Shown: positions 1-64,000 of the stretch, piece by piece
How positions within the stretch are numbered: the first letter of the stretch is position 1
How the letters are laid out: every line of letters begins with the position of its first letter
NCBI GenBank assembly: GCA_011772205.1
Contig: WVZY01000022.1
Location: 305,442 to 369,441 of the forward strand
DNA: 64,000 nt
Source of the DNA: Candidatus Latescibacterota bacterium
GTDB taxonomy: Bacteria > Krumholzibacteriota > Krumholzibacteriia > WVZY01
Reading direction: 5' to 3'
Position numbers and translations under genes: made by a program
The notes under the pieces: model-generated
The model's input: only the letters and a program-made list of their open reading frames with translations
What the model was told of the DNA's origin: nothing
Databases searched by the model: none

Positions 1-1121
1 GTGAAGCGGAAGTTCAATCGCAAGAAGTATGCGCCCATATAGGATATCGTAATGAGCAGGAGGTCAACGGCCACGACGAGCAGGGTTCGCTTTTCCCAAA
101 ATAACCTGTCTCCCCTTTCGAGACTTCGGATTTTCAATATCAATGCGCCGAAGATGACAACCCAGCAGGCCGTCAGGAATGCAGGAAACCACCCACCAGC
201 TTTGAAATAAATAACAGCGCTTACCCCGAGCATTACGGTAATGGCGTATTCGAGAATCGTTACCTGCTTGTGGTTCAGCCCTAGAGATAGCAGCCTTTGG
301 TAATAATGGGTGTGATGCGCTTCAAAGATACGCTCGCCTTTCAATCCCCGTTTGACCAGCGTTAGACCGGCGTCAACAAACAGGGACGAGAGAATGAGCA
401 CCGGAATGAAGACCGGCACTTCCGGAGCAAGGCGATTGCCGGTGACTGCGACGTATGCGAAGAAGAAACCCAGAAACGTGCTCCCTCCATCCCCCATGAA
501 CAGACGAGAGGGCGGAAAATTGAATTGCAAAAAACCGAGTGATGCTCCTGAAACGGCCAAACACACCAGAGCAAGCGGAAAGTGACCGAGAGTGTAGGCG
601 ATCAACGACAGGAATGCTCCCGCAATAAAAGCGCTACCGGCTGCCAGACCATCGATCCCGTCGATAAAGTTATAGAAGTTGACGCACACGAGTATGAATA
701 TAAGCGTAAGGGGGATCGACAGCGCTCCCAGTCCGATTTCTCCGGCCATCGGCAAGCGGATGTGATCGAGAACGCCACCCGACAGTATCACGAGCAGCGC
801 CGCACCTACCTGAATGCCGAACCGGATGGAAATGGGGAGCCCTTTCCAATCATCCAGAACGCCGGTGCCAAACAGCAGCAGCGCGCCGATGGCAAACGGC
901 AAGTAGGCTCGTGTACCCGGCACCGCAGCAAAGAGGATGACATAAACCGCAAAGAACGCTCCGACGAGGGCGATCCCGCCAAAACGGGGTTTTGGCACCT
1001 CGTGGGAACTGCGTTCGTTTGGAATGTCGACAAAACCTTCTCGCGGGCGCATTTGGAGCAGGCCCAGCGTCCCAACATAAGAAAGTAGGAATGGGAGGAG
1101 AAAACTAACCAGCGCGATCAT
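1..1121 (-). CDS. WecA/MraY-family undecaprenyl-phosphate sugar-1-phosphate transferase, fused in frame to the start of a FlaA1/CapD-like membrane domain; truncated at the left edge
   Basis: Manual translation from ATG at 1121: MIALVSFLLPFLLSYVGTLGLLQMRPREGFVDIPNERSSHEVPKPRFGG..., with DDW, NFYNFIDGIDGLAAG, FMGDGGSTFLGF and AHHTHYYQRL motifs. The frame stays open to base 3 and ends ...EKRTLLVVAVDLLLITISYMGAYFLRLNFRF. Absent from the ORF track because its stop is outside the window. Confidence 0.88.
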   Translation of the reverse strand, partial: MIALVSFLLPFLLSYVGTLGLLQMRPREGFVDIPNERSSHEVPKPRFGGIALVGAFFAVYVILFAAVPGTRAYLPFAIGALLLFGTGVLDDWKGLPISIRFGIQVGAALLVILSGGVLDHIRLPMAGEIGLGALSIPLTLIFILVCVNFYNFIDGIDGLAAGSAFIAGAFLSLIAYTLGHFPLALVCLAVSGASLGFLQFNFPPSRLFMGDGGSTFLGFFFAYVAVTGNRLAPEVPVFIPVLILSSLFVDAGLTLVKRGLKGERIFEAHHTHYYQRLLSLGLNHKQVTILEYAITVMLGVSAVIYFKAGGWFPAFLTACWVVIFGALILKIRSLERGDRLFWEKRTLLVVAVDLLLITISYMGAYFLRLNFRF

Positions 1122-1199
1122 AACATCACAAGAGAAAACCGATTTAAGATGGCTATGTCAATGAATAAGTTCGGTGTTTACCCTAATTCCGCTTCGTAC

Positions 1200-2390
1200 T
1201 CATGTTTTGGCCTGGAGCGTGTCATTGATCAGCTGCTCCATCTGCGACACAATCGTGTTCCAGGACATAGACCTTGCCACTTCCAAGCGCGTCTTGATCC
1301 TCTCGCTCCTGCCCGTTTCTTCCAAAGCCTTCCGTATCGCTTCGACCATTTCCTCCGGACCGGCGGCAGTGCTTACAACGTTCGAATACGGCTCGACTTC
1401 CGGGAGTGGCGTGGCAACAGCCGGCAAGCCTGCGGCAAGATATTCTGCCAGTTTCGAAGGAAACGTGTACTGGGTAAATCCCGTTAGCAGATAAGGAATC
1501 AATCCTACGTCAAAATATCGGAAATAATCCCCAAGCGCTGAATGATCAACAGCACCGGTGAGATGAACGTTTGGCAGCCGGGTCAATCCTTTCGTATCGG
1601 TCCCCGGGGACACTGATCCGAGGAGAACGAACGACCAGTCCGTTTTTATCGAAGCACACTGCTTGAGCAGCTCGAAATCCACCCATGGGCCAAGCAAACC
1701 AGCAAAGCCGACAATCGGCTGCTGCATGTTTTCCAAGAATTCTATCTTTTCTCCCCTACCCCGAAACCGTTCGGGATCTACTCCGTTCGGGAAAAAATAC
1801 GTTTTTGGATTAAGCTTTTTCTTCTCTTCGAAAAGCCCGCGTGCGTTGGCGTATACGAGATCAGAGGAACGGGTGAACATTTCCTCGTACGCCGAGAATC
1901 TCGAACGAACGGAGTCGGGAATGAGCGGATGGCCGGAGAACTTGTCGACGCATTGATAGACGAGAACTCTGTGAGGAACGCGGGAGATGCTGTCCCATAC
2001 CACATCGGTCGGGACGCAGGTCCACATAACGATATCTCTAAGATTGTACCGGTCAATAATCCGATTCAATGCCCGCGCTAGCAGAGCGCTGTTCATCCGG
2101 CCGATTGCATCGGGGAGCCTCGGTGTTGGCACTAAAACGGGTTGCACAATCACGGGATATGAGTGACCACCCAGGGGTCTTCTCCCGCTTCCTTCCCGTC
2201 TCCCAAACGAACCGGCAATCCGTCGAAGAATTCTGGAAGCATCGCGGAGCCGCAGATCGCGCCGGCCTCCGAAATTGTCGATATAAAACACCCGATTGTT
2301 CTCCGAAAGTTTCCCGACGATATGATGGGTGGAGTATTTGTACTTGCCGTACCAATCGATGCCGCCAATATACACGATGTTCTTTTCCAT
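1200..2390 (-). CDS. Glycosyltransferase, GT4-like
   Basis: ORF 1200..2408; ATG at 2390 (MEKNIVYIGGIDWYGKYKYSTHHI) preferred over GTG at 2408. C-terminal FPSKLAEYLAAGLPAVATPLPEVE is typical of GT-B enzymes. Confidence 0.8.
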   Translation of the reverse strand: MEKNIVYIGGIDWYGKYKYSTHHIVGKLSENNRVFYIDNFGGRRDLRLRDASRILRRIAGSFGRREGSGRRPLGGHSYPVIVQPVLVPTPRLPDAIGRMNSALLARALNRIIDRYNLRDIVMWTCVPTDVVWDSISRVPHRVLVYQCVDKFSGHPLIPDSVRSRFSAYEEMFTRSSDLVYANARGLFEEKKKLNPKTYFFPNGVDPERFRGRGEKIEFLENMQQPIVGFAGLLGPWVDFELLKQCASIKTDWSFVLLGSVSPGTDTKGLTRLPNVHLTGAVDHSALGDYFRYFDVGLIPYLLTGFTQYTFPSKLAEYLAAGLPAVATPLPEVEPYSNVVSTAAGPEEMVEAIRKALEETGRSERIKTRLEVARSMSWNTIVSQMEQLINDTLQAKT

Positions 2391-2439
2391 GTGGAACCGA
2401 TCTCCCACTGAATCTTCGGCTCACTGCCCAAGATTCCGA

Positions 2440-3774
2440 TCAAGCGATCCGCTTCTCACCTTTGAGAATCGATTCGTAACAGCCAGCTACATTCTCGACG
2501 CTGTAAGGATGTAGGAAATTTGCGAGATCCGTAGTACCAACTGATCGCCTCTTCTTTATGAACTCAACTACTTCGCTAACCTGTTCGGATTTCACGCTTC
2601 CGACAGAATGAAACAGGTTCAGGCACGAGGGGTACCTTGAGAAAAACGCCGCTGAAGTGTCCCGCTCATGACTGGCGAGATTGAGAATTGGCTTGCCTGT
2701 CCCGACGTACTCCACCACCTTGCTCGGCAGCTGGTAGGGTGTGGCATTCCCGATATTTATGAGAACGTCCGAATCAATCATCGCCCGGATCGCTTCGTGA
2801 TGACTAACACTGCCGTGCAAAAATATTTTCTCTCCATGCAGACTCCTGTGCTGATCGAGAATATCTTTGCAGTCGTTGGAAGAACCGAAGAAATGCAACT
2901 CGAGTTTACCCGCCAGATCTGTTTTGAGCAGTTCGTCGAATAGCCTCAGCAGAAAATCCGGATTTCGATTATCCCTGTATAGGCGCCCCATGTAGACCAG
3001 CCGGATCACATCGTCCGCTGCAAACGTCCTACCCCTTGCACTCGTATCCTGCAACTCGCCCATAACAGGAGGAACCACGGACACTTTTTCAGCGTAATCG
3101 GGAAACAAATCGGAATACCGTGAGAGCGTTTCGCCCGTCGTCACTGTTACGGCGTCCGCATAATGAAAAACCTTTCCATCGAAGGAGCGGTTGAGTCTTG
3201 CGTACAGCCTTCGATTGTTCGCGTCCGGTTTCTCCAAAAAACTGAACGGGTCGCCGGTATCGGCCAGCCATTTGAGGGATGGGAATCGTCTTTTCACACG
3301 CAGCCCGACCAAGTGAGCAGTAAAGGGAAGCGAGACGGTGATTATGGCATCGTGGCGCCGATGGGAGAGCAGCTGCGTCGCTTTTCTCAGTGCGGGGAAA
3401 TACCACCGGCATGATGAGTCCGGCCACCATATCTTTTTCCATGTGTGACCGTAGACCCATTTGAGGGCGGCGGATAGCCCTGAGGCAGCATGAATTTTGA
3501 TTCCACCCAGATCCGAAGCCGCTGTCCGGCCTGCCTGCTGCTGATGCGCTGTTGCGATGTTATCAAGTCGGTCCCTGAACTCCTCCGCCGCTGCGAAACC
3601 TACCCGGTGAACGTTGACTGCACCGGCCTCCTCCCTGGCCAGACCGGGCCTCCATGCAGCAATGACATCGACCACATGATTCTCGGCCGCCCAATACTCC
3701 GTGATGACGGACCAGCGAAAAGCGCGAGGCGAAATAGTTGGAGAATAAGCGTGAGAAATGACGAGGAGAATCAT
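2440..3774 (-). CDS. Glycosyltransferase, GT4-like
   Basis: 444 aa; GT-B layout with VVPPVM..., RLVYMGRLYRDNRNPDFLL, LPSKVVEYVGTGKPILNLA. Confidence 0.8.
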   Translation of the reverse strand: MILLVISHAYSPTISPRAFRWSVITEYWAAENHVVDVIAAWRPGLAREEAGAVNVHRVGFAAAEEFRDRLDNIATAHQQQAGRTAASDLGGIKIHAASGLSAALKWVYGHTWKKIWWPDSSCRWYFPALRKATQLLSHRRHDAIITVSLPFTAHLVGLRVKRRFPSLKWLADTGDPFSFLEKPDANNRRLYARLNRSFDGKVFHYADAVTVTTGETLSRYSDLFPDYAEKVSVVPPVMGELQDTSARGRTFAADDVIRLVYMGRLYRDNRNPDFLLRLFDELLKTDLAGKLELHFFGSSNDCKDILDQHRSLHGEKIFLHGSVSHHEAIRAMIDSDVLINIGNATPYQLPSKVVEYVGTGKPILNLASHERDTSAAFFSRYPSCLNLFHSVGSVKSEQVSEVVEFIKKRRSVGTTDLANFLHPYSVENVAGCYESILKGEKRIA

Positions 3775-3876
3775 GAGCTTTGGATATCACAACACCGTAC
3801 TGGTTTCGAAACCGCATAACGGTTCACAAAGGAACGCGTTCAGCATGAAAATACGCCGAGAAATTTCTTGCATAGA

Positions 3877-5259
3877 TCAAATTCCAGAGGAAGGATTCTG
3901 CCCCAGCAGACCTTTTTGTTCGAGCAGCCGGGATATGATTTCTTTTTGTTTTCTGATAACGACATTTTCGCTGTAATACTCACGGGCAAGCGACTTTGCG
4001 CGCTCGCCCATTGAGGCTCTCTTTTGGCCATCCATAAGCAGTGAAGCGATCGCACGGGCCAGGCCGTCCACATCCCCTACTTCCACGAGGAGTCCGGATT
4101 CACCATGGCGAACGGCTTCACGGGAGCCTCTGATGTTCGTCGCCACGACTGGCAGCCCCATTGCCATTGCCTCCAGAACGGACACGGGCATTCCTTCCCT
4201 GTGCGATGGAAGAACGAAAAGATCACTTGCAAAGAGCAGTTCTTCCACGTCAGCCCGAAAAGATAAAAAGCGAAAATGGTCACCCAGCCCTTTTTGTTCG
4301 ACCAGGTTCATGATCTCACTCGAAGCATCATCGTAATCGCTCTCGAGAGCACCCCCGACGACCAGAGTTAACACCTCGGGCGCTTCCTTCACGACCTGTT
4401 CGATTGCTTGAATCAACTCTACATACCCCTTCTCGCGGACGAGCCGGCCAACAATACAAACTACCGCCTGGTCTTCTGAAACTCCTAGTTTTTTTCTGAT
4501 ATCATCTCGCATTCCGACGAACCGATCTGGATTGAACCTTTCCAAATCCACGCCGTTTCCAACATGCGTAATCCTATCCTTCGGAATGATTTTCAGCGCT
4601 ATTGCAGAACGACGATCTTCACCGCTAACAGTAAAGATATAGTCGGTAACAATACCGCCCAGCTTTTCGAGGCCGATGAAAACTCGGCGCACGGACGACC
4701 TCATCCTGTCGTGAAAATAGAATCCGTGGGCGGTGTAGAGGATGAGGGGAACACCGGCGAGCTTAGCGGCGAACCTCGCAAGGAGGGATGCGATCGGAGT
4801 GTGCGCGTGCACGACATCGAAATCCTCCCTGTCGAGAAGCTTTTTAATGGCCAGAATCGCTTTGAAGTGGGCAATGAGGTTGTAACTCCGGCTTATCGGA
4901 ACGGCGTGAAATCGAAATCCCTCCGCTTCGATCTTTTGGACATAAGGGCCGGGAGAACTGGCGAAATGGACTTCGAAAGCATCCCGGAGTCCCCTCCCGA
5001 GAGGCAGGATAAAGTGGTAGATCGTAAAATCAACGGCGCAGATTTGAAGGATCTTGATCTTTCGAGCTGCGGGATCGATGCTTGCCTTGAATTTGATTTT
5101 CTCCTGCGTATCAATCGAAGCCACGATGCTGCTCGCTTCCAATAGCTGGCCGCCGAGAAGCCCCACCCAGCGCCACTGGACGTTCCTCGAAGCTTTTGAG
5201 CAAGCCCGGGAATTCAATTCCCTTTCCCTAGCTCCGTTCTCCCCTCGCCGCAGCCGCAC
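3877..5259 (-). CDS. GT4 glycosyltransferase (start uncertain)
   Basis: ILQICAVDFTIYHFILPLGRGLRDAFEVHF..., VGNGVDLERFNPDRF, IVGRLVREKGYVELI, PSHREGMPVSVLEAMAMGLPVVATNIRG. First ~65 residues are unlike the usual N-terminus, so the true start may be internal. Confidence 0.9.
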   Translation of the reverse strand: MRLRRGENGARERELNSRACSKASRNVQWRWVGLLGGQLLEASSIVASIDTQEKIKFKASIDPAARKIKILQICAVDFTIYHFILPLGRGLRDAFEVHFASSPGPYVQKIEAEGFRFHAVPISRSYNLIAHFKAILAIKKLLDREDFDVVHAHTPIASLLARFAAKLAGVPLILYTAHGFYFHDRMRSSVRRVFIGLEKLGGIVTDYIFTVSGEDRRSAIALKIIPKDRITHVGNGVDLERFNPDRFVGMRDDIRKKLGVSEDQAVVCIVGRLVREKGYVELIQAIEQVVKEAPEVLTLVVGGALESDYDDASSEIMNLVEQKGLGDHFRFLSFRADVEELLFASDLFVLPSHREGMPVSVLEAMAMGLPVVATNIRGSREAVRHGESGLLVEVGDVDGLARAIASLLMDGQKRASMGERAKSLAREYYSENVVIRKQKEIISRLLEQKGLLGQNPSSGI

Positions 5260-5866
5260 TGGTTTGCCGTTCTTGGGACAGGAGCTTCCGCTCGATTAGC
5301 TGGCAGATCGTATGCAGCGCAATAAGGTGTGCCTCTTGTATCCTTGGAGTGTCGTTCTCCGGGAACATCAGCAAGGCTTCGCAGAGCTGGGCTACCTGAC
5401 CGCCTCCGCGCCCGGTAAAGGCAAACACTCTCATACCTTTCTTTTTTGCCACACGGCATGCGCGCAGCACATTTTCCGAATTACCGCTGGTCGAAAGGGC
5501 GATCAGGCAATCTCCTTGCTTTCCCAAACCTTCCAATTGCCGGGCGAAGACATCCGAGAAAGTGTAATCGTTGGATAGGGCTGTCACAATCGCGCTATTT
5601 TCCCCCAGGGCGAATGCCGGGAGCGATCGCTTGTCCATCTTGTTATAGCGTCCAACCAGCTCCGCAGCAAAGTGCGCAGCCTGCGTTGCGCTGCCGCCGT
5701 TTCCACAGGCAAATACGCTCCCGCCCTTCTCGAAACAATCCATGAGGGCCTGGGAGATTTCCACCAGCGTCATCCACGCTCCCTCCTCCAGGAAATCGAG
5801 AAGGCGCCTGCAGGCTTGGAGCGACGTTTTGATTTCGCTTTCGATTTCTTTCACTTCGCAATCCAC
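5228..5866 (-). CDS. gmhA: SIS-domain phosphosugar isomerase, GmhA-like (sedoheptulose-7-phosphate isomerase family)
   Basis: ACGNGGSATQAAHFAAELVGRYN...; LSTSGNSENVLRA; EAHLIALHTICQLIER. Confidence 0.85.
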   Translation of the reverse strand: MDCEVKEIESEIKTSLQACRRLLDFLEEGAWMTLVEISQALMDCFEKGGSVFACGNGGSATQAAHFAAELVGRYNKMDKRSLPAFALGENSAIVTALSNDYTFSDVFARQLEGLGKQGDCLIALSTSGNSENVLRACRVAKKKGMRVFAFTGRGGGQVAQLCEALLMFPENDTPRIQEAHLIALHTICQLIERKLLSQERQTSAAAARGERS

Positions 5867-5867
5867 C

Positions 5868-6932
5868 TTAGAAGAGAATAATCCGGCTGTTGTCGCCCAC
5901 CATCAGCTTATAGGATCGCGGGAGCTTGTCTGTTTTTTCAACCGTCACGTTCTTGCCGATGAGACTGCTGCCGATGCGGCTGCCAATGTTGCGGATCGTA
6001 CAGTCTTCCAGTACGATGCTGTTCTCGACCTCGCTGCCCAGAATGCGTGCATTGGGGCCAACACTGGTGAACGGGCCGATATAAGAATCGACGATCTCCG
6101 CTCCCGTTCCTATGATGCAGGGTCCTCGAAGGACGCTGTGCTTTACCGTTACACCCTTGTCGAGCTGGACGTTCCCGTGAACATCCGAGGCGTCACCGGG
6201 TTTGCTGTCCAACCGCTGGTGGAGCTCGCTCAGAATCATCCTGTTCGCATCGAGAATGTCTTCGAGCTTCCCAGTATCTTTCCACCAGCCCTCGACGATA
6301 TGAGAATTCACGACGTACCCTTTGTTTATGAGATACTGGATTGCATCGGTGATCTCCAGCTCGTCGCGGAAGCTCGGTTTAATGTTATCCACCGCTTCAA
6401 AGATGCTTTCCGTGAACATGTAGACACCGACCAGCGCATACTCGCTCTTCGGTTGCTTTGGCTTTTCCTCGAGTCCCACAACGCGGCCCCCCTTGATTTC
6501 CGCGACCCCGAACTCTCGCGGATTAGGCACTTTGGCGAGAAGGATTTGGGAATCGAATTTTTCTTCCGCGAACTCATCCACAAAAGATTTAATCCCGTTT
6601 TTGAGAAGGTTGTCGCCGAGGTACATCACAAACGGCTCGGATTTCATATAGTCCTTGGAAATCTTCACCGCATGGGCCAAGCCCAGAGGAGCCTCCTGAG
6701 GGATGTACTCAACACGAAGACCGAACTTCGACCCGTCGCCTACCGCCCGTTTTACTTCCTCTGCCGTATCGCCCACGACGATTCCTACATCCTCTATCCC
6801 AGCTTCCCTTACCGCTTCGAGGCCGTAGAATAGGATCGGTTTATTGGCCACCGGGACCAGCTGCTTGGCGCTTGTATACGTTATCGGCCGCAGCCTTGTC
6901 CCCTTTCCGCCGCTCAAGATCAGCGCTTTTAT
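5868..6932 (-). CDS. Glucose-1-phosphate thymidylyltransferase-like, long form with C-terminal left-handed beta-helix
   Basis: SGGKGTRLRPITYTSAKQLVPVANKPILFYGLEAV; C-terminal hexapeptide repeats. ORF track starts at TTG 6917; conserved N-terminus (x)KALILSGGKGTRLRP requires initiation at ATA 6932..6930. Confidence 0.88.
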   Translation of the reverse strand: MKALILSGGKGTRLRPITYTSAKQLVPVANKPILFYGLEAVREAGIEDVGIVVGDTAEEVKRAVGDGSKFGLRVEYIPQEAPLGLAHAVKISKDYMKSEPFVMYLGDNLLKNGIKSFVDEFAEEKFDSQILLAKVPNPREFGVAEIKGGRVVGLEEKPKQPKSEYALVGVYMFTESIFEAVDNIKPSFRDELEITDAIQYLINKGYVVNSHIVEGWWKDTGKLEDILDANRMILSELHQRLDSKPGDASDVHGNVQLDKGVTVKHSVLRGPCIIGTGAEIVDSYIGPFTSVGPNARILGSEVENSIVLEDCTIRNIGSRIGSSLIGKNVTVEKTDKLPRSYKLMVGDNSRIILF

Positions 6933-7035
6933 CGGTATCGCCTCCTCTCTTCGAGACGCCGTTTTCCGTGCCGTGGAATTCTACTTCATCGGCCTTCCCG
7001 CGACGGCACAGCAACCGGCACACTCGCATTTCGAA

Positions 7036-8514
7036 TCATCTGGTGAGCGCGACGATGGCAAGGACAAACGCGGAAAGGCTCCCGAGGCCTGCGATAAAAG
7101 AACCCAGACTCGCGGATCGTTTTCTCTTTACCAGAATGGTTTCACCGCGGTAAATCACACTTGCCTTATTCGCTTCTCGCTTTGTTCCATCTCTCGAGTA
7201 AATGGACATCCGGCCATATCCGCCTGATTTTGTGGGTCCCCCGGCCAGACTGATGTATTCTTCTGCCCTGAAATCCGCCCTGAACGGATATCCCCCAGGC
7301 TCGACCACTTCCCCGGTCACATAGACTTTCGCCGCAAACGGGGGGAGGGTTATCACATCTCCTGACCTCAGCTCGATGTCTCCTTGCGGACCCCCCGCGA
7401 CTACTTCTGCTGGACTGAATCGGATATGTTCGAACGTCTCGCTTGTCTTTCTCTCTAAAACCGCTTCATCTATCAAATGATCCGGGGACAGTCTCCATAT
7501 GCGCGGCAAAAAATCCCTCAGCTTCTCACCCTCATGAATGAAAAACCGCCCCTCGCGCCCCCCGCTGCCGACGACATGAACAAACCGGCTTTGGGGAAAG
7601 CTAAGGATGTCCGGGACGACAATAACGTCCCTATCCTGAAGCACAATATCGCAGGCATCGTCGAGATGGAACGTTTTCGTGGAAACGCTGTCCTCTTTAT
7701 AGAACCTTTCGAGGATCAGACCGCCTTTATCTCCGAACGCCGTTATACCGCCGCAATACGCGAGAAGATCTTCCACCGTCTCACCAAGCACCAGCTCGTA
7801 AGAACCCGGCTTTCTCACTTCTCCAACGACCCCGATGACGTTTCGCCTCACGGGAATCAATACACTCTGCCCCTCTTTTAGCATCGGATTCTGATCGAAA
7901 TCACCCAGATTCAAGAACGAGAATAGATCCACCTTGCGAACGAGTTGGTTGTCCTCGCGTATTTCGATCTCCCTCATGCTGCCCCTTCCCGTCACACCAC
8001 CCGCCTCATCCAGCGCCCGGCTTACACGGAAAGGTGCGTAGACCACAACGGGTCCCGGCTTCTCCACTTCTCCGAGCACGAATACGACGAACGCTCTCGG
8101 TTGAACAAGCCTGCAATCGATGTCTATGTTCTTGTAATAGCGGCGCAAAGCTTTCCTGAGACGATCCTGAAATTCGGACAACGTCAAACCGGCCGCCTTA
8201 AAAGAGCCGACATTAGGAAGCACCACAGACCCTTCCGGCAAAACGTCAAGCTCAAATGAGTTCTCAGGGCCGCCAATCATTAACAGGAGCCTGTCAAACG
8301 GTCCGAGAATATACGTCTCCGGGTCGATAGCTCCTTCGAGCGCGGTTAGCCGGATTTTTTGTCGTTCATCTTCAACTTTGATTTCAGTCAGTCCGGGTGG
8401 TTGGGTCTTCGCCGTTTCGGCTTCATTCCTTTTGTTCGATGAATTAATACCTCCCGCTACCACCGCGGACGGAATCAACGCCACAAAGATCAAGATCCAT
8501 GTACGTTTCATCAT
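7036..8514 (-). CDS. Polysaccharide export protein, Wza-like with several SLBB domains and a C-terminal hydrophobic helix
   Basis: YILGPFDRLLLMIGG (PES domain), repeated VGEVRKPGSYEL / TGEVVEPGGYPF SLBB motifs, C-term SFIAGLGSLSAFVLAIVALTR. MMKRTW start at 8514 preferred. Confidence 0.87.
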   Translation of the reverse strand: MMKRTWILIFVALIPSAVVAGGINSSNKRNEAETAKTQPPGLTEIKVEDERQKIRLTALEGAIDPETYILGPFDRLLLMIGGPENSFELDVLPEGSVVLPNVGSFKAAGLTLSEFQDRLRKALRRYYKNIDIDCRLVQPRAFVVFVLGEVEKPGPVVVYAPFRVSRALDEAGGVTGRGSMREIEIREDNQLVRKVDLFSFLNLGDFDQNPMLKEGQSVLIPVRRNVIGVVGEVRKPGSYELVLGETVEDLLAYCGGITAFGDKGGLILERFYKEDSVSTKTFHLDDACDIVLQDRDVIVVPDILSFPQSRFVHVVGSGGREGRFFIHEGEKLRDFLPRIWRLSPDHLIDEAVLERKTSETFEHIRFSPAEVVAGGPQGDIELRSGDVITLPPFAAKVYVTGEVVEPGGYPFRADFRAEEYISLAGGPTKSGGYGRMSIYSRDGTKREANKASVIYRGETILVKRKRSASLGSFIAGLGSLSAFVLAIVALTR

Positions 8515-8552
8515 CACCCTGGAGTCCTTTCTCCCGGATTCGCCGAACAATA

Positions 8553-11300
8553 TTATACACTGGAAAGCTTCTCTATCAAAAAATCCTTTACCTTGACAAA
8601 GTCATCGTAACTTTCCAATCCCATTTGCGAGAGGTGGGCCTTCCCACCACCGCGGAACGAGAAGGTCTCCGCGATCGAAGCGGCGAGCTCGTTGGCTTTG
8701 ATGCCTTTATCCTTCGTCAATCGTTGGGAAACGACAATCATCAAAACGGGTTTATCAGCTTTTACCTGGCAGAGAAGTCCAATACCATAATCCAATTTTT
8801 CTCTCAACATGTCACTGAACCGACGGAGCGTGGGAACATCGGGTGCATCGACTTCGAGCGATACGAGCTTGATGCCGTCGATGTTGACGGCGGCCTTCAT
8901 CGCTTCGTTCAAACGCTCGGATGATAGTGTCCCCTCTTTGGAAGTCAGCCTCTTCTTCAGGACCGCCTGTTCTTCGAGTAGGCTTTTTATGCGCCGCTCG
9001 ATATCATCGGGTGTTACCTTGAGTTGTTTGGCAATTCGGTTTCGGCTGTCGAGCAGATCGCTCACATACTGGAGGGCTCCGGTCCCGGTAAGAGCTTCGA
9101 TTCTTCTCACCCCGGCAGCCACGGCGCTTTCTTGTTTGATGAGGAACAGTCCGGTTTCGCCCGTTCGACTGAGGTGCGTACCGCCACAGAGCTCTCTCGA
9201 GAAATCCTCGACCGTAACCACGCGCACTGAATCGGTGTACTTCTCCCCGAAAAGCGCCATCGCCCCAAGTTCGATTGCCTTTTCATAAGGCATGTGCTCC
9301 CAGGTCACAATCCGATCCTCTAGAATCGCACGGTTTACAATGGCCTCGACCTGTGCAATCTCCTCAGGACGCATTGCCTGGAAATGATGAAAATCGAATC
9401 GAAGTCGCGCTGGTTCGACAAGAGAACCTGCCTGGACAACATGGTCTCCCAAAACCTGCCTCAAAGCAGTGTGGAGGAGGTGTGTCGCGGTATGGTTTCT
9501 GGCCGTGGCGAGGCGCATCTCTTTGTCTACGGTAAGCTGGACCGTTGGATTATCGTTGAAGAACGCTCCGACTTCATCCAGGCCGGGGAGCTTCCACCAT
9601 TCGATCTGATGCACGATCCGTTCGTTGAGCGGATAAGCCCCTAGAACGCGGAGCTCTCGTGTACCGAACCGCGCGACGCCGGTGTCACCCACCTGCCCGC
9701 CGCTCTCCGCATAAAATACTGTTTGATCGGTGATTACCTCGACGATGCCGTTCTTGTCGCTCAAAGCCTCCGTCTCCTCGGCGCCATCCACAAGGCGAAA
9801 TGCACCGACCGTCCCTTCGCAGGACAAAGCATCGTAACCGAGATATTTCGTCACCCGGACCTTTCGTACCTCCACAAAATCCATCTGCCTCCCGGCGTCC
9901 CCGACATGGAAGCTTCTCTGCCTGGCACGCTCTTTTTGAGCCATCATCGAAGCCGAAAAACCTTCCACGTCCACCTGGAGACCTGCATCCAGTGCGAGTT
10001 CCTGGGTCAGTTCGAGGGGGAATCCATAGGTGTCGTAGAGAACGAACGCTTCCTCCCCAGGCAAGTCGGACCGGCCTTTCCGCTTAGCCGCGTCGATGAC
10101 CGAACGGAGTTTTTCCAATCCCTGCTCAAGCGTGGAAAGAAACCGTTTCTCTTCTGCGGTGACCACATCTTTTACAAGCGATGCGCGATCGGTGAGCTCG
10201 GGGTACCGCGACCTCATTGTTTCTATCACCGCATCGACGGAGCGAGCAAGGAAAGGCTCACGTACTCCGAATGGATGAAGCTTCGTGAGCGCCCGTCTCA
10301 ACAGCCGTCTCAAAATGTATCCTCTGCCTTCGTTCGAGGGGAGAATCCCCTCGGCGAGCGCGAAAGTGAGTGCGCGTATATGGTCCGTTGCCACGTTTAC
10401 CGGCTGCTGGGCGGCCTTTGTTTCCTTTCCACCGGGAAGCGCTTCGACTACCGAATTCCGGATTGGCAGGAAGCAATCCGTGTGAAAATTGTCCTCGACT
10501 CCTTGCAAGATGAACGCGAGTCGCTCGAGACCTAGGCCGGTGTCGATACCCGGCTTGGACAACGGCTCGTAAATCCCTGATTCCATAAGAAAGAACTGAG
10601 GAAATACGAGGTTCCAGTACTCGATGAACCGGTCGCAGTCGCAACCTGGCTTGCAAGTTGCTTTCCTGCATCCTCTTTCAGGTCCCGTGTCGAAATATAG
10701 CTCGGAACAGGGCCCGCAGATGCCGGTGCTGCCCACTGGACCCCAGAAATTGTCCTCCTTGCCCAGCCGAATGACCTTCGCCGCGGGAAGGCCAATCCGC
10801 TTCGTCCAGAGTTCATGGGCTTCGTCATCATCCTGATAGATGGAGATCCAAATCCGTTCGGGATCGATTCTCCATACGTCCACAGAGAGTTCCCAACCGT
10901 AATCAACCGCCTCCCTCTTGAAATAATCGCCGAAACTGAAGTTGCCGAGCATCTCGAAAAACGTGTGATGGCGGAGGGTTTTTCCGACGTTCTCCAGGTC
11001 GCTTTGCTTGCCTCCCGCTCGAAGACATTTCTGCACGGACGCGGCCTTCGGGAAAGGAGCCGTACCAGGATCGCGGTAATAGCTTTTGAAAGGCACCATC
11101 CCTGCAGAGGTAAAGAGAAGTGTTGGATCTTCTGGAAGGAGCGGGGCCGATGGCGCGATTTCGTGCGCTCTCAATCGGAAATACTCGAGAAAACTCTCGC
11201 AGAGATAGTCCGACGAATATTTCGTCTTTTTGGTCCGGGACTTTGACTCGTGCGGCTTAGCCCGGCCCCTCGCCTTTGTTCTTCTAGTATCTTTATCCAT
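8553..11300 (-). CDS. alaS: Alanyl-tRNA synthetase
   Basis: FTSAGMVPFKSYY, GNFSFGDYFKREAVDYGWE, GLGLERLAFILQG, NHTATHLLHTALRQVLGDHVVQAGSLV, ELCGGTHLSRTGE. Confidence 0.98.
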   Translation of the reverse strand: MDKDTRRTKARGRAKPHESKSRTKKTKYSSDYLCESFLEYFRLRAHEIAPSAPLLPEDPTLLFTSAGMVPFKSYYRDPGTAPFPKAASVQKCLRAGGKQSDLENVGKTLRHHTFFEMLGNFSFGDYFKREAVDYGWELSVDVWRIDPERIWISIYQDDDEAHELWTKRIGLPAAKVIRLGKEDNFWGPVGSTGICGPCSELYFDTGPERGCRKATCKPGCDCDRFIEYWNLVFPQFFLMESGIYEPLSKPGIDTGLGLERLAFILQGVEDNFHTDCFLPIRNSVVEALPGGKETKAAQQPVNVATDHIRALTFALAEGILPSNEGRGYILRRLLRRALTKLHPFGVREPFLARSVDAVIETMRSRYPELTDRASLVKDVVTAEEKRFLSTLEQGLEKLRSVIDAAKRKGRSDLPGEEAFVLYDTYGFPLELTQELALDAGLQVDVEGFSASMMAQKERARQRSFHVGDAGRQMDFVEVRKVRVTKYLGYDALSCEGTVGAFRLVDGAEETEALSDKNGIVEVITDQTVFYAESGGQVGDTGVARFGTRELRVLGAYPLNERIVHQIEWWKLPGLDEVGAFFNDNPTVQLTVDKEMRLATARNHTATHLLHTALRQVLGDHVVQAGSLVEPARLRFDFHHFQAMRPEEIAQVEAIVNRAILEDRIVTWEHMPYEKAIELGAMALFGEKYTDSVRVVTVEDFSRELCGGTHLSRTGETGLFLIKQESAVAAGVRRIEALTGTGALQYVSDLLDSRNRIAKQLKVTPDDIERRIKSLLEEQAVLKKRLTSKEGTLSSERLNEAMKAAVNIDGIKLVSLEVDAPDVPTLRRFSDMLREKLDYGIGLLCQVKADKPVLMIVVSQRLTKDKGIKANELAASIAETFSFRGGGKAHLSQMGLESYDDFVKVKDFLIEKLSSV

Positions 11301-11333
11301 GCCCTGTTCTTATCTCCGAACCTGCAGTGCTTG

Positions 11334-11972
11334 CTAATCTTCCTCGATTTCCATGCCCACCTGCTTCAAGAGTTCGTAAATGACCCGGTTTACTACCGCA
11401 AAATCGAATCCTTTTCGACGAAGCATTGCGCTCAATCTCCGAGCGGTCTTCTCGTTGGGCTTCTGGCTGGATAGCTTCTTGCGAACGATTTTCCAAGCTA
11501 AATCCTCTTGGGTATCTCCTGTAAAGATCTCTCCGAGCGCATCATCGATAATCGACTGGTTGACGCCACGCTTCGTCAATTCGAATTTCAACCGGTGCGG
11601 TCCCAGTTGCCTCGAGTCGACCTTAGCCCGGATGTACTCGCACGCAAAGCGATTATCATCGATGTACCCGAACTCCTCCAGCTCGTCGAGGATCCCATTT
11701 CGGATCGACGCCTCGAGATCCAAGGAGTCGAGAGCCGTTCGGATTTCGTGGCGGCTCCGCGAACGTATCGACAGAAGTTTTAGCGCTTTTTCCTTTCCGC
11801 GAAAATACTGGTCTATCCGGCAAAGTCTTTCAACATCCGCTTCCGAGAGGACCGAGCCGTTTCCGATCGCGTGCGCCTCGCTCACCGGTATGGTAAAAGA
11901 CCGCCCCCCCGATAGTCTTACAAAAACTCGCTGACGGGGGCGCGGTCGAAACTCGATGACATGCTCAGTCAT
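11334..11972 (-). CDS. recX: Regulatory protein RecX
   Basis: ALKLLSIRSRSRHEIRTALDSL..., FGYIDDNRFACEYIRAKV, GPHRLKFELTKRGV; starts immediately after the recA stop (TAG ATG). Confidence 0.92.
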   Translation of the reverse strand: MTEHVIEFRPRPRQRVFVRLSGGRSFTIPVSEAHAIGNGSVLSEADVERLCRIDQYFRGKEKALKLLSIRSRSRHEIRTALDSLDLEASIRNGILDELEEFGYIDDNRFACEYIRAKVDSRQLGPHRLKFELTKRGVNQSIIDDALGEIFTGDTQEDLAWKIVRKKLSSQKPNEKTARRLSAMLRRKGFDFAVVNRVIYELLKQVGMEIEED

Positions 11973-13112
11973 CTATCTCTTTGCGGCCCTAGCGCTCCCC
12001 GCGCGGCCTTTTGCCGCGGCGCCGCGAGGGGTTGCCGCCTCTGGATCGTCTGTAATCTGTTTCTCTTCTGTGACCTTCTTGTCATCCGCGGATTTCTTAC
12101 CCGGCCTCTCGATCCCATAGTGGGATCGGATCTTCTGGGTAATTTCGTCCAGGAGCGAGGGATTATTCTTCAAAAATATCCTCGATGCTTCTCTACCCTG
12201 ACCGAGTCGCTCGTTTCCATACGAATACCATGTTCCGCTCTTCTTGATGATTTCGACTCCCGCCCCTAGATCGAGCACGTCGCCTTCGAAGCTGATGCCT
12301 TCACCGTATAGAATATCGAACTCGGCGGTCCTGAAAGGAGGAGCAACTTTATTCTTAACGAGCTTTACTTTTGTCCTGTTGCCCGACACTTGTTCACCGT
12401 CCTTGATCGCGCCGATCCTGCGGATATCCATCCGCACCGTCGAATAGAATTTGAGCGCATTCCCACCTGAAGTCGTTTCCGGGCTACCGAACAAAACGCC
12501 AATTTTCATGCGGATTTGATTCGTAAAGATCAAGCAGGTTTTTGTTTTGCTTACAACACCGGCGAGCTTTCGAAGCGCCTGGGACATCAACCGAGCTTGA
12601 AGGCCGACATGAGCCTCTCCCATTTCGCCATTGATCTCCGCTGCAGGAACGAGCGCTGCAACGGAATCGATGACGATGACATCGAGTGCGCCACTGCGAA
12701 TGAGAACTTCAGTGATTTCCAGCGCCTGCTCGCCCGTGTCCGGCTGCGAGATCAGTAGGTCCTCCACTTTGATACCAATCTTCTTGGCGTAATTCACGTC
12801 GAATGCATGCTCGGCATCGATAAAAGCGGCCATGCCGCCGCCTTTCTGTGCGCTTGCTATAATCGAGGAGGTGAGCGTTGTTTTTCCAGAACCTTCCGGG
12901 CCGAACACCTCGATGATCCTTCCCCTGGGGACGCCTCCAACACCCAGAGCGATATCCAAGCTCAGGCTTCCTGTGGAAATCACATCAACGGGGACGATGG
13001 CGCTCTCTTCACCGAGTTTCATGATCGAGCCTTGCCCGAATTGTTTCTCGATTTGCGCCAAGGCAAGATCGAGCGATTTGCTTTTGTCATTCTGAGGTGC
13101 TTTGCTTTTCAT
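11973..13112 (-). CDS. recA: Recombinase RecA
   Basis: [62 protein letters not shown] 13112 (MKSKAPQND) preferred over the 13175 start. Confidence 0.98.
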
Positions 13113-13245
13113 TGCACACTCCCCTTTCTCTGGTTGTGCCGCACAACCCGTGTGCTCGGCCGGCTGTTTTACCACGCTTCATCCCCCATACCCCCCTGCG
13201 CCGGCTTCCCGTCCAGGGGAAGGCGAGAGAGTATTTTTGCATAGA

Positions 13246-13277
13246 CGTGCTATATTAGCACGCTCAACTCTTGAGCG
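13246..13277. promoter_or_regulatory. Two adjacent perfect palindromes at the thpR/recA junction, candidate operator
   Basis: CGTGCTA-TAT-TAGCACG (13246-13262) and CGCTCAA-CTC-TTGAGCG (13261-13277), read directly. Confidence 0.4.
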
Positions 13278-13824
13278 CAATCTCTTTAACTATATGATAT
13301 CTGGCGCCTTCCCGTCTGAGTTCGCTTTTCATGAGATCCACCGAATGAACGGTCTGAGACACGCTGGAAAGCGCCGGTACCTCAGTGAGCCACAGTGCCA
13401 CGTCGTGTGGGATCGGTTGTTTCACTCGCGCAACCGTTATATGAGCGCGGAAGCGCTTCTCTTCCTTCGGCATATTCATTTCCTCTTCGAGCACGCTATT
13501 GATCTCGGTCGAAAGTTGCTCAAGACCCTCAGCCCCTTCCTCAATTCGAAAGAAAAGCACCCGGGGTCTGGTAAGATTCGGGAAACCACTCAGATCTGCG
13601 AGTTCGATGGAAAACGGTGAATGTGTGCTGCAAACCTGTTCCAAATGAGTAGCGATCTTTGGTATGTGGTTTTCTGGAGTTTCGCCAAGAAATTTTAGCG
13701 TAATGTGAAGAGCATCCTCCTTTACCCAACGCCACGGTGGATCCGATATGGGAAAATGATCGATCGCCTTTCGAATCGCTAGTTTGACCTCGCTCGTAAG
13801 ATTGACTGCAATAAAAAGTCTCAT
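13264..13824 (-). CDS. thpR: RNA 2',3'-cyclic phosphodiesterase (2H family, formerly 2'-5' RNA ligase)
   Basis: MRLFIAVNLTSEVKLAIRKAI; two HxT motifs: LHITLKFLG and AHITVARVK. Confidence 0.93.
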   Translation of the reverse strand: MRLFIAVNLTSEVKLAIRKAIDHFPISDPPWRWVKEDALHITLKFLGETPENHIPKIATHLEQVCSTHSPFSIELADLSGFPNLTRPRVLFFRIEEGAEGLEQLSTEINSVLEEEMNMPKEEKRFRAHITVARVKQPIPHDVALWLTEVPALSSVSQTVHSVDLMKSELRREGARYHIVKEIALKS

Positions 13825-13991
13825 GGCTCCTTTCCGTGGATCCTATTCTGTGCATCTCCGTTCCATGTTTTCAGCAAGGACCCGCATTGGTTGTTCTCCG
13901 CTTGCGTACTTTTGGTAACGGTTCCCGGGGGGTAGCAGCCTATCCATCGCCCCCAAATACACATCCCCCTCTTACGATCCACCGATTTGGA

Positions 13992-15248
13992 TCACTCCCC
14001 CATTACATGTTTGTACAGCATATAGAGCGACGCGTAAACGATCCTTTCGCGCACGTGGTCGCGACTACCCGGGAAAATCCTTTTTCTAACCTTTTGACCA
14101 CCGTTCCAGGAGAGTCCACAATAGCAAAGCCCCACCGGCTTCTCTTCCGTACCACCCTCGGGACCTGCGATACCCGTCGTCGAGAGGCCCCATGTTGCCC
14201 CCGTTTTCTCCCTTACTCCCCTGGCCATTTCGAGACAGACCTCCTCGCTTACCGCTCCGACTCTCATTAGAGTATTCTCCGACACGCCGAGAAACCTCAC
14301 CTTTGCTTCATTGCTGTATGCAACCACATCAGCTAGAAAATACCGGCTGCTACCAGGAATGTCGGTGATGCGCTTTCCAATATAGCCACCGGTGAGGGAT
14401 TCGGCGATGGACAGCGTCATTCCTCTCCGAGCAAGCGCTTCGCCGACCACCATTTCGAATGAAACCGTTCCCTTGCCATAAAATTTGTATCCGAGAATCC
14501 GCTTGAGTTCCTGTTCGAAAACAGCGGCGTTTTTTTTCAACATATCTCTTTCTTGCGCAGGGGTCCGCTCCGTCACGATGATATCGACACCACCGGCAAA
14601 TGCAAGCGATGAGAATACGAACATATCGAATTTCGCAAACACGCCTTCGATGATCGATGCAAGAGTGGACTCGCCGATACCGGTAGTACGGAATGTCTCC
14701 ATAAAAACCGGCTGGCGCTGAAGAACACGGGACAGCAACGGCATGACGGTATCCTCTACCATCGGCATTAGCTCGTGTGGCGGTCCTGGGAGCACGGCGA
14801 TGAAGCATCCGCCTTTTTCCAGTGAAAAGCCGGGAGCAGTTCCATTTCGATTCGGAATCGGTACCGCACCTTTGGGGAAATAAGCCTGCTTTTTGTTCGT
14901 ATCCGCTACCTTCCGCCCCCTGGACTCGAAGTACGACTGGATCTCTTCCCAGGCGCTTTCGCTGAATCCGAGCGGCTCATTCAGTCCTTTTGCTACCGCC
15001 TCGCGTGTTAAATCATCCTCCGTTGGACCTAGTCCCCCGCAAACGAGCAGCACATGAGTCGCCGTAAGTCGCGTCCGGACGATCTCGGCGATGAGCTCTT
15101 CGTCGTCGCCTACCATACGGCACTCACTGAGATGAAGACCGACTCCTTTCAGAACCTCGCCGAAATATTTGAGGTGATGGTCTTGCTTTTCGCCATTGAG
15201 GAGCTCGCTACCGACAAGGATTAACTCTGCATCGGTCCGCTTTTCCAT
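13992..15248 (-). CDS. cinA: CinA family protein (competence/damage-inducible, with C-terminal NMN deamidase domain)
   Basis: AELILVGSELLNGEKQD, GGLGPTEDDLTREAVA, AESLTGGYIGKRITDIPGSS, STTGIAGPEGGTEEKPVGL. Confidence 0.96.
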   Translation of the reverse strand: MEKRTDAELILVGSELLNGEKQDHHLKYFGEVLKGVGLHLSECRMVGDDEELIAEIVRTRLTATHVLLVCGGLGPTEDDLTREAVAKGLNEPLGFSESAWEEIQSYFESRGRKVADTNKKQAYFPKGAVPIPNRNGTAPGFSLEKGGCFIAVLPGPPHELMPMVEDTVMPLLSRVLQRQPVFMETFRTTGIGESTLASIIEGVFAKFDMFVFSSLAFAGGVDIIVTERTPAQERDMLKKNAAVFEQELKRILGYKFYGKGTVSFEMVVGEALARRGMTLSIAESLTGGYIGKRITDIPGSSRYFLADVVAYSNEAKVRFLGVSENTLMRVGAVSEEVCLEMARGVREKTGATWGLSTTGIAGPEGGTEEKPVGLCYCGLSWNGGQKVRKRIFPGSRDHVRERIVYASLYMLYKHVMGE

Positions 15249-15290
15249 TTGAATCCCTCTTCAAATGATTGGTGCCGGCCTCTGGGGATT

Positions 15291-15752
15291 TTAGAAGAAC
15301 ACTCCAATACCCGGAATAAAATACGAGAGGACGATCAATGCAATGCGCGCATATATTCCCGCAAGAAAATCATCGCAGACGACGCCGTATCCACCAGGGA
15401 GATTCTGCGAACGCCTGATTGGAAACGGCTTAAGGATATCAAATATTCGAAAAATGAAAAATCCCAGCAGCACACCACCAGCGCTGGGCACCGCCCCCGC
15501 GAACACCGTCTGCATCCCCACGACTTCGTCTATCACGATGCAGCTTGCATCGCGTCCGAACCGCTTCTCCATGCGCGTTGCTATTGGGACGGAGGCGACG
15601 ATCGTCCAGGCAAAAACGATTGGAGTCGCGATTACTGGACCGCCGGGGATCAACAGAACAGCCGCAAAGACAAGGCTTGCGAAGGTCGCAGGGGCAAACG
15701 GGAAAAAGCCGCTGAACCCGAAACTCCCAAACAATGTAATGAGAAAATTCAC
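15291..15752 (-). CDS. pgpA: Phosphatidylglycerophosphatase A
   Basis: LITLFGSFGFSGFFPFAPATFASL, IVIDEVVGMQTVF, FRIFDILKPFPIRRSQNLPGGYGVVCDDFLAGIYA. GTG at 15752 after GGGAGAGAG is the likely start; the 15887 start looks over-extended. Confidence 0.9.
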   Translation of the reverse strand: MNFLITLFGSFGFSGFFPFAPATFASLVFAAVLLIPGGPVIATPIVFAWTIVASVPIATRMEKRFGRDASCIVIDEVVGMQTVFAGAVPSAGGVLLGFFIFRIFDILKPFPIRRSQNLPGGYGVVCDDFLAGIYARIALIVLSYFIPGIGVFF

Positions 15753-15892
15753 TCGAACACTCTCTCTCCCATGGAATGCGGGCTGCTGGTGAGAAACTCT
15801 ACACGCCGTGCAAACATGCGGCAACATGTTTCTATGAGCCCTATGCTCACCATGGATCGTGGGTGACCGTTTACGCGGAGCGAGCAAATAGT

Positions 15893-16001
15893 GCCGTGTG
15901 ATGGGGGTGATGAACCATTGCGCGGAGCGAGGAGGGATCGCCCGCTGCAGGCGGGAAGCCGGCCGAAGCGGGCGTGTGGTGAGGAGCCCCCATTACACAG
16001 C
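15893..16001. repeat. Intergenic dispersed repeat, full copy 1 (109 bp, 15-bp imperfect terminal inverted repeats)
   Basis: GCCGTGTGATGGGGG (15893-15907) against CCCCCATTACACAGC (15987-16001), 13/15 paired; body aligns with 44258-44365. Confidence 0.85.
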
Positions 16002-16028
16002 AATCATGCACGAGCCACCCACCGCAGT

Positions 16029-16077
16029 CGGATAGCCGACCAAAGCGGGCGAAGGTAAAGAATCCTCATCACGCAGC
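16029..16077. repeat. Partial (3'-half) copy of the same repeat
   Basis: CGGATAGCCGACCAAAGCGGGCGAAGGTAAAGAATCCTCATCACGCAGC matches 40/49 to the 3' half of the 44 kb copy (hand count). Confidence 0.75.
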
Positions 16078-16092
16078 GTTCGCTCGAGAATC

Positions 16093-16120
16093 AATAGAAA
16101 AGGCACCCGAAGAGGGTGCC
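16093..16120 (-). terminator. Intrinsic terminator downstream of mglA
   Basis: Minus strand GGCACCC-TCTTC-GGGTGCC followed by TTTTCTATT; perfect 7-bp stem ~40 nt past the mglA stop. Confidence 0.8.
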
Positions 16121-16158
16121 AATCGACCTGTGAAGGCTACCAGCCGAAAAGTATTCGA

Positions 16159-16743
16159 TTAATTACTAGAGAGCTTCTGCAGCACGCCTTTGGCGATGCA
16201 CTTGAGGGTATCGAAAACCCCCTCCCCCTTTATCGCAACGGCCTCGAAGTACGGATAGCCCTGTGGGTTGAGCTCCTGCTCGAGGTCCTCGATCGAGATG
16301 ATATCGGGCATGTCCCGCTTGTTGTACTGGATGACATAAGGAATTTCCTCGAGCTTCAGTTTATATGGTTCGAGATTCTCATGCAGGTTATACAGACTCT
16401 CGATGTTTGCATCATAACGGGACGTCTGAGAGTCGGCCACGAACACAATCCCATCAACTCCTCGAAGAATGAGTCTCCGACTTGCATCGTAGTAAACCTG
16501 CCCCGGAACCGTATACAGGTGAAAGCGCGTTTTGAATCCCTTCACGGTGCCCAGCTCGAGAGGAAGGAAGTCGAAAAACAGCGTTCGGTCCATCTCAGTT
16601 GCCAGCGTAATCAGCTTTCCCTTCGTCTCGGGAGCTACCTTGTTGTACACATATTGAATGTTCGTTGTTTTTCCACACAGACCCGGGCCATAGTACACAA
16701 TCTTGCAGTTGATTTCCCGGGAAGAATAATTGATAAGGGACAT
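16159..16743 (-). CDS. mglA: MglA-type small GTPase
   Basis: MSLINYSSREINCKIVYYGPGLCGKTTNIQYVYNKV (P-loop), TRFHLYTVPGQVYYDASRRLILRGVDGIVFVADS, YNKRDMPD. Confidence 0.95.
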   Translation of the reverse strand: MSLINYSSREINCKIVYYGPGLCGKTTNIQYVYNKVAPETKGKLITLATEMDRTLFFDFLPLELGTVKGFKTRFHLYTVPGQVYYDASRRLILRGVDGIVFVADSQTSRYDANIESLYNLHENLEPYKLKLEEIPYVIQYNKRDMPDIISIEDLEQELNPQGYPYFEAVAIKGEGVFDTLKCIAKGVLQKLSSN

Positions 16744-16758
16744 CGGCCTCTCCCTGCA

Positions 16759-17256
16759 TCAATCTGTAAACAGAGAATCGATTTCTTTGTTGAGTTCGTC
16801 TGTGAATTCTTCATCGAATTCTTTGAGGTCTTCGTTCTCGTATTGGAGCTTCTCGAACAGCCCGGAGAGAACCGTATTCAAGCCTTCAATCGCCTTCTTT
16901 ACTCGAAGTCGGACAAGGCCCAAAGTAGTCCGCTTGTTGAAGAGGACCACGAGAATGATGTGAGATGCAACCTTCGCGAGGTACATGCTCTCATCAGAAC
17001 CTTGGTGATAGAGGGTGGAGAAATCCTTTTCACCGATCAATTGGGCAAGCTGACTGTTTGCTTCGAAGTCCGCCGCGCACAGCGAGGCAAAACTCATCAA
17101 GTCGAATCCGGGTTCGACTCCCACGCTAGCGATCATCTGACCCGTTTTATCGATTAGCAAAATGCTTTGAGAATTCGAATTCTTCAACAACTCCTTCAGT
17201 ACGCTGTTGATTGCCCAGTAATCTTCCTCATATATGGTCCAATCAGCTTTTACCAT
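16759..17256 (-). CDS. mglB: MglB-type roadblock/LC7 protein
   Basis: Immediately upstream of mglA; SILLIDKTGQMIASVG..., FSTLYHQGSDESMYLAKV. Confidence 0.87.
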   Translation of the reverse strand: MVKADWTIYEEDYWAINSVLKELLKNSNSQSILLIDKTGQMIASVGVEPGFDLMSFASLCAADFEANSQLAQLIGEKDFSTLYHQGSDESMYLAKVASHIILVVLFNKRTTLGLVRLRVKKAIEGLNTVLSGLFEKLQYENEDLKEFDEEFTDELNKEIDSLFTD

Positions 17257-17287
17257 AGCCGCTCCGTCCGGTTGATCTCAGGATCTT

Positions 17288-17887
17288 TCAGATTTTCTCC
17301 CTCCGCTCCAGCGCGCTTGCGATGGTCATGTCATCCGCGAATTCGAGTGATCCGCCCATCGGCAGACCCCTTGCAAGTCTTGTGACAGTACAGCCGTAGG
17401 GCTCGATCGTTTTGGCTATATATAGGGCTGTTGTATCCCCTTCGACCGTCGGGTTCGTTGCTACGATAACTTCTTTTATTTCACCTGACTTCACGCGTTG
17501 CTCCAGGGCAGCCAGGTTGAGATTTTCTGGACCGATGCCGTCGATCGGCGACAGCACCCCGTGCAAAACATGGTACAATCCCTTGTAATGCCGGGTTTTC
17601 TCTAGTAACAAGACATCTTGAGGCCCTTCAACGACGCAGATGATCTCGCGATTCCGAGAGGGGTCCATGCAAATTGCACATTCTTCCTTTTCCGTAATAC
17701 TTCCGCACGCCTTGCAAAACCTCACCTTCTCCCTGAGCGAAGCGATGAGGTTCCCGAGTTTTTCCGCTTCTTCATCATCCGCCTTCAGGAGATGAAGTGC
17801 GAGTCGCTGGGCGGTTTTCGTTCCAATCCCAGGCAGGCGGGCCAAACTCCTGATAAGGTCTGAAAGAGTCTCGGAACCGTAGTCCAT
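17288..17887 (-). CDS. recR: Recombination protein RecR
   Basis: LARLPGIGTKTAQRLALHLL (HhH), CxxC zinc region CKACGSITEKEECAICMDPSR, VVEGPQDVLLLE, YVHVLHG-like LYHVLHGVLSPIDGIGPENL. Confidence 0.97.
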   Translation of the reverse strand: MDYGSETLSDLIRSLARLPGIGTKTAQRLALHLLKADDEEAEKLGNLIASLREKVRFCKACGSITEKEECAICMDPSRNREIICVVEGPQDVLLLEKTRHYKGLYHVLHGVLSPIDGIGPENLNLAALEQRVKSGEIKEVIVATNPTVEGDTTALYIAKTIEPYGCTVTRLARGLPMGGSLEFADDMTIASALERREKI

Positions 17888-18140
17888 CGGTCCTCCTTTG
17901 TTTTAGCAAGATTCTTGCCGCATGATAGGCTACTGGCGCGGGCCAGAGCGGCCGCTTCCCGCCACCGAACCTCAATTATTACAAGGGCTAGAAACGCTTC
18001 GCTATGGCCGGAACGGCCCCCGTCCTGCCGGCCATCCGGATGCCTCTGCTGGAGGGCTCGAATAGGGGCACTCCGATTTGCGTTCGAGGAAAGGAATGCG
18101 GCGGGGGTGATGAGCCAACCGGAGACGAAAGCCCAGATAG

Positions 18141-18452
18141 CTAAAAGAGGCCGGGGATGGGGATCCCCCCGGTGAGCGCGCTCATCCGCTCCTTCATCAA
18201 ATCGAGGGCCTTGCGGCGTGCTTCGCTGACGGCTGCCACTATGAGATCCTCCAGCATTTCTTTATCTTCTTCTTTGAAGACCTCAGGATCGATCGTAATG
18301 GCGATCACCTCCTGTTGGCCGTTCATTCTCACCGTCACCATCCCGCCTCCACTGGACACCTCGAATTCTTCTTGGGCAAGTTCCTCCTGGATCTTCGCCA
18401 TTTTTGCCTGCATCTCCTGGGCTTGCTTCATTAGTTTTCCGAGATTCCTCAT
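18141..18452 (-). CDS. ybaB: YbaB/EbfC nucleoid-associated protein
   Basis: LGKLMKQAQEMQAKMAKIQEELAQEEFEVSSGGGMVTVRMNGQQEV. Confidence 0.95.
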   Translation of the reverse strand: MRNLGKLMKQAQEMQAKMAKIQEELAQEEFEVSSGGGMVTVRMNGQQEVIAITIDPEVFKEEDKEMLEDLIVAAVSEARRKALDLMKERMSALTGGIPIPGLF

Positions 18453-18467
18453 GGTCCCGTTTCCCTC

Positions 18468-20291
18468 CTATGGACGGTACGTCACGATTTCGCCGTCAAA
18501 ATCTTCTATGATCTTCTTGACGATCGGTTGCTGCTCGATGGCGTTGCGGCCCGAGGACTGTTTGGCGTTCCGGCGCGCGTCTCCATTTTCTTTGCGGGCG
18601 ATGTCCGCCCCGCCCACAACGGTATAAGAAACATCCATCTCTTGATTAAAAAACTTTTTCAGCATTCGCACGAGAGCCTGCTTTCCTTTAGGGTCGTCCA
18701 CCCTTTCGGCTAAAACCACAGCAGACTTAGGAAACTCCAGCTGGATAATCCCGCCGTGGAATACGGATGGCGTCGTCGAGTCGAGGAAAATACCTAATGA
18801 GGCATTCTTGGTCCTCACAAATGTGACGAAATCCTTCCAGCGTTCTTGGATACTCTCCAAATCGAGATCGCTGGGCGACTCCGTGCCCGTCGTGTCCGCC
18901 TCCTTTGCGATTGAAGGACCCGGTGCAGAAGGCGCAGCCTGCGACATCGTTTCTCGGGAGGAGTTCCTATCCCCGAAATCCGGCATAAAATCCTTTCCCT
19001 GCTCGCTATATGCTGCCACCCCTTTCGACCCAATGCCGTTCAGCCCTCGGGTGTCTGGCGCCGTTTCCAATCCTCCCTCCTTTTCGGCTTCCCGGCCCTT
19101 TTCCGGATGCCGAGTCTTGCGGCCGCTCCCGCCGCCCTCCGGCTTCGCCACCGCCTGGTCTCCAGATTGGAGCCTTGCAATGAGATCCCTAATATCAACC
19201 TGCTTATCCAGAAGCGTAATATCCACTAGGACGCTTTCGAGGAGCACTCTCGGGTCGCTGGCAGTCTTGAGCCGCGGTGTCACATTGCACAATCTCTCGA
19301 CAATCGTCACGAGATCGGGGAGTTCGAATGCGGCAACCAGTTTGTTGAGCGATGCAATTTCATCCTTGGATCGGAATATCAGCTCCCTCAAATCGCCCGG
19401 AGCCGTGAGAATCATGAGATCGCGGAATCCTTCGAGAAGGGCTCCAGCGAGTTCCAGGAGATCAACCCCCTCGTCGATCGACCGGTCCAGTTGTTTGAGC
19501 ACGTCCGTCGGATTCTTGTCTGCAATCTTTTCGAGAAACGAAAAAACCATCTCGGCATCGAGGAGGCCGAGTATGTTACGGACGGCGGAAGTGGTCACCT
19601 TGCCGGTAGAAGCGGTGATGCATTGATCCAGCAGACTCTCCCCATCCCGCATGCTCCCCTCGGCTTTCCGCGCGAGGAGACGGAGAGCTTCTTGTTCGTA
19701 CTCCACCTTCTCCGCCTGGCAGATCTTCTCTAGTTGACCGGCGATTTCACCGATTTCGAGCCGCTTGAAATGATGCCTCTGGCAGCGGGACTTGATCGTC
19801 TCGGGTATCTTGTGCGGCGCCGTGGTGGCGAAGACGAAATACACATGCTTCGGTGGTTCTTCCAGCGTTTTCAGCAGGGCGTTGAAGGCATGAGTGGAGA
19901 GCATGTGTACCTCATCGATAATGTAGATTTTGTTCATATACTGACTCGGTGCATAACCGATGCTCTCCTGGAGGTCACGCACCTCGGCCACACCCGTATG
20001 CGACGCGCCGTCAATTTCCATCACATCGAGGTTTTTCCCCCGTATCACCCCGACGCAAGAGGAACAGGCGTTGCATGGATTTCCGTCCCGAAGTTCGGAG
20101 CAATTGATGACTTTAGCCAGAATCCGGGCGGTACTCGTCTTGCCACAGCCCCTGGGCCCAGAGAAGAGATACGCGTGTGAGATTCTGCCCAGCTCCACTG
20201 CTTTTCTAAGCGTCCGGGTAATGTGGTCCTGTCCGATTACTTCATCGAACGTTTGTGGACGCCATTTTCGCGCGAGGACCTCGTAGCTCAT
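18468..20291 (-). CDS. dnaX: DNA polymerase III gamma/tau subunit
   Basis: MSYEVLARKWRPQTFDEVIGQDHITRTLRKAV, FSGPRGCGKTSTARILAK, CNACSSCVGV, IIDEVHMLSTHAFNALLKTLEEPP. Confidence 0.97.
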   Translation of the reverse strand: MSYEVLARKWRPQTFDEVIGQDHITRTLRKAVELGRISHAYLFSGPRGCGKTSTARILAKVINCSELRDGNPCNACSSCVGVIRGKNLDVMEIDGASHTGVAEVRDLQESIGYAPSQYMNKIYIIDEVHMLSTHAFNALLKTLEEPPKHVYFVFATTAPHKIPETIKSRCQRHHFKRLEIGEIAGQLEKICQAEKVEYEQEALRLLARKAEGSMRDGESLLDQCITASTGKVTTSAVRNILGLLDAEMVFSFLEKIADKNPTDVLKQLDRSIDEGVDLLELAGALLEGFRDLMILTAPGDLRELIFRSKDEIASLNKLVAAFELPDLVTIVERLCNVTPRLKTASDPRVLLESVLVDITLLDKQVDIRDLIARLQSGDQAVAKPEGGGSGRKTRHPEKGREAEKEGGLETAPDTRGLNGIGSKGVAAYSEQGKDFMPDFGDRNSSRETMSQAAPSAPGPSIAKEADTTGTESPSDLDLESIQERWKDFVTFVRTKNASLGIFLDSTTPSVFHGGIIQLEFPKSAVVLAERVDDPKGKQALVRMLKKFFNQEMDVSYTVVGGADIARKENGDARRNAKQSSGRNAIEQQPIVKKIIEDFDGEIVTYRP

Positions 20292-20311
20292 GTGACTCCC
20301 AAATATGATAG

Positions 20312-20585
20312 GAGATCGTGCACCTGCCTTTGAACGCTCGCACCGCCCTCTTCTCGAGGGTTAGCTCCGAACAGGTTGCCCCGCATCACATGGACCGACA
20401 CCACTTACCGCTGCTACCTTCCGGTCCTGACGGGGTTCGTGGGCGACCATTGCGCGGGACCTGCCCTTCAACACCACTTCCCCGCGAAGAGACAACGACA
20501 CCAGACGCCCGGGGGCAGGAATTCGGCCCCGCTATAGCGGATTGCGGGAAAAGGGCACCGCTACCTCCCCGCCTAGCACGATCTC
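20312..20585 (-). ncRNA. ffs: Signal recognition particle RNA, large (Alu-domain) bacterial type, ~274 nt
   Basis: Minus strand has the universal GTCAGGACCGGAAGGTAGCAGC apex, an Alu-like 5' segment GTGCTAGGCGGGGAGGTAGCGGTGCCC...CCGCAATCCGCTATAGCGGGGCCGAATTCC, and perfectly pairing 10-bp ends GAGATCGTGC/GCACGATCTC. Confidence 0.88.
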
Positions 20586-20601
20586 GTTGGGGCTATGTGA
20601 A

Positions 20602-20677
20602 TGGTGGAGATGAGCGGACTCGAACCGCCGACCCCCTCGTTGCGAACGAGGTGCTCTCCCAGCTGAGCTACATCCCC
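20602..20677 (-). tRNA. tRNA-Ala (anticodon CGC), CCA encoded
   Basis: GGGGATGTAGCTCAGCTGGGAGAGCACCTCGTTCGCAACGAGGGGGTCGGCGGTTCGAGTCCGCTCATCTCCACCA; full cloverleaf. Confidence 0.96.
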
Positions 20678-20692
20678 ACCCAGCAACCTAAA

Positions 20693-20782
20693 TGGCGGAG
20701 AGAGGGGGATTCGAACCCCCGGAGCGCTTACGCACTCAACGGTTTTCGAGACCGCCCCATTCAACCACTCTGGCATCTCTCC
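20693..20782 (-). tRNA. tRNA-Ser (anticodon CGA), CCA encoded
   Basis: GGAGAGATGCCAGAGTGGTTGAATGGGGCGGTCTCGAAAACCGTTGAGTGCGTAAGCGCTCCGGGGGTTCGAATCCCCCTCTCTCCGCCA; long variable arm. Confidence 0.95.
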
Positions 20783-20969
20783 GTTGTGCATTGTAACGAA
20801 GAGAGGCCGAAAGGGCAAGTCTCCGTCGTATACTATGAGAAAAAGCGCCCCGATGCAAAAACAATAGCGCCCATCTTCGTTCGGCAGACGGCAAAGGGGA
20901 TGCTCCGTTCATGCTTGCGCATACGCGAAAAATTGCGTCCTGTCTCTATCATCAGCTGTTCATACAAAG

Positions 20970-21001
20970 AGAGATCCCAGGAAAAAATCTTTGGGATCTC
21001 T
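20970..21001. other. Strong hairpin between the two tRNA-Ser genes
   Basis: AGAGATCCCA (20970-20979) / TGGGATCTCT (20992-21001), perfect 10-bp stem, 12-nt loop. Confidence 0.6.
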
Positions 21002-21202
21002 CCATGATCACTCAAGAATCGATCTCTTCTATCGATACGGCTTCTCCATCTTGCCCATGGTAGGTCCTTCACTGGTATCGTTTCGATAAATTCAATCCAG
21101 GCAATGGCCCGCTGCTGCGGAAAGAACCTTCTCGAGAGGGCAAGAATATGGCTATATCTGTAGGAATTATAAGATGTTTGCTAAGCTGAATCCTGAGAAA
21201 AA

Positions 21203-21293
21203 TGGCGGAGAGAGAGGGATTCGAACCCTCGGAGCACTTCCGTGCTCACACGATTTCCAGTCGTGCCGATTCAGCCAGCTCTCGCATCTCTCC
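21203..21293 (-). tRNA. tRNA-Ser (anticodon GGA), CCA encoded
   Basis: GGAGAGATGCGAGAGCTGGCTGAATCGGCACGACTGGAAATCGTGTGAGCACGGAAGTGCTCCGAGGGTTCGAATCCCTCTCTCTCCGCCA. Confidence 0.95.
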
Positions 21294-21350
21294 GCTGTAT
21301 ACCCGGCAGCTCGCTGCGCCACGCTGCGCGTCCTTTTACGGTCAAACCGA

Positions 21351-21806
21351 CTACTCTTCTCTCCTTATTTCAAAAAATTCTTGGAGTATTCGCCGGCAGC
21401 TCTCCTCCTCCACTCCTCCGGTCACAATCAGATTGTGACCCAAAGCCGGTTCGTTGGGTATGGAAAAAACGCTCTCGCAAGCGCCCGTTCTCTCTTCACG
21501 GGCGCCGAATACCAAACGGGGAATACGAGCAAGGATAGCTGCACCAACACACATCGTACAGGGTTCCAGGGTAACATAAAGGGTGCATTCGCCAAGCTCC
21601 CACCGCCCATACTTTTCCACCACTCCGCGCATCGCTACTATTTCCGCATGGGCAAATGGATCGCCGGTGGTCTCTACCCTGTTACGACCCCTCCCAACCA
21701 GCGCCCCACCTCTCACCAGAACGGCGCCGACAGGTACTTCGCCCTCCTGGAAAGCCTTCCGCGCTTCTCCAAGCGCTTGCTGCATCCAAAACCGGTCGTC
21801 GTGCAT
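21351..21806 (-). CDS. tadA: tRNA-specific adenosine-34 deaminase
   Basis: PVGAVLV, DPFAHAEIVAM, TLYVTLEPCTMCVGAAILARI (HAE...PCxxC zinc deaminase motif). Confidence 0.95.
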   Translation of the reverse strand: MHDDRFWMQQALGEARKAFQEGEVPVGAVLVRGGALVGRGRNRVETTGDPFAHAEIVAMRGVVEKYGRWELGECTLYVTLEPCTMCVGAAILARIPRLVFGAREERTGACESVFSIPNEPALGHNLIVTGGVEEESCRRILQEFFEIRREE

Positions 21807-21817
21807 TCGAGTCCGGT

Positions 21818-22504
21818 TTACCTCGCTGGGAGGCTCAAGGCAAGCGCGGCCACTACTTTCTGGACGACCCCATCGAACGGAGGCGCACGGTAGAGCTTTG
21901 CACTGTAATCCGCTGCCACCCTACCCGATCCACCCCTGACGATCGACCGGTCGTCCGTTTCAGTCCTCGCTCCCTCGATGTAATCCTCGTCGCTCGCTTC
22001 GAAAAGGACAGTGCCGTTGTCCGCGCTCACAATCGTTATTGTCGCCCCAACATAGGTTGCCGGAGTGGTGTTCTCCTGATAGTCCGCTTCGTCCTTTTGC
22101 CACAGGTCGACGACGGGGATCAGAAACGCATCGCAATTCAATCGTTGGGCTAGCTTGGACAGGAGTTCCGAGTCGGCCTGTTTTGATATCGGCCAATCAT
22201 TGAGAAACTTTTTCGTTCGCTCTTCGAGATCCTCAGACTGGATCGCGTACGCCACCGAATTTGGTGCAATAAACTTGTAATCGTTCCGCTTGTCCAGCTC
22301 GGGCATGAAATACTCCTCGAGCATCCTGGGAGCTTGACCATCCGGATCATCCGCCTGATGAATCAACGAAGTGAACGAGAATACCGCTACTTGCTCAACC
22401 GCATCGGGCGTCATCGCTGGATCGACGTAAACCCTTACCGGGTGCTTTTTTTGGCACCCAATCAAGGCCACTACGACGATCAACAGCCAAACCAGTCGTT
22501 TCAC
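21818..22504 (-). CDS. Predicted lipoprotein, function unknown
   Basis: Lipobox-like VKRLVWLLIVVVALIGCQKKH from GTG 22504; FxxxR-like DIS region; LAQRLNCDAFLIPVVDLWQ resembles LpoB/GNA1162-type lipoproteins only loosely. Confidence 0.7.
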   Translation of the reverse strand: MKRLVWLLIVVVALIGCQKKHPVRVYVDPAMTPDAVEQVAVFSFTSLIHQADDPDGQAPRMLEEYFMPELDKRNDYKFIAPNSVAYAIQSEDLEERTKKFLNDWPISKQADSELLSKLAQRLNCDAFLIPVVDLWQKDEADYQENTTPATYVGATITIVSADNGTVLFEASDEDYIEGARTETDDRSIVRGGSGRVAADYSAKLYRAPPFDGVVQKVVAALALSLPAR

Positions 22505-22634
22505 ACAACCACCTGCCTTTCCCCGTGCGCACTCATGAAGGTACCTGCTCACCAGAGGCCTGTCAACTGGACTTTAGGCCGAACTGTTTGCAAATCCACT
22601 CTTTGACAGCGCCCTTTCCCACACATATAATGCC

Positions 22635-23744
22635 ATGATGATGCGGAAAAACGACCAGGGAAAAGCACGACTCCTCTTACTCGGAAACGCGACTCAAGCG
22701 CACTTGAAGAGGTGGGCTGCTTATTTCAGCGATAACGGCTACGACGTCTTCACCTTGAGTCTGGAGCGGGCGACGGATTTTCCTACGCGATATCGAAAAT
22801 GCTGGGTGCCTGGTTTGCTCCCTGGATTTATCCGCTATCCCCTTGCCGTCCCCCAGGTGAGGGACGTCGTCGCGACATTCAAGCCCGATATCATCAACGC
22901 GCATTTTCTCCCCAATTACGGCGTTATCGCCGCGCTGATCAGAAAAAAACCATGGATATTATCCACCTGGGGGAGTGATATCATGATGCTTCCTGAAAAG
23001 AGCCCCTTCCATATGAAACGGACACGGTATGTTCTCGAGCGCGCATCGTTCATCACAAGCGACGCCGAAGTGATGACAAAACGGCTCACCGAACTGGGAG
23101 TTTCACACGGACGGATCCTCACAGTGCCTTTCGGCGTGGACCTCTCCGTTTTCACCCCACGCGGAGGTGAAGGGATAAGCGACAAACCCCGAATAGTGAG
23201 CTGTCGCAAACTCGAACACGTTTACAACGTGAGAACACTTATCGAAGCGTTTCCAATTGTAAAAGCGGAGCTCCCTGACGCAGCGCTCACGATCGCCGGT
23301 GATGGATCACAAAAGAAAAAACTCGTTGGGCTGGCTCAGGAGACGGGGTACCGAGACGATATCCTGTTCGTCGGAGATGTGGACCACGACAAGCTTCCGG
23401 CCCTCCTCAGGGAACACAACATTTACGTCTCCACGGCATTGTCGGATACCACCTCGGTGTCTCTTCTGGAAGCCATGGCCTGCGGCTTGTATCCTGTGGT
23501 CACGAACATACCAGCGAACAGGGACTGGATCGTCGATGGTACGAACGGCACGCGCGTGCCGCCTTCGAATCCCGATGAGCTTGCCGGGGCCATCATCGCC
23601 GCATGGCGGGACATGCCTTCGAGGATTGCGGCAAAGAACCACAATGAAGGGATTATCAAGAAACGCGCGGATTGGCACCAGAACATGGCGCTGGTAAATG
23701 AGCTGTTTCAAAGGATCATTGAAGAGGAAAGGGGGCTTGCATGA
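22635..23744 (+). CDS. GT4 glycosyltransferase
   Basis: LSTWGSDIMMLPEKSPFHMKRTRYVLERA, VPFGVDLSVFTPR, VSTALSDTTSVSLLEAMACGLYPVVTNIPANRDWI. Confidence 0.9.
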   Translation: MMMRKNDQGKARLLLLGNATQAHLKRWAAYFSDNGYDVFTLSLERATDFPTRYRKCWVPGLLPGFIRYPLAVPQVRDVVATFKPDIINAHFLPNYGVIAALIRKKPWILSTWGSDIMMLPEKSPFHMKRTRYVLERASFITSDAEVMTKRLTELGVSHGRILTVPFGVDLSVFTPRGGEGISDKPRIVSCRKLEHVYNVRTLIEAFPIVKAELPDAALTIAGDGSQKKKLVGLAQETGYRDDILFVGDVDHDKLPALLREHNIYVSTALSDTTSVSLLEAMACGLYPVVTNIPANRDWIVDGTNGTRVPPSNPDELAGAIIAAWRDMPSRIAAKNHNEGIIKKRADWHQNMALVNELFQRIIEEERGLA

Positions 23745-23756
23745 GCATCGGATGCG

Positions 23757-24659
23757 CTAGGAAGTGATCCCGGGTAGCAAGCCTCCGCTGTTCTCCTTGA
23801 TCAGCAAAGATTGCCAGAATTCATCTATATCTCTCTCGAGCCGTTGAATCTCTTCCTCCGTCATATCCGAAAATCGCCCCTGGAGCGATAGATACTCGCG
23901 TACAGGCTTCTGCGGGATATCTTTATTGAGTTTGTAGTGCCCGTTCTCTACTTCGAGCAAAGGAAATAGACGCGATTCCACCGCCAGGCGGGCGAGTTTC
24001 ACCGTGAGCTCCGGCGCGCTCTTCCAACCAGTCGGACAGGGCGCGAATACATGGATGAATTTTGTTCCACGGATGCCCTTTGCTTTCTGAAACTTGGCGA
24101 TGAGATCATTGGGATACGCGACAGAAGCAGTAGCGATGTAGGGAATCCCGTGGGCGGCGAGGATCTCGATGATTTTCTTTTTCGGGCGGCGCTTGCGGTC
24201 TCCGCGCGGGGTTGTGGTTGTCCACGCCCCGGGTGGCGTAGCGCTGGAGCGCTGGATACCGGTGTTCATGTATGCTTCATTATCGTAGCAACAATAGACT
24301 ATGTCTTCGTTCCGCTCGGCTGCACCACTCAATGCCTGAAGGCCAATATCGAATGTACCCCCGTCACCAGCCCAGGCCAGAACGGTTGTCTCGGAGTCTC
24401 CGCGCATCTCAAGCCCCGCTTTGACGCCCGAAGCTACGCTTCCTGCGGTTTCGAATGCAGTATGAAAAATCGGGACCTTGAGGGAGGTGTGCGGGAAAGG
24501 CCCATCGATAACAGACCAGCAGCAGGCGGGCATCACGACGATGGTCTTCTGGCCGAGCGCCTTCAATGCATACCGCATTGCCTGCGTTGCCCCACAGCCC
24601 TGACAGGCGAGATGCCCGGGAGTCATCAGTTCATCTTCGGCTATAGGATATTTGCCCAT
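23757..24659 (-). CDS. 2-oxoacid:ferredoxin oxidoreductase, beta subunit (TPP-binding)
   Basis: HLACQGCGATQAMRYALKAL, WAGDGGTFDIGLQALSGAAERNEDIVYCCYDNEAYMNTGIQRSSATP. Confidence 0.95.
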   Translation of the reverse strand: MGKYPIAEDELMTPGHLACQGCGATQAMRYALKALGQKTIVVMPACCWSVIDGPFPHTSLKVPIFHTAFETAGSVASGVKAGLEMRGDSETTVLAWAGDGGTFDIGLQALSGAAERNEDIVYCCYDNEAYMNTGIQRSSATPPGAWTTTTPRGDRKRRPKKKIIEILAAHGIPYIATASVAYPNDLIAKFQKAKGIRGTKFIHVFAPCPTGWKSAPELTVKLARLAVESRLFPLLEVENGHYKLNKDIPQKPVREYLSLQGRFSDMTEEEIQRLERDIDEFWQSLLIKENSGGLLPGITS

Positions 24660-25809
24660 CTTTTACTCCGATCCAGTAGACCTCTTCTTCGGGGTATTCG
24701 AGGCGATCAGCGATGTCCAGGATTTCATTGATCACATCGGGCGTGATATCACGGCCGCCGATACCGGCGATAAAACCGAAAATGGGAATCTGTTTTCTCA
24801 TGTTCCAAAGCGCCGCTTTGACTTCCTGCGCCCAGATGCCGCCGATGCTGAAGCCGATATTTCGATCGATCACGACGACCTTCTTCCTGTTCCCCAAGAC
24901 ACGCCGTACATCCTCGATCGGAAACGGTCTGAACAGCCGCATTTTCAGCAATCCGAGTTTCCTTCCTTTATCCCTCCAGGCATCCACCACCGCCCGGGCC
25001 GTGCTCGTCACCGTCCCTGATGTAACCAGAATTGTGTCGGCTCCCTCGGTCCGGTATTCTTCTATGATCCCGTAAGACCGTCCATATATCTTTTCGAACT
25101 CTTCGTCTGCTTCCTTCGCCACATCGAGTGCTCGCAGGGTGTCTTTGTTGATCTTGTACCGGAGCTCGTAATAGGAGTCTGGGGAGGTGAGGTTTCCAAA
25201 CGCCATCGGATTATCGGGCGTGAGATAATCCACCGGCTTGAACGGCGGGAGAAATTTTGCTCCCTCCTCGGGACCGAACACTTCGACGATCTCCGATGTG
25301 TGCGACAGGAAAAACGCATCGAGCACGATCATCGTTGGAAGCATCACCGTCTCACTCACCTTGAACGCAAGGAGAACGGTGTCGAACACCTCCTGGTTGC
25401 TTTCGCAGTAGTACTGGAGCAAACCTGTATCCCGCTGCGATAGCGAATCATTCTGATCCGTCCATATACTCCACGGAGGCCCAACGGCTCTGTTGATATT
25501 GCCCAGTACGATGGGCAGCCTTGCGCCCACAGCCCAGTGGAGGATTTCATGCATAAGGAGCAGTCCCTGAGAGGATGTCGCCGTAAAGGCTCTCGCCCCC
25601 GCTGCACTGGCCCCGACCACCGCGGCCATTGCCGAGTGCTCCGATTCGACTTTGATGAACTTCGCATCGAGCTCGCCGCTGGCACACATTTCGGAAAGTT
25701 TTTCGACAACTTGTGTCTGGGGCGTGATGGGATAAGCGGATACTACATCCACATTGGCCGCTTTTGCCCCATAAGATAGCGCGTGATTACCTTCGATTAC
25801 AATTTTCAT
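24631..25809 (-). CDS. 2-oxoacid:ferredoxin oxidoreductase, alpha subunit
   Basis: MKIVIEGNHALSYGAKAANVDVVSAYPITPQTQVVEKLSEM..., RAFTATSSQGLLLMHEILHWAVGARLPIVLGNINRAVGPPWSIW. ATG 25809 overlaps the upstream stop (TAATG). Confidence 0.95.
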   Translation of the reverse strand: MKIVIEGNHALSYGAKAANVDVVSAYPITPQTQVVEKLSEMCASGELDAKFIKVESEHSAMAAVVGASAAGARAFTATSSQGLLLMHEILHWAVGARLPIVLGNINRAVGPPWSIWTDQNDSLSQRDTGLLQYYCESNQEVFDTVLLAFKVSETVMLPTMIVLDAFFLSHTSEIVEVFGPEEGAKFLPPFKPVDYLTPDNPMAFGNLTSPDSYYELRYKINKDTLRALDVAKEADEEFEKIYGRSYGIIEEYRTEGADTILVTSGTVTSTARAVVDAWRDKGRKLGLLKMRLFRPFPIEDVRRVLGNRKKVVVIDRNIGFSIGGIWAQEVKAALWNMRKQIPIFGFIAGIGGRDITPDVINEILDIADRLEYPEEEVYWIGVKDGQISYSRR

Positions 25810-27482
25810 TATTTCCCCTCGCTCTCGACCGAGAGGCATCCGCGTGGGCATTCCTGTACGCAGATCAAGCACCCCTTGCAAAAATCATAGTCAATTGTAT
25901 AAACGCCTTCCTCCCTTTGGATGGCGACATCAGGACAGAACACCCAGCAATTGTCGCATCCATCGCAAACGCCGCAGCTGTAGCAGCGCTTGAGCTCCTC
26001 CTGAACCTCCTCGCAGGTGAGGCCGAGGTTCACCTCGGCAAACCGATTGTTGCCGTGGGTTCCTTCGGACCGCGGCATTGTCGCTCGTCGTTTGTGGAGA
26101 AAGTAGGCTGTGTTCACATCCGCGATTGCAACAACCTTTTTTTCCGTTTTAGGATTGAAAATACCGCCCTGGATTTCTGTGGCGATCAGTTCAGCCGCCC
26201 CCCTTCCACGCGCGACGGCATTTACCACCGTGGCCGCGCCGGAGACGATGTCACCACCAGCGAAGACTTTTTCGTGGGATGTTCTGCCATACTCATCCGC
26301 AACGATAAGGCCGTAATTGAGGGATACAACCGATTGGAAGCACTCCGCATCCGGCATCTCCCCCGCGGCGACGAGCAGGCTGTCCGTTTTCAGCGCAAAA
26401 TAGGCTCCCTCTTTCGGGATGGGCCGCCTCCTGCCCGACTCGTCCGGCTCACCGAGTTGCATCTCCTGGCACTTGATCTCCTTCAGGTTTCCGTTACTCG
26501 TGATGATCCCGACAGGCGTTGCCAGGAACCTGATTGTCACTCCCTCCTCGATCGCTTCCTCCACTTCGTCCTCGATCGCCGGCATTTCCGCCCGTGTTCT
26601 CCGATAGAGCACGGTAACTTCCGCACCCATTCGCAGCGCACTCCTCGCAACATCCATGGCCGTATTACCGCCGCCCACCACAACGACCCTCTTGCCGATT
26701 TCAACCGGTTTCCCTGAGTTCATTGCTTCCAAGAACTCGAGACCAGCCATCACGCCGTTCGCTTCTTCATTCTCAAGACCTAGTCTGCGGCTCCGCTGCA
26801 AACCGACACCGATAAAATAGGCCGAGTATTCTGCCAGATCCTCCATCGTGATATCTTTTCCAACGAACGTGTTGGTCTTTACGTCGATGCCGAGATCGAC
26901 GATTCTTTCTATCTCCGCATCGAGGACGTCCTTGGGGAGCCGGTATTCGGGGATGCCGTAACGAAGAACGCCGCCCAAGTTACCTTTCGCCTCGAAAATC
27001 GTTACGGGGTAGCCCCGCTTGGCGAGAAAATACGCGCAGCTCAAGCCTGCCGGGCCGCCTCCGACGATCGCAATTTTATCGTCGAACCGTTCCTTGGGAA
27101 GTTCCTCCTTCAATTTTTGCTCAATAGCATAGTCCCCCAAGAATCGTTCGATGGCAGGTATGAAGACCGACCCATCGAATTCCTTCCGCATGCAGTTGTC
27201 CATGCACGGGTGGTAGCACACCCTTCCGCAAACCGCCGGGAAAGGATTGTTTTGCCATATGAGACGGACGGCTTCTTCGTAGCGCTCCCCCTTCGCCAAT
27301 TCGATATAGCCTTGTATGTTCTCCCCCGCTGGGCAGCCAGCAATGCAAGGCGAGGTTTTTGGATCATAGTACGGCTTGACATTGCGCCAGCTTCCCGTTT
27401 TGTTCCAGCGCATGTCGGTGGCCGAGACAGCGGATAGGGGCATCTCTTTTTCGTCACGAAATGTCTTTTTCTGATCGCTCAT
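25809..27482 (-). CDS. GltD-like FAD/NAD(P) oxidoreductase fused to a C-terminal ferredoxin (PorD-like) domain
   Basis: CIAGCPAGENIQGYIELAKGERYEEA...CGRVCYHPC, KIAIVGGGPAGLSCAYFLAKRGYPVTIFEA, VVVVGGGNTAMDVARSALRMGAEVTVLYRR, C-term CDNCWVFCPDVAI...CKGCLICVQECPRGCL. Confidence 0.93.
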   Translation of the reverse strand: MSDQKKTFRDEKEMPLSAVSATDMRWNKTGSWRNVKPYYDPKTSPCIAGCPAGENIQGYIELAKGERYEEAVRLIWQNNPFPAVCGRVCYHPCMDNCMRKEFDGSVFIPAIERFLGDYAIEQKLKEELPKERFDDKIAIVGGGPAGLSCAYFLAKRGYPVTIFEAKGNLGGVLRYGIPEYRLPKDVLDAEIERIVDLGIDVKTNTFVGKDITMEDLAEYSAYFIGVGLQRSRRLGLENEEANGVMAGLEFLEAMNSGKPVEIGKRVVVVGGGNTAMDVARSALRMGAEVTVLYRRTRAEMPAIEDEVEEAIEEGVTIRFLATPVGIITSNGNLKEIKCQEMQLGEPDESGRRRPIPKEGAYFALKTDSLLVAAGEMPDAECFQSVVSLNYGLIVADEYGRTSHEKVFAGGDIVSGAATVVNAVARGRGAAELIATEIQGGIFNPKTEKKVVAIADVNTAYFLHKRRATMPRSEGTHGNNRFAEVNLGLTCEEVQEELKRCYSCGVCDGCDNCWVFCPDVAIQREEGVYTIDYDFCKGCLICVQECPRGCLSVESEGK

Positions 27483-27525
27483 ACTGATTCCCCCGGACGA
27501 TGCCCGCGGGTTGAACCGATGGGAT

Positions 27526-28092
27526 TCATGCCTTCATTGCGTTGCTGATTCGTGTCTCGTTAAAAGCGTCGATCGCCGCCTGCTTGTTCCCCTCAGGGTT
27601 GAAGGGAACGGATTCCGCAATTGCCTCGAGAACAGCTTTCAATCCCACCAGCCCGGTTGCTCTGGAAAAGGCTCCGAGGATCGCCGTGTTGACGATGGGT
27701 GCAGATCGGCTGCCGAGGCGATGCCGCCAGGCGATTTCATTGGCGTCAACGATGGCGAGTCGGTAGACTTCGCTGTAGGAGAAGTCTTCGGCATTGGCAT
27801 GGGAGTTAATGACGATCCAGCCGCCCTTTTTTAAGCCCGCCGCGACATCGATGGTCTCGGTGAGCGCATGATCGAGGACAATCAGATGGTCCGGCTCATA
27901 TATCTCGCACCGCAACCGGATCGGCTCGGAATCGAAACGGGTAAAGGCGACCACAGGCGCACCCCGCCGTTCAACGCCGAACGCCGGGAACGCTTGAACA
28001 AACCTGCCTTCTTTGAAAAGAGCGGCGGCCAGAACTTTCGAGGCGACAACAGCGCCTTGACCGCCTCTTCCGTGGGTTCGAATCTCTACCAA
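27526..28092 (-). CDS. 2-oxoacid:ferredoxin oxidoreductase, gamma subunit
   Basis: MVEIRTHGRGGQGAVVASKVLAAALFKEGRFVQAFPAFGVERRGAPVVAFTR. Confidence 0.95.
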   Translation of the reverse strand: MVEIRTHGRGGQGAVVASKVLAAALFKEGRFVQAFPAFGVERRGAPVVAFTRFDSEPIRLRCEIYEPDHLIVLDHALTETIDVAAGLKKGGWIVINSHANAEDFSYSEVYRLAIVDANEIAWRHRLGSRSAPIVNTAILGAFSRATGLVGLKAVLEAIAESVPFNPEGNKQAAIDAFNETRISNAMKA

Positions 28093-28768
28093 AAGTGTTA
28101 CTCCGTTCTCGAGACGTGAAACGCTCCGCTAGACAAAGCCTTGAGGGTGGGAGGCACTCGGCGCGCGCCGATCGCCTATTCCACAATAAGATATGTGCGA
28201 TAAACCGTCAACGACGAAATCCCTTTGTAGAAAGAAACGATAGGCGTTTCTCGTTTCAGAAGCAGTAAGGCAAAATCAATTCTTTTAAAGCCGAAAATCG
28301 TCCATAAGATATAAGACGCAGGTGAAACGCTCCTCGTGCAAAACCGTCAGACTCGGGCCGAGCATGTGATCCAAGCCAGGTATCGGAAAAGTGCGTCATC
28401 GCCGGTGGTTTTGAACGATGAATTGCTACCTTCTTGGCGTCGGCGTGGTTGTGGTAAACAACCCCACACCGGCTTCGATCTGGCTTTGAGGCATTAATGA
28501 TAACCATGGAAAATCCGTTGACCCCCAGATAGTGAAGGGGTACGCTAGCGCTGATTCATCGGCACAAGTCAGTCCAGACGATTTCTTTCTTTCCTGATAC
28601 CGAAAGGAATCAATTCAACCGTTCTTCGTTACGCAATATTTCGAGCATGCGCAGGAATTTGGGCGTGCTAATGCGCGCCTAAGTGGGACGATCTAAATCA
28701 GTATCCGGTTCTGGCGGCGCTCATTAAAGTCCAGAGAATTCAACCGATTTTTTAAGAAGCAGGCAATC

Positions 28769-29869
28769 GTGGTCGACCATATCAGACTTCGCCCAGGTCT
28801 CCATCCCATCGCGCGGTTGGTGTTTCTGCTGTTGCTCCTCTATATTTTCTTCGTCAGCATCTCGCTCCTGAGCGATTCTTTTAAATTCTTCGGCAAAGAC
28901 TTTGCCGGCCGCTTGCTCGAAACGACCTCCAATCCCTTCGTTGCCCTGTTCATTGGAATCCTTGCAACGAGCCTGGTTCAGAGTTCATCGACCGTGACAT
29001 CGATGACGGTGGGACTTGTGGCGGGAGGCGCGCTCCACATTAGTCACGCCATACCCATTGTCATCGGCTCGAATATTGGAACGAGCGTGACGAATACTCT
29101 AGTATCAATTGGGCACATTGGCCGCCGGGATGAATTTCGAAGAGCATTTGCCGCGGCAACGGTGCATGATTTCTTCAACCTGATTTCGGTGATCATTATC
29201 TTTCCGCTCCAGATCACGACCAATTTTCTGGGAAGAAGTTCACAATTCATGGCGGATGTGCTTTATGAAGCCGGCGGCCTCAAATTCTTCAATCCATTGA
29301 AAGCAATTGTGAGCCCTTCTGTAAAGCTCATCACCAAACTCACATCTGAGTCCGGCATTTTAATGCTGATCATCGCCGCAGCGCTTCTTTTCCTCGCGCT
29401 CCGATATATTGTGGTCAATCTGAAAGCTCTCGTGATCGGCAAAATCGAATCGTTCTTCAACAAAACCTTGTTCAAGAACACGGCTACAGCTCTAATAGTT
29501 GGCCTATTCATTACCGTAATCGTCCAGAGCAGTTCTATCACGACATCGTTGGCCGTACCGCTCGTCGGCGCTGGCATCCTAACGTTGAGACAGATCTTCC
29601 CCTACACCCTGGGGGCGAATGTGGGAACGACGATCACTGCGATGCTGGCCGCCTTGGTAACGAACAATCTTGCCGCGGTTACCGTTGCGTTCGCTCATTT
29701 TTTATTCAACGTCTTTGGCATCATCTTTATCTGGCCAATCAAATTCTTGCCTATATATTTTGCGGAAACTCTTTCAAGATGGTCGCTAAAATCAAAGATG
29801 ATCCCGCTCTTATACATTGCGAGCGTATTCTTCGTTATCCCCATTATTTTGATCTTCATTGTGAGGTGA
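28769..29869 (+). CDS. Na/Pi cotransporter family protein (membrane domain)
   Basis: Duplicated QSSS motifs: TSLVQSSSTVTSMTVGLV...GSNIGTSVT and FITVIVQSSSITTSLAVPLVGAG...GANVGTTITA. Confidence 0.92.
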   Translation: MVDHIRLRPGLHPIARLVFLLLLLYIFFVSISLLSDSFKFFGKDFAGRLLETTSNPFVALFIGILATSLVQSSSTVTSMTVGLVAGGALHISHAIPIVIGSNIGTSVTNTLVSIGHIGRRDEFRRAFAAATVHDFFNLISVIIIFPLQITTNFLGRSSQFMADVLYEAGGLKFFNPLKAIVSPSVKLITKLTSESGILMLIIAAALLFLALRYIVVNLKALVIGKIESFFNKTLFKNTATALIVGLFITVIVQSSSITTSLAVPLVGAGILTLRQIFPYTLGANVGTTITAMLAALVTNNLAAVTVAFAHFLFNVFGIIFIWPIKFLPIYFAETLSRWSLKSKMIPLLYIASVFFVIPIILIFIVR

Positions 29870-29874
29870 TCCAA

Positions 29875-30564
29875 ATGTTCAAGTTCAAAGAATTGTACGA
29901 ACTATGGAGGTCCGATAATCTGCTCACACAGGCTCTCAACGACACCTATGCCATGCTGGAGAGCACTAATGAAATGTTTAGAGAATCGGTAAAATCACTA
30001 CGATTGAGTGATGACGGTGAGATGGGGATAGATGTGTTCGAGAAAGACCATATTGTAAACAAGTACGAACAAGAGGTTCGCCGCAAGGTCCTGAAACATC
30101 TGGTCATCACAGGGGGTGTGAATATCATACCGGGATTGATCCTGACCAGCATCGTTATTGATATCGAGCGCATCGGCGATTACACGAAGAATATTATGGA
30201 ACTCGCAGTCGCCCATCCTAAAAGACTGAGCTGCGGCAAATATGAGGAAGATATAAGGAGGATAGAGAAGGGGACGGAGAAGGTGTTCGAGAAGATTATT
30301 CCCGCCCTCAAAGAAACCGACAAAGATACGGCCAGACGGCTGATGAAGGAAGACTACGCTCTCGTAAGATTATGTGATGACATTGTGGCCGCTCTCATTA
30401 AAAACGAGGAACCCGCGCTCACTCGCTCCGATTTCGTTACGACAGCGTTGTACGTGAGGTACCTGAAAAGAATCATGGCGCATTTAATGAATGTTGCCTC
30501 AAGCGTAGTGAATCCATTCGAAGGGCTTGGATTCCGCGAGGATGAGGAATACGAGAGAAAATAG
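29875..30564 (+). CDS. PhoU-like domain protein
   Basis: MFKFKELYELWRSDNLLTQALNDTYAMLESTNEMF...; SD GAGGTGA overlaps the upstream stop; ATG 29875 preferred over 29779. Confidence 0.82.
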   Translation: MFKFKELYELWRSDNLLTQALNDTYAMLESTNEMFRESVKSLRLSDDGEMGIDVFEKDHIVNKYEQEVRRKVLKHLVITGGVNIIPGLILTSIVIDIERIGDYTKNIMELAVAHPKRLSCGKYEEDIRRIEKGTEKVFEKIIPALKETDKDTARRLMKEDYALVRLCDDIVAALIKNEEPALTRSDFVTTALYVRYLKRIMAHLMNVASSVVNPFEGLGFREDEEYERK

Positions 30565-30760
30565 CCTCCCTCATATACACACTGGAATACGTTCCGGGTC
30601 GAAACATTGCAGACTATCAACAAGGGCTTTCCCGTTTTCTTACCGCAGGACTTCGTAAGCTGGCGAGCCGTTCTCCGCTCGAGAATCTCCTTCTCAGAAC
30701 TCGGCTGATCCGGATCTTTCCACTTTTCCACAAGACTCGTGATTGATTTACTCGTAGTCG

Positions 30761-30783
30761 GTTACTTATTTCAAATAAATAAC
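30761..30783. promoter_or_regulatory. AT-rich near-perfect palindrome upstream of the GT4 gene
   Basis: GTTACTTATTT (30761-30771) / AAATAAATAAC (30773-30783), 10/11 paired. Confidence 0.35.
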
Positions 30784-30927
30784 TTGTAAGCAGATCGATG
30801 GCCCCTCCACTCCGATCAGCAGGGAGTCCGCAACGGCGCCGGTGGACCCGCGAGGATTTCTTAGCCTTGCAAAGCTGGTTGGTATATAATTCTCAAACCT
30901 TGCACATCCCAATTCAGGAGGTCCACT

Positions 30928-33168
30928 ATGTTCCCAGCCGCCGACAAGATGCAGCGATTCCGGGGTATTGCCTTTGTCGGCAATTACCTACCCAGGGTAT
31001 GCGGCATTGCCACTTTCGCAACAGATCTCGCAGAGGCCATTGCTCAGCAAGCCGGCGCGAACCAGCCGGTGATTGCGATGGCAATGAACGACACGCTGGA
31101 TGGATACGCATATCCCGACATGGTGAAATTCGAGGTCCGCCAGGATTACCAGATTGATTATTCCAGAGCTGCGGACTTCCTGAATTTCAGCAGGATCGAT
31201 TTGGTTTGCTTGCAGCACGAGTACGGAATATTCGGCGGCGAATGGGGATCCAACGTACTCACCCTGCTCCGCGACCTCCATCGGCCGCTCGTAGTGACTT
31301 GCCACACCGTTGTGAAAGAGGCGGATCCGGTGCAGAGGGAAGTGTTTATAGAGATCGCCGCTTGTGCGGACAAGCTGGTAGTGATGAGTGAGCGAGCGTT
31401 CGAGCTTCTGGAAACGGTCTACAGGGTGCCGCGCGAAAGAATCGTGCACATTCCCCATGGCATCCATGATGTTCCATTTATTGACCCGAGCTATTATAAG
31501 GACAAGTTCGGTGTCGAAGGGCGTCAGGTGCTTCTCACATTCGGACTCCTCCACAAATACAAAGGCATCGAATACATGATCGAGGCGCTTCCCACAGTTG
31601 TCGAAAACCACCCCAAAACGATTTACCTTGTGCTTGGCGCCACTCATCCCACTGTGGTGGCCGAAGAAGGTGAAGCATACCGCTTGAAGCTTCAAAGGCG
31701 CGTTCGCGAACTGTCCCTCCAGGAAAATGTCCTTTTCCACCCCAGATTCGTGGATCTCGACGAGCTGCTCGAGTATCTCGGGGCGGCGGATATATGTGTG
31801 ATGCCCTATCTCAGACGTGAGCAGATAACGAGCGGCGCCCTCGCCTATGCCATGGGTTCGGGGAAAGCGGTCGTTTCCACACCGTTCTGGCACGCTGAAG
31901 AGCTTCTTGCCGACGGGCGCGGCCAACTCGTGCCGATGCGAGATACGGAATCGCTGGCAGAAGCGATTCTCGGGCTGCTCGACGATGAAGTGAAGGCAAG
32001 CACGATGAGGAAGAAAGCGTATACATACTGCCGCAGAATGGTTTGGCCCGTTGTAGCCCGGGCGTACCTGGAGCTGTTCGATGAAGTCCGAAGCCACGTG
32101 GCGCAAGTCGTGCCCACCGCGTCAGCAATGCGGAGGCCGATCGCTGCAACGAACCTCCCACTTCCCAGCCTGGATCACTTGATTCGTCTGAGCGATGATA
32201 CCGGGCCTTCCCACCACTCACTCCATACGGTTCCCGATTGGAGATATGGCTACAAGCTGGAAGATGCAGCAATCGCACTAGTAGCGAGTTCCAAATTTTT
32301 CGATATGTTTGGTGACGAGAAGGCACTCGGACTTGCTCAAACTTATCTGGCTCTTATCCAAATTCTAATTGGCGACGGGAGCGATATTGCAGAGGGGCTC
32401 GACTATACGAGACGCCGCATAAGGGAGGCATCCGAGGTATCTGTTGGAATGAGCGTCTGGGCTCTCGGTTACATGGTTGGCAATGGACCATCCCTGCTGG
32501 TAGCTGCAGCGAATGATCTTTTCCAGCAGCTCAAACAAAACGCGGCTCTGAGCGATCCCCGCGGGGTGGGGTACGCGATCCTGGGCGCTGCCAGCTACCT
32601 CAAGCGCTTTCCCGGGGCCTCAGCCGTTAGACGCTTCCTTGCAAGTCATGCGGACAAATTGGAGGTATTCTGCGGAGAGCAGGGTTGGATCGATCGTTGG
32701 AACAGTCCCGATTGGCCGGTGGCTGCACAGGCTTTGATAATGGCTTCCTCGATCTTGGGCAACGAAAGGATGCGCTCAAGGGCAAAATCGATGATTGTTG
32801 AGATGCGTGAAGTGACTCATAACGGAAAGCTGTTCTTGAGCCCGGGCAAGAACATCGAGGAAGAAGAACTCCCCACATCGGCCGCCACGTTTATCGAAGC
32901 TCTGGGTGCTGCGTTACAAATCGAACGCGATCCCGATTTGTTGATACCTATACGCGCAGCCGCAGATTGGTTTCTTGGATCCAACCGCAAGGGGGAATCG
33001 CTGTACGACTTTGCTACGGGCGGCTGCCACGATGCGATTACTGCAAGCGGCCTCAACCTCAACCAGGGCACCGAAGCGACCGTCTTCTGCTTGATCGCAT
33101 TCATCACGTTGCACCGACTGGCAGCTACCCAAGCCGCAAGTGAAAAAATGGATCCAACCAGCTTGTAA
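30928..33168 (+). CDS. GT4 glycosyltransferase with a ~330-aa C-terminal, probably all-helical, domain
   Basis: GNYLPRVCGIATFATDLAEAI, HIPHGIHDVPF, GLLHKYKGIEYMIEAL, QITSGALAYAMGSGKAVVSTPFWHAEELL; the C-terminal ~330 aa lie outside the GT-B fold. Confidence 0.88.
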   Translation: MFPAADKMQRFRGIAFVGNYLPRVCGIATFATDLAEAIAQQAGANQPVIAMAMNDTLDGYAYPDMVKFEVRQDYQIDYSRAADFLNFSRIDLVCLQHEYGIFGGEWGSNVLTLLRDLHRPLVVTCHTVVKEADPVQREVFIEIAACADKLVVMSERAFELLETVYRVPRERIVHIPHGIHDVPFIDPSYYKDKFGVEGRQVLLTFGLLHKYKGIEYMIEALPTVVENHPKTIYLVLGATHPTVVAEEGEAYRLKLQRRVRELSLQENVLFHPRFVDLDELLEYLGAADICVMPYLRREQITSGALAYAMGSGKAVVSTPFWHAEELLADGRGQLVPMRDTESLAEAILGLLDDEVKASTMRKKAYTYCRRMVWPVVARAYLELFDEVRSHVAQVVPTASAMRRPIAATNLPLPSLDHLIRLSDDTGPSHHSLHTVPDWRYGYKLEDAAIALVASSKFFDMFGDEKALGLAQTYLALIQILIGDGSDIAEGLDYTRRRIREASEVSVGMSVWALGYMVGNGPSLLVAAANDLFQQLKQNAALSDPRGVGYAILGAASYLKRFPGASAVRRFLASHADKLEVFCGEQGWIDRWNSPDWPVAAQALIMASSILGNERMRSRAKSMIVEMREVTHNGKLFLSPGKNIEEEELPTSAATFIEALGAALQIERDPDLLIPIRAAADWFLGSNRKGESLYDFATGGCHDAITASGLNLNQGTEATVFCLIAFITLHRLAATQAASEKMDPTSL

Positions 33169-33231
33169 TTGCGGGCGTCGCTTTTACAATCGGACTTTCT
33201 TTATGGAAATGTGAGTGGCGGGAAACCTGGC

Positions 33232-36200
33232 TTACTTATCCCCATTTAGAACAGGAACCAAATCACGGAGTTTGCCCTTTGCCACCCCAATCGCTGTATC
33301 GGCCGCACCGTAGTAAACTAGAATCTCGTCATCGAGGGCGATGATCTTCTTGTCGGCCGCGGGAACCGCGCCGCAGGTGAACACGACGTGGGGCACCCAA
33401 TAGTCGCGTCCCTCCGTTTTTCCAATTTCGAAATCGGTTTCCGGCTCCAGAATCGGATTGGGCGATTGGTAGATCACTTCTGCCGGGTCGTCCAGCGCCA
33501 TAAACAGCACGCCAAGGCGATACGACCGCTCATAGTCCACGCCATGATAGATATTGAGCCAGCCGTGCGCCGTGCGCAGCGGCTGTGCGCCTGCGCCTAT
33601 CTTGATCCCATCCCACATCATCCCCGGCCTCGGGCCAACGACTATCTTGTGACCCTTTCTGGGCCAAGGACATTCCAGCGTTTCCAGATAGGAGATCCAC
33701 ATGTTCGGATCGATCCGGTGATAGATGGCGTAGCGATCGCCGAATTTCTCGGGATACAACACGGCATCTTTGTTCGCAAGACCCGGAAACGCCAGGCCGT
33801 GATATTCCCATGCATCAAATCGCCGCTCCAGGAAGGCTTGAACTGGTATCGATGCCATCGCAATCTGGGCGACTTTGAGATCCCAGGCTGTATAGAGCAT
33901 ATAGAGACGATCTTCGATAACCACCACGCGCGGATCCTCGCAGCCAGCCGATTCCGTAGGATGCGACGGTGAGAAGATCGGGTGATCCAGGCGCCCGTCG
34001 ATATGAATGCCATCTCTCGTCCAGGCCAGGCCGATCCGGGAGATATTATCTTCACCATACGCCCTGTAGAGAATGTAGACATTTCCATCCAGGCGGACCG
34101 CCCCCGCATTGAGTACATAACGGGATTCCCATGAGTTGTCGGATACTGGCTCCATTATCGGCCCATCCAGGGGTCGGATGAGCTTGGCCGCCACTGGAGG
34201 CTTTCCACTCGGTGTCTGCAGAACGACCAATCGATCCGGATCGACCGAGATCCCAAGGAGGTGCTCGCGCAGATCTTCCGGCTCGCGTCCCTCGCCGATT
34301 AGCTCGACTATCTTTTTATCGATCGTCTCCTCATCTCCGAGCCCGGCTTCCTCCAAATAAGCAGTCAGAAAATCACGCGTCGCCCAGTCACGTTCTACGA
34401 GTGAGGATAGCGGTGTAGGAGCACCCAGACCGCCGCGATAGCTATAGCTCGTCCAGCTCCAGGCGGACAGGGGTACAAACGTGGCGTCGGGTAGCGTGAT
34501 CGACAAATGATAGACTTCGGCGGCCGCTTTGAGAAGGCCCGCTGCTTCGGCTTTCTTGGGATGCTGCTCTGCGAGATGTTCCGCGAACCGCTTCAAGCGT
34601 GCGGCAACGATCCGTTGATGCTTGTTTTCAAACGCATTATGCGCGCTGAGCACAAGTCTTCCCCAATGACCTCGAACGGATGTGGCTAGGCGCTCGGAGA
34701 AATCGACACGGTCAGCGGCAAAACTCTTCCAGATCTCAGAGAAAAGCTCCATTCCAACGATACTTTTTAGAAGCCTCAGCAGAAAATATAGCTTCGGAAA
34801 ATCCCCACCCCAGCCTTTTTGCATGTTGCCCACCATGACGCGCCCCGCTAGACGTGAAAGTGCGGCCGTTCCCCGCAGATCCGAGGTAATGCTGAGGGTT
34901 GTCAGATCGGCTACAACAGGTTTTGGAGGCGCCTTCTGGAACCAATTGGGTTCTCCCTCGCTCTCGATGATATCGAGGACGCGCTCGAGGTAGGGCTGAC
35001 GATCCGTCCAAGCCGACAAACTCAATGCGTCGCACGGATCGAGTTCTTTGAGAAGTCCTCCAACGTTACCGTAACCGAGCTGCATAATGAGAATGCTCGG
35101 AGGCGTTTGCTTGATGATGGCTTCTGCGACATCGGGCTTCAGGTGAAAGCTGTCCTTCTCGACGAACGCCTCGCAAACCTCATTGGCCATTTTCCCCGCT
35201 CCCCGGACGGTTGATAAATCAAGGGGGAATATATCTACATTAAGAGCCCATTCCAGTTTGTGCATAAAACTGTGCACGCGAGATAGAATCTCAGAAGAGT
35301 CGATTACGCCCTCGATGCCCAAATGCTCGGATAAAAACCGAGTGAATTCTTCCCGATATCGATCGATCAGCTTCTTGTACACCTTGTGGGCCCATACAGA
35401 ACCTCCATCCGGTTTTTCCAGCTCCTGCGGAAGAATCACACCAACGTTGGGGACGAATTCCCACGCACCGAGGCGCGGGAGATAAGGGGCCGTTTCGGTC
35501 TCGCGATTGCACCAGTCGTTTCGGAATGCCGCCCTTGCTTCTACATAGAGATCGACCTGCTCTTCCAGAATATGCTCTGCTTCGCGCCTCACAATCTCAT
35601 CACGGATTTCTTTCGTCATCCGATTTGCCGACGACAGAGCTCGCTCGACGCCGTTCACTTCTTCCATGAAGCTGGCAAAACGAGCGAGAAAAAAGGGAAA
35701 GACCCCGTCAACGATGTCGTCTGGGTGGAATCCCTTTTCGAAACGATAAGCGAGCAGAAACCTGCGCAGGATATCCACCCATTCTTCTGCGGCAAGATTG
35801 ATTTTTGAGAGGCTTTGATCGGCGATCCGCTCCATTCTTTCGCGAAACTCATTTGGCACGATCTCGCGAAAGAGCGTGTCATCGAAGTGGTTGAATTCGA
35901 GCTTGAAATGCCTGAGTAACTCCCGGCGCTCGTGGCGGTATTCGGGCGGGGGAAATTCGGGTGCCGTTCCCGAGACCTGAGGAGCAGAGATTGCGTCCGA
36001 ACGTTCGAGCCACCATTTCCTGTGCCTCACCACCGCTTCGAGCAAGGAATGCGTGATCTGGCGAAACACCGGCTTTAGCCTGTGGATGCCGTGCCGGAAC
36101 GACGCGGCGCCGAGCGGCACTCCGCAGATCGGAAATCCTTCGACCAACGCATGGGTCACTATCCACGGATCGAATCCGTAGCTTCCCGCTTCTCCGGACC

Positions 36201-36873
36201 ACTTTTCTTTAGCGGACAAGCAGTCCAAAATGAGTTTTTGGGACAGGGCGAAAATGCCCGGGGTGGGCTGCCGCACAGAAAAGCCGAATACTCCCGAGAG
36301 GATGGGAAATGCCAGCAGGCTTTCCACCGGATGGGCGAAGGGGTGACGGTTGAACTGAGCGAGTGCCAGATCTTGCTCGTCATCGCGAATTGCGGAAAGA
36401 AGACGGCGTATCCAATGGGGCGAGAATCCGCGCCCTTCTTCATCCGCATCGTCCGGTTGCGGCCTCAAGTCGGGCCTTAGCAAGATCAATGGTGCCCCGA
36501 ACTTGGAAGCGGCTTCCATCAGCGCTCGGATGGCCCAGCCGCGGCCCTCGAGGCCGCGACCAAGAAGGAACCCACGCACGGCAACGCCCCCCTCCCCTCC
36601 ATTCCTGGCAAGCGCTGCCTCGAGTGTCTTCTCCCCGGCTGGAGCACCGACACACAACACCAATGATTTCGCGGTGAGGCCAATGTTTTCAAGACCTTTC
36701 CGCGCTGTGTATACGACTTCCGGAAGGGGATCGTCCCCGTTTCGAAAGGGAATGCCAACGATGACCTCGATCTCTTCGAACCCTGTCAGCGTCTGGAACG
36801 CCTCTTCGAGCTTGCGCTTGAGCTGCTCTCGCAATGGATAACTCTCCTTCTTCTTGCTCATTATAGATTTCAA
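33232..36873 (-). CDS. Multidomain carbohydrate enzyme: N-terminal GT2/GT81-like region, middle region, C-terminal GH130 (beta-mannoside phosphorylase family) domain
   Basis: C-terminus NAGAVRLDGNVYILYRAYGEDNISRIGLAWTRDGIHI..., GCEDPRVVVIEDRLYMLYTAWD, NKDAVLYPEKFGDRYAIYHRIDPNMWIS, WDGIKIGAGAQPLRTAHGWLNIYHGVD, LVYYGAADTAIGVAKG; N-terminus EVIVGIPFRNGDDPLPEVVYTARKGLEN. Confidence 0.87.
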   Translation of the reverse strand: MKSIMSKKKESYPLREQLKRKLEEAFQTLTGFEEIEVIVGIPFRNGDDPLPEVVYTARKGLENIGLTAKSLVLCVGAPAGEKTLEAALARNGGEGGVAVRGFLLGRGLEGRGWAIRALMEAASKFGAPLILLRPDLRPQPDDADEEGRGFSPHWIRRLLSAIRDDEQDLALAQFNRHPFAHPVESLLAFPILSGVFGFSVRQPTPGIFALSQKLILDCLSAKEKWSGEAGSYGFDPWIVTHALVEGFPICGVPLGAASFRHGIHRLKPVFRQITHSLLEAVVRHRKWWLERSDAISAPQVSGTAPEFPPPEYRHERRELLRHFKLEFNHFDDTLFREIVPNEFRERMERIADQSLSKINLAAEEWVDILRRFLLAYRFEKGFHPDDIVDGVFPFFLARFASFMEEVNGVERALSSANRMTKEIRDEIVRREAEHILEEQVDLYVEARAAFRNDWCNRETETAPYLPRLGAWEFVPNVGVILPQELEKPDGGSVWAHKVYKKLIDRYREEFTRFLSEHLGIEGVIDSSEILSRVHSFMHKLEWALNVDIFPLDLSTVRGAGKMANEVCEAFVEKDSFHLKPDVAEAIIKQTPPSILIMQLGYGNVGGLLKELDPCDALSLSAWTDRQPYLERVLDIIESEGEPNWFQKAPPKPVVADLTTLSITSDLRGTAALSRLAGRVMVGNMQKGWGGDFPKLYFLLRLLKSIVGMELFSEIWKSFAADRVDFSERLATSVRGHWGRLVLSAHNAFENKHQRIVAARLKRFAEHLAEQHPKKAEAAGLLKAAAEVYHLSITLPDATFVPLSAWSWTSYSYRGGLGAPTPLSSLVERDWATRDFLTAYLEEAGLGDEETIDKKIVELIGEGREPEDLREHLLGISVDPDRLVVLQTPSGKPPVAAKLIRPLDGPIMEPVSDNSWESRYVLNAGAVRLDGNVYILYRAYGEDNISRIGLAWTRDGIHIDGRLDHPIFSPSHPTESAGCEDPRVVVIEDRLYMLYTAWDLKVAQIAMASIPVQAFLERRFDAWEYHGLAFPGLANKDAVLYPEKFGDRYAIYHRIDPNMWISYLETLECPWPRKGHKIVVGPRPGMMWDGIKIGAGAQPLRTAHGWLNIYHGVDYERSYRLGVLFMALDDPAEVIYQSPNPILEPETDFEIGKTEGRDYWVPHVVFTCGAVPAADKKIIALDDEILVYYGAADTAIGVAKGKLRDLVPVLNGDK

Positions 36874-37018
36874 CGACTATCCAGCCTTTTGCTCGGCAAT
36901 CGCCGTGCCATTCAGGGAGGATCTCGCGGGGATTCACAACAAAAAACGTTGCCAGGCGCGAAGGCGTCAACCGAAAAATGTGGAAAAGGTGCGAGGAGGG
37001 GCCTCCAACCATTGCTCC

Positions 37019-37876
37019 TCAGATGCCGAGTGAGCCAAGGAATTCCTTCAAGCCTTCCACATAAGTGGATCCCGATGTCAAAAAGCCCTCGTTGTGAGTG
37101 CCGCTGATTTCCAGGAAGGTTTTCGGCTCAGGAGCAAGCTCGAACAAGCGCCTTCCCAATGAAAATGGAACGATCTCGTCTTCCCTGCTGTGAATGAACA
37201 ACTTTGGGCATGTCAAACCGGCCACCCGCATCGTCGAGTCGTAATGAATACGAGAGAGGAGCCTTACGGGAAGCCACGGATAGACTTTTCTGCCGAGATC
37301 GGGAATGGATGTAAAGCAAGATTCCGCGATCAGAGCAAGCGGCAGATGATGTGTGGCCAGTTCGACGACCAGTGCACTACCGAGCGAACGACCGAAATAC
37401 ACGATCCTGGCCGGATCGATTTCCTCTTCCTCGACCAGAAAGCGCCTGGCCGCCCGCGCATCCGCATATAAGCCCATTTCACTGATGCGTCCCCCGCTCC
37501 GCCCGTAACTCCGATAATCGAAAATGAATATTGCGAGCCCCAGCGCGCGAAAGATCCGGATCGAGTCCAGCCGGTGTGAGATATTCCCTGCATTTCCATG
37601 ACAGAAGAGAACGCAGGCTCTCGCATTTTCCAGAGGGATAAACCATCCATGGAGGCTGACGGCATCCTCCGTTTCAAAGAAAACATCGCGGTACTCCACC
37701 CCGAAAAGGCCCGGGGTCGCCACGATTTTCCGGTCAGGGAAATGAATCATCTGCGATTGCAGCAAGAACGCCAAAAGGCAGACGAGAAGGTAAGCCCCAA
37801 TGATGATAACGACGATGGCCATGAGATGCCGCATGAAGAACCGGAACGTTTGCACCAATCGCTTGCAATTTCCCAC
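37019..37876 (-). CDS. Membrane-anchored alpha/beta hydrolase (BEM46/ABHD13-like)
   Basis: N-terminal TM; LHGWFIPLENARACVLFCHGNAGNISHRLDSIRIFRALGLAIFIFDYRSYGRSGG; nucleophile elbow YFGRSLGSALVVELA. Confidence 0.88.
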   Translation of the reverse strand: MGNCKRLVQTFRFFMRHLMAIVVIIIGAYLLVCLLAFLLQSQMIHFPDRKIVATPGLFGVEYRDVFFETEDAVSLHGWFIPLENARACVLFCHGNAGNISHRLDSIRIFRALGLAIFIFDYRSYGRSGGRISEMGLYADARAARRFLVEEEEIDPARIVYFGRSLGSALVVELATHHLPLALIAESCFTSIPDLGRKVYPWLPVRLLSRIHYDSTMRVAGLTCPKLFIHSREDEIVPFSLGRRLFELAPEPKTFLEISGTHNEGFLTSGSTYVEGLKEFLGSLGI

Positions 37877-37981
37877 AAGCGCGATACTCTAATGGTATGA
37901 TTGGAACACCATCTCCAATTCGACAGAATATGTCAATCCATACCGAATGCCGCTCAAGTGGTCAAGAAAGGAGAATAAGCG

Positions 37982-39142
37982 ATGGACAATGTCTTCAAGC
38001 ACATAGAAACCAAACTCATCCATTCGGGCGAGCCCGATCCGCGCATTCTTGGCGCTGTGAGTATGCCAATTTTCCAGTCGGCAATGTATGAAACATATGG
38101 GGGAGAGGGATATCATGATATCGCCTACATACGCTTGAACAATACCCCGAACCACGCCGCTCTTCACGACAAACTTGCAGCGCTCGAAAACGCGGAAAGC
38201 GCCCTCGTAACGGCAAGCGGGATGGCCGCAATTACAACCTCACTTTTGACGCTGCTCTCCTCAGGGGATCATGTGCTATTTCAACCCGATCTATACGGCG
38301 GCACAAGAGGATTTGTTATCAATGACCTCCCAGCACTCGGAATCGCATACGATTTCATTGACGCCAGCACCCCGGATTCTTGGGAAAGTAAACTTAGGGC
38401 CAAAACGAAAGTTATCTATGTAGAAACGATTTCCAATCCACTCATGGGTGTTGGCGATCTCGAAGCCGTCGTCAATTTTGCAAAATCCCACAACTTGGTG
38501 TCGATAATAGACAATACATTTGCAAGCCCCATCAACTTCCGCCCGCCGGAGCTGGGCTACGACCTGTCGATCCACAGCTGCACGAAATACTTGAACGGCC
38601 ATTCGGACATTGTGGCGGGGACAATCATTGGACGCAGAGACCTTGTCGAAAAGATAAAACACAAGCTGGATCATTTAGGCGGCAGCCTCGACCCGCACGC
38701 CTGCTTCCTGCTTCACAGGGGATTAAAAACGCTGGCGCTTCGGGTCCAGTATCAAAACGATAGTGCTCTCAAGATCGCGAATTTTCTAAACGATCATCCC
38801 AAAATTGCAAAGGTCAATTATCCAGGTCTCGAAACGCATCCGGCGCATGAACGCGCTCTCAAGTTGTTCGATGGATGTGGCGGTATGCTGAGCTACGAAC
38901 TGAAAGGCGATGCGGAATCGGCCGAGCAATTCCTGAAGAGCGTGAAACTCCCGATTATCGCACCCAGTCTCGGCGGCGTTGAGAGCCTTCTCACGCGCCC
39001 CGCTCTCACATCACATGCAGGAATATCTGCAGAGGAGCGCGAAGAAACCGGTATCACGGACACGCTCATCAGGATGTCGGTAGGGATCGAGGCAACCGTG
39101 GAACTGATCGAAGACTTGGATCAAGCTCTGAAAGCCTCGTAA
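37982..39142 (+). CDS. PLP-dependent trans-sulfuration enzyme (cystathionine gamma-synthase/lyase or methionine gamma-lyase family)
   Basis: ALEGASALVTASGMAAI-like ALENAESALVTASGMAAITTSLLTLLSSGDHVLFQPDLYGGT; PLP lysine in SIHSCTKYLNGHSDIVAG. Confidence 0.92.
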   Translation: MDNVFKHIETKLIHSGEPDPRILGAVSMPIFQSAMYETYGGEGYHDIAYIRLNNTPNHAALHDKLAALENAESALVTASGMAAITTSLLTLLSSGDHVLFQPDLYGGTRGFVINDLPALGIAYDFIDASTPDSWESKLRAKTKVIYVETISNPLMGVGDLEAVVNFAKSHNLVSIIDNTFASPINFRPPELGYDLSIHSCTKYLNGHSDIVAGTIIGRRDLVEKIKHKLDHLGGSLDPHACFLLHRGLKTLALRVQYQNDSALKIANFLNDHPKIAKVNYPGLETHPAHERALKLFDGCGGMLSYELKGDAESAEQFLKSVKLPIIAPSLGGVESLLTRPALTSHAGISAEEREETGITDTLIRMSVGIEATVELIEDLDQALKAS

Positions 39143-39789
39143 ACCGTATCCCAGAACATCAGCTCGTAACCTTGGAGCATGCGGCAAGCGCGCGCGATCC
39201 GTCTTTCCGGCACGCCCGCTTCCAGCCCGGCGTCGATCACTACCAAAGCTTCGGGACTCGGATCGGATGGGGCCTCTGCAAATTTCGTGAAGAATGTTAT
39301 TTCTTCGTCGTTGAATCCCAATCTTGCTTTCAACGCCCTGCCCATACGGCCGCAGTTCGCACCCCACGCGGCAAAGTTCACCGACAGCGCCGCGGCTATT
39401 TCCGCATCGGCTCCGAACATGCACAGCCAGGCGAGATACGCACTGTACGCCTGGGCGCCGGGCTTTGGTTCGTAGGCAATTCTCTCTCTCGGTTCCATGC
39501 CGAGCGCGTTGCCAAGCGTCAAGAGTGCGTCGAGTGCAGCCGCTTCTCCCTGCAGTACGAAACGAAAAAAATCCTGGCTCTCCCGCCTGTCGAGGCGCGA
39601 GATGAGAAAGGCGATGCTCTTCAGGTCTCCCGGGATGATACTCAGCTGCTCGCCGACGAAGATCTTCAAGTCTTCTCTATTGATTTTCCCTTCTTCCATG
39701 GCATGAAGGTAGGGATGGTCCCGTATCTTTTTCTCCAATGGCTGCAGATCCCGTCCGATTTTTTCGATCAGTGCCTTCGCATCCGGCAT
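39121..39789 (-). CDS. TenA/PqqC-like helical family protein
   Basis: HPYLHAMEEGKINREDLKIFVGEQLSIIPGDLKSIAFLI...; SAYLAWLCMFGADAEIAAALSVNFAAWGANCGRM. Confidence 0.7.
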   Translation of the reverse strand: MPDAKALIEKIGRDLQPLEKKIRDHPYLHAMEEGKINREDLKIFVGEQLSIIPGDLKSIAFLISRLDRRESQDFFRFVLQGEAAALDALLTLGNALGMEPRERIAYEPKPGAQAYSAYLAWLCMFGADAEIAAALSVNFAAWGANCGRMGRALKARLGFNDEEITFFTKFAEAPSDPSPEALVVIDAGLEAGVPERRIARACRMLQGYELMFWDTVYEAFRA

Positions 39790-39920
39790 GATTCAGCCTC
39801 CTCAAAACGTCACCGTTAAAACTCGCTACGAAAAGATCCTGTCAGCTCCCAATAAGGGTGCGCACTTTCTTGAGGAAGAGCACAAAACGGAGAGGGCCTC
39901 GTGCTCGATTTACTTCCTGT

Positions 39921-41168
39921 CTACATGGTTTCTTCTTCCACTCCGGGTAATCGCTTACGATAGTCTTGGAGCCAGGCCGAGGCAAAAATTCGGATCGTGG
40001 CGGCCAGCGGCACGGCAATTAGCAACCCGATGAATCCCCAGAAGTGCGCGAACACGAGAATTGCGAAGATCACCCATGCTGGATGGAGTCCGACCCGCTC
40101 GCCGACGATACGCGGGGAGAGCACGGCGCTTTCGATGATTTGGACCGCTTCGATGATGATGACGATCTTGATGCACGTGAATAATGGAGACTCGCTGAAA
40201 ATCCCCACGATCAGCCCAAGAATCAATGTAATGAGCAATCCAATGTATGGAACGAGATTCAACACGCCGGCAATGATTCCCAAAATCAAGGCGTATTTGA
40301 CGCCAAATACGGTCAATCCCGTACTCGTGAGCACAGCCACGATAAAACACACGATCAGCTGCCCGCGGATATAACCGCTCAACACGCCGTCGATCTTCTC
40401 TATGTTCTTCTCGGACAGCCATCCCTGATCCGAAGTGATCAGGCTCTTTATCCAAGCCTTCAAGCGATCGATATCCTTGAGCAGGTAAAAAAAGATGAAA
40501 GGAACCAAGACGAGATTCAGAAGCTGGCTGAACGCGGTGGACACAGCTGATGTCAGCGTGAGCGCACCTTTGAAAAACGCTTCGAGAACCTGTTTCAGGC
40601 GTCCGGGCAACTCTTTGATGGCGATCTCCTGAATTCTTTCCGTGTCGAAGCCAAAACGCTGCAGTAGAGCAAGCCCGTCTCTTTGCACCCATTCGGCAAA
40701 CTTGTTCGAATAAACAATGCTGAGATCAATCAGCTCTTTTAGCTCGCGAACGATTTGCGGAACGAGAAAGATCGAAGCCAGGGCAAAAAGGCCTACGACT
40801 ACCAGGACGATAATGAGAATGCCGACGGTTCTAGGGATGCGCAGTTTCTCGAGTCGATCTACAACGGGATCGAATAGGTATGCAAGAACCAGCGAAATGA
40901 TGAATGGCATCAGGATCGTCGCAGTACTAGACACGAACCAGAGGACCAGCAGAACAACCGTTACAAAGATCAAGGAATGCTTGATCCGATGGCCAGGAAG
41001 GGGAAGCAAGAATATCAAGACGAGAAAACTTGCGACGGGCGGCGAGAGCACCTCGCGAAACGCATACACCAGCACACCGAGAAGGATCGAAGCGCCTACG
41101 ATGAGGAGAACATCGTAGCGCTCGAATCTGGCATCTTTCATGCCTAACTCCCCCGTGGGATTCACCAA
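39921..41168 (-). CDS. AI-2E family transporter (PerM-like)
   Basis: ~8 TM segments; FIISLVLAYLFDPVVDRLEKLRIPRTVGILI, YIRGQLIVCFIVAVLTSTGLTVFGVKYALILGIIAGVLNLVPYIG. Confidence 0.9.
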   Translation of the reverse strand: MVNPTGELGMKDARFERYDVLLIVGASILLGVLVYAFREVLSPPVASFLVLIFLLPLPGHRIKHSLIFVTVVLLVLWFVSSTATILMPFIISLVLAYLFDPVVDRLEKLRIPRTVGILIIVLVVVGLFALASIFLVPQIVRELKELIDLSIVYSNKFAEWVQRDGLALLQRFGFDTERIQEIAIKELPGRLKQVLEAFFKGALTLTSAVSTAFSQLLNLVLVPFIFFYLLKDIDRLKAWIKSLITSDQGWLSEKNIEKIDGVLSGYIRGQLIVCFIVAVLTSTGLTVFGVKYALILGIIAGVLNLVPYIGLLITLILGLIVGIFSESPLFTCIKIVIIIEAVQIIESAVLSPRIVGERVGLHPAWVIFAILVFAHFWGFIGLLIAVPLAATIRIFASAWLQDYRKRLPGVEEETM

Positions 41169-41320
41169 TCATCAACAACCGCTACGGCTCCGATTTCCAC
41201 AAGCGCATCGGCTTCGATCAACCGGCTCACTTGTACCATACTTGCGGTGGGCATGACATCAGCAAAATATTCTCCATGCGTTCTGCCGATCTGCTCCCAA
41301 CCCCCGATGATGTTCGGTCA
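41162..41320 (-). pseudogene. C-terminal remnant of a RidA (YjgF/YER057c/UK114)-family gene
   Basis: Minus-strand frame reads GWEQIGRTHGEYFADVMPTASMVQVSRLIEADALVEIGAVAVVDDW*, a RidA C-terminus; an in-frame TGA lies just upstream and lpdA ends at 41341. Confidence 0.75.
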
Positions 41321-41340
41321 TGAAATCCAGCCGGTTGCTA

Positions 41341-42780
41341 CTACGATTTCGACTTTCTCTTGGGGCGGTAAATGTGCGTGCTTTGGCCGAAAAACACTTC
41401 TGCGCTCTCCATCACGGTCTCGGACAATGTCGGATGCGGATGGATGCTCAATCTGACGTCCGTCGCCAAAGCGGCCATCTCGACGGCCAGCACACCTTCT
41501 GCGATCAACTCCCCGGCACCCGCGCCGGCAACGCCCATCCCCAGCACCCGCTCGGTTTCGGGATCGACAAGGAGTTTTGTCACTCCATCCGTTCTGCCCA
41601 TCGTGAGCGCGCGGCCCGAAGCCGCCCATGGAAACCGCACGACATCAACCTTGCGATTTTGCGCCTCTGCTTCGGTCTCCGTCAATCCACACCACGCGAT
41701 CTCCGGATCGGTAAATACCACGGCCGGAATCGCGCGTGGATCGAATTCCGCCTTATTCCCGGCAATGACCTCCACGGCCACGCGTCCCTCATGTGATGCT
41801 TTGTGCGCCAGCATCGGCTCACCGGCCACATCGCCGATGGCAAAGATCGAAGGATCCGTCGTGCGCCGCTGCCCGTCCACTTCGATAAATCCCCGCTCAT
41901 CCACTTCGACTTTTGTGTTTTCGAGACCGAGATCGTTCGAATTGGGTTTTCGGCCGGTGGCAATCAACGCCTTTTCGAATGTCTTCGCGGGGACGTCCGG
42001 GGCCTTGCTCTGGAAAGTCACCTCGATGCCCTTTTTGGTTTCCTTCATCCTGCCGACTTTCGTATCCAGCAGTATCGCATCGAATTTTTTCTCCAGCCGG
42101 TTACGCAGTACTTTTACCAGATCTTTATCAACGCCCAGGAGCAGATCGGACATCATCTCGACGACGGTTACTCGGCTCCCCAAAGACGCATAGACGGATC
42201 CCAACTCCAGACCGATGTATCCTCCGCCGACGATGAGCAACGTTTTGGGAACATCCTCCAACTCCAACGCGCCTGTCGAGTCCATAACCTTCGGACTCTC
42301 GATCGTCGTGCCCGGGATTCCCGCCGGCCGCGAGCCGGTCGCCAGAACGGCGTGCTGGAAGGAGATACGATGCTTTTTATCCCTGGCAACCGAGATCTCC
42401 AGGGTATTCGAATCGATAAATGCAGCTGTGCCTTGAACGAAGTTGACTTTTCTTTGCGTGCTGAGCTGGCTGAGGCCGCTCGTTAGCTTCTTTACCACCT
42501 CCTTTTTCCACGAGCGTAGCTTCTCGAGATCTATTTTAGGCTTGGCGAACTCCACTCCCCACCCGGCCGCTTCCTCCGCTTCGGAGAGGAGCTTTGATAC
42601 GTGCAACAGCGCTTTGGAGGGAATGCAGCCTTGAAAAAGGCATACGCCCCCGGGTTTCGGCCGAGGATCGACCAACGTGACCCGCATCCCGAGATCCGCC
42701 GCGAGGAATGCGGCGGCATAGCCGCCCGGGCCCGCGCCAACGACGGCAAGCTCGGTTTTTGCGTGTTGCTCAGCAGTCAC
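41341..42780 (-). CDS. lpdA: Dihydrolipoyl dehydrogenase (E3)
   Basis: GAGPGGYAAAFLAADLGMRVTLVDPRPKPGGVCLFQGCIPSKALLH (redox CxxxxC), GGGYIGLELGSVYASLGSRVTVVE, HPHPTLSE. Confidence 0.97.
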   Translation of the reverse strand: MTAEQHAKTELAVVGAGPGGYAAAFLAADLGMRVTLVDPRPKPGGVCLFQGCIPSKALLHVSKLLSEAEEAAGWGVEFAKPKIDLEKLRSWKKEVVKKLTSGLSQLSTQRKVNFVQGTAAFIDSNTLEISVARDKKHRISFQHAVLATGSRPAGIPGTTIESPKVMDSTGALELEDVPKTLLIVGGGYIGLELGSVYASLGSRVTVVEMMSDLLLGVDKDLVKVLRNRLEKKFDAILLDTKVGRMKETKKGIEVTFQSKAPDVPAKTFEKALIATGRKPNSNDLGLENTKVEVDERGFIEVDGQRRTTDPSIFAIGDVAGEPMLAHKASHEGRVAVEVIAGNKAEFDPRAIPAVVFTDPEIAWCGLTETEAEAQNRKVDVVRFPWAASGRALTMGRTDGVTKLLVDPETERVLGMGVAGAGAGELIAEGVLAVEMAALATDVRLSIHPHPTLSETVMESAEVFFGQSTHIYRPKRKSKS

Positions 42781-42839
42781 AAACGGCCTCCCTTATTTCC
42801 ATTCCACAGAAATGCAGAGCTGTTCGTGCCATTGAAGGG

Positions 42840-44189
42840 CTACCCCTCCAGCAACACCTTGAACGGTTCTTCGATGGCTTCCACGATCCAGCGCAGAAAC
42901 CGCGCCGCATCGGCTCCGTCGATTAGCCGGTGATCATAGGAGAGCGTGAGCGGGACGATGAGCCGTCCTTCGAATTCTCCATCCACATACAACGGTTCGA
43001 CACGCGAACGCGACACACCAAGAATTGCTACTTCTGGCGTGTTAACAATGGGAGTAAAACCTGTTCCGCCGATGCCGCCCAGATTGGAAATAGTGAAACA
43101 TCCGCCCTTCATTTCTTCGAGTGATATCGTTTTGTTCCGGGCTTTCTGCGCCATTTGTGTCAGCTCTACCGACAGCTCGACGATATTTTTTCTGTCCACG
43201 TCACGGACGACGGGTACGAGGAGACCGCGGTCCGTGTCCACGGCGACGCCGATGTGATAGTACTTTTTGTAAACGATCTCGCTCCTCGCCAGGTCGATGG
43301 ACGCGTTGAACTGAGGAAACACCTTCAAGGCGGCGCTGACGATCTTCAAGAGTATCGCCGTCAATGTGAGCTTGCCTCCTGCATCCTCCGCCTTTTTGCC
43401 ATAATCTTCGCGGAATTTCTCCAGCTGCGTGATGTCGGCTTTTTCGAAGTGGGTGACGTGCGCAACGGTGGTCCACGCATGCCCCAGGTGTTCGGCCGTT
43501 TTCCTCCTCACTTTGTTCATCGGCTCGCGCGCCACCTCACCCCACTTCGCGAAATCGGGGAGCGGCTCCAAGGGAATTCCCGCCGGCACAGCAGCGAAGG
43601 CGGCGCGCTGTTCACTCAGCGCTTTTGCGTGGCGCTTGATGTCGTCTATCGAAATTCTGCCTCCGGGGCCGGTGCCGGAGACTCCGTTGATGTCGATGCC
43701 GATCTCCCGGGCAAAGCGGCGAACCGACGGGGCGGCCGGTGCGGCTTCATCGGGCTTCTGGGATGCCAACGGCACGAAAGACGCCGGGGTCGCTTCAGGT
43801 ACCATCTCTTGCATCGCAGTTTTTGTCGGAACAGCATCTTCAGGTGCCTTCTCCGCGGCGGCTTCCTTCGGCGACACAGGTTCCGGTTCCACCGCTGGGG
43901 CGGATTTCTCAGCGGGTGCTGGTTTCTCCACGGCTTTTTTCACGGCTTCGGCTTTGGATGACACGGTGAGGATTTTCTGCCCGACTTTTACATCTTCGCC
44001 CTCTTGCACAAAGATTTCCTTTATTACGCCGCTAATGCTGGACGGCACTTCGAACACGGCTTTGTCCGTTTCCAATTCCACAATGGACTGATCCATCTCC
44101 AATTCGTCCCCAACGGAAACGAGTATTTTCGCGATGGTGCCGTATTCAACACCTTCTCCCAGATCGGGTAATGTAAACTCGACGTCCAT
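42840..44189 (-). CDS. aceF: Dihydrolipoamide acetyltransferase (E2), one lipoyl domain
   Basis: ELETDKAVFEVPSSISGVI lipoyl site, RRFAREIGIDINGVSGTGPGGRISIDDI peripheral-subunit domain, LTLSYDHRLIDGADAARFL catalytic motif. Confidence 0.95.
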   Translation of the reverse strand: MDVEFTLPDLGEGVEYGTIAKILVSVGDELEMDQSIVELETDKAVFEVPSSISGVIKEIFVQEGEDVKVGQKILTVSSKAEAVKKAVEKPAPAEKSAPAVEPEPVSPKEAAAEKAPEDAVPTKTAMQEMVPEATPASFVPLASQKPDEAAPAAPSVRRFAREIGIDINGVSGTGPGGRISIDDIKRHAKALSEQRAAFAAVPAGIPLEPLPDFAKWGEVAREPMNKVRRKTAEHLGHAWTTVAHVTHFEKADITQLEKFREDYGKKAEDAGGKLTLTAILLKIVSAALKVFPQFNASIDLARSEIVYKKYYHIGVAVDTDRGLLVPVVRDVDRKNIVELSVELTQMAQKARNKTISLEEMKGGCFTISNLGGIGGTGFTPIVNTPEVAILGVSRSRVEPLYVDGEFEGRLIVPLTLSYDHRLIDGADAARFLRWIVEAIEEPFKVLLEG

Positions 44190-44257
44190 GCGGCTAAGTC
44201 CTCCCGGCTTTAATTCGCCTATTGCTCAATTGAATTCGGATCATCTTCGTATAGTCG

Positions 44258-44365
44258 GCTGCGTGATGGGGGCGACGAACCGCTGCGCGCAACGAGCGAG
44301 GATCCTCCGCCGGAGGCGGATAGCCGAGCGAAGTGGGCGCAGGTGAGGAACCCCCATCACTCAGC
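44258..44365. repeat. Intergenic dispersed repeat, full copy 2 (108 bp), between aceE and aceF
   Basis: GCTGCGTGATGGGGG (44258-44272) / CCCCCATCACTCAGC (44351-44365), 14/15 paired; body aligns with 15893-16001; internal hairpin TCCGCC-GGA-GGCGGA. Confidence 0.87.
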
Positions 44366-44426
44366 AATCCTCCTTGTTCCGCTCAAAAATTCGTAACCCC
44401 CTCGTCGCCTCCTTACTCGCATCCAT

Positions 44427-47111
44427 TCATCCCGCTATCGGATCAACTTTCTCCGGATTGATATCCAAATCGATCATTGCCTTTTTAACGGTCTCCGGTT
44501 CCATCTTCCCTTCGAGCGCGAGGCAGTGCAGGGCAGCAAGTACGATATACCGTTCGTCCACTTCGAACAAATCGCGCAGATGCCTCCGGCCATCGCTTCT
44601 GCCAAACCCATCCGTTCCCAAAGAGACCATTCGCCCGGGAATCCATTTGTGCACGGATTCGGGGAGTGCCTTGACATAATCCGTTGCGGCAACGAATACG
44701 CCCCGCGAGTCCCAAAGCGCCTGGGTGAGATACGGTACCCTGGGTTTGCTGTCCGGATGGAGCATATTCCAGCGGTCCACAGAGAGTCCATCGTTATGAA
44801 GCTCTTTATAACTGGTCACGCTCCACACGTCTGCGGCCACGTTATATTTTTTCTCCAGAATCCCCTGCGCTTCAACCGCTTTGTTCAATATCGCACCGCT
44901 TCCAAGGAGATGCGCCCTCATGCTCGCTTTTCCCTTGTTCGAATTCCGCAGCCTATAAATGCCTCTGATGATCCCTTCCTTCACACCCTCGGGCATGCGC
45001 GGCTGCACATAGCTTTCGTTCATCACGGTGAGATAGTAGAATACATTTTCCTGTTTTTCATACATTCGTTCGAGGCCGTCACGGATAATCACGGCCAGCT
45101 CGTACGCGAACGCAGGATCGTACGCCTTCAGCGTGGGATAGTGATATGCGAGGAGATGGCTTTGCCCGTCCTGATGCTGCAGGCCCTCGCCGGCAAGCGT
45201 GGTTCGCCCGGATGTTCCGCCGACGAGAAATCCGCGCGTCCGCATATCGGCGGCTGCCCAGATCAGATCACCGATTCGCTGGAAGCCGAACATCGAGTAG
45301 AATACAAAGAACGGAATCGTATTGATACCGTGAGTCGCATAGGCTGTCCCGGCCGCGATAAAAGATGACATCGCGCCGGCTTCGTTTATTCCCTCTTCCA
45401 AAATCTGTCCGTCTCGCGCCTCTCTATAATAGAGAAGGTTCTCTTTGTCGACCGGCTCATAAAGCTGCCCTATATGCGAATATATGCCTGCCTGACGAAA
45501 CAGCGCCTCCATTCCGAATGTACGCGCTTCATCCGGTATGATCGGCACGATGAGCTTACCGATATCGTTATCTCGAAGGAGTTTCGATAGCAGACGAACG
45601 AATGCCATCGTTGTTGCCACTTCTCTGCCATCGGTGCCGTCGTAAAATTCCTCGAAAAGCGTTTCCGACGGCGCCGGGAATGGTTTGCTCCTTGTCATGC
45701 GCTGCGGTACATAGCCACTCAACTGCTGACGCCTCTCGCGCAGGTACTTAAGGATCGGACCGTTCTCATCAGGCCTGTAAAACGGGAGCGTATCCACATC
45801 TTCATCCGAAATGGGAATACCGAAACGCGAGCGGAATTCCTTCAACTCTTCCTCGTTCAGTTTCTTCTGCTGGTGGGTAATGTTCTTACCTTCTCCGGCT
45901 TCGCCCAAACCATACCCCTTGATCGTCCGGGCTAGAATCACCGTTGGAGAACCTTTGTGCTCCACCGCCGCTTTATAGGCCGCATAGACCTTCTCCGGAT
46001 CGTGCCCGCCCAACCTCAATTTCTCCAGCTGCTCGTCGGACATGTGCTCGACCATTTTCAACAAACGAGGATCTTTTCCGAAGAAATGTTCCCTAATGTA
46101 CGTGCCTCCTCTAACGATATAATTTTGATATTCGCCGTCGACCACTTCGCCCATTCTTTCAACGAGCACGCCATCTTCATCCTTTGCGAGAAGCTCATCC
46201 CAATCGCTCCCCCATATGACTTTGATAACGTTCCAGCCGGCACCGCGAAATACTGTTTCGAGCTCCTGAATGATGTGACCGTTCCCGCGCACCGGTCCAT
46301 CGAGACGTTGGAGGTTGCAGTTGATCACGAAGATGAGATTATCCAATTTTTCGCGTGCGGGGAGCGTGATCGCACCCAGTGACTCTGGTTCGTCCGTCTC
46401 ACCATCCCCGAGAAAACACCACACTTTTTCATGACATGTTTTCTTAAGACCTTGATCTTCCAAATAGCGATTGAAGCGCGCCTGATAGATCGCCATGATC
46501 GGGCTCAATCCCATGGACACGGTTGGAAACTGCCAAAAATTCGGCATGAGCCACGGATGCGGATAAGAAGGCAGCCCGCCTTCCGGATGATGCTCGTGGC
46601 GAAAGCATTTCAGCTGTTCCACGGAAATCCGCCCTTCGAGAAACGCTCTTGCATAGATTCCCGGGGCGGCATGTCCCTGGAAATAGACCTGGTCCCCTCC
46701 ATGGTCCTCCGTCGGCCCGCGGAAGAAATGGTTGAAGCCGACCTCATACAGCGTGGCGGCCGACGCAAAGGTCGAGATGTGGCCGCCAATGCCCTCTTCT
46801 TCACGGTTCGCCCGGACGACCATGGCCATCGCATTCCAGCGGATAATGCTCTTGATGCGCCGCTCGATCTCACGGCTTCCCGGAAAAGTCGGCTGCTCCT
46901 CCACAGGAATCGTGTTGATGTAAGGCGTATTCGCCGAAAAGGGCAGCTTGATGCCTGCAGCATGAGCATGATCCTGAAGCTCGCTCAGGAGTTCTCTAAC
47001 GCGGTCCGGTCCTCCGCGGTGGATAACGTGATCCAAGGACTCCAGCCATTCGTGGGTTTCGATTTGTTCGAGTTCCATGTTTCTTTCATAGTCTTGTTCT
47101 TTGCCACTCAT
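44427..47111 (-). CDS. aceE: Pyruvate dehydrogenase E1, homodimeric type
   Basis: GGPDRVRELLSELQDHAHAAGIKLPFSANTPYINTIP, GGHISTFASAATLYEVGFNHFFRG, CFLGDGETDEPESLGAITLPAREKLDNLIFVINCNLQRLDGPVRGNG. Confidence 0.98.
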   Translation of the reverse strand: MSGKEQDYERNMELEQIETHEWLESLDHVIHRGGPDRVRELLSELQDHAHAAGIKLPFSANTPYINTIPVEEQPTFPGSREIERRIKSIIRWNAMAMVVRANREEEGIGGHISTFASAATLYEVGFNHFFRGPTEDHGGDQVYFQGHAAPGIYARAFLEGRISVEQLKCFRHEHHPEGGLPSYPHPWLMPNFWQFPTVSMGLSPIMAIYQARFNRYLEDQGLKKTCHEKVWCFLGDGETDEPESLGAITLPAREKLDNLIFVINCNLQRLDGPVRGNGHIIQELETVFRGAGWNVIKVIWGSDWDELLAKDEDGVLVERMGEVVDGEYQNYIVRGGTYIREHFFGKDPRLLKMVEHMSDEQLEKLRLGGHDPEKVYAAYKAAVEHKGSPTVILARTIKGYGLGEAGEGKNITHQQKKLNEEELKEFRSRFGIPISDEDVDTLPFYRPDENGPILKYLRERRQQLSGYVPQRMTRSKPFPAPSETLFEEFYDGTDGREVATTMAFVRLLSKLLRDNDIGKLIVPIIPDEARTFGMEALFRQAGIYSHIGQLYEPVDKENLLYYREARDGQILEEGINEAGAMSSFIAAGTAYATHGINTIPFFVFYSMFGFQRIGDLIWAAADMRTRGFLVGGTSGRTTLAGEGLQHQDGQSHLLAYHYPTLKAYDPAFAYELAVIIRDGLERMYEKQENVFYYLTVMNESYVQPRMPEGVKEGIIRGIYRLRNSNKGKASMRAHLLGSGAILNKAVEAQGILEKKYNVAADVWSVTSYKELHNDGLSVDRWNMLHPDSKPRVPYLTQALWDSRGVFVAATDYVKALPESVHKWIPGRMVSLGTDGFGRSDGRRHLRDLFEVDERYIVLAALHCLALEGKMEPETVKKAMIDLDINPEKVDPIAG

Positions 47112-47147
47112 CTTTAAGTCCCTCTCTTCAAAACCGATTGGGCGGGC

Positions 47148-48278
47148 CTATTCAAAAATCTCTAGTCGGCGGAGAAACCGCTCTACTGCAGCGGCGGCAA
47201 TCTCGTGGCCCCTTGGATTCCAATGCTCGTCGTTTGTGAATGTCACTTTCTCTTCGATATTCGAATAACTATCATCCAGCGGTAGATACGGAACGTTTTC
47301 CTGCGTGCAAAAATCCTCGAGAACACCCCTGTCCTCCACCGCCAAAGGCGTGCTCACCAGAACGAAACGTGCGCCAATTTGTTTGGATAGATTATGGATT
47401 TCAGAAAGCAGCCGCTTCGCGATCGTATATCTGTATTTCGGTTTGTCAGAGACTGTTTCGTCCTTTGAGAGGCTACCTTCTCCTCGCTCCTCAAAAACGG
47501 GTTTTTTGGCCGTTCCCAGGCGGTTTCCAAGCATGCGAAATTGCAAATATATCCTTTTTAAAAAATACGTTTTTCCATAGAAAAACCGATCGAGCCTCTG
47601 GAGCAGCGCGGGTTTTGGAACCGGCGTGTTTTGAAGTATGAGGTTGCCATCCTTCAAGTAAAACACCGGCTTGCAGTGCCAATACTGCTCATCGGAAACA
47701 TTATTGAGAAAATCGGTTTCGGTAAACAGGAGCAGCACAACATCAGGCATGTAACGTATTCCTCGATCTCTGAAATATAGCAACTGCTGGTCGGTGCCGT
47801 AACCGCTCACTGACGCATTGATGATTTCCCAATCAGGATGCCTGCTCTCGATCACCTCGCAAAAAATTTCGTTTTCTTCAACACCGTAGCCCCATCCAAA
47901 CGAATCCCCCAGGACGAGCATCCTTTTCTCTTCAGTTCTGTCCAGAGGATATTCGCTATCGCGAAGTCCTCGAGAGTTGATGCGGACGCGGATGGAAAAG
48001 TCGCGGTGCTTGAAGTCGCCTCTAGCTTCCTTTTTATGAGCCCATCCCAACTGCTCGTCATATACCCAGAAGTCCACCGTTTCCTCCCACACAGCTCCCC
48101 AGCCGGGAAGAAAAACGCTGGCGCCCAATTCCAACAATGCAATTACGACGATGATTCCGAGCAGGGTGACCGCCAGGAGGGTCTTCTTGGGATTCCTCTC
48201 GAACCAGTTTGATTTTTCGCCGGTCTCTCTCACTTTGTCATTTGCTCGCGGCAAGTGCGGCCTGGAATCGGATCTCAT
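47148..48278 (-). CDS. Membrane-anchored SGNH/GDSL-like hydrolase family protein
   Basis: N-terminal TM; RMLVLGDSFGWGYGVEENEIFCEVIE (GDS), NASVSGYGTDQQLLYF, DEHWNPRGHEIAAAAV (DxxH). Confidence 0.78.
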   Translation of the reverse strand: MRSDSRPHLPRANDKVRETGEKSNWFERNPKKTLLAVTLLGIIVVIALLELGASVFLPGWGAVWEETVDFWVYDEQLGWAHKKEARGDFKHRDFSIRVRINSRGLRDSEYPLDRTEEKRMLVLGDSFGWGYGVEENEIFCEVIESRHPDWEIINASVSGYGTDQQLLYFRDRGIRYMPDVVLLLFTETDFLNNVSDEQYWHCKPVFYLKDGNLILQNTPVPKPALLQRLDRFFYGKTYFLKRIYLQFRMLGNRLGTAKKPVFEERGEGSLSKDETVSDKPKYRYTIAKRLLSEIHNLSKQIGARFVLVSTPLAVEDRGVLEDFCTQENVPYLPLDDSYSNIEEKVTFTNDEHWNPRGHEIAAAAVERFLRRLEIFE

Positions 48279-48398
48279 CGGGAAAGCGCTTCATTGGGCG
48301 GCGCAAAGCTAACAATTCGCAAATTGCGTTCAGACTAGTATGTGAAAATGTCTTTCTCGACGTTCAGGAGCATCACAATGTCGGCGGCGCTTTGCCAC

Positions 48399-50060
48399 TT
48401 ACCACTCCTTCATAATTTCACCGAAGCACTCTAGCCCGCTGTAGAACACGCCACCATATCCATATCCATGGCCCGGCCTCGTCCAGGCGCCGGAGAGGTA
48501 CAGATTTTTTATAGGAGTTTGGTGCTCGAGACGGGTTTGTCCGGAATTACTCAGCGTCTGATCAAATCCATACATCGCCCCTCGGTAATTGCCTGTGTAA
48601 CGGAGGTTCGTTAGCGGGGTGCCGATTTCCTTGACTTCGATGGCATCGGAGAGGTCTGGAAGCAGCTTTTCCTCCACCTTTTGGATCAGAATATCAGCCA
48701 TCCGCTCCTTTTCCTTCTTGTAGGCCGCTTTGCTGCCTTTCCAATAGTCCTCTTCGTACTGCTTCCAGTGGTCGAATCCCTGGAGCGTAAGAATATTGAG
48801 GGTGTTCTTCCCTCTCGGTGAATAGCCATCATACAGGTTGTCGTACAGCATCACGCCGAAACCACCGCTCTCAACATCCGCATTGCGAATGCCTTCATAG
48901 GCGGCATCCATATCGTAACCCGTCTCGCAGAAGATCTCGGTATCTTCGATACCAAGTTCGCTGACCAGATCCTTCTTGAGACCTAGAAAAACTTGAAAGC
49001 ACGACAGGCTCACACTGTAACTGTCCAGCCTCGCGAGATAATCTTTGAGATACTCGTCTTCGCCCATCATCGTGCGGAATGTGTCGTACGCATTTGCATT
49101 CGACACGACGACTTTGCCCGTGTATGTCTTGCCGCTTTCCGTTTTCACGCCGTATGCGGTGTGGTCTTTCACCAAGATTTCTTTTACCTTCGATTTGAGC
49201 AGCACTTTTCCGCCTCGTCCCTCTATAAACTTCACGAAGGCGTCGCTAATCTTTTGGGACCTTCCTATTGGGTAATAACCTCCGTGCTCAAGATACCCGA
49301 GGGTAGGCATCGCATAATAGATGCTGGCGAGTTTGGATGGTGGAAGGCCGTAGTATCCCCAGAGAGAAGAGATGAGTGCTTTCAGTTTAGGGTTCTTAAT
49401 GAAGGGATCCATGATCTGGCTCCACGTCTGGAACGAATACTTCACCAGATTCGGGAACTTTACGGGAATCTGGCTCATGTCGATCTGGCCCTGCATTTGA
49501 ACGAAGCTGTTCAAATCGTTCGTGAACGATTTCATGTCATCGAACAGTCCTTGTATACCTGTCCTTTCGTCTGGGAAAAACCCACCCAGTATGTCGATAT
49601 AAGCGGAAATGTTTTTCTGCGGCACACGGTAATCATAATCGGGGAAGATTGCCCGGTAGAGTTGCGGGTGAGGAACGAAGTCAACGTCTTTGATTTCGGG
49701 GAAACCCGGAATCAAATCGTGCACTCCTTCCCTTTCCTCGACCGTGGTGGAATGCAGGGACACATCGAACTCAAAACCGCCGGGGCGCTTGAAGGCGGTA
49801 GCATAGCCTCCCGGGCGGTCGTGCTTTTCCAAAACCAGCGGCTTGAGGCCCTGCCTTGCAAAAGCTGCGGCACAGCTCAAACCTCCGAGGCCCGAGCCTA
49901 TGATCACCGCGTCGCAATCATGTTCATCGCTGCTCGCCTTCGGTCCCCTAGGGAAGGCGCTCCAATCCAGCGCGGTCATTGCGAGACCGCCGAGAACCAC
50001 TTTCAGAAATTCCCGTCTCTCCAGCGTCAGATCGAATGATTTATCCAGCATGCCGCTCAT
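48399..50060 (-). CDS. FAD-dependent oxidoreductase, phytoene desaturase/CrtI-like, with a Tat-like N-terminus
   Basis: LERREFLKVVLGGLAMTAL; CDAVIIGSGLGGLSCAAAFARQGLKPLVLEKHDRPGGYATAF; C-term SGAWTRPGHGYGYGGVFYSGLECFGEI. Confidence 0.88.
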   Translation of the reverse strand: MSGMLDKSFDLTLERREFLKVVLGGLAMTALDWSAFPRGPKASSDEHDCDAVIIGSGLGGLSCAAAFARQGLKPLVLEKHDRPGGYATAFKRPGGFEFDVSLHSTTVEEREGVHDLIPGFPEIKDVDFVPHPQLYRAIFPDYDYRVPQKNISAYIDILGGFFPDERTGIQGLFDDMKSFTNDLNSFVQMQGQIDMSQIPVKFPNLVKYSFQTWSQIMDPFIKNPKLKALISSLWGYYGLPPSKLASIYYAMPTLGYLEHGGYYPIGRSQKISDAFVKFIEGRGGKVLLKSKVKEILVKDHTAYGVKTESGKTYTGKVVVSNANAYDTFRTMMGEDEYLKDYLARLDSYSVSLSCFQVFLGLKKDLVSELGIEDTEIFCETGYDMDAAYEGIRNADVESGGFGVMLYDNLYDGYSPRGKNTLNILTLQGFDHWKQYEEDYWKGSKAAYKKEKERMADILIQKVEEKLLPDLSDAIEVKEIGTPLTNLRYTGNYRGAMYGFDQTLSNSGQTRLEHQTPIKNLYLSGAWTRPGHGYGYGGVFYSGLECFGEIMKEW

Positions 50061-50231
50061 CCTTCTATGGTGAAAAGTCGTTCAATTCTAGCAAAAACAG
50101 CCGGTTTGTAAAAAAAAGAATCGCGCCGGAACGGGCGACGCTCTCATGTGCCCGCCCGGCATCGATTCTTTAGAAGAAGCATTAGAAGTTCCTTTTGAAT
50201 GGGCTCCCTGCATGCATCCGCTTCTAAGGCG

Positions 50232-50603
50232 TTACTTTGCCGATAGATCCTCCTGCATGAGGCTGAATATGTTTCCCTCGGTATCCTTGAAATACAACGT
50301 CCAGCCAACACCCGGCACGGCCATTTTCGGGACAACGATCTCTCCGCCGTTCTTCTCGATCTTTGCCTGGAACTCGTCAATGTCTGGTACATCGATCGTA
50401 TTGACCACCAGCTGCCCCGGATTCTGCCGCGGCATCAGACCGCCGTTGATACCCGGTTGGTCGCTTGGACCGGTGTTGACCAGCCAGTATTCCATCGGGC
50501 CTTCCCATTTTTGGAGCTCCCAGTCGAAGACTTGCCGGTAGAAATTGGCAGCGCGATCCACATTATCCGCGGGAATTTCGAAATGAACAGGACGAGGCAT
50601 GTT
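50232..50603 (-). CDS. VOC/glyoxalase-fold protein
   Basis: MPRPVHFEIPADNVDRAANFYRQVFDWELQKWEGPMEYWLVNTG..., PGVGWTLYFKDTEGNIFSLMQED. Internal start near 50600 preferred over 50720. Confidence 0.88.
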   Translation of the reverse strand, partial: NMPRPVHFEIPADNVDRAANFYRQVFDWELQKWEGPMEYWLVNTGPSDQPGINGGLMPRQNPGQLVVNTIDVPDIDEFQAKIEKNGGEIVVPKMAVPGVGWTLYFKDTEGNIFSLMQEDLSAK

Positions 50604-51192
50604 CGTCTCCTTTACGCGTTGAGGTGATACGGCTGAATTCACAGCAGAGAACGGGGTGAGGACAGCACGCAGTCTTATAAGAAATGCCGCTCCATAGCCG
50701 TTGAGAAAACATAAAGCCAACCGCCCGCCGGCGCAAGATGTTCATCTGCACGCTGCGGGCGGCTTCGAGCTGCTTGGCGTATACTCATTTGTAACGCACA
50801 CCTTCGGTGGCGTAACCTGAGGTGATTCGGAGGAGACGACATTCCACTGCACCTCGGTTGCTCTCTCGAGGCAGGCGTTGGGGATCGACCCCCTGCTGGG
50901 GAGTCGACCCTCGCGCGCTAGCGAGGGAGCAAAATAGGGGGCCGGTCCTAGCGCGCACCGCGGACTGTTTCGGCGGTCGTTGCCGCCGGTGCCGCGCGAG
51001 CTGAGGGTCCGTTTGAGCTTGGAGCAAGAACCTCGGTCAACCTCAAGGCCCATCGCCCGACTCGCACCAACGCCTGCGCAATCGCCTTCCTACTCCGAAG
51101 ATTCCACGAGCAGAGGATAGTACTTCGGCGTAGGCAATGATGAGTCGTTCTCTAAGGTTTGCCCCGAGCCCTCGATACCTCGGAACTCGGGG

Positions 51193-51250
51193 GAGCCCGG
51201 CACCGGAGGCGAATCGTACCGCCGCTTCCCCTACCTCCGGTGCTTGGCTC
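51193..51250. other. Stem-loop: imperfect inverted repeat
   Basis: GAGCC-cg-GCACCGGAGG (51193-51209) / CCTCCGGTGC-tt-GGCTC (51234-51250). Confidence 0.7.
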
Positions 51251-51312
51251 GAATGCCCTCTCGTACCCGCGTCTTCTTTATTGAATGCGGGCATAAACGT
51301 CTTTTGGGTCTG

Positions 51313-51380
51313 GCTGCGGATGAGCGGCGTATGGTAACCGCTATCTGGCTTTCGCGGGTATGGCCCGCCTCATCCGCAGC
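51313..51380. other. Stem-loop: perfect 12-bp inverted repeat downstream of the tricorn gene
   Basis: GCTGCGGATGAG (51313-51324) / CTCATCCGCAGC (51369-51380). Confidence 0.75.
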
Positions 51381-51412
51381 TGTCGGAGGAAACGCGGAGC
51401 ATCCGCGCTAAC

Positions 51413-54400
51413 TTACTTGTCCTTCTCCAAAATCCCCATACCGCTCCGATCCGGATAAGGCGGCCGCTCCGGCGGAACGTAGGGATTCCGTTTGATCTCC
51501 TCGAGCATGTGCTCGATCGCCGTATCCAGCTGGGGATCCTCTCCGCCAACCATGAGGGCCGGATCGTCTACGACTTCAATATCAGGATCGACACCATGTC
51601 CTTCGATCCCCCAAGTACCGTCTTTTTCGAAAAATGCGAATGTCGGCGCGCTCGTGTAACCACCATCGACGAGACGCGGATTACCGCTGATCCCTACAAG
51701 GCCGCCCCAGGTGCGTGTACCGATCAGTTTGCCGCATCCTGCTTCACGGAACCAGAACGGGAAATAGTCTCCACCCGAACCGGCAAGCCCATTTATCAGC
51801 ATGCACTTCGGACCGTGATGGGCATCCGGCGGCCATGGGATGCTCTCACCCTGATCCCGGACCGCCCAATAGTTAGCGACCGGCCGGTTGAGAAGCTCGA
51901 TGAACCGCGTGGGCACCTGCCCGCCGCCGTTCCACCGCTCGTCAATGATGAGCGCTTGCCTGTCGCGCTGGCCGTAGAACTGGCGGACGAGCTCATTCTG
52001 TCCCCAGATCGACGTGTTAGGAACATAAATGTAGCCGACCTTACCGTCCGATTTATCTTCGACATACTTGCGGTTTTTCTCTACCCAGTGGCGGTAGCGC
52101 AGCAAGTACTCGTTGTGGTCGAGCTTGACAACTACGTGGCGCGCGTCATCGTCCATCTTGGGCTTCTCGCTCACCGTAATCGTCACTGTCCGATTCGCGA
52201 GCCCCTGAAATGCCGCCCAGGGGTCCTTATCCGAGTCGACCGGCACGCCATTTACAGCAAGGAGGTAATCCCCCTCTTTGACGTCGACGCCCGGCTGGCT
52301 CAACGGGCCTCGGGCATCCACATCCCAGGGCCCGCCCTCGATGATCTTCTTGATCCGGTATGAGCCATTTTTGCGCTCGAAATCACACCCCAACGATCCG
52401 ATCGATACACGCGGGGCTTCTTCGACATCCCCGCCCCAGTAGTATGTGTGGCCGACGTTGAGCTCCGAGATCATCTCGCGAATGACGAAGCTCACATCCT
52501 CACGCGATGCGCAATCCTTGAGCATCGCTTCGTACTGCTTCCGCACCGCGAGCCAGTCCACGCCGTGCATGTTCGGGTCGTAGAAGAAATCGCGCTGGAT
52601 CCGCCACGCATCCATGAAGATCTGGCGCCACTCCTCACGCGGATCGACCTGCTTTACCATGTTCGATGTGTCGATCACGTCTTTCATCTTCTGGTCGGGC
52701 TTGGCATTAATGATCGCCATCTGGAAGTTCCTCTTGACCGCTAGAAGTTTCTTGCCATCAGCTGACATTGCGTACCCCATTACACCTGAGATGACAGTTT
52801 TCTCTTTCTTGTCATCTTCCTCCTCATCCAGATCGAGAAGATGAATCGACGCATCGCCTTCCTCGCCCGGCCTTGGATAGCGTCCATAGATCAGCTTCCC
52901 CTGATCGTTCACGACCAATTGCGCGAAATTCCCTCGCTTCGCCGGAAGCGCGATCATCCGACGTTCGAAGTCCTCGATATCGATCTTCAAAGGCTCGGGT
53001 TCTTCCTCTTCCTCTTCAGCTTCGCCTTCCTCGCTTTCTTCCTCTTTGCCTTTCTCTTCGTCCTTTTTCTTGTCTTTATCGTCGGCTTTTTCTTCCTCCT
53101 CCTCTTCGTCGAACTCCTCCTCGTCGCTTTCCGGCTTGATCGGCGACTCGATCTCTTTTGTCAGAGGTACGACATAGAGCCGGTCCGTATGGGAATAGAT
53201 CCATGTTGTGCCAAGATCCTCATAAATCGGCCTTGAAATCTCCCTCTGACTGGCGAGATAGAGATATTTGCCTTCGCGGTCGAACGTCGGCCAAGTGTCG
53301 CTGAACATTCCGCTCGTAACCTTATGCATTTTGTCCTCGTCGACATTGTAGAGCCAGATGGATGGCGGTTTTATGACACCATCGCCGCAGGCGAAGGTGA
53401 ACCAATGCGAATCGTGCGACCAGCTTATGCGTGACGACCGCCGAAAGTCTTTGGCTTTGAAAACCTTCCGTGTCTTCTTGGTTTCCAAGTTGTATAAATA
53501 AAGCGTCGCTGCTTTGTCCCAGAAAGCGATCCATTTCGAATCGGGTGACCACGTGGGATTGTACAGGAATCCCTTCTTTAGATTCGTGAGCTTCTTCTTC
53601 TCACCGCGGCCGTTCGACTGCGTGATGCAGAGCTCGTACTCGCCCGACTCATCCGAGAAATAGGCAATCCACTTGCCGTCGGGACTCCAGGACGGATCAC
53701 GCTCGGCAGTGCCGCTCGAGCGATGAAGATTGATCACTGAGCCATTCTTCGCCGGAAGCGTCCAGACATCTCCCCGAGCTTCCACAGCGGCCCGCTTCCC
53801 CGTATTGGAGATGTCACCATCAAACATCAACCTGGATGCCTGCTCCGCCTGAATACGAAGCTTCGGACGATCGCCCGGGATCGTCACTTCGACCGTCTTT
53901 GCCTTTTCGGTGCCCAGGTCGAGGAGATGGAGCTCCGAGCCGACCTGATAGACGATCTCACCCTGGCCCTCGCTGCCTGGACCGTTGTTCGGCCATTTGA
54001 CGTCGTACTTCTTATAATGAGTGATCTGGCGCTTCTCGCCCGACTTCACATCGTAGAGCCAAATGTTGTTCCTGTGGTTCTGACCGGCGTCGGAGAGATA
54101 GTAGATCTTATCATTCCCCTGCCACATCGGCCTCGTGTCCGTGCCTTCCCAATCGGTGATCTTCTTCGACGTGTGTCTCTTCAGATGGAACAGCCAGATG
54201 TCCGTAGCCATTCCGCCACGGTAACGCTTCCACGTGCGGTGATCGCGGCTATATGGCGTATAGGCAAGCCACTGGCCGTCCGGGCTGATCTGGGCGCTGG
54301 CACCGTAAGGGATTTGAAGCTTTTCCGGGAGACCACCTTCTGTGGAAACCCAGCAGAGTTCCTGGGCGCGCGGATACACGAACATCCCGTAAGCCCAGAA

Positions 54401-54820
54401 AATCAGCTTGTCATTTCGCGTCCAGTCAGTGATGACCTCTGTTGTCGGATGGTGTGTGACACGAAACGGCGTCCCACCAGAGACCGGAATCGTGTAAAGG
54501 TCCATATCCCCATCGTAATTGCCCATGAACGCGATATTTTCGCCATCCGGGCTGAAGATAAGGAATTGCTCCGCTCCCGGGGCGCTAGTAAGTGGGGTTG
54601 CCACACCACCTTCCTTCGGTACCGTCCAGAGGTTGTTTGCGTACAGGAAAGCGATATGGGTGGCGCTCACATCCGGGTAGCGCAGCATTCCCGCGTGGGG
54701 TTCGACCGTAGCCTGGGCGTTTCTCGGGCCCAAGACGGGAGTCGTCGTAAGGGTGGGGATTGCGGCGGCCAGGAGGATGAGAGCGAGTGGGATGGTAACC
54801 AAGGATCGTCTTGCGATCAT
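51413..54820 (-). CDS. Tricorn-type S41 peptidase with signal peptide, beta-propellers, acidic linker, PDZ and protease core
   Basis: MIARRSLVTIPLALILLAAAIP signal; repeated SPDGKWIAY propeller blades; ~55-aa acidic linker; GDYLLAVNGVPVDSDKDPW PDZ; INGLAGSGGDYFPFWFREAGCGKLIGTRTWGGLVGI catalytic region. Confidence 0.93.
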   Translation of the reverse strand: MIARRSLVTIPLALILLAAAIPTLTTTPVLGPRNAQATVEPHAGMLRYPDVSATHIAFLYANNLWTVPKEGGVATPLTSAPGAEQFLIFSPDGENIAFMGNYDGDMDLYTIPVSGGTPFRVTHHPTTEVITDWTRNDKLIFWAYGMFVYPRAQELCWVSTEGGLPEKLQIPYGASAQISPDGQWLAYTPYSRDHRTWKRYRGGMATDIWLFHLKRHTSKKITDWEGTDTRPMWQGNDKIYYLSDAGQNHRNNIWLYDVKSGEKRQITHYKKYDVKWPNNGPGSEGQGEIVYQVGSELHLLDLGTEKAKTVEVTIPGDRPKLRIQAEQASRLMFDGDISNTGKRAAVEARGDVWTLPAKNGSVINLHRSSGTAERDPSWSPDGKWIAYFSDESGEYELCITQSNGRGEKKKLTNLKKGFLYNPTWSPDSKWIAFWDKAATLYLYNLETKKTRKVFKAKDFRRSSRISWSHDSHWFTFACGDGVIKPPSIWLYNVDEDKMHKVTSGMFSDTWPTFDREGKYLYLASQREISRPIYEDLGTTWIYSHTDRLYVVPLTKEIESPIKPESDEEEFDEEEEEEKADDKDKKKDEEKGKEEESEEGEAEEEEEEPEPLKIDIEDFERRMIALPAKRGNFAQLVVNDQGKLIYGRYPRPGEEGDASIHLLDLDEEEDDKKEKTVISGVMGYAMSADGKKLLAVKRNFQMAIINAKPDQKMKDVIDTSNMVKQVDPREEWRQIFMDAWRIQRDFFYDPNMHGVDWLAVRKQYEAMLKDCASREDVSFVIREMISELNVGHTYYWGGDVEEAPRVSIGSLGCDFERKNGSYRIKKIIEGGPWDVDARGPLSQPGVDVKEGDYLLAVNGVPVDSDKDPWAAFQGLANRTVTITVSEKPKMDDDARHVVVKLDHNEYLLRYRHWVEKNRKYVEDKSDGKVGYIYVPNTSIWGQNELVRQFYGQRDRQALIIDERWNGGGQVPTRFIELLNRPVANYWAVRDQGESIPWPPDAHHGPKCMLINGLAGSGGDYFPFWFREAGCGKLIGTRTWGGLVGISGNPRLVDGGYTSAPTFAFFEKDGTWGIEGHGVDPDIEVVDDPALMVGGEDPQLDTAIEHMLEEIKRNPYVPPERPPYPDRSGMGILEKDK

Positions 54821-55146
54821 GCCTACTCCTCTTGATTTAGTGGGATAAAAAAGAGCCGGGTGGTGTTCGTAACGCATTCCATCCGGCCGCATTGGTACTG
54901 CCTGGCTGAGTGCTTCATTGGCAGCCAACAAGATGGTGCTGTACCGCCGGGATAGACACTCTGGCCTTTCCCGTTGGAACAGTGCTGATTGATTTGGTGG
55001 GACCGTGAACCTCGTCCCATTCTCTTACAACACATTTAGGCCCCAAGAGGGTTGTAACAAACTCGGTGGGGTATCAATGTTTTCCATTATATACGGAGGA
55101 GGGGCGAATTGGTTCGGGAATTTTTTCTCCGGGAAGATCTTGCGGG

Positions 55147-55162
55147 GAGAGAGTTCTCTCTC
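55147..55162. promoter_or_regulatory. Short perfect palindrome in the tricorn/C45 divergent intergenic region
   Basis: GAGAGAG-TT-CTCTCTC. Confidence 0.3.
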
Positions 55163-55384
55163 GACTTGCGGAAAGGCACCATCTCCGGAATGCCTTTTAT
55201 CACCTTATTTTACCTGGACCTATCAGGGTCACATGCTGGGCGAACTCGACAGGATTCGCTTTTGAGAATCGGCCTGTGGATATAGAAAGCGCTTGTAAAG
55301 ATTCAACTTATGAAGTAATCTCATCGGCGACTCCTCGCGAAAATTGCTCGTCCGGTACGATCATTACTCTTTGGAGGGAAAGCC

Positions 55385-56626
55385 ATGGGCACGTATACTC
55401 GGCGGGAATTTCTCGGATATTCATTGGCGGCCGCAGCCGGCATGGTGCTTCTGCCTTCTGCTGGTTATGGTTCTCTGTCCACCACCAGCGAAGGTGTCCT
55501 CGATGTTCCCAAGAAAGGCTACCCGCTAATCGAAGCAGCGGGCTCTCATCGGGAGATCGGTGAGCAAATCGGCGCCGCCATGAAGGAGCGCATTACGAGC
55601 CATCTCGAGCTATCCCCCGAATACTCTACCTGCCTCGAATTTCTCCAAGATGGAGGGCGCAAAAAGGTTGAAAGCCTCATGGAACATGCCCAGGAGCTAT
55701 TTCCCCACTATATCGAGGAGCTCAAAGGCATGGCGGAATCACTGGAAGTTCCCTTCATATCCCTCTTCGCCTTCAACTGCAAATCGGAGATCAGTATTCT
55801 CAAAGAAACTGCCGGCTGCTCTACCATTGCTCTAAGCGATAGCGAGCGGATGATCCTCGCCCACAACGAGGACGGCAACGATCTATGCGTGGGACGGATG
55901 TTTCTTGCAAAAGTGACTCCGCCGAGCGGTGTGACTTTCCTTTCTTTTGTTTACCCGGGTCTCGTTCCAGGTGTTGGCCCAAGTTTCAACAAATACGGTG
56001 TCATTCAGACGACCAATTACATTGAGCCTCGGAAAGTGGCCGACGGCGTGCCTCGCTATTTTATTGGGCGCTCGATTCTAGAGGCGAAGAGCCTGGAGGA
56101 AGCGGTCGAGCTGGCGACCATAACGCCTCGGGCGTTCCCATGGCATTACAACCTCGCTTCTCTAACGGAGAAACGTATCCTCTCCGTTGAAACCGTAGCG
56201 CATCCGGTCCATAAACATAGCGTTTTGGAAGTCGAAGGATTGTATGTCCACACCAATCATTTGATTCATCCCGGCATGACATTAGAAGATGAAGATAAAA
56301 CCAAGCCTCAGCTTTATGATGTGCCTTACACGTCATCAACCACACGAATGAATGTGCTCAGCCGCGCCATCGAAAAGCAGGGCCCGCCCTCCAACCTGGA
56401 AGACATCATGAAGCTGCTCGCTCTGCACGAAGGCCGGCCTTTCAGTCCATGCCGGCATCCCGAAGGGGATGTTCATGGCGCAACGTTGGGCACCGCGATC
56501 TTTCAGATTCCGGGCAAGGGGATGACGCTGTACCATGGGAATCCCTGTCGAGGATTCAAAATACACTACGATCTTCCCGGAGGAGACGGGCTCCAGAATC
56601 ATCGGCACCCACGGTCTAATGAATAG
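55385..56626 (+). CDS. C45-family Ntn-hydrolase/acyltransferase-like protein with a Tat signal
   Basis: MGTYTRREFLGYSLAAAAGMVLLPSAG (Tat); GSHREIGEQIGAAMKERI; nucleophile context AGCSTIALSDSERMILAHNEDGN. Confidence 0.88.
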   Translation: MGTYTRREFLGYSLAAAAGMVLLPSAGYGSLSTTSEGVLDVPKKGYPLIEAAGSHREIGEQIGAAMKERITSHLELSPEYSTCLEFLQDGGRKKVESLMEHAQELFPHYIEELKGMAESLEVPFISLFAFNCKSEISILKETAGCSTIALSDSERMILAHNEDGNDLCVGRMFLAKVTPPSGVTFLSFVYPGLVPGVGPSFNKYGVIQTTNYIEPRKVADGVPRYFIGRSILEAKSLEEAVELATITPRAFPWHYNLASLTEKRILSVETVAHPVHKHSVLEVEGLYVHTNHLIHPGMTLEDEDKTKPQLYDVPYTSSTTRMNVLSRAIEKQGPPSNLEDIMKLLALHEGRPFSPCRHPEGDVHGATLGTAIFQIPGKGMTLYHGNPCRGFKIHYDLPGGDGLQNHRHPRSNE

Positions 56627-56674
56627 GCCCGCCTTTCCATTCTGCGGCTGAACGGACTTCTGGGGAGGGCATCC

Positions 56675-56944
56675 TTGAAATTCTCTGAAGATCCGCGTAT
56701 TCGAGTCGGTCGAAGGTGCCTCGCACTGGCCTGGCTATACTATTCGATCTACCTCCTCGCCCTCATGGTTTTCTCGTATGTATTTGGAACAACGCCTCGC
56801 TTCCTGGGGCTCCCCGGGTGGGTGGCCATCGGTAACATCGTTGTCCCCGTCATATTCGTCGCCGCACTCATCGTAGTGGCCGAGAAGCTCATCCCCGACA
56901 TTCCTCTTTCGGGAAGCGATGAAACGTCGGAGGAAGTCGAATGA
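56675..56944 (+). CDS. Small membrane protein paired with an SSS transporter (YhdT-like)
   Basis: 89 aa, two TM segments (WLYYSIYLLALMVFSYVFG, AIGNIVVPVIFVAALIVVAEKLI); TTG start; overlaps the symporter start. Confidence 0.78.
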   Translation: MKFSEDPRIRVGRRCLALAWLYYSIYLLALMVFSYVFGTTPRFLGLPGWVAIGNIVVPVIFVAALIVVAEKLIPDIPLSGSDETSEEVE

Positions 56945-58410
56945 ATGCGGCTACCGCCTCCTTTCTCGCATACACGGCCATTCTTATTGCCATCGGGCTT
57001 TGGTCGTACCGCATCGTCGAGAAGGTACCCATTGCCAAATACGAGCAGGAATTCTATGCGGCAGGCAGAGGATTGGGTGGTGTCGTCGTCGCGATGATCA
57101 TCGCGGGGGGGCTTGCCAGCGCCGGTACGTTCATAGCGGGACCTGGGATGACTTACGAGTACGGTTACTCATGGGTGCTCATCAACAATTTCCAGATCTT
57201 CATGAACCTCATGCTGCTCGCTCCCATCGGCATCATCGTCGGGATCGTGGCGCGGCGGGTGAATGCCATTACCTATCTGGATTTGTTCAGGGCGAGATAT
57301 CAGAGCAAAGCGATTGTGGTCGTTCTGGCGATCCTGGTAACCGTGTTTTTGCTTCCCTATATGGCCACGCAATTCGTCGGTGCGGCAAGAGTGATTTCTC
57401 AAATGACGGGGATGGGATATTTCGCTTCCCTTGCTCTTGGCTCTCTCGTCGTTTTGGTATACTGCGTGCTCGGCGGCATGCGAGGGACGTCGATTGCGAC
57501 GCTCCTGCAGGGGATCGTCATTACTGTTGGGTGCATCGTGCTCTTCATTGGCACGGTTCATTATGCGGGTGGATTCGAGCGTTCCACCGAGATTCTCGCT
57601 TCCCAGGACTTAAAATTTTTGTCACCGACGAGAAACGGCGAGTTCCCTCCGGCGTTTGCTTTTTCCATCGCGTGTTTATCGGGCTACTTCGTAGTGGGCA
57701 TGCCTCATGCTATGCTCGGTGCCCTCACCTATAAAAACACAAAAGCATTGAAAAGAGGCATCTGGATGGGAGCGATTCTCGTTTTGTTGTGGACTCTCCT
57801 CTTGTGCGTTGCGGGCGTGATCGGTCGCTCGATCAAACCCGACCTTGCCGTATCCGATGAGATCTGCCCATGGCTGGCCATGCATGTCGTGCCCGAAGCC
57901 CTTGGCGGCATTGTCCTCGCCGGCATTGTGGCGGGCATCCAAACCACCGTTGCGGCCATGGCCATCATTATTACGTCGAGCCTCGCAAGAAATCTTTTGA
58001 AAGAGCTCAAGCCGGGAATATCCGGAAGCGCTGTAAAATCCGCTTCGCGATTGACAATGGGCGCGTGCCTGGCCATCGCCATGGCCCTAGCGCTGCTGCA
58101 GCCTCCGTTGATCCAGTGGATCATTTTCTTTTCCATAGGCGGATTGGAAGCGGCCACATTTGGCCCGATCCTGTTAGGTATGTTTTGGAAAAGGGGCAAC
58201 AAGTGGGGCGCGTTGGCTTCCATAAGTTGGGGAATGATCATCTACGCCCTGGGGAATACCCTAGCTCCACAGGTTGGGCTTTTGGGGACGCATCCATCGC
58301 TCGTTTCTGTGGTGAGTGCTGTGATTTTGTATGTCGTGGTGAGTCTGGTAACACCGGAGCCGCGTGAAGAGGTCGCGCATACATTCTGGGGAAAGCCGGT
58401 GGAAGCATGA
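56941..58410 (+). CDS. Sodium:solute symporter (SSS family)
   Basis: YAAGRGLGGVVVAMIIAGGLASAGTFIAGPGMTYEYGYSWVLI; ~13 TM; GIVAGIQTTVAAMAIIITSSLARNLLKE. Confidence 0.92.
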   Translation: MNAATASFLAYTAILIAIGLWSYRIVEKVPIAKYEQEFYAAGRGLGGVVVAMIIAGGLASAGTFIAGPGMTYEYGYSWVLINNFQIFMNLMLLAPIGIIVGIVARRVNAITYLDLFRARYQSKAIVVVLAILVTVFLLPYMATQFVGAARVISQMTGMGYFASLALGSLVVLVYCVLGGMRGTSIATLLQGIVITVGCIVLFIGTVHYAGGFERSTEILASQDLKFLSPTRNGEFPPAFAFSIACLSGYFVVGMPHAMLGALTYKNTKALKRGIWMGAILVLLWTLLLCVAGVIGRSIKPDLAVSDEICPWLAMHVVPEALGGIVLAGIVAGIQTTVAAMAIIITSSLARNLLKELKPGISGSAVKSASRLTMGACLAIAMALALLQPPLIQWIIFFSIGGLEAATFGPILLGMFWKRGNKWGALASISWGMIIYALGNTLAPQVGLLGTHPSLVSVVSAVILYVVVSLVTPEPREEVAHTFWGKPVEA

Positions 58411-58522
58411 TATTAAAAGCGACACTCCGAGACCTTAAGAAATCACCGAAACGATATCTTTCCGATCGAAAAAAAGCGGGATTTTCTTATCATGAATCCA
58501 ACAATCCAAAAAGGAGACGATT

Positions 58523-59635
58523 ATGGCGGGACAATTGAAGATCACCAGTATTGATATCTACAAAGCCGATATCCCTTTCCACGAGCCGTTCCGTATTGCC
58601 ATCATGGAGTTCACCAGCGCCGAGAGCCTTTTCATAAAAATCAACACCAGTGAAGGTTTGTATGGGATGGGAGAGGCAAACCCGACACCGGTGATTACTG
58701 GTGAGACTCAGGCCATCAATTTGGCCGGGGCCGTGGATTTGGCCAAGCTCATTTTAAATAAGGATCCACTCGATATCGAAACGCGGATGAGAGATATTGA
58801 CAAGTTCTTGGTTCATAACAGCACGTTGCGAAGCGCTTTCGATATCGCTTTATATGATTTACTGGGCAAGAGCGCGAGTCTCCCGCTGTATGCCGTTCTC
58901 GGAGGCGGGAAACGTTCGTTCTGGACGGACAATACTATTGGCATCAACGATCCCGAGTACATGGCCGATAAGGCGCTCGACTACAGGAAACAAGGTTTCA
59001 AGGCGATCAAGGTCAAACTGGGAACCACCATGGCCGAGGATGTCGAGAGAATTGCCAGGATCCGGAAAGCGCTCGGAGATAATTTGCCGATCCGCATCGA
59101 TGCGAACCAGGGATGGGACTACAAGACGGCCACAGCAACACTCAACGCCCTGGAGCTCATGGGAATCGAGTACTGCGAACAGCCGATTGCACATTGGGAT
59201 TACGAGAACATGCGGAGAATTCGGCAGAATACCTCCATTGCGATCATGGCCGATGAATCCCTTTTCGATCACCATGATGCATACAAGCTCGCCTCCATGG
59301 GTTGCTGCGATTACTTCAATATAAAGCTCGCAAAATCCGGCGGCATTCACACCGCTCTGAAGATCAACGCAATTGCCGAGGGCGCGGGGATTCAATGCAT
59401 GATGGGTTCCATGACGGAGACACGGCTCGGGCTCACCGCTGCCGCTCATGTCGTATCCGCACGGCCCAATATCCGGTATGCGGATCTCGACGGATTCATG
59501 TTCTTGAAAGAAGATCCTGTGGTTGGCGGTTCCGAGTACGATGTCGGGGAAATTCACGTGCCGGAAGTGCCCGGGCATGGCGCGGACATCGATCCCAAGT
59601 TTTTGAAAAGGTGCGAATGCGTGACAGTCAAGTAG
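58523..59635 (+). CDS. Enolase-superfamily dipeptide epimerase
   Basis: KAIKVKLG (KxK), RIDANQGWD, EQPIAHWD, IMADESLF, NIKLAKSGGI, and the DLDG (DxD) motif in RYADLDGFMFLKEDP used by dipeptide epimerases. Confidence 0.9.
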   Translation: MAGQLKITSIDIYKADIPFHEPFRIAIMEFTSAESLFIKINTSEGLYGMGEANPTPVITGETQAINLAGAVDLAKLILNKDPLDIETRMRDIDKFLVHNSTLRSAFDIALYDLLGKSASLPLYAVLGGGKRSFWTDNTIGINDPEYMADKALDYRKQGFKAIKVKLGTTMAEDVERIARIRKALGDNLPIRIDANQGWDYKTATATLNALELMGIEYCEQPIAHWDYENMRRIRQNTSIAIMADESLFDHHDAYKLASMGCCDYFNIKLAKSGGIHTALKINAIAEGAGIQCMMGSMTETRLGLTAAAHVVSARPNIRYADLDGFMFLKEDPVVGGSEYDVGEIHVPEVPGHGADIDPKFLKRCECVTVK

Positions 59636-59662
59636 TTGTTGATTGAAGTCTTGGGGCCCTGC

Positions 59663-61354
59663 TCACTTCTCGAACAACTCATCGAAATCAAACTCGGTCC
59701 AGGATAGGTAAGGCGCATCCCACATATCTGTTTCCAGATCATCCACTGCTATCAATATACGATTTTCATTCGCCTTGAAAATCACCGAGTATTCCGTTGT
59801 GCCGTGCGATACAGCTTGCAACAGCCTCTTCGCCTCAGCGACACCCAGCGGAGTGCCGCCCCGCGACCAGGCCTCCAGCATGTTCTTTCCCACTTCGTAC
59901 CGCCAAAGCGAGGAGAAAGAAATTTGCTTATCGCACGAATAATCTGGACGCTCCGGATCATAGCCGTAAACCTTGTGGTGATTCGAGGCCATGATATTGG
60001 CAGGATCTACAGGCCGTACATCCGTAGCGCGCCGTATGGAACCACCGAAACGGTCTCCTTCGTAAATAAACGCCGGCGCTTCCTGTTGTTCATACGGCAC
60101 CGCCCACAAGATGATCGATCCGGGTGTTGTCACTCCGCCTCCCTCGCACGCAAAGGACCTCATGACTTCGAGGATCCGGCTTGGAGTGGTGTCCTTTCCC
60201 TCCGTCTCTAATACGCATCGCTGAATCCAGGAGCATGGAGTGATGGCACCGACAACCGGTCCAGGACAAGTGCCGCCCGCATTCTCCATGCTGTAAAGGC
60301 CATCCTCGTTGATCCCCGAGATCGTCCCGACGAATCCAGGCCACATGGCGGAGACCCAGCGCCTGCGATCTGCCTCCGAGGGATCGACGGCAAACATGAG
60401 GAAGTGACTCACCGTTACCTTGCGAATATCGCACTCCCCATCCATGTTTCGGGCGGCGATCAAGCCGCCTTTCAGCTCGCCTCCCTCGGTTCTTGCGCCC
60501 CAAAAGGCGAACTGCGTGCAGGATGATTTTTCCGACGGAAAGGCCGCGCGTTTTTCGAGGTATGCATTTATCGCCAGCAAGTCGGTTCTGTTGAAATCGC
60601 GATTGAGCGATTCCAGGCGCATGTCTATTTCCGATGCTTCCATTCCCTTGATAACGGCATCGCATTCTCGAAGGTATTCAGGCGGGTATTTGAAATGGGT
60701 TTCCAGGAATGGAACAAAAATCTTCTCGTAGCGTTTTGGAGATTGCCAACTGTCCTCTATTATATAGAACTCGAAGAAATCGATGATCTGTTTCCCCGCA
60801 AGGTAGCCGTGGGCAAATCCACGCTCCTCCGCTGTACCCCAAAGTTGCAGCACCGGAAATCCTCTGACCCACCGGAGTGCTCCGTGCTGGGTGGATCGTT
60901 CTTGTTTTGGAAAAGGCGTTGGGCAGCGAAGCCTGCAGTCCGCCTTTGCCTCATCGGGCTTAGCGAGATTGATGGGATCATACATTCCGCCTTGTTCGGA
61001 TGAATACCATCCAAACGGTTCAGGAGGATCGAACCCTAGTATGTCGTTATGATCGATGTCGAGATATGCAAAGACGGAATAATGACCGGGCGGTAACTCA
61101 TCAAATGTATATGAATACGGCTTTTCGAGAGTGAGTGTTTTGAATGGACTCACTGAGCCGTAGACTTGCCTTTTCGTGAGCCGGCGAGCCTCTCCGCTAG
61201 AGGTCACTTGGAGCATATAGAGATTGACAACGACAGTTCCGGCGTGCTCTCCGTCATATATCACGTCCCCAGAAATCGTTCCATACCGCGCGCTTGCGTT
61301 TCCACACGACAGGATGAAAACCAGCAGGCAAGCCGGTACTGTCAGTAGTCTCAT
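59663..61354 (-). CDS. Secreted C45-like Ntn hydrolase with an N-terminal beta-rich domain
   Basis: Signal MRLLTVPACLLVFILSCGNASA; LQLWGTAEERGFAHGYLAGKQI; nucleophile context SSCTQFAFWGARTEGGELKGGLIAARNMDGE. Confidence 0.8.
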   Translation of the reverse strand: MRLLTVPACLLVFILSCGNASARYGTISGDVIYDGEHAGTVVVNLYMLQVTSSGEARRLTKRQVYGSVSPFKTLTLEKPYSYTFDELPPGHYSVFAYLDIDHNDILGFDPPEPFGWYSSEQGGMYDPINLAKPDEAKADCRLRCPTPFPKQERSTQHGALRWVRGFPVLQLWGTAEERGFAHGYLAGKQIIDFFEFYIIEDSWQSPKRYEKIFVPFLETHFKYPPEYLRECDAVIKGMEASEIDMRLESLNRDFNRTDLLAINAYLEKRAAFPSEKSSCTQFAFWGARTEGGELKGGLIAARNMDGECDIRKVTVSHFLMFAVDPSEADRRRWVSAMWPGFVGTISGINEDGLYSMENAGGTCPGPVVGAITPCSWIQRCVLETEGKDTTPSRILEVMRSFACEGGGVTTPGSIILWAVPYEQQEAPAFIYEGDRFGGSIRRATDVRPVDPANIMASNHHKVYGYDPERPDYSCDKQISFSSLWRYEVGKNMLEAWSRGGTPLGVAEAKRLLQAVSHGTTEYSVIFKANENRILIAVDDLETDMWDAPYLSWTEFDFDELFEK

Positions 61355-61400
61355 CGATTGCCTCCTTGGATCGCTCACGGAAGTCTCACTGAAGCCGAGA

Positions 61401-62948
61401 TCACTCGCCAGTCCGCTCGAAGACATATTCCAGCGGATCTATGAAATCCTCTCTCACCTTCACTTTGAACGATTCCACACTCCCACGACCGTCCGGAACG
61501 AACGTCAGATAGCTTTTACCCCACATCGGATCGTTCCACTTGCACAGGAACGTCTCATAGTCCCAATGTTCGAGATAACCTTCAACACCAGGATATAAGG
61601 CAAGCGTCAGGACGAGTTTCTTGCCCTCTTTGGAAATCTCAGCATCTCCGAGGATTTTGCTTGCATAATTTCCTGTAATTTTCTCCGCCGATGTGTAAGG
61701 TGTTTTTTTCTTGTCGCGTTCTTTCTCGCGCTTCTTCTCTTTTTCTGCTTCGCGTATCTTCTCCTCCTGGCGCTTTTGTAGGAGTATAGCGCTCCAGTCG
61801 CTATCGGGGACTCCAAGATACGCATCGGCGATCTGGTAGAACAATGCCGTCATGAGCCGATGATCATCCCGGTTCGTCAGGACAGCGATCCCGAGTTTCT
61901 CCTCGGGCAAGAATCCCGTGTACGAGAACATTCCATCCAGGCCACCGCCATGTAAGACAACCAGGCGTCCATGGTAGTCACTCAGAAACCAGCCGAGACC
62001 GTATGTTATGAAGTGCCTGGTCGGGTAAAGCTCACGCTGCTCTTTGCCGATTCGGATGATCGTGTGGGGCGTTCTCATCTCATCGATGATCGTCGAATCG
62101 ATCACCTGCTTCCCATTGCAGGTGCCATAATTCAGCTGCAGTCTCAGCCATTGAGCGATTTCCATGACACTCGAGTTGATCGCACCGGCGGGCGCGGCGT
62201 TATCTATATTGCGATAAGGGATGGGTTGGATCTTGCCACCGACCTCCGTGTGAGGAGTTGCCACGTTTTCCATATCCTCGAGTTCATGTGTGCTCGTGCA
62301 GCTTCTTATCATTCTCAAGGGGGCGAAGATACGCCGCTCGAGAAAGCCGCCCCAGCTCTCGCCGGACACTTCCTCGATGATTCGGCCGGCCGCCACAAAC
62401 ATCAAGTTGCAGTAGCCGTACTGACTTCTGAAACTCGAATGCGGCTCGAGGTACCTCACTTGATGGAGCACCTCATCTGCGGTGCTGGTGGAGCCGTACC
62501 AGATCATGTCTCCAGCATACGTCTCGAGGCCGACACGATGGCAGAGAAGATCACGGATCGTGAGCTCACGGGTGACATAGGGATCGTATAGCTGGAGCTC
62601 TGGCAGATACTTTATTGCTGGATCATCCCAGTCGAGCTTGCCTTCTTTTGCTAGGATCCCGACGGCCGTCGCAATGAAAGCTTTCGTATTCGATGCGATA
62701 GCGAAAAGTGTGTGTTCGTCTACTTTGTCAGGCTTGCCGAGCTCCCGGAGCCCGTAGCCCTTTGCCAGAACGACGGCATCGTCTTTGACGATGGCAATCG
62801 CAATGCCGGGGATTTGCCAGTCTTGCATGGCTTTTTCGACGTATTGGTCGAATCCTTGGAGAGGGGCATCTTGGGCTCTTGCTAATGAGATTGCAAAGGT
62901 GAGAATGAGGGTGATAAGGAATAGTGATTGTAGCGTCTTTTTCAGCAT
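61401..62948 (-). CDS. Secreted serine hydrolase, beta-lactamase class C/penicillin-binding fold
   Basis: Signal MLKKTLQSLFLITLILTFAISLARA; LFAIASNTKAFIATAVGIL (SxxK); YGYCNLMFVAAG (YxN); LVVLHGGGLDGMFS (HxG). Confidence 0.93.
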   Translation of the reverse strand: MLKKTLQSLFLITLILTFAISLARAQDAPLQGFDQYVEKAMQDWQIPGIAIAIVKDDAVVLAKGYGLRELGKPDKVDEHTLFAIASNTKAFIATAVGILAKEGKLDWDDPAIKYLPELQLYDPYVTRELTIRDLLCHRVGLETYAGDMIWYGSTSTADEVLHQVRYLEPHSSFRSQYGYCNLMFVAAGRIIEEVSGESWGGFLERRIFAPLRMIRSCTSTHELEDMENVATPHTEVGGKIQPIPYRNIDNAAPAGAINSSVMEIAQWLRLQLNYGTCNGKQVIDSTIIDEMRTPHTIIRIGKEQRELYPTRHFITYGLGWFLSDYHGRLVVLHGGGLDGMFSYTGFLPEEKLGIAVLTNRDDHRLMTALFYQIADAYLGVPDSDWSAILLQKRQEEKIREAEKEKKREKERDKKKTPYTSAEKITGNYASKILGDAEISKEGKKLVLTLALYPGVEGYLEHWDYETFLCKWNDPMWGKSYLTFVPDGRGSVESFKVKVREDFIDPLEYVFERTGE

Positions 62949-63052
62949 AGGATCTCCTTTCTGTATATGGTTGATTAAGGCTAAATTCATTCTGAGGTGG
63001 TTGCAATTGCTTCTTTGGTCCAGCGATTCGTTTTGATATGACGAAGTCAGCA

Positions 63053-64000
63053 TCAATACCCCTCCAGCTCCTCCATTTTGAACTCCTTTGGTTTGTGTCC
63101 AAGAACCAGCTTGAGCATAGAGTTCATTGTGGCGGGATCATTGTCGAATCCTCCGTGGGACGACGATGTCGTCCAATCCCAGTTGTCTTTCGTGTTGTAG
63201 TGGCATATGCGAGTCTTGATGCCGTCCTCCCTGAGCAGGCCGCGATCGACGTAGATCTGCATACCCATAATGGGAACGATATCGCCACGCTTCTGGTACG
63301 ATCGTGACACGAGGTACAGCAGCGACTTCCGATAAACGTTAGCAACGCTGTCGCTCCTTTCGGTCTCGGCGTCGAGAAAGAAATGATGCAGCTTGCCAAC
63401 AGTGCCATCCTTTATCGCCGGGAATATGTGTTCGTTGTAGAGGTCCGTCGTGCAGGCCGGCGCGAAGAGTATCACGTTGTCGAAATTCGGCTTGATCTCT
63501 TGCATTGATCGCCAGCGCCCCAGCAAATGCGCAATCCAGATGGAACCCGCGCTATGGCCGACAAGGTGTAGTTTCGGTCGACGTCCAGGTGTGAGCTGCT
63601 CAAGTTCGTCGATGAACATCGCAAGCGTTTTCGATCCGGCCTTCTCCTTGTCCTGAAATGCATTTGCGGCGTCGGACTGCATCTCTTTCCACAGAGCGTG
63701 CCCGAGCGAATGGGTGGCGCGCTCGATCATCCGATCCCACCAATCACTCAAGCCGCCTGCCCGTTTCTTCGCGGATTCTTCCTTGCCGAGCAACACATCG
63801 CGCAGCTCCTCCCACATCCCCGTTTCCCAGATAAAATGCAGCTCATGGATGCTGTTGCGCATGAATGCGTTCCTCCACGCCACCGCTCTAGCGGCGGATC
63901 CCTTGACGCTATTGAGCCCGCCGTGGGCATAAAACACGATGTGTTTCGGTGGCTTGCCATCGCCCGTCACCGCGCGCTGGATGATCTCCCGAACTTGATC
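63053..64000 (-). CDS. Alpha/beta hydrolase-like protein, truncated at the right edge
   Basis: KHIVFYAHGGLNSVKG; GxSxG LHLVGHSAGSIWIAHLLG; frame remains open to the window end (DQVREIIQRAVTGDGK...). Confidence 0.8.
   Translation of the reverse strand, partial: DQVREIIQRAVTGDGKPPKHIVFYAHGGLNSVKGSAARAVAWRNAFMRNSIHELHFIWETGMWEELRDVLLGKEESAKKRAGGLSDWWDRMIERATHSLGHALWKEMQSDAANAFQDKEKAGSKTLAMFIDELEQLTPGRRPKLHLVGHSAGSIWIAHLLGRWRSMQEIKPNFDNVILFAPACTTDLYNEHIFPAIKDGTVGKLHHFFLDAETERSDSVANVYRKSLLYLVSRSYQKRGDIVPIMGMQIYVDRGLLREDGIKTRICHYNTKDNWDWTTSSSHGGFDNDPATMNSMLKLVLGHKPKEFKMEELEGY

What the first reader, a model, noticed from the sequence alone, without database searches (positions are those of the whole stretch)
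15859..16077. Cluster of a new-looking ~108-bp repeat with 15-bp terminal inverted repeats
A full copy (15893-16001) has ends GCCGTGTGATGGGGG / CCCCCATTACACAGC and an internal hairpin (CCCGC-TGCAG-GCGGG). A 3'-half copy follows at 16029-16077 (40/49 identical to the 44 kb copy). A weaker 5'-half-like segment sharing CGCGGAGCGAG lies just upstream (~15859-15887). Full-length foldback, intergenic position and partial tandem copies suggest a REP/BIME- or MITE-like family. I do not recognise it.
Basis: seen in the sequence. Interest (0 to 1): 0.72.

Follow-up and report, generated by a model that had tools for sequence, protein, structure and literature searches.

The report
Intergenic palindrome family with changeable arms
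The window holds copies of an apparently undescribed family of about 110-base palindromic DNA repeats, present dozens of times between the genes of this bacterium and its relatives, in which the tip of the hairpin is nearly constant while the two stem arms differ from copy to copy (completely so in the relatives) yet still pair with each other.

Summary
The 15.9-kb cluster holds one full element (15893-16001), an extra right half (16020-16077) and an upstream left-half remnant; 44258-44365 is a second full copy. The genome carries at least 51 copies. Five genomes of four related genera in the same family have it too. 75 other genomes of the class gave only four weak hits. Nothing was found in Rfam (gathering scores), plasmids, phages or E. 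coli.

The family is a long hairpin. A ~52-nt core with tandem G·A mismatches is conserved. The flanking arms of about 25-30 bp are not fixed terminal repeats. In relative G004, cores are 90% identical and arms about 30% identical, yet each left arm pairs best with its own right arm in 20 of 21 copies. Covariation is overwhelming (0/500 shuffles).

Copies lie between genes, nearer gene 3' ends, without orientation bias. Arm mismatches are about as often A·C as G·U, which favours a DNA palindrome over a transcribed RNA hairpin. No RAYT-type transposase was found in this genome, so it is not a RAYT/REPIN system. An IS110-like element sits at one exact core position in many copies.

Verdict: a new REP/ERIC-like family with unusual arm turnover. 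How it spreads is unproven. The host could not be named.

The parts
15862..15887 (+). left-half (LH) remnant upstream of the full copy
   Evidence: LH profile 14.3 bits, E 0.0046; best random score 9.9 bits
15892..15938 (+). left half of the full element, arm type X (left arm plus left side of core)
   Evidence: LHX profile 43.3 bits
15942..16002 (+). right half of the full element, arm type X
   Evidence: RHX profile 50.7 bits
15922..15973 (+). conserved core (GCGGAGCGAG..GATC-hairpin-AAGCC..GAAGCGGGC) with tandem G.A mismatches
   Evidence: core profile and alignment A1; covariation
16020..16077 (+). extra right half, tandem to the full element
   Evidence: RHX profile 49.6 bits
44258..44303 (+). 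left half (type X) of the second full copy, between pdh E1 (44427-47111, -) and E2 (42840-44189, -) genes
   Evidence: LHX 41.1 bits; ORFs
44306..44366 (+). right half (type X) of the second full copy
   Evidence: RHX 63.1 bits
44287..44338 (+). conserved core of the second copy
44368..44401 (-). left-half remnant in inverted orientation next to the second copy
   Evidence: LHX 12.8 bits, E 0.014; weak, best random 9.9 bits

Best explanation
This is a family-restricted, non-coding, dispersed palindromic DNA element of about 110-130 bp that works at the DNA level like REP/BIME or ERIC elements. Shown: each copy is two arms around a conserved core, and the whole folds into one long hairpin. The core keeps its sequence, including tandem G.A mismatches on one strand, while the arms keep only their complementarity. 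Copies sit between genes, nearer to gene 3' ends. In this genome, left and right halves have multiplied into mosaic arrays with two alternating arm types. Inferred: the hairpin forms in single-stranded DNA (for example during replication) or as a cruciform. A protein reads the G.A-rich core, and the arms serve only as a stem. Copies have been dispersed by an unidentified activity that acts in trans. Arm complementarity is kept by selection for the stem, by hairpin-templated copying of one arm onto the other, or by both.
For: Copies: 66 blastn matches in the own genome. The covariance model finds 51 or more in G000 and G004, 13, 10 and 15 in G001-G003 and 1 in G005. Fold: the consensus folds end to end at -71.1 kcal/mol (z -8.0) for type X and -66.3 (z -6.6) for type Y; the window copies also fold as DNA, z -4.2 and -3.5. 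Covariation: 84% of cells paired, at most 44% when slid; 269 double-change cells; 0/500 shuffles. Own arms pair best in 20/21, 10/11, 5/5 and 6/8 copies of G004, G001, G002 and G003. In G004 core identity is 0.90, arm identity about 0.3, and own pairing 0.80-1.00 at positions 9-29. The inner G.A tandem is present in 48 of 54 rows. Context: none of 90 placeable copies lies inside a gene; orientation to tandem genes is 25 versus 33; 22 convergent versus 10 divergent. Arm mismatches are G.U 63 versus A.C 51 in G004, so neither strand is favoured as RNA. Mosaic arrays: left-half neighbours alternate in type 34 versus 13, p 0.003.
Against: No transposition event was observed. In G005 (same genus as G004, about 70-77% DNA identity) one site lacks the element (31 versus 287 bp between the genes) and another holds a hairpin with a different core and arms, so insertion and loss cannot be told apart. 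No mobilising enzyme was found. The G.A mismatches are strand-specific, which would also suit an RNA read from that strand. With G000 included, G.U exceeds A.C slightly (125:92, p 0.03).
Confidence: 0.6

Rival explanations
1. The hairpins act in RNA: they are 3'-UTR or inter-cistronic structures that stabilise, process or partly terminate mRNA, and compensatory changes come from selection on the transcript.
For: Covariation of the whole stem. Nearer to gene 3' ends than to 5' ends (median 75 versus 180 nt in G004). The 44-kb copy sits between the pdh E1 and E2 genes on one strand. ERIC elements act this way in Yersinia (PMC2229807).
Against: No orientation bias to tandem genes (25:33, p 0.36). 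G.U is not clearly preferred over A.C outside G000 (85:70, p 0.26). No T-rich tail after the arms. The other strand has T.C mismatches, so only one orientation would make the same RNA.
Confidence: 0.2
2. Arm complementarity is a mutational by-product: the core primes hairpin copying (template switching), which keeps rewriting one arm from the other, with no function needed.
For: Arms are nearly random between copies but almost fully paired. Block-wise differences, for example L064 and L074 share outer ends but not the middle of the arm. Template switching can create and maintain perfect stems (PMC8794818).
Against: The same process should remove the G.A mismatches in the core, yet 48 of 54 rows keep the inner one; only a few G001 copies have turned it into Watson-Crick pairs. 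Many paired positions carry one-sided differences between copies (63 versus 30 compensated in 12 pairs; ungapped and crude).
Confidence: 0.3
3. A classical MITE of a DDE transposon whose terminal repeats are the 15-bp arms.
For: Terminal inverted repeats, 110-bp size, intergenic dispersal.
Against: Arms are not conserved between copies in four related genomes. Every full-length match in the own genome is about 100 nt, none flanks a transposase, and halves separated by a long insert are explained by one IS inserted in the core.
Confidence: 0.1
4. REP/REPIN elements moved by a RAYT.
For: High copy number, extragenic, hairpins, mosaic clusters, target of an IS110-like IS, as REPs are (PMC1525189).
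Against: No PF01797 in G000, G001, G003, G004 or G005; one weak hit in G002, without a core nearby. REPs are 20-40 nt, whereas this is a single 110-130 bp hairpin.
Confidence: 0.05

Closest known systems
ERIC / IRU / RU-1 (127-bp enterobacterial intergenic repeat)
   Same: Size, long imperfect end-to-end hairpin, intergenic, many copies, no known enzyme (PMC2229807)
   Different: No sequence match in 5,426 E. coli genomes; here the arms differ by locus and the central core is the conserved part
REP / BIME / REPIN
   Same: Extragenic, dispersed, hairpin-forming, mosaic clusters, target of site-specific IS110-family elements (PMC3116915, PMC1525189)
   Different: No RAYT in the genome; longer single hairpin; arms variable and core constant; modules run in the same direction and nest, unlike alternating inverted REPs
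BOX elements of pneumococcus (modular boxA-boxB-boxC; from own knowledge)
   Same: Modular, with variable numbers of internal units
   Different: No sequence relation was tested; here left-half and right-half units multiply on either side of a core
Correia/NEMIS and other bacterial MITEs
   Same: About 100-155 bp, terminal inverted repeats, partial copies (PMC2229807)
   Different: Those have conserved terminal repeats; here the ends are the least conserved part

Membership tests
REP/REPIN | high copy number, extragenic | tested here: met
   66 matches in 4.13 Mb; 0 of 90 placeable copies inside genes
REP/REPIN | RAYT (Y1 transposase) in the genome, near copies | tested here: not met
   PF01797 absent in G000 (96.5% complete) and in G001, G003, G004, G005; one weak G002 hit without a core
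REP/REPIN | 20-40 nt palindrome with conserved GTAG/CGTC tag | tested here: not met
   unit is 110-130 bp and the consensus has no such tag at the stem foot (by inspection)
MITE | conserved terminal inverted repeats | tested here: not met
   two arm types in G000; locus-specific arms in G001-G004
MITE | target-site duplication | tested here: inconclusive
   relatives too divergent for exact empty sites
MITE | autonomous relative with the same ends | tested here: not met
   no full-length relative with long interior among matches; collapsed repeats in the assembly could hide one
ERIC/IRU | sequence homology to the enterobacterial repeat | tested here: not met
   no match in 5,426 E. coli genomes
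Rfam families | match at curated threshold | tested here: not met
   none at gathering score; best chance-level E 0.09
Intrinsic terminator | hairpin followed by T-run | tested here: not met
   no T enrichment outside the arms in 38 G004 copies
IS110-group target (the inserted IS) | DEDD transposase, long left end, fixed target | tested here: inconclusive
   8 distinct left and 9 right junctions at one core position; left end about 130 nt before ATG reading MERYIG; interior not assembled

The most novel reading that the evidence does not exclude
A self-palindromising element: the conserved G.A-tandem core folds back in single-stranded DNA and primes copying of one flank onto the other, so every copy makes and keeps renewing its own locus-specific perfect stem, and only the core is inherited as sequence.
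Probability: 0.2. Interest if true: 0.8.

Novelty: new variant of a known kind. Interest (0 to 1): 0.55.

Why it matters
Most bacterial palindromic repeats are recognised by conserved ends. Here the ends are free to change and only their pairing is kept, while the tip of the hairpin is fixed. With dozens of natural copies per genome this is a ready test bed for an open question: are long perfect stems kept by selection or by template-switch copying? It also gives an IS110-like element a fixed landing site outside known REP sequences, which is relevant to how such elements choose targets.

Tried and rejected
RAYT/REPIN: rejected for lack of Y1_Tnp. Rfam family: none. Spread by phage or plasmid: no match. 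Known E. coli repeat: no match. The core motifs are not printed in any of 5.39 million open papers. Arms as pre-existing hairpins hit by a bare core: considered because arms look random between copies, but disfavoured since a residual arm consensus exists within classes. Replication-strand bias in G004: GC skew of the fetched stretches gave no clear replichores, so inconclusive. Exact empty sites: G005 is too divergent. A 400-kb sample of G005 holds one such inverted repeat.

Full report
What is in the window. The second copy at 44258-44365 lies between the genes for pyruvate dehydrogenase E1 and E2, and it has a further inverted left-half remnant at 44368-44401. The 15.9-kb cluster lies between the gene for an MglA-like small GTPase and pgpA.

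Genome-wide family. The window is part of an unnamed 4.13-Mb assembly, 96.5% complete. A blastn search with the copy gives 66 places, halves included. Splitting the element into a left half (LH, about 47 nt) and a right half (RH, about 60 nt) shows two interchangeable arm types here: X (TGCTGCGTGATGGGGG / CCCCCATCACGCAGCA) and Y (AAGGCTCCGTGGGGG / CCCCCACGGAGCCTT). Clusters are arrays of LH units, one LH-RH core junction, then RH units, all in one direction. Neighbouring LH units alternate in type (34 versus 13, p 0.003), and types at the core junction tend to match (p 0.03). Some clusters are nested, such as X Y | Y X (L008) and Y X | X Y (L004). The window cluster is one such array: (Y) X | X X.

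Relatives. Searches of up to 80 genomes of the class found the element only in the same family, in five other genomes. The covariance model gives 51 or more copies in G000 and G004 (the scoring limit), 13, 10 and 15 in G001-G003, and 1 in G005. Four weak single hits in other families are at chance level. No match exists in plasmids, phages or E. coli, in Rfam at gathering scores, or in print for the core motifs.

Arms change, the stem stays. In the relatives the ~52-nt core is conserved, but the arms are specific to each locus. The duplex of a copy's own arms is the best of all left-right combinations in 20/21 copies of G004, 10/11 of G001, 5/5 of G002 and 6/8 of G003. In 40 G004 copies mean core identity is 0.90. 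Arm identity between copies is mostly 0.24-0.55 at positions 9-29, while own pairing there is 0.80-1.00. A residual consensus (up to about 1 bit at some arm positions) shows that arms within a class are homologous and have been turned over. On an alignment of 54 copies, the stem has 269 double-change cells, 84% of cells paired against at most 44% for slid versions, and no shuffle of 500 reaches any measure. RNAalifold independently finds 18 of 21 pairs with double changes. Inside the core the non-Watson-Crick positions are tandem G.A: the inner one is GA/GA in 48 of 54 rows.

DNA or RNA. None of 90 placeable copies is inside a gene by a simple codon-usage gene caller. Median distance to a gene 3' end is 75 nt in G004 and 124 in G000, against 180 and 259 nt to a 5' end. 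Among tandem genes the core strand agrees with transcription 25 times and opposes it 33 times. In the arms, G.U and A.C mismatches are about equal in G004 (63 and 51). Selection for an RNA read from the core strand would favour G.U, and only a slight excess appears when G000 is added (125:92, p 0.03). There is no T-run. These points favour a DNA palindrome. They do not exclude a role in RNA for some copies, as ERIC has.

How it may spread and persist. No RAYT-type transposase is found in G000. In relatives only one weak hit exists, without a copy beside it. No autonomous element with matching ends was seen. Comparison with G005 is only suggestive. One G004 site is empty in G005 (31 versus 287 bp between the genes). 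Another holds a hairpin with other arms and another core at the orthologous place. A 400-kb sample of G005 has just that one long inverted repeat. So copy number differs strongly between species of one genus, but the direction (gain or loss) is open. Near-perfect arms that are almost random between copies can come from selection on the stem or from template-switch copying, which is known to make and repair stems (PMC8794818). Retention of the G.A mismatches argues against copying alone.

An IS uses the core as its target. Eight distinct left junctions and nine distinct right junctions of one multicopy IS sit at the same core position, GAGCGAAG^ ... GAAGCGGGAGCG. All nine right junctions have the GGGAGCG variant, which occurs in 8 of 29 uninterrupted copies (chance about 1e-5). 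Its left end is about 130 nt long and leads to ATG reading MERYIG, like the IS110-family proteins elsewhere in this genome. The interior is not assembled, so the family is inferred. Such elements are known to target REPs (PMC1525189, PMC11208160).

Verdict. A new, family-restricted kind of REP/ERIC-like palindromic element. Its structure and covariation are shown. DNA-level action, protein recognition of the core and past mobility are inferred. The host organism could not be named because the named genome collection did not answer.

Noticed in passing
G000 contig ends, loci L081, L087, L098-L105, L172-L181: A multicopy IS110-like insertion sequence (left end GTATCATATGAAAGACACG, right end GACAGGCGCTTTCTATG) is inserted at one exact position of the repeat core in many copies; all nine right junctions carry the GGGAGCG variant.
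   Followed up: partly
L191 (G005:C1:598900-600400), bases 345-512, and L198 9253-9358: At the orthologous place of the G004 L043 element, G005 has a hairpin with a different core (GCGCGGAACCAAGCTCAGCCGG-TAGG-CACCGGC...) and unrelated perfect 16-bp arms.
   Followed up: partly
L062 (G004), 1326-1425 minus strand: A hairpin with a divergent core (TCGGAGCAAGGGAGGATCCCGCGACG...) sits back to back with a normal copy; it may be a second subfamily.
   Followed up: no
L043 and L162 (G004): Two cores about 94 nt apart share an arm, so right-half duplication also occurs outside G000.
   Followed up: no
window 44190-44426: The second copy lies inside the tandem pdh E1-E2 gene pair, so it may affect relative expression of the two subunits.
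   Followed up: no
window 20316-20782 and 21206-21293: Large bacterial SRP RNA and three tRNA genes on the minus strand downstream of the dnaX/recR region (Rfam matches).
   Followed up: no
L171 (G002:C214:3104-3343): The only Y1-transposase-like frame found in the family (23.2 bits), with no repeat core in the surrounding locus.
   Followed up: partly
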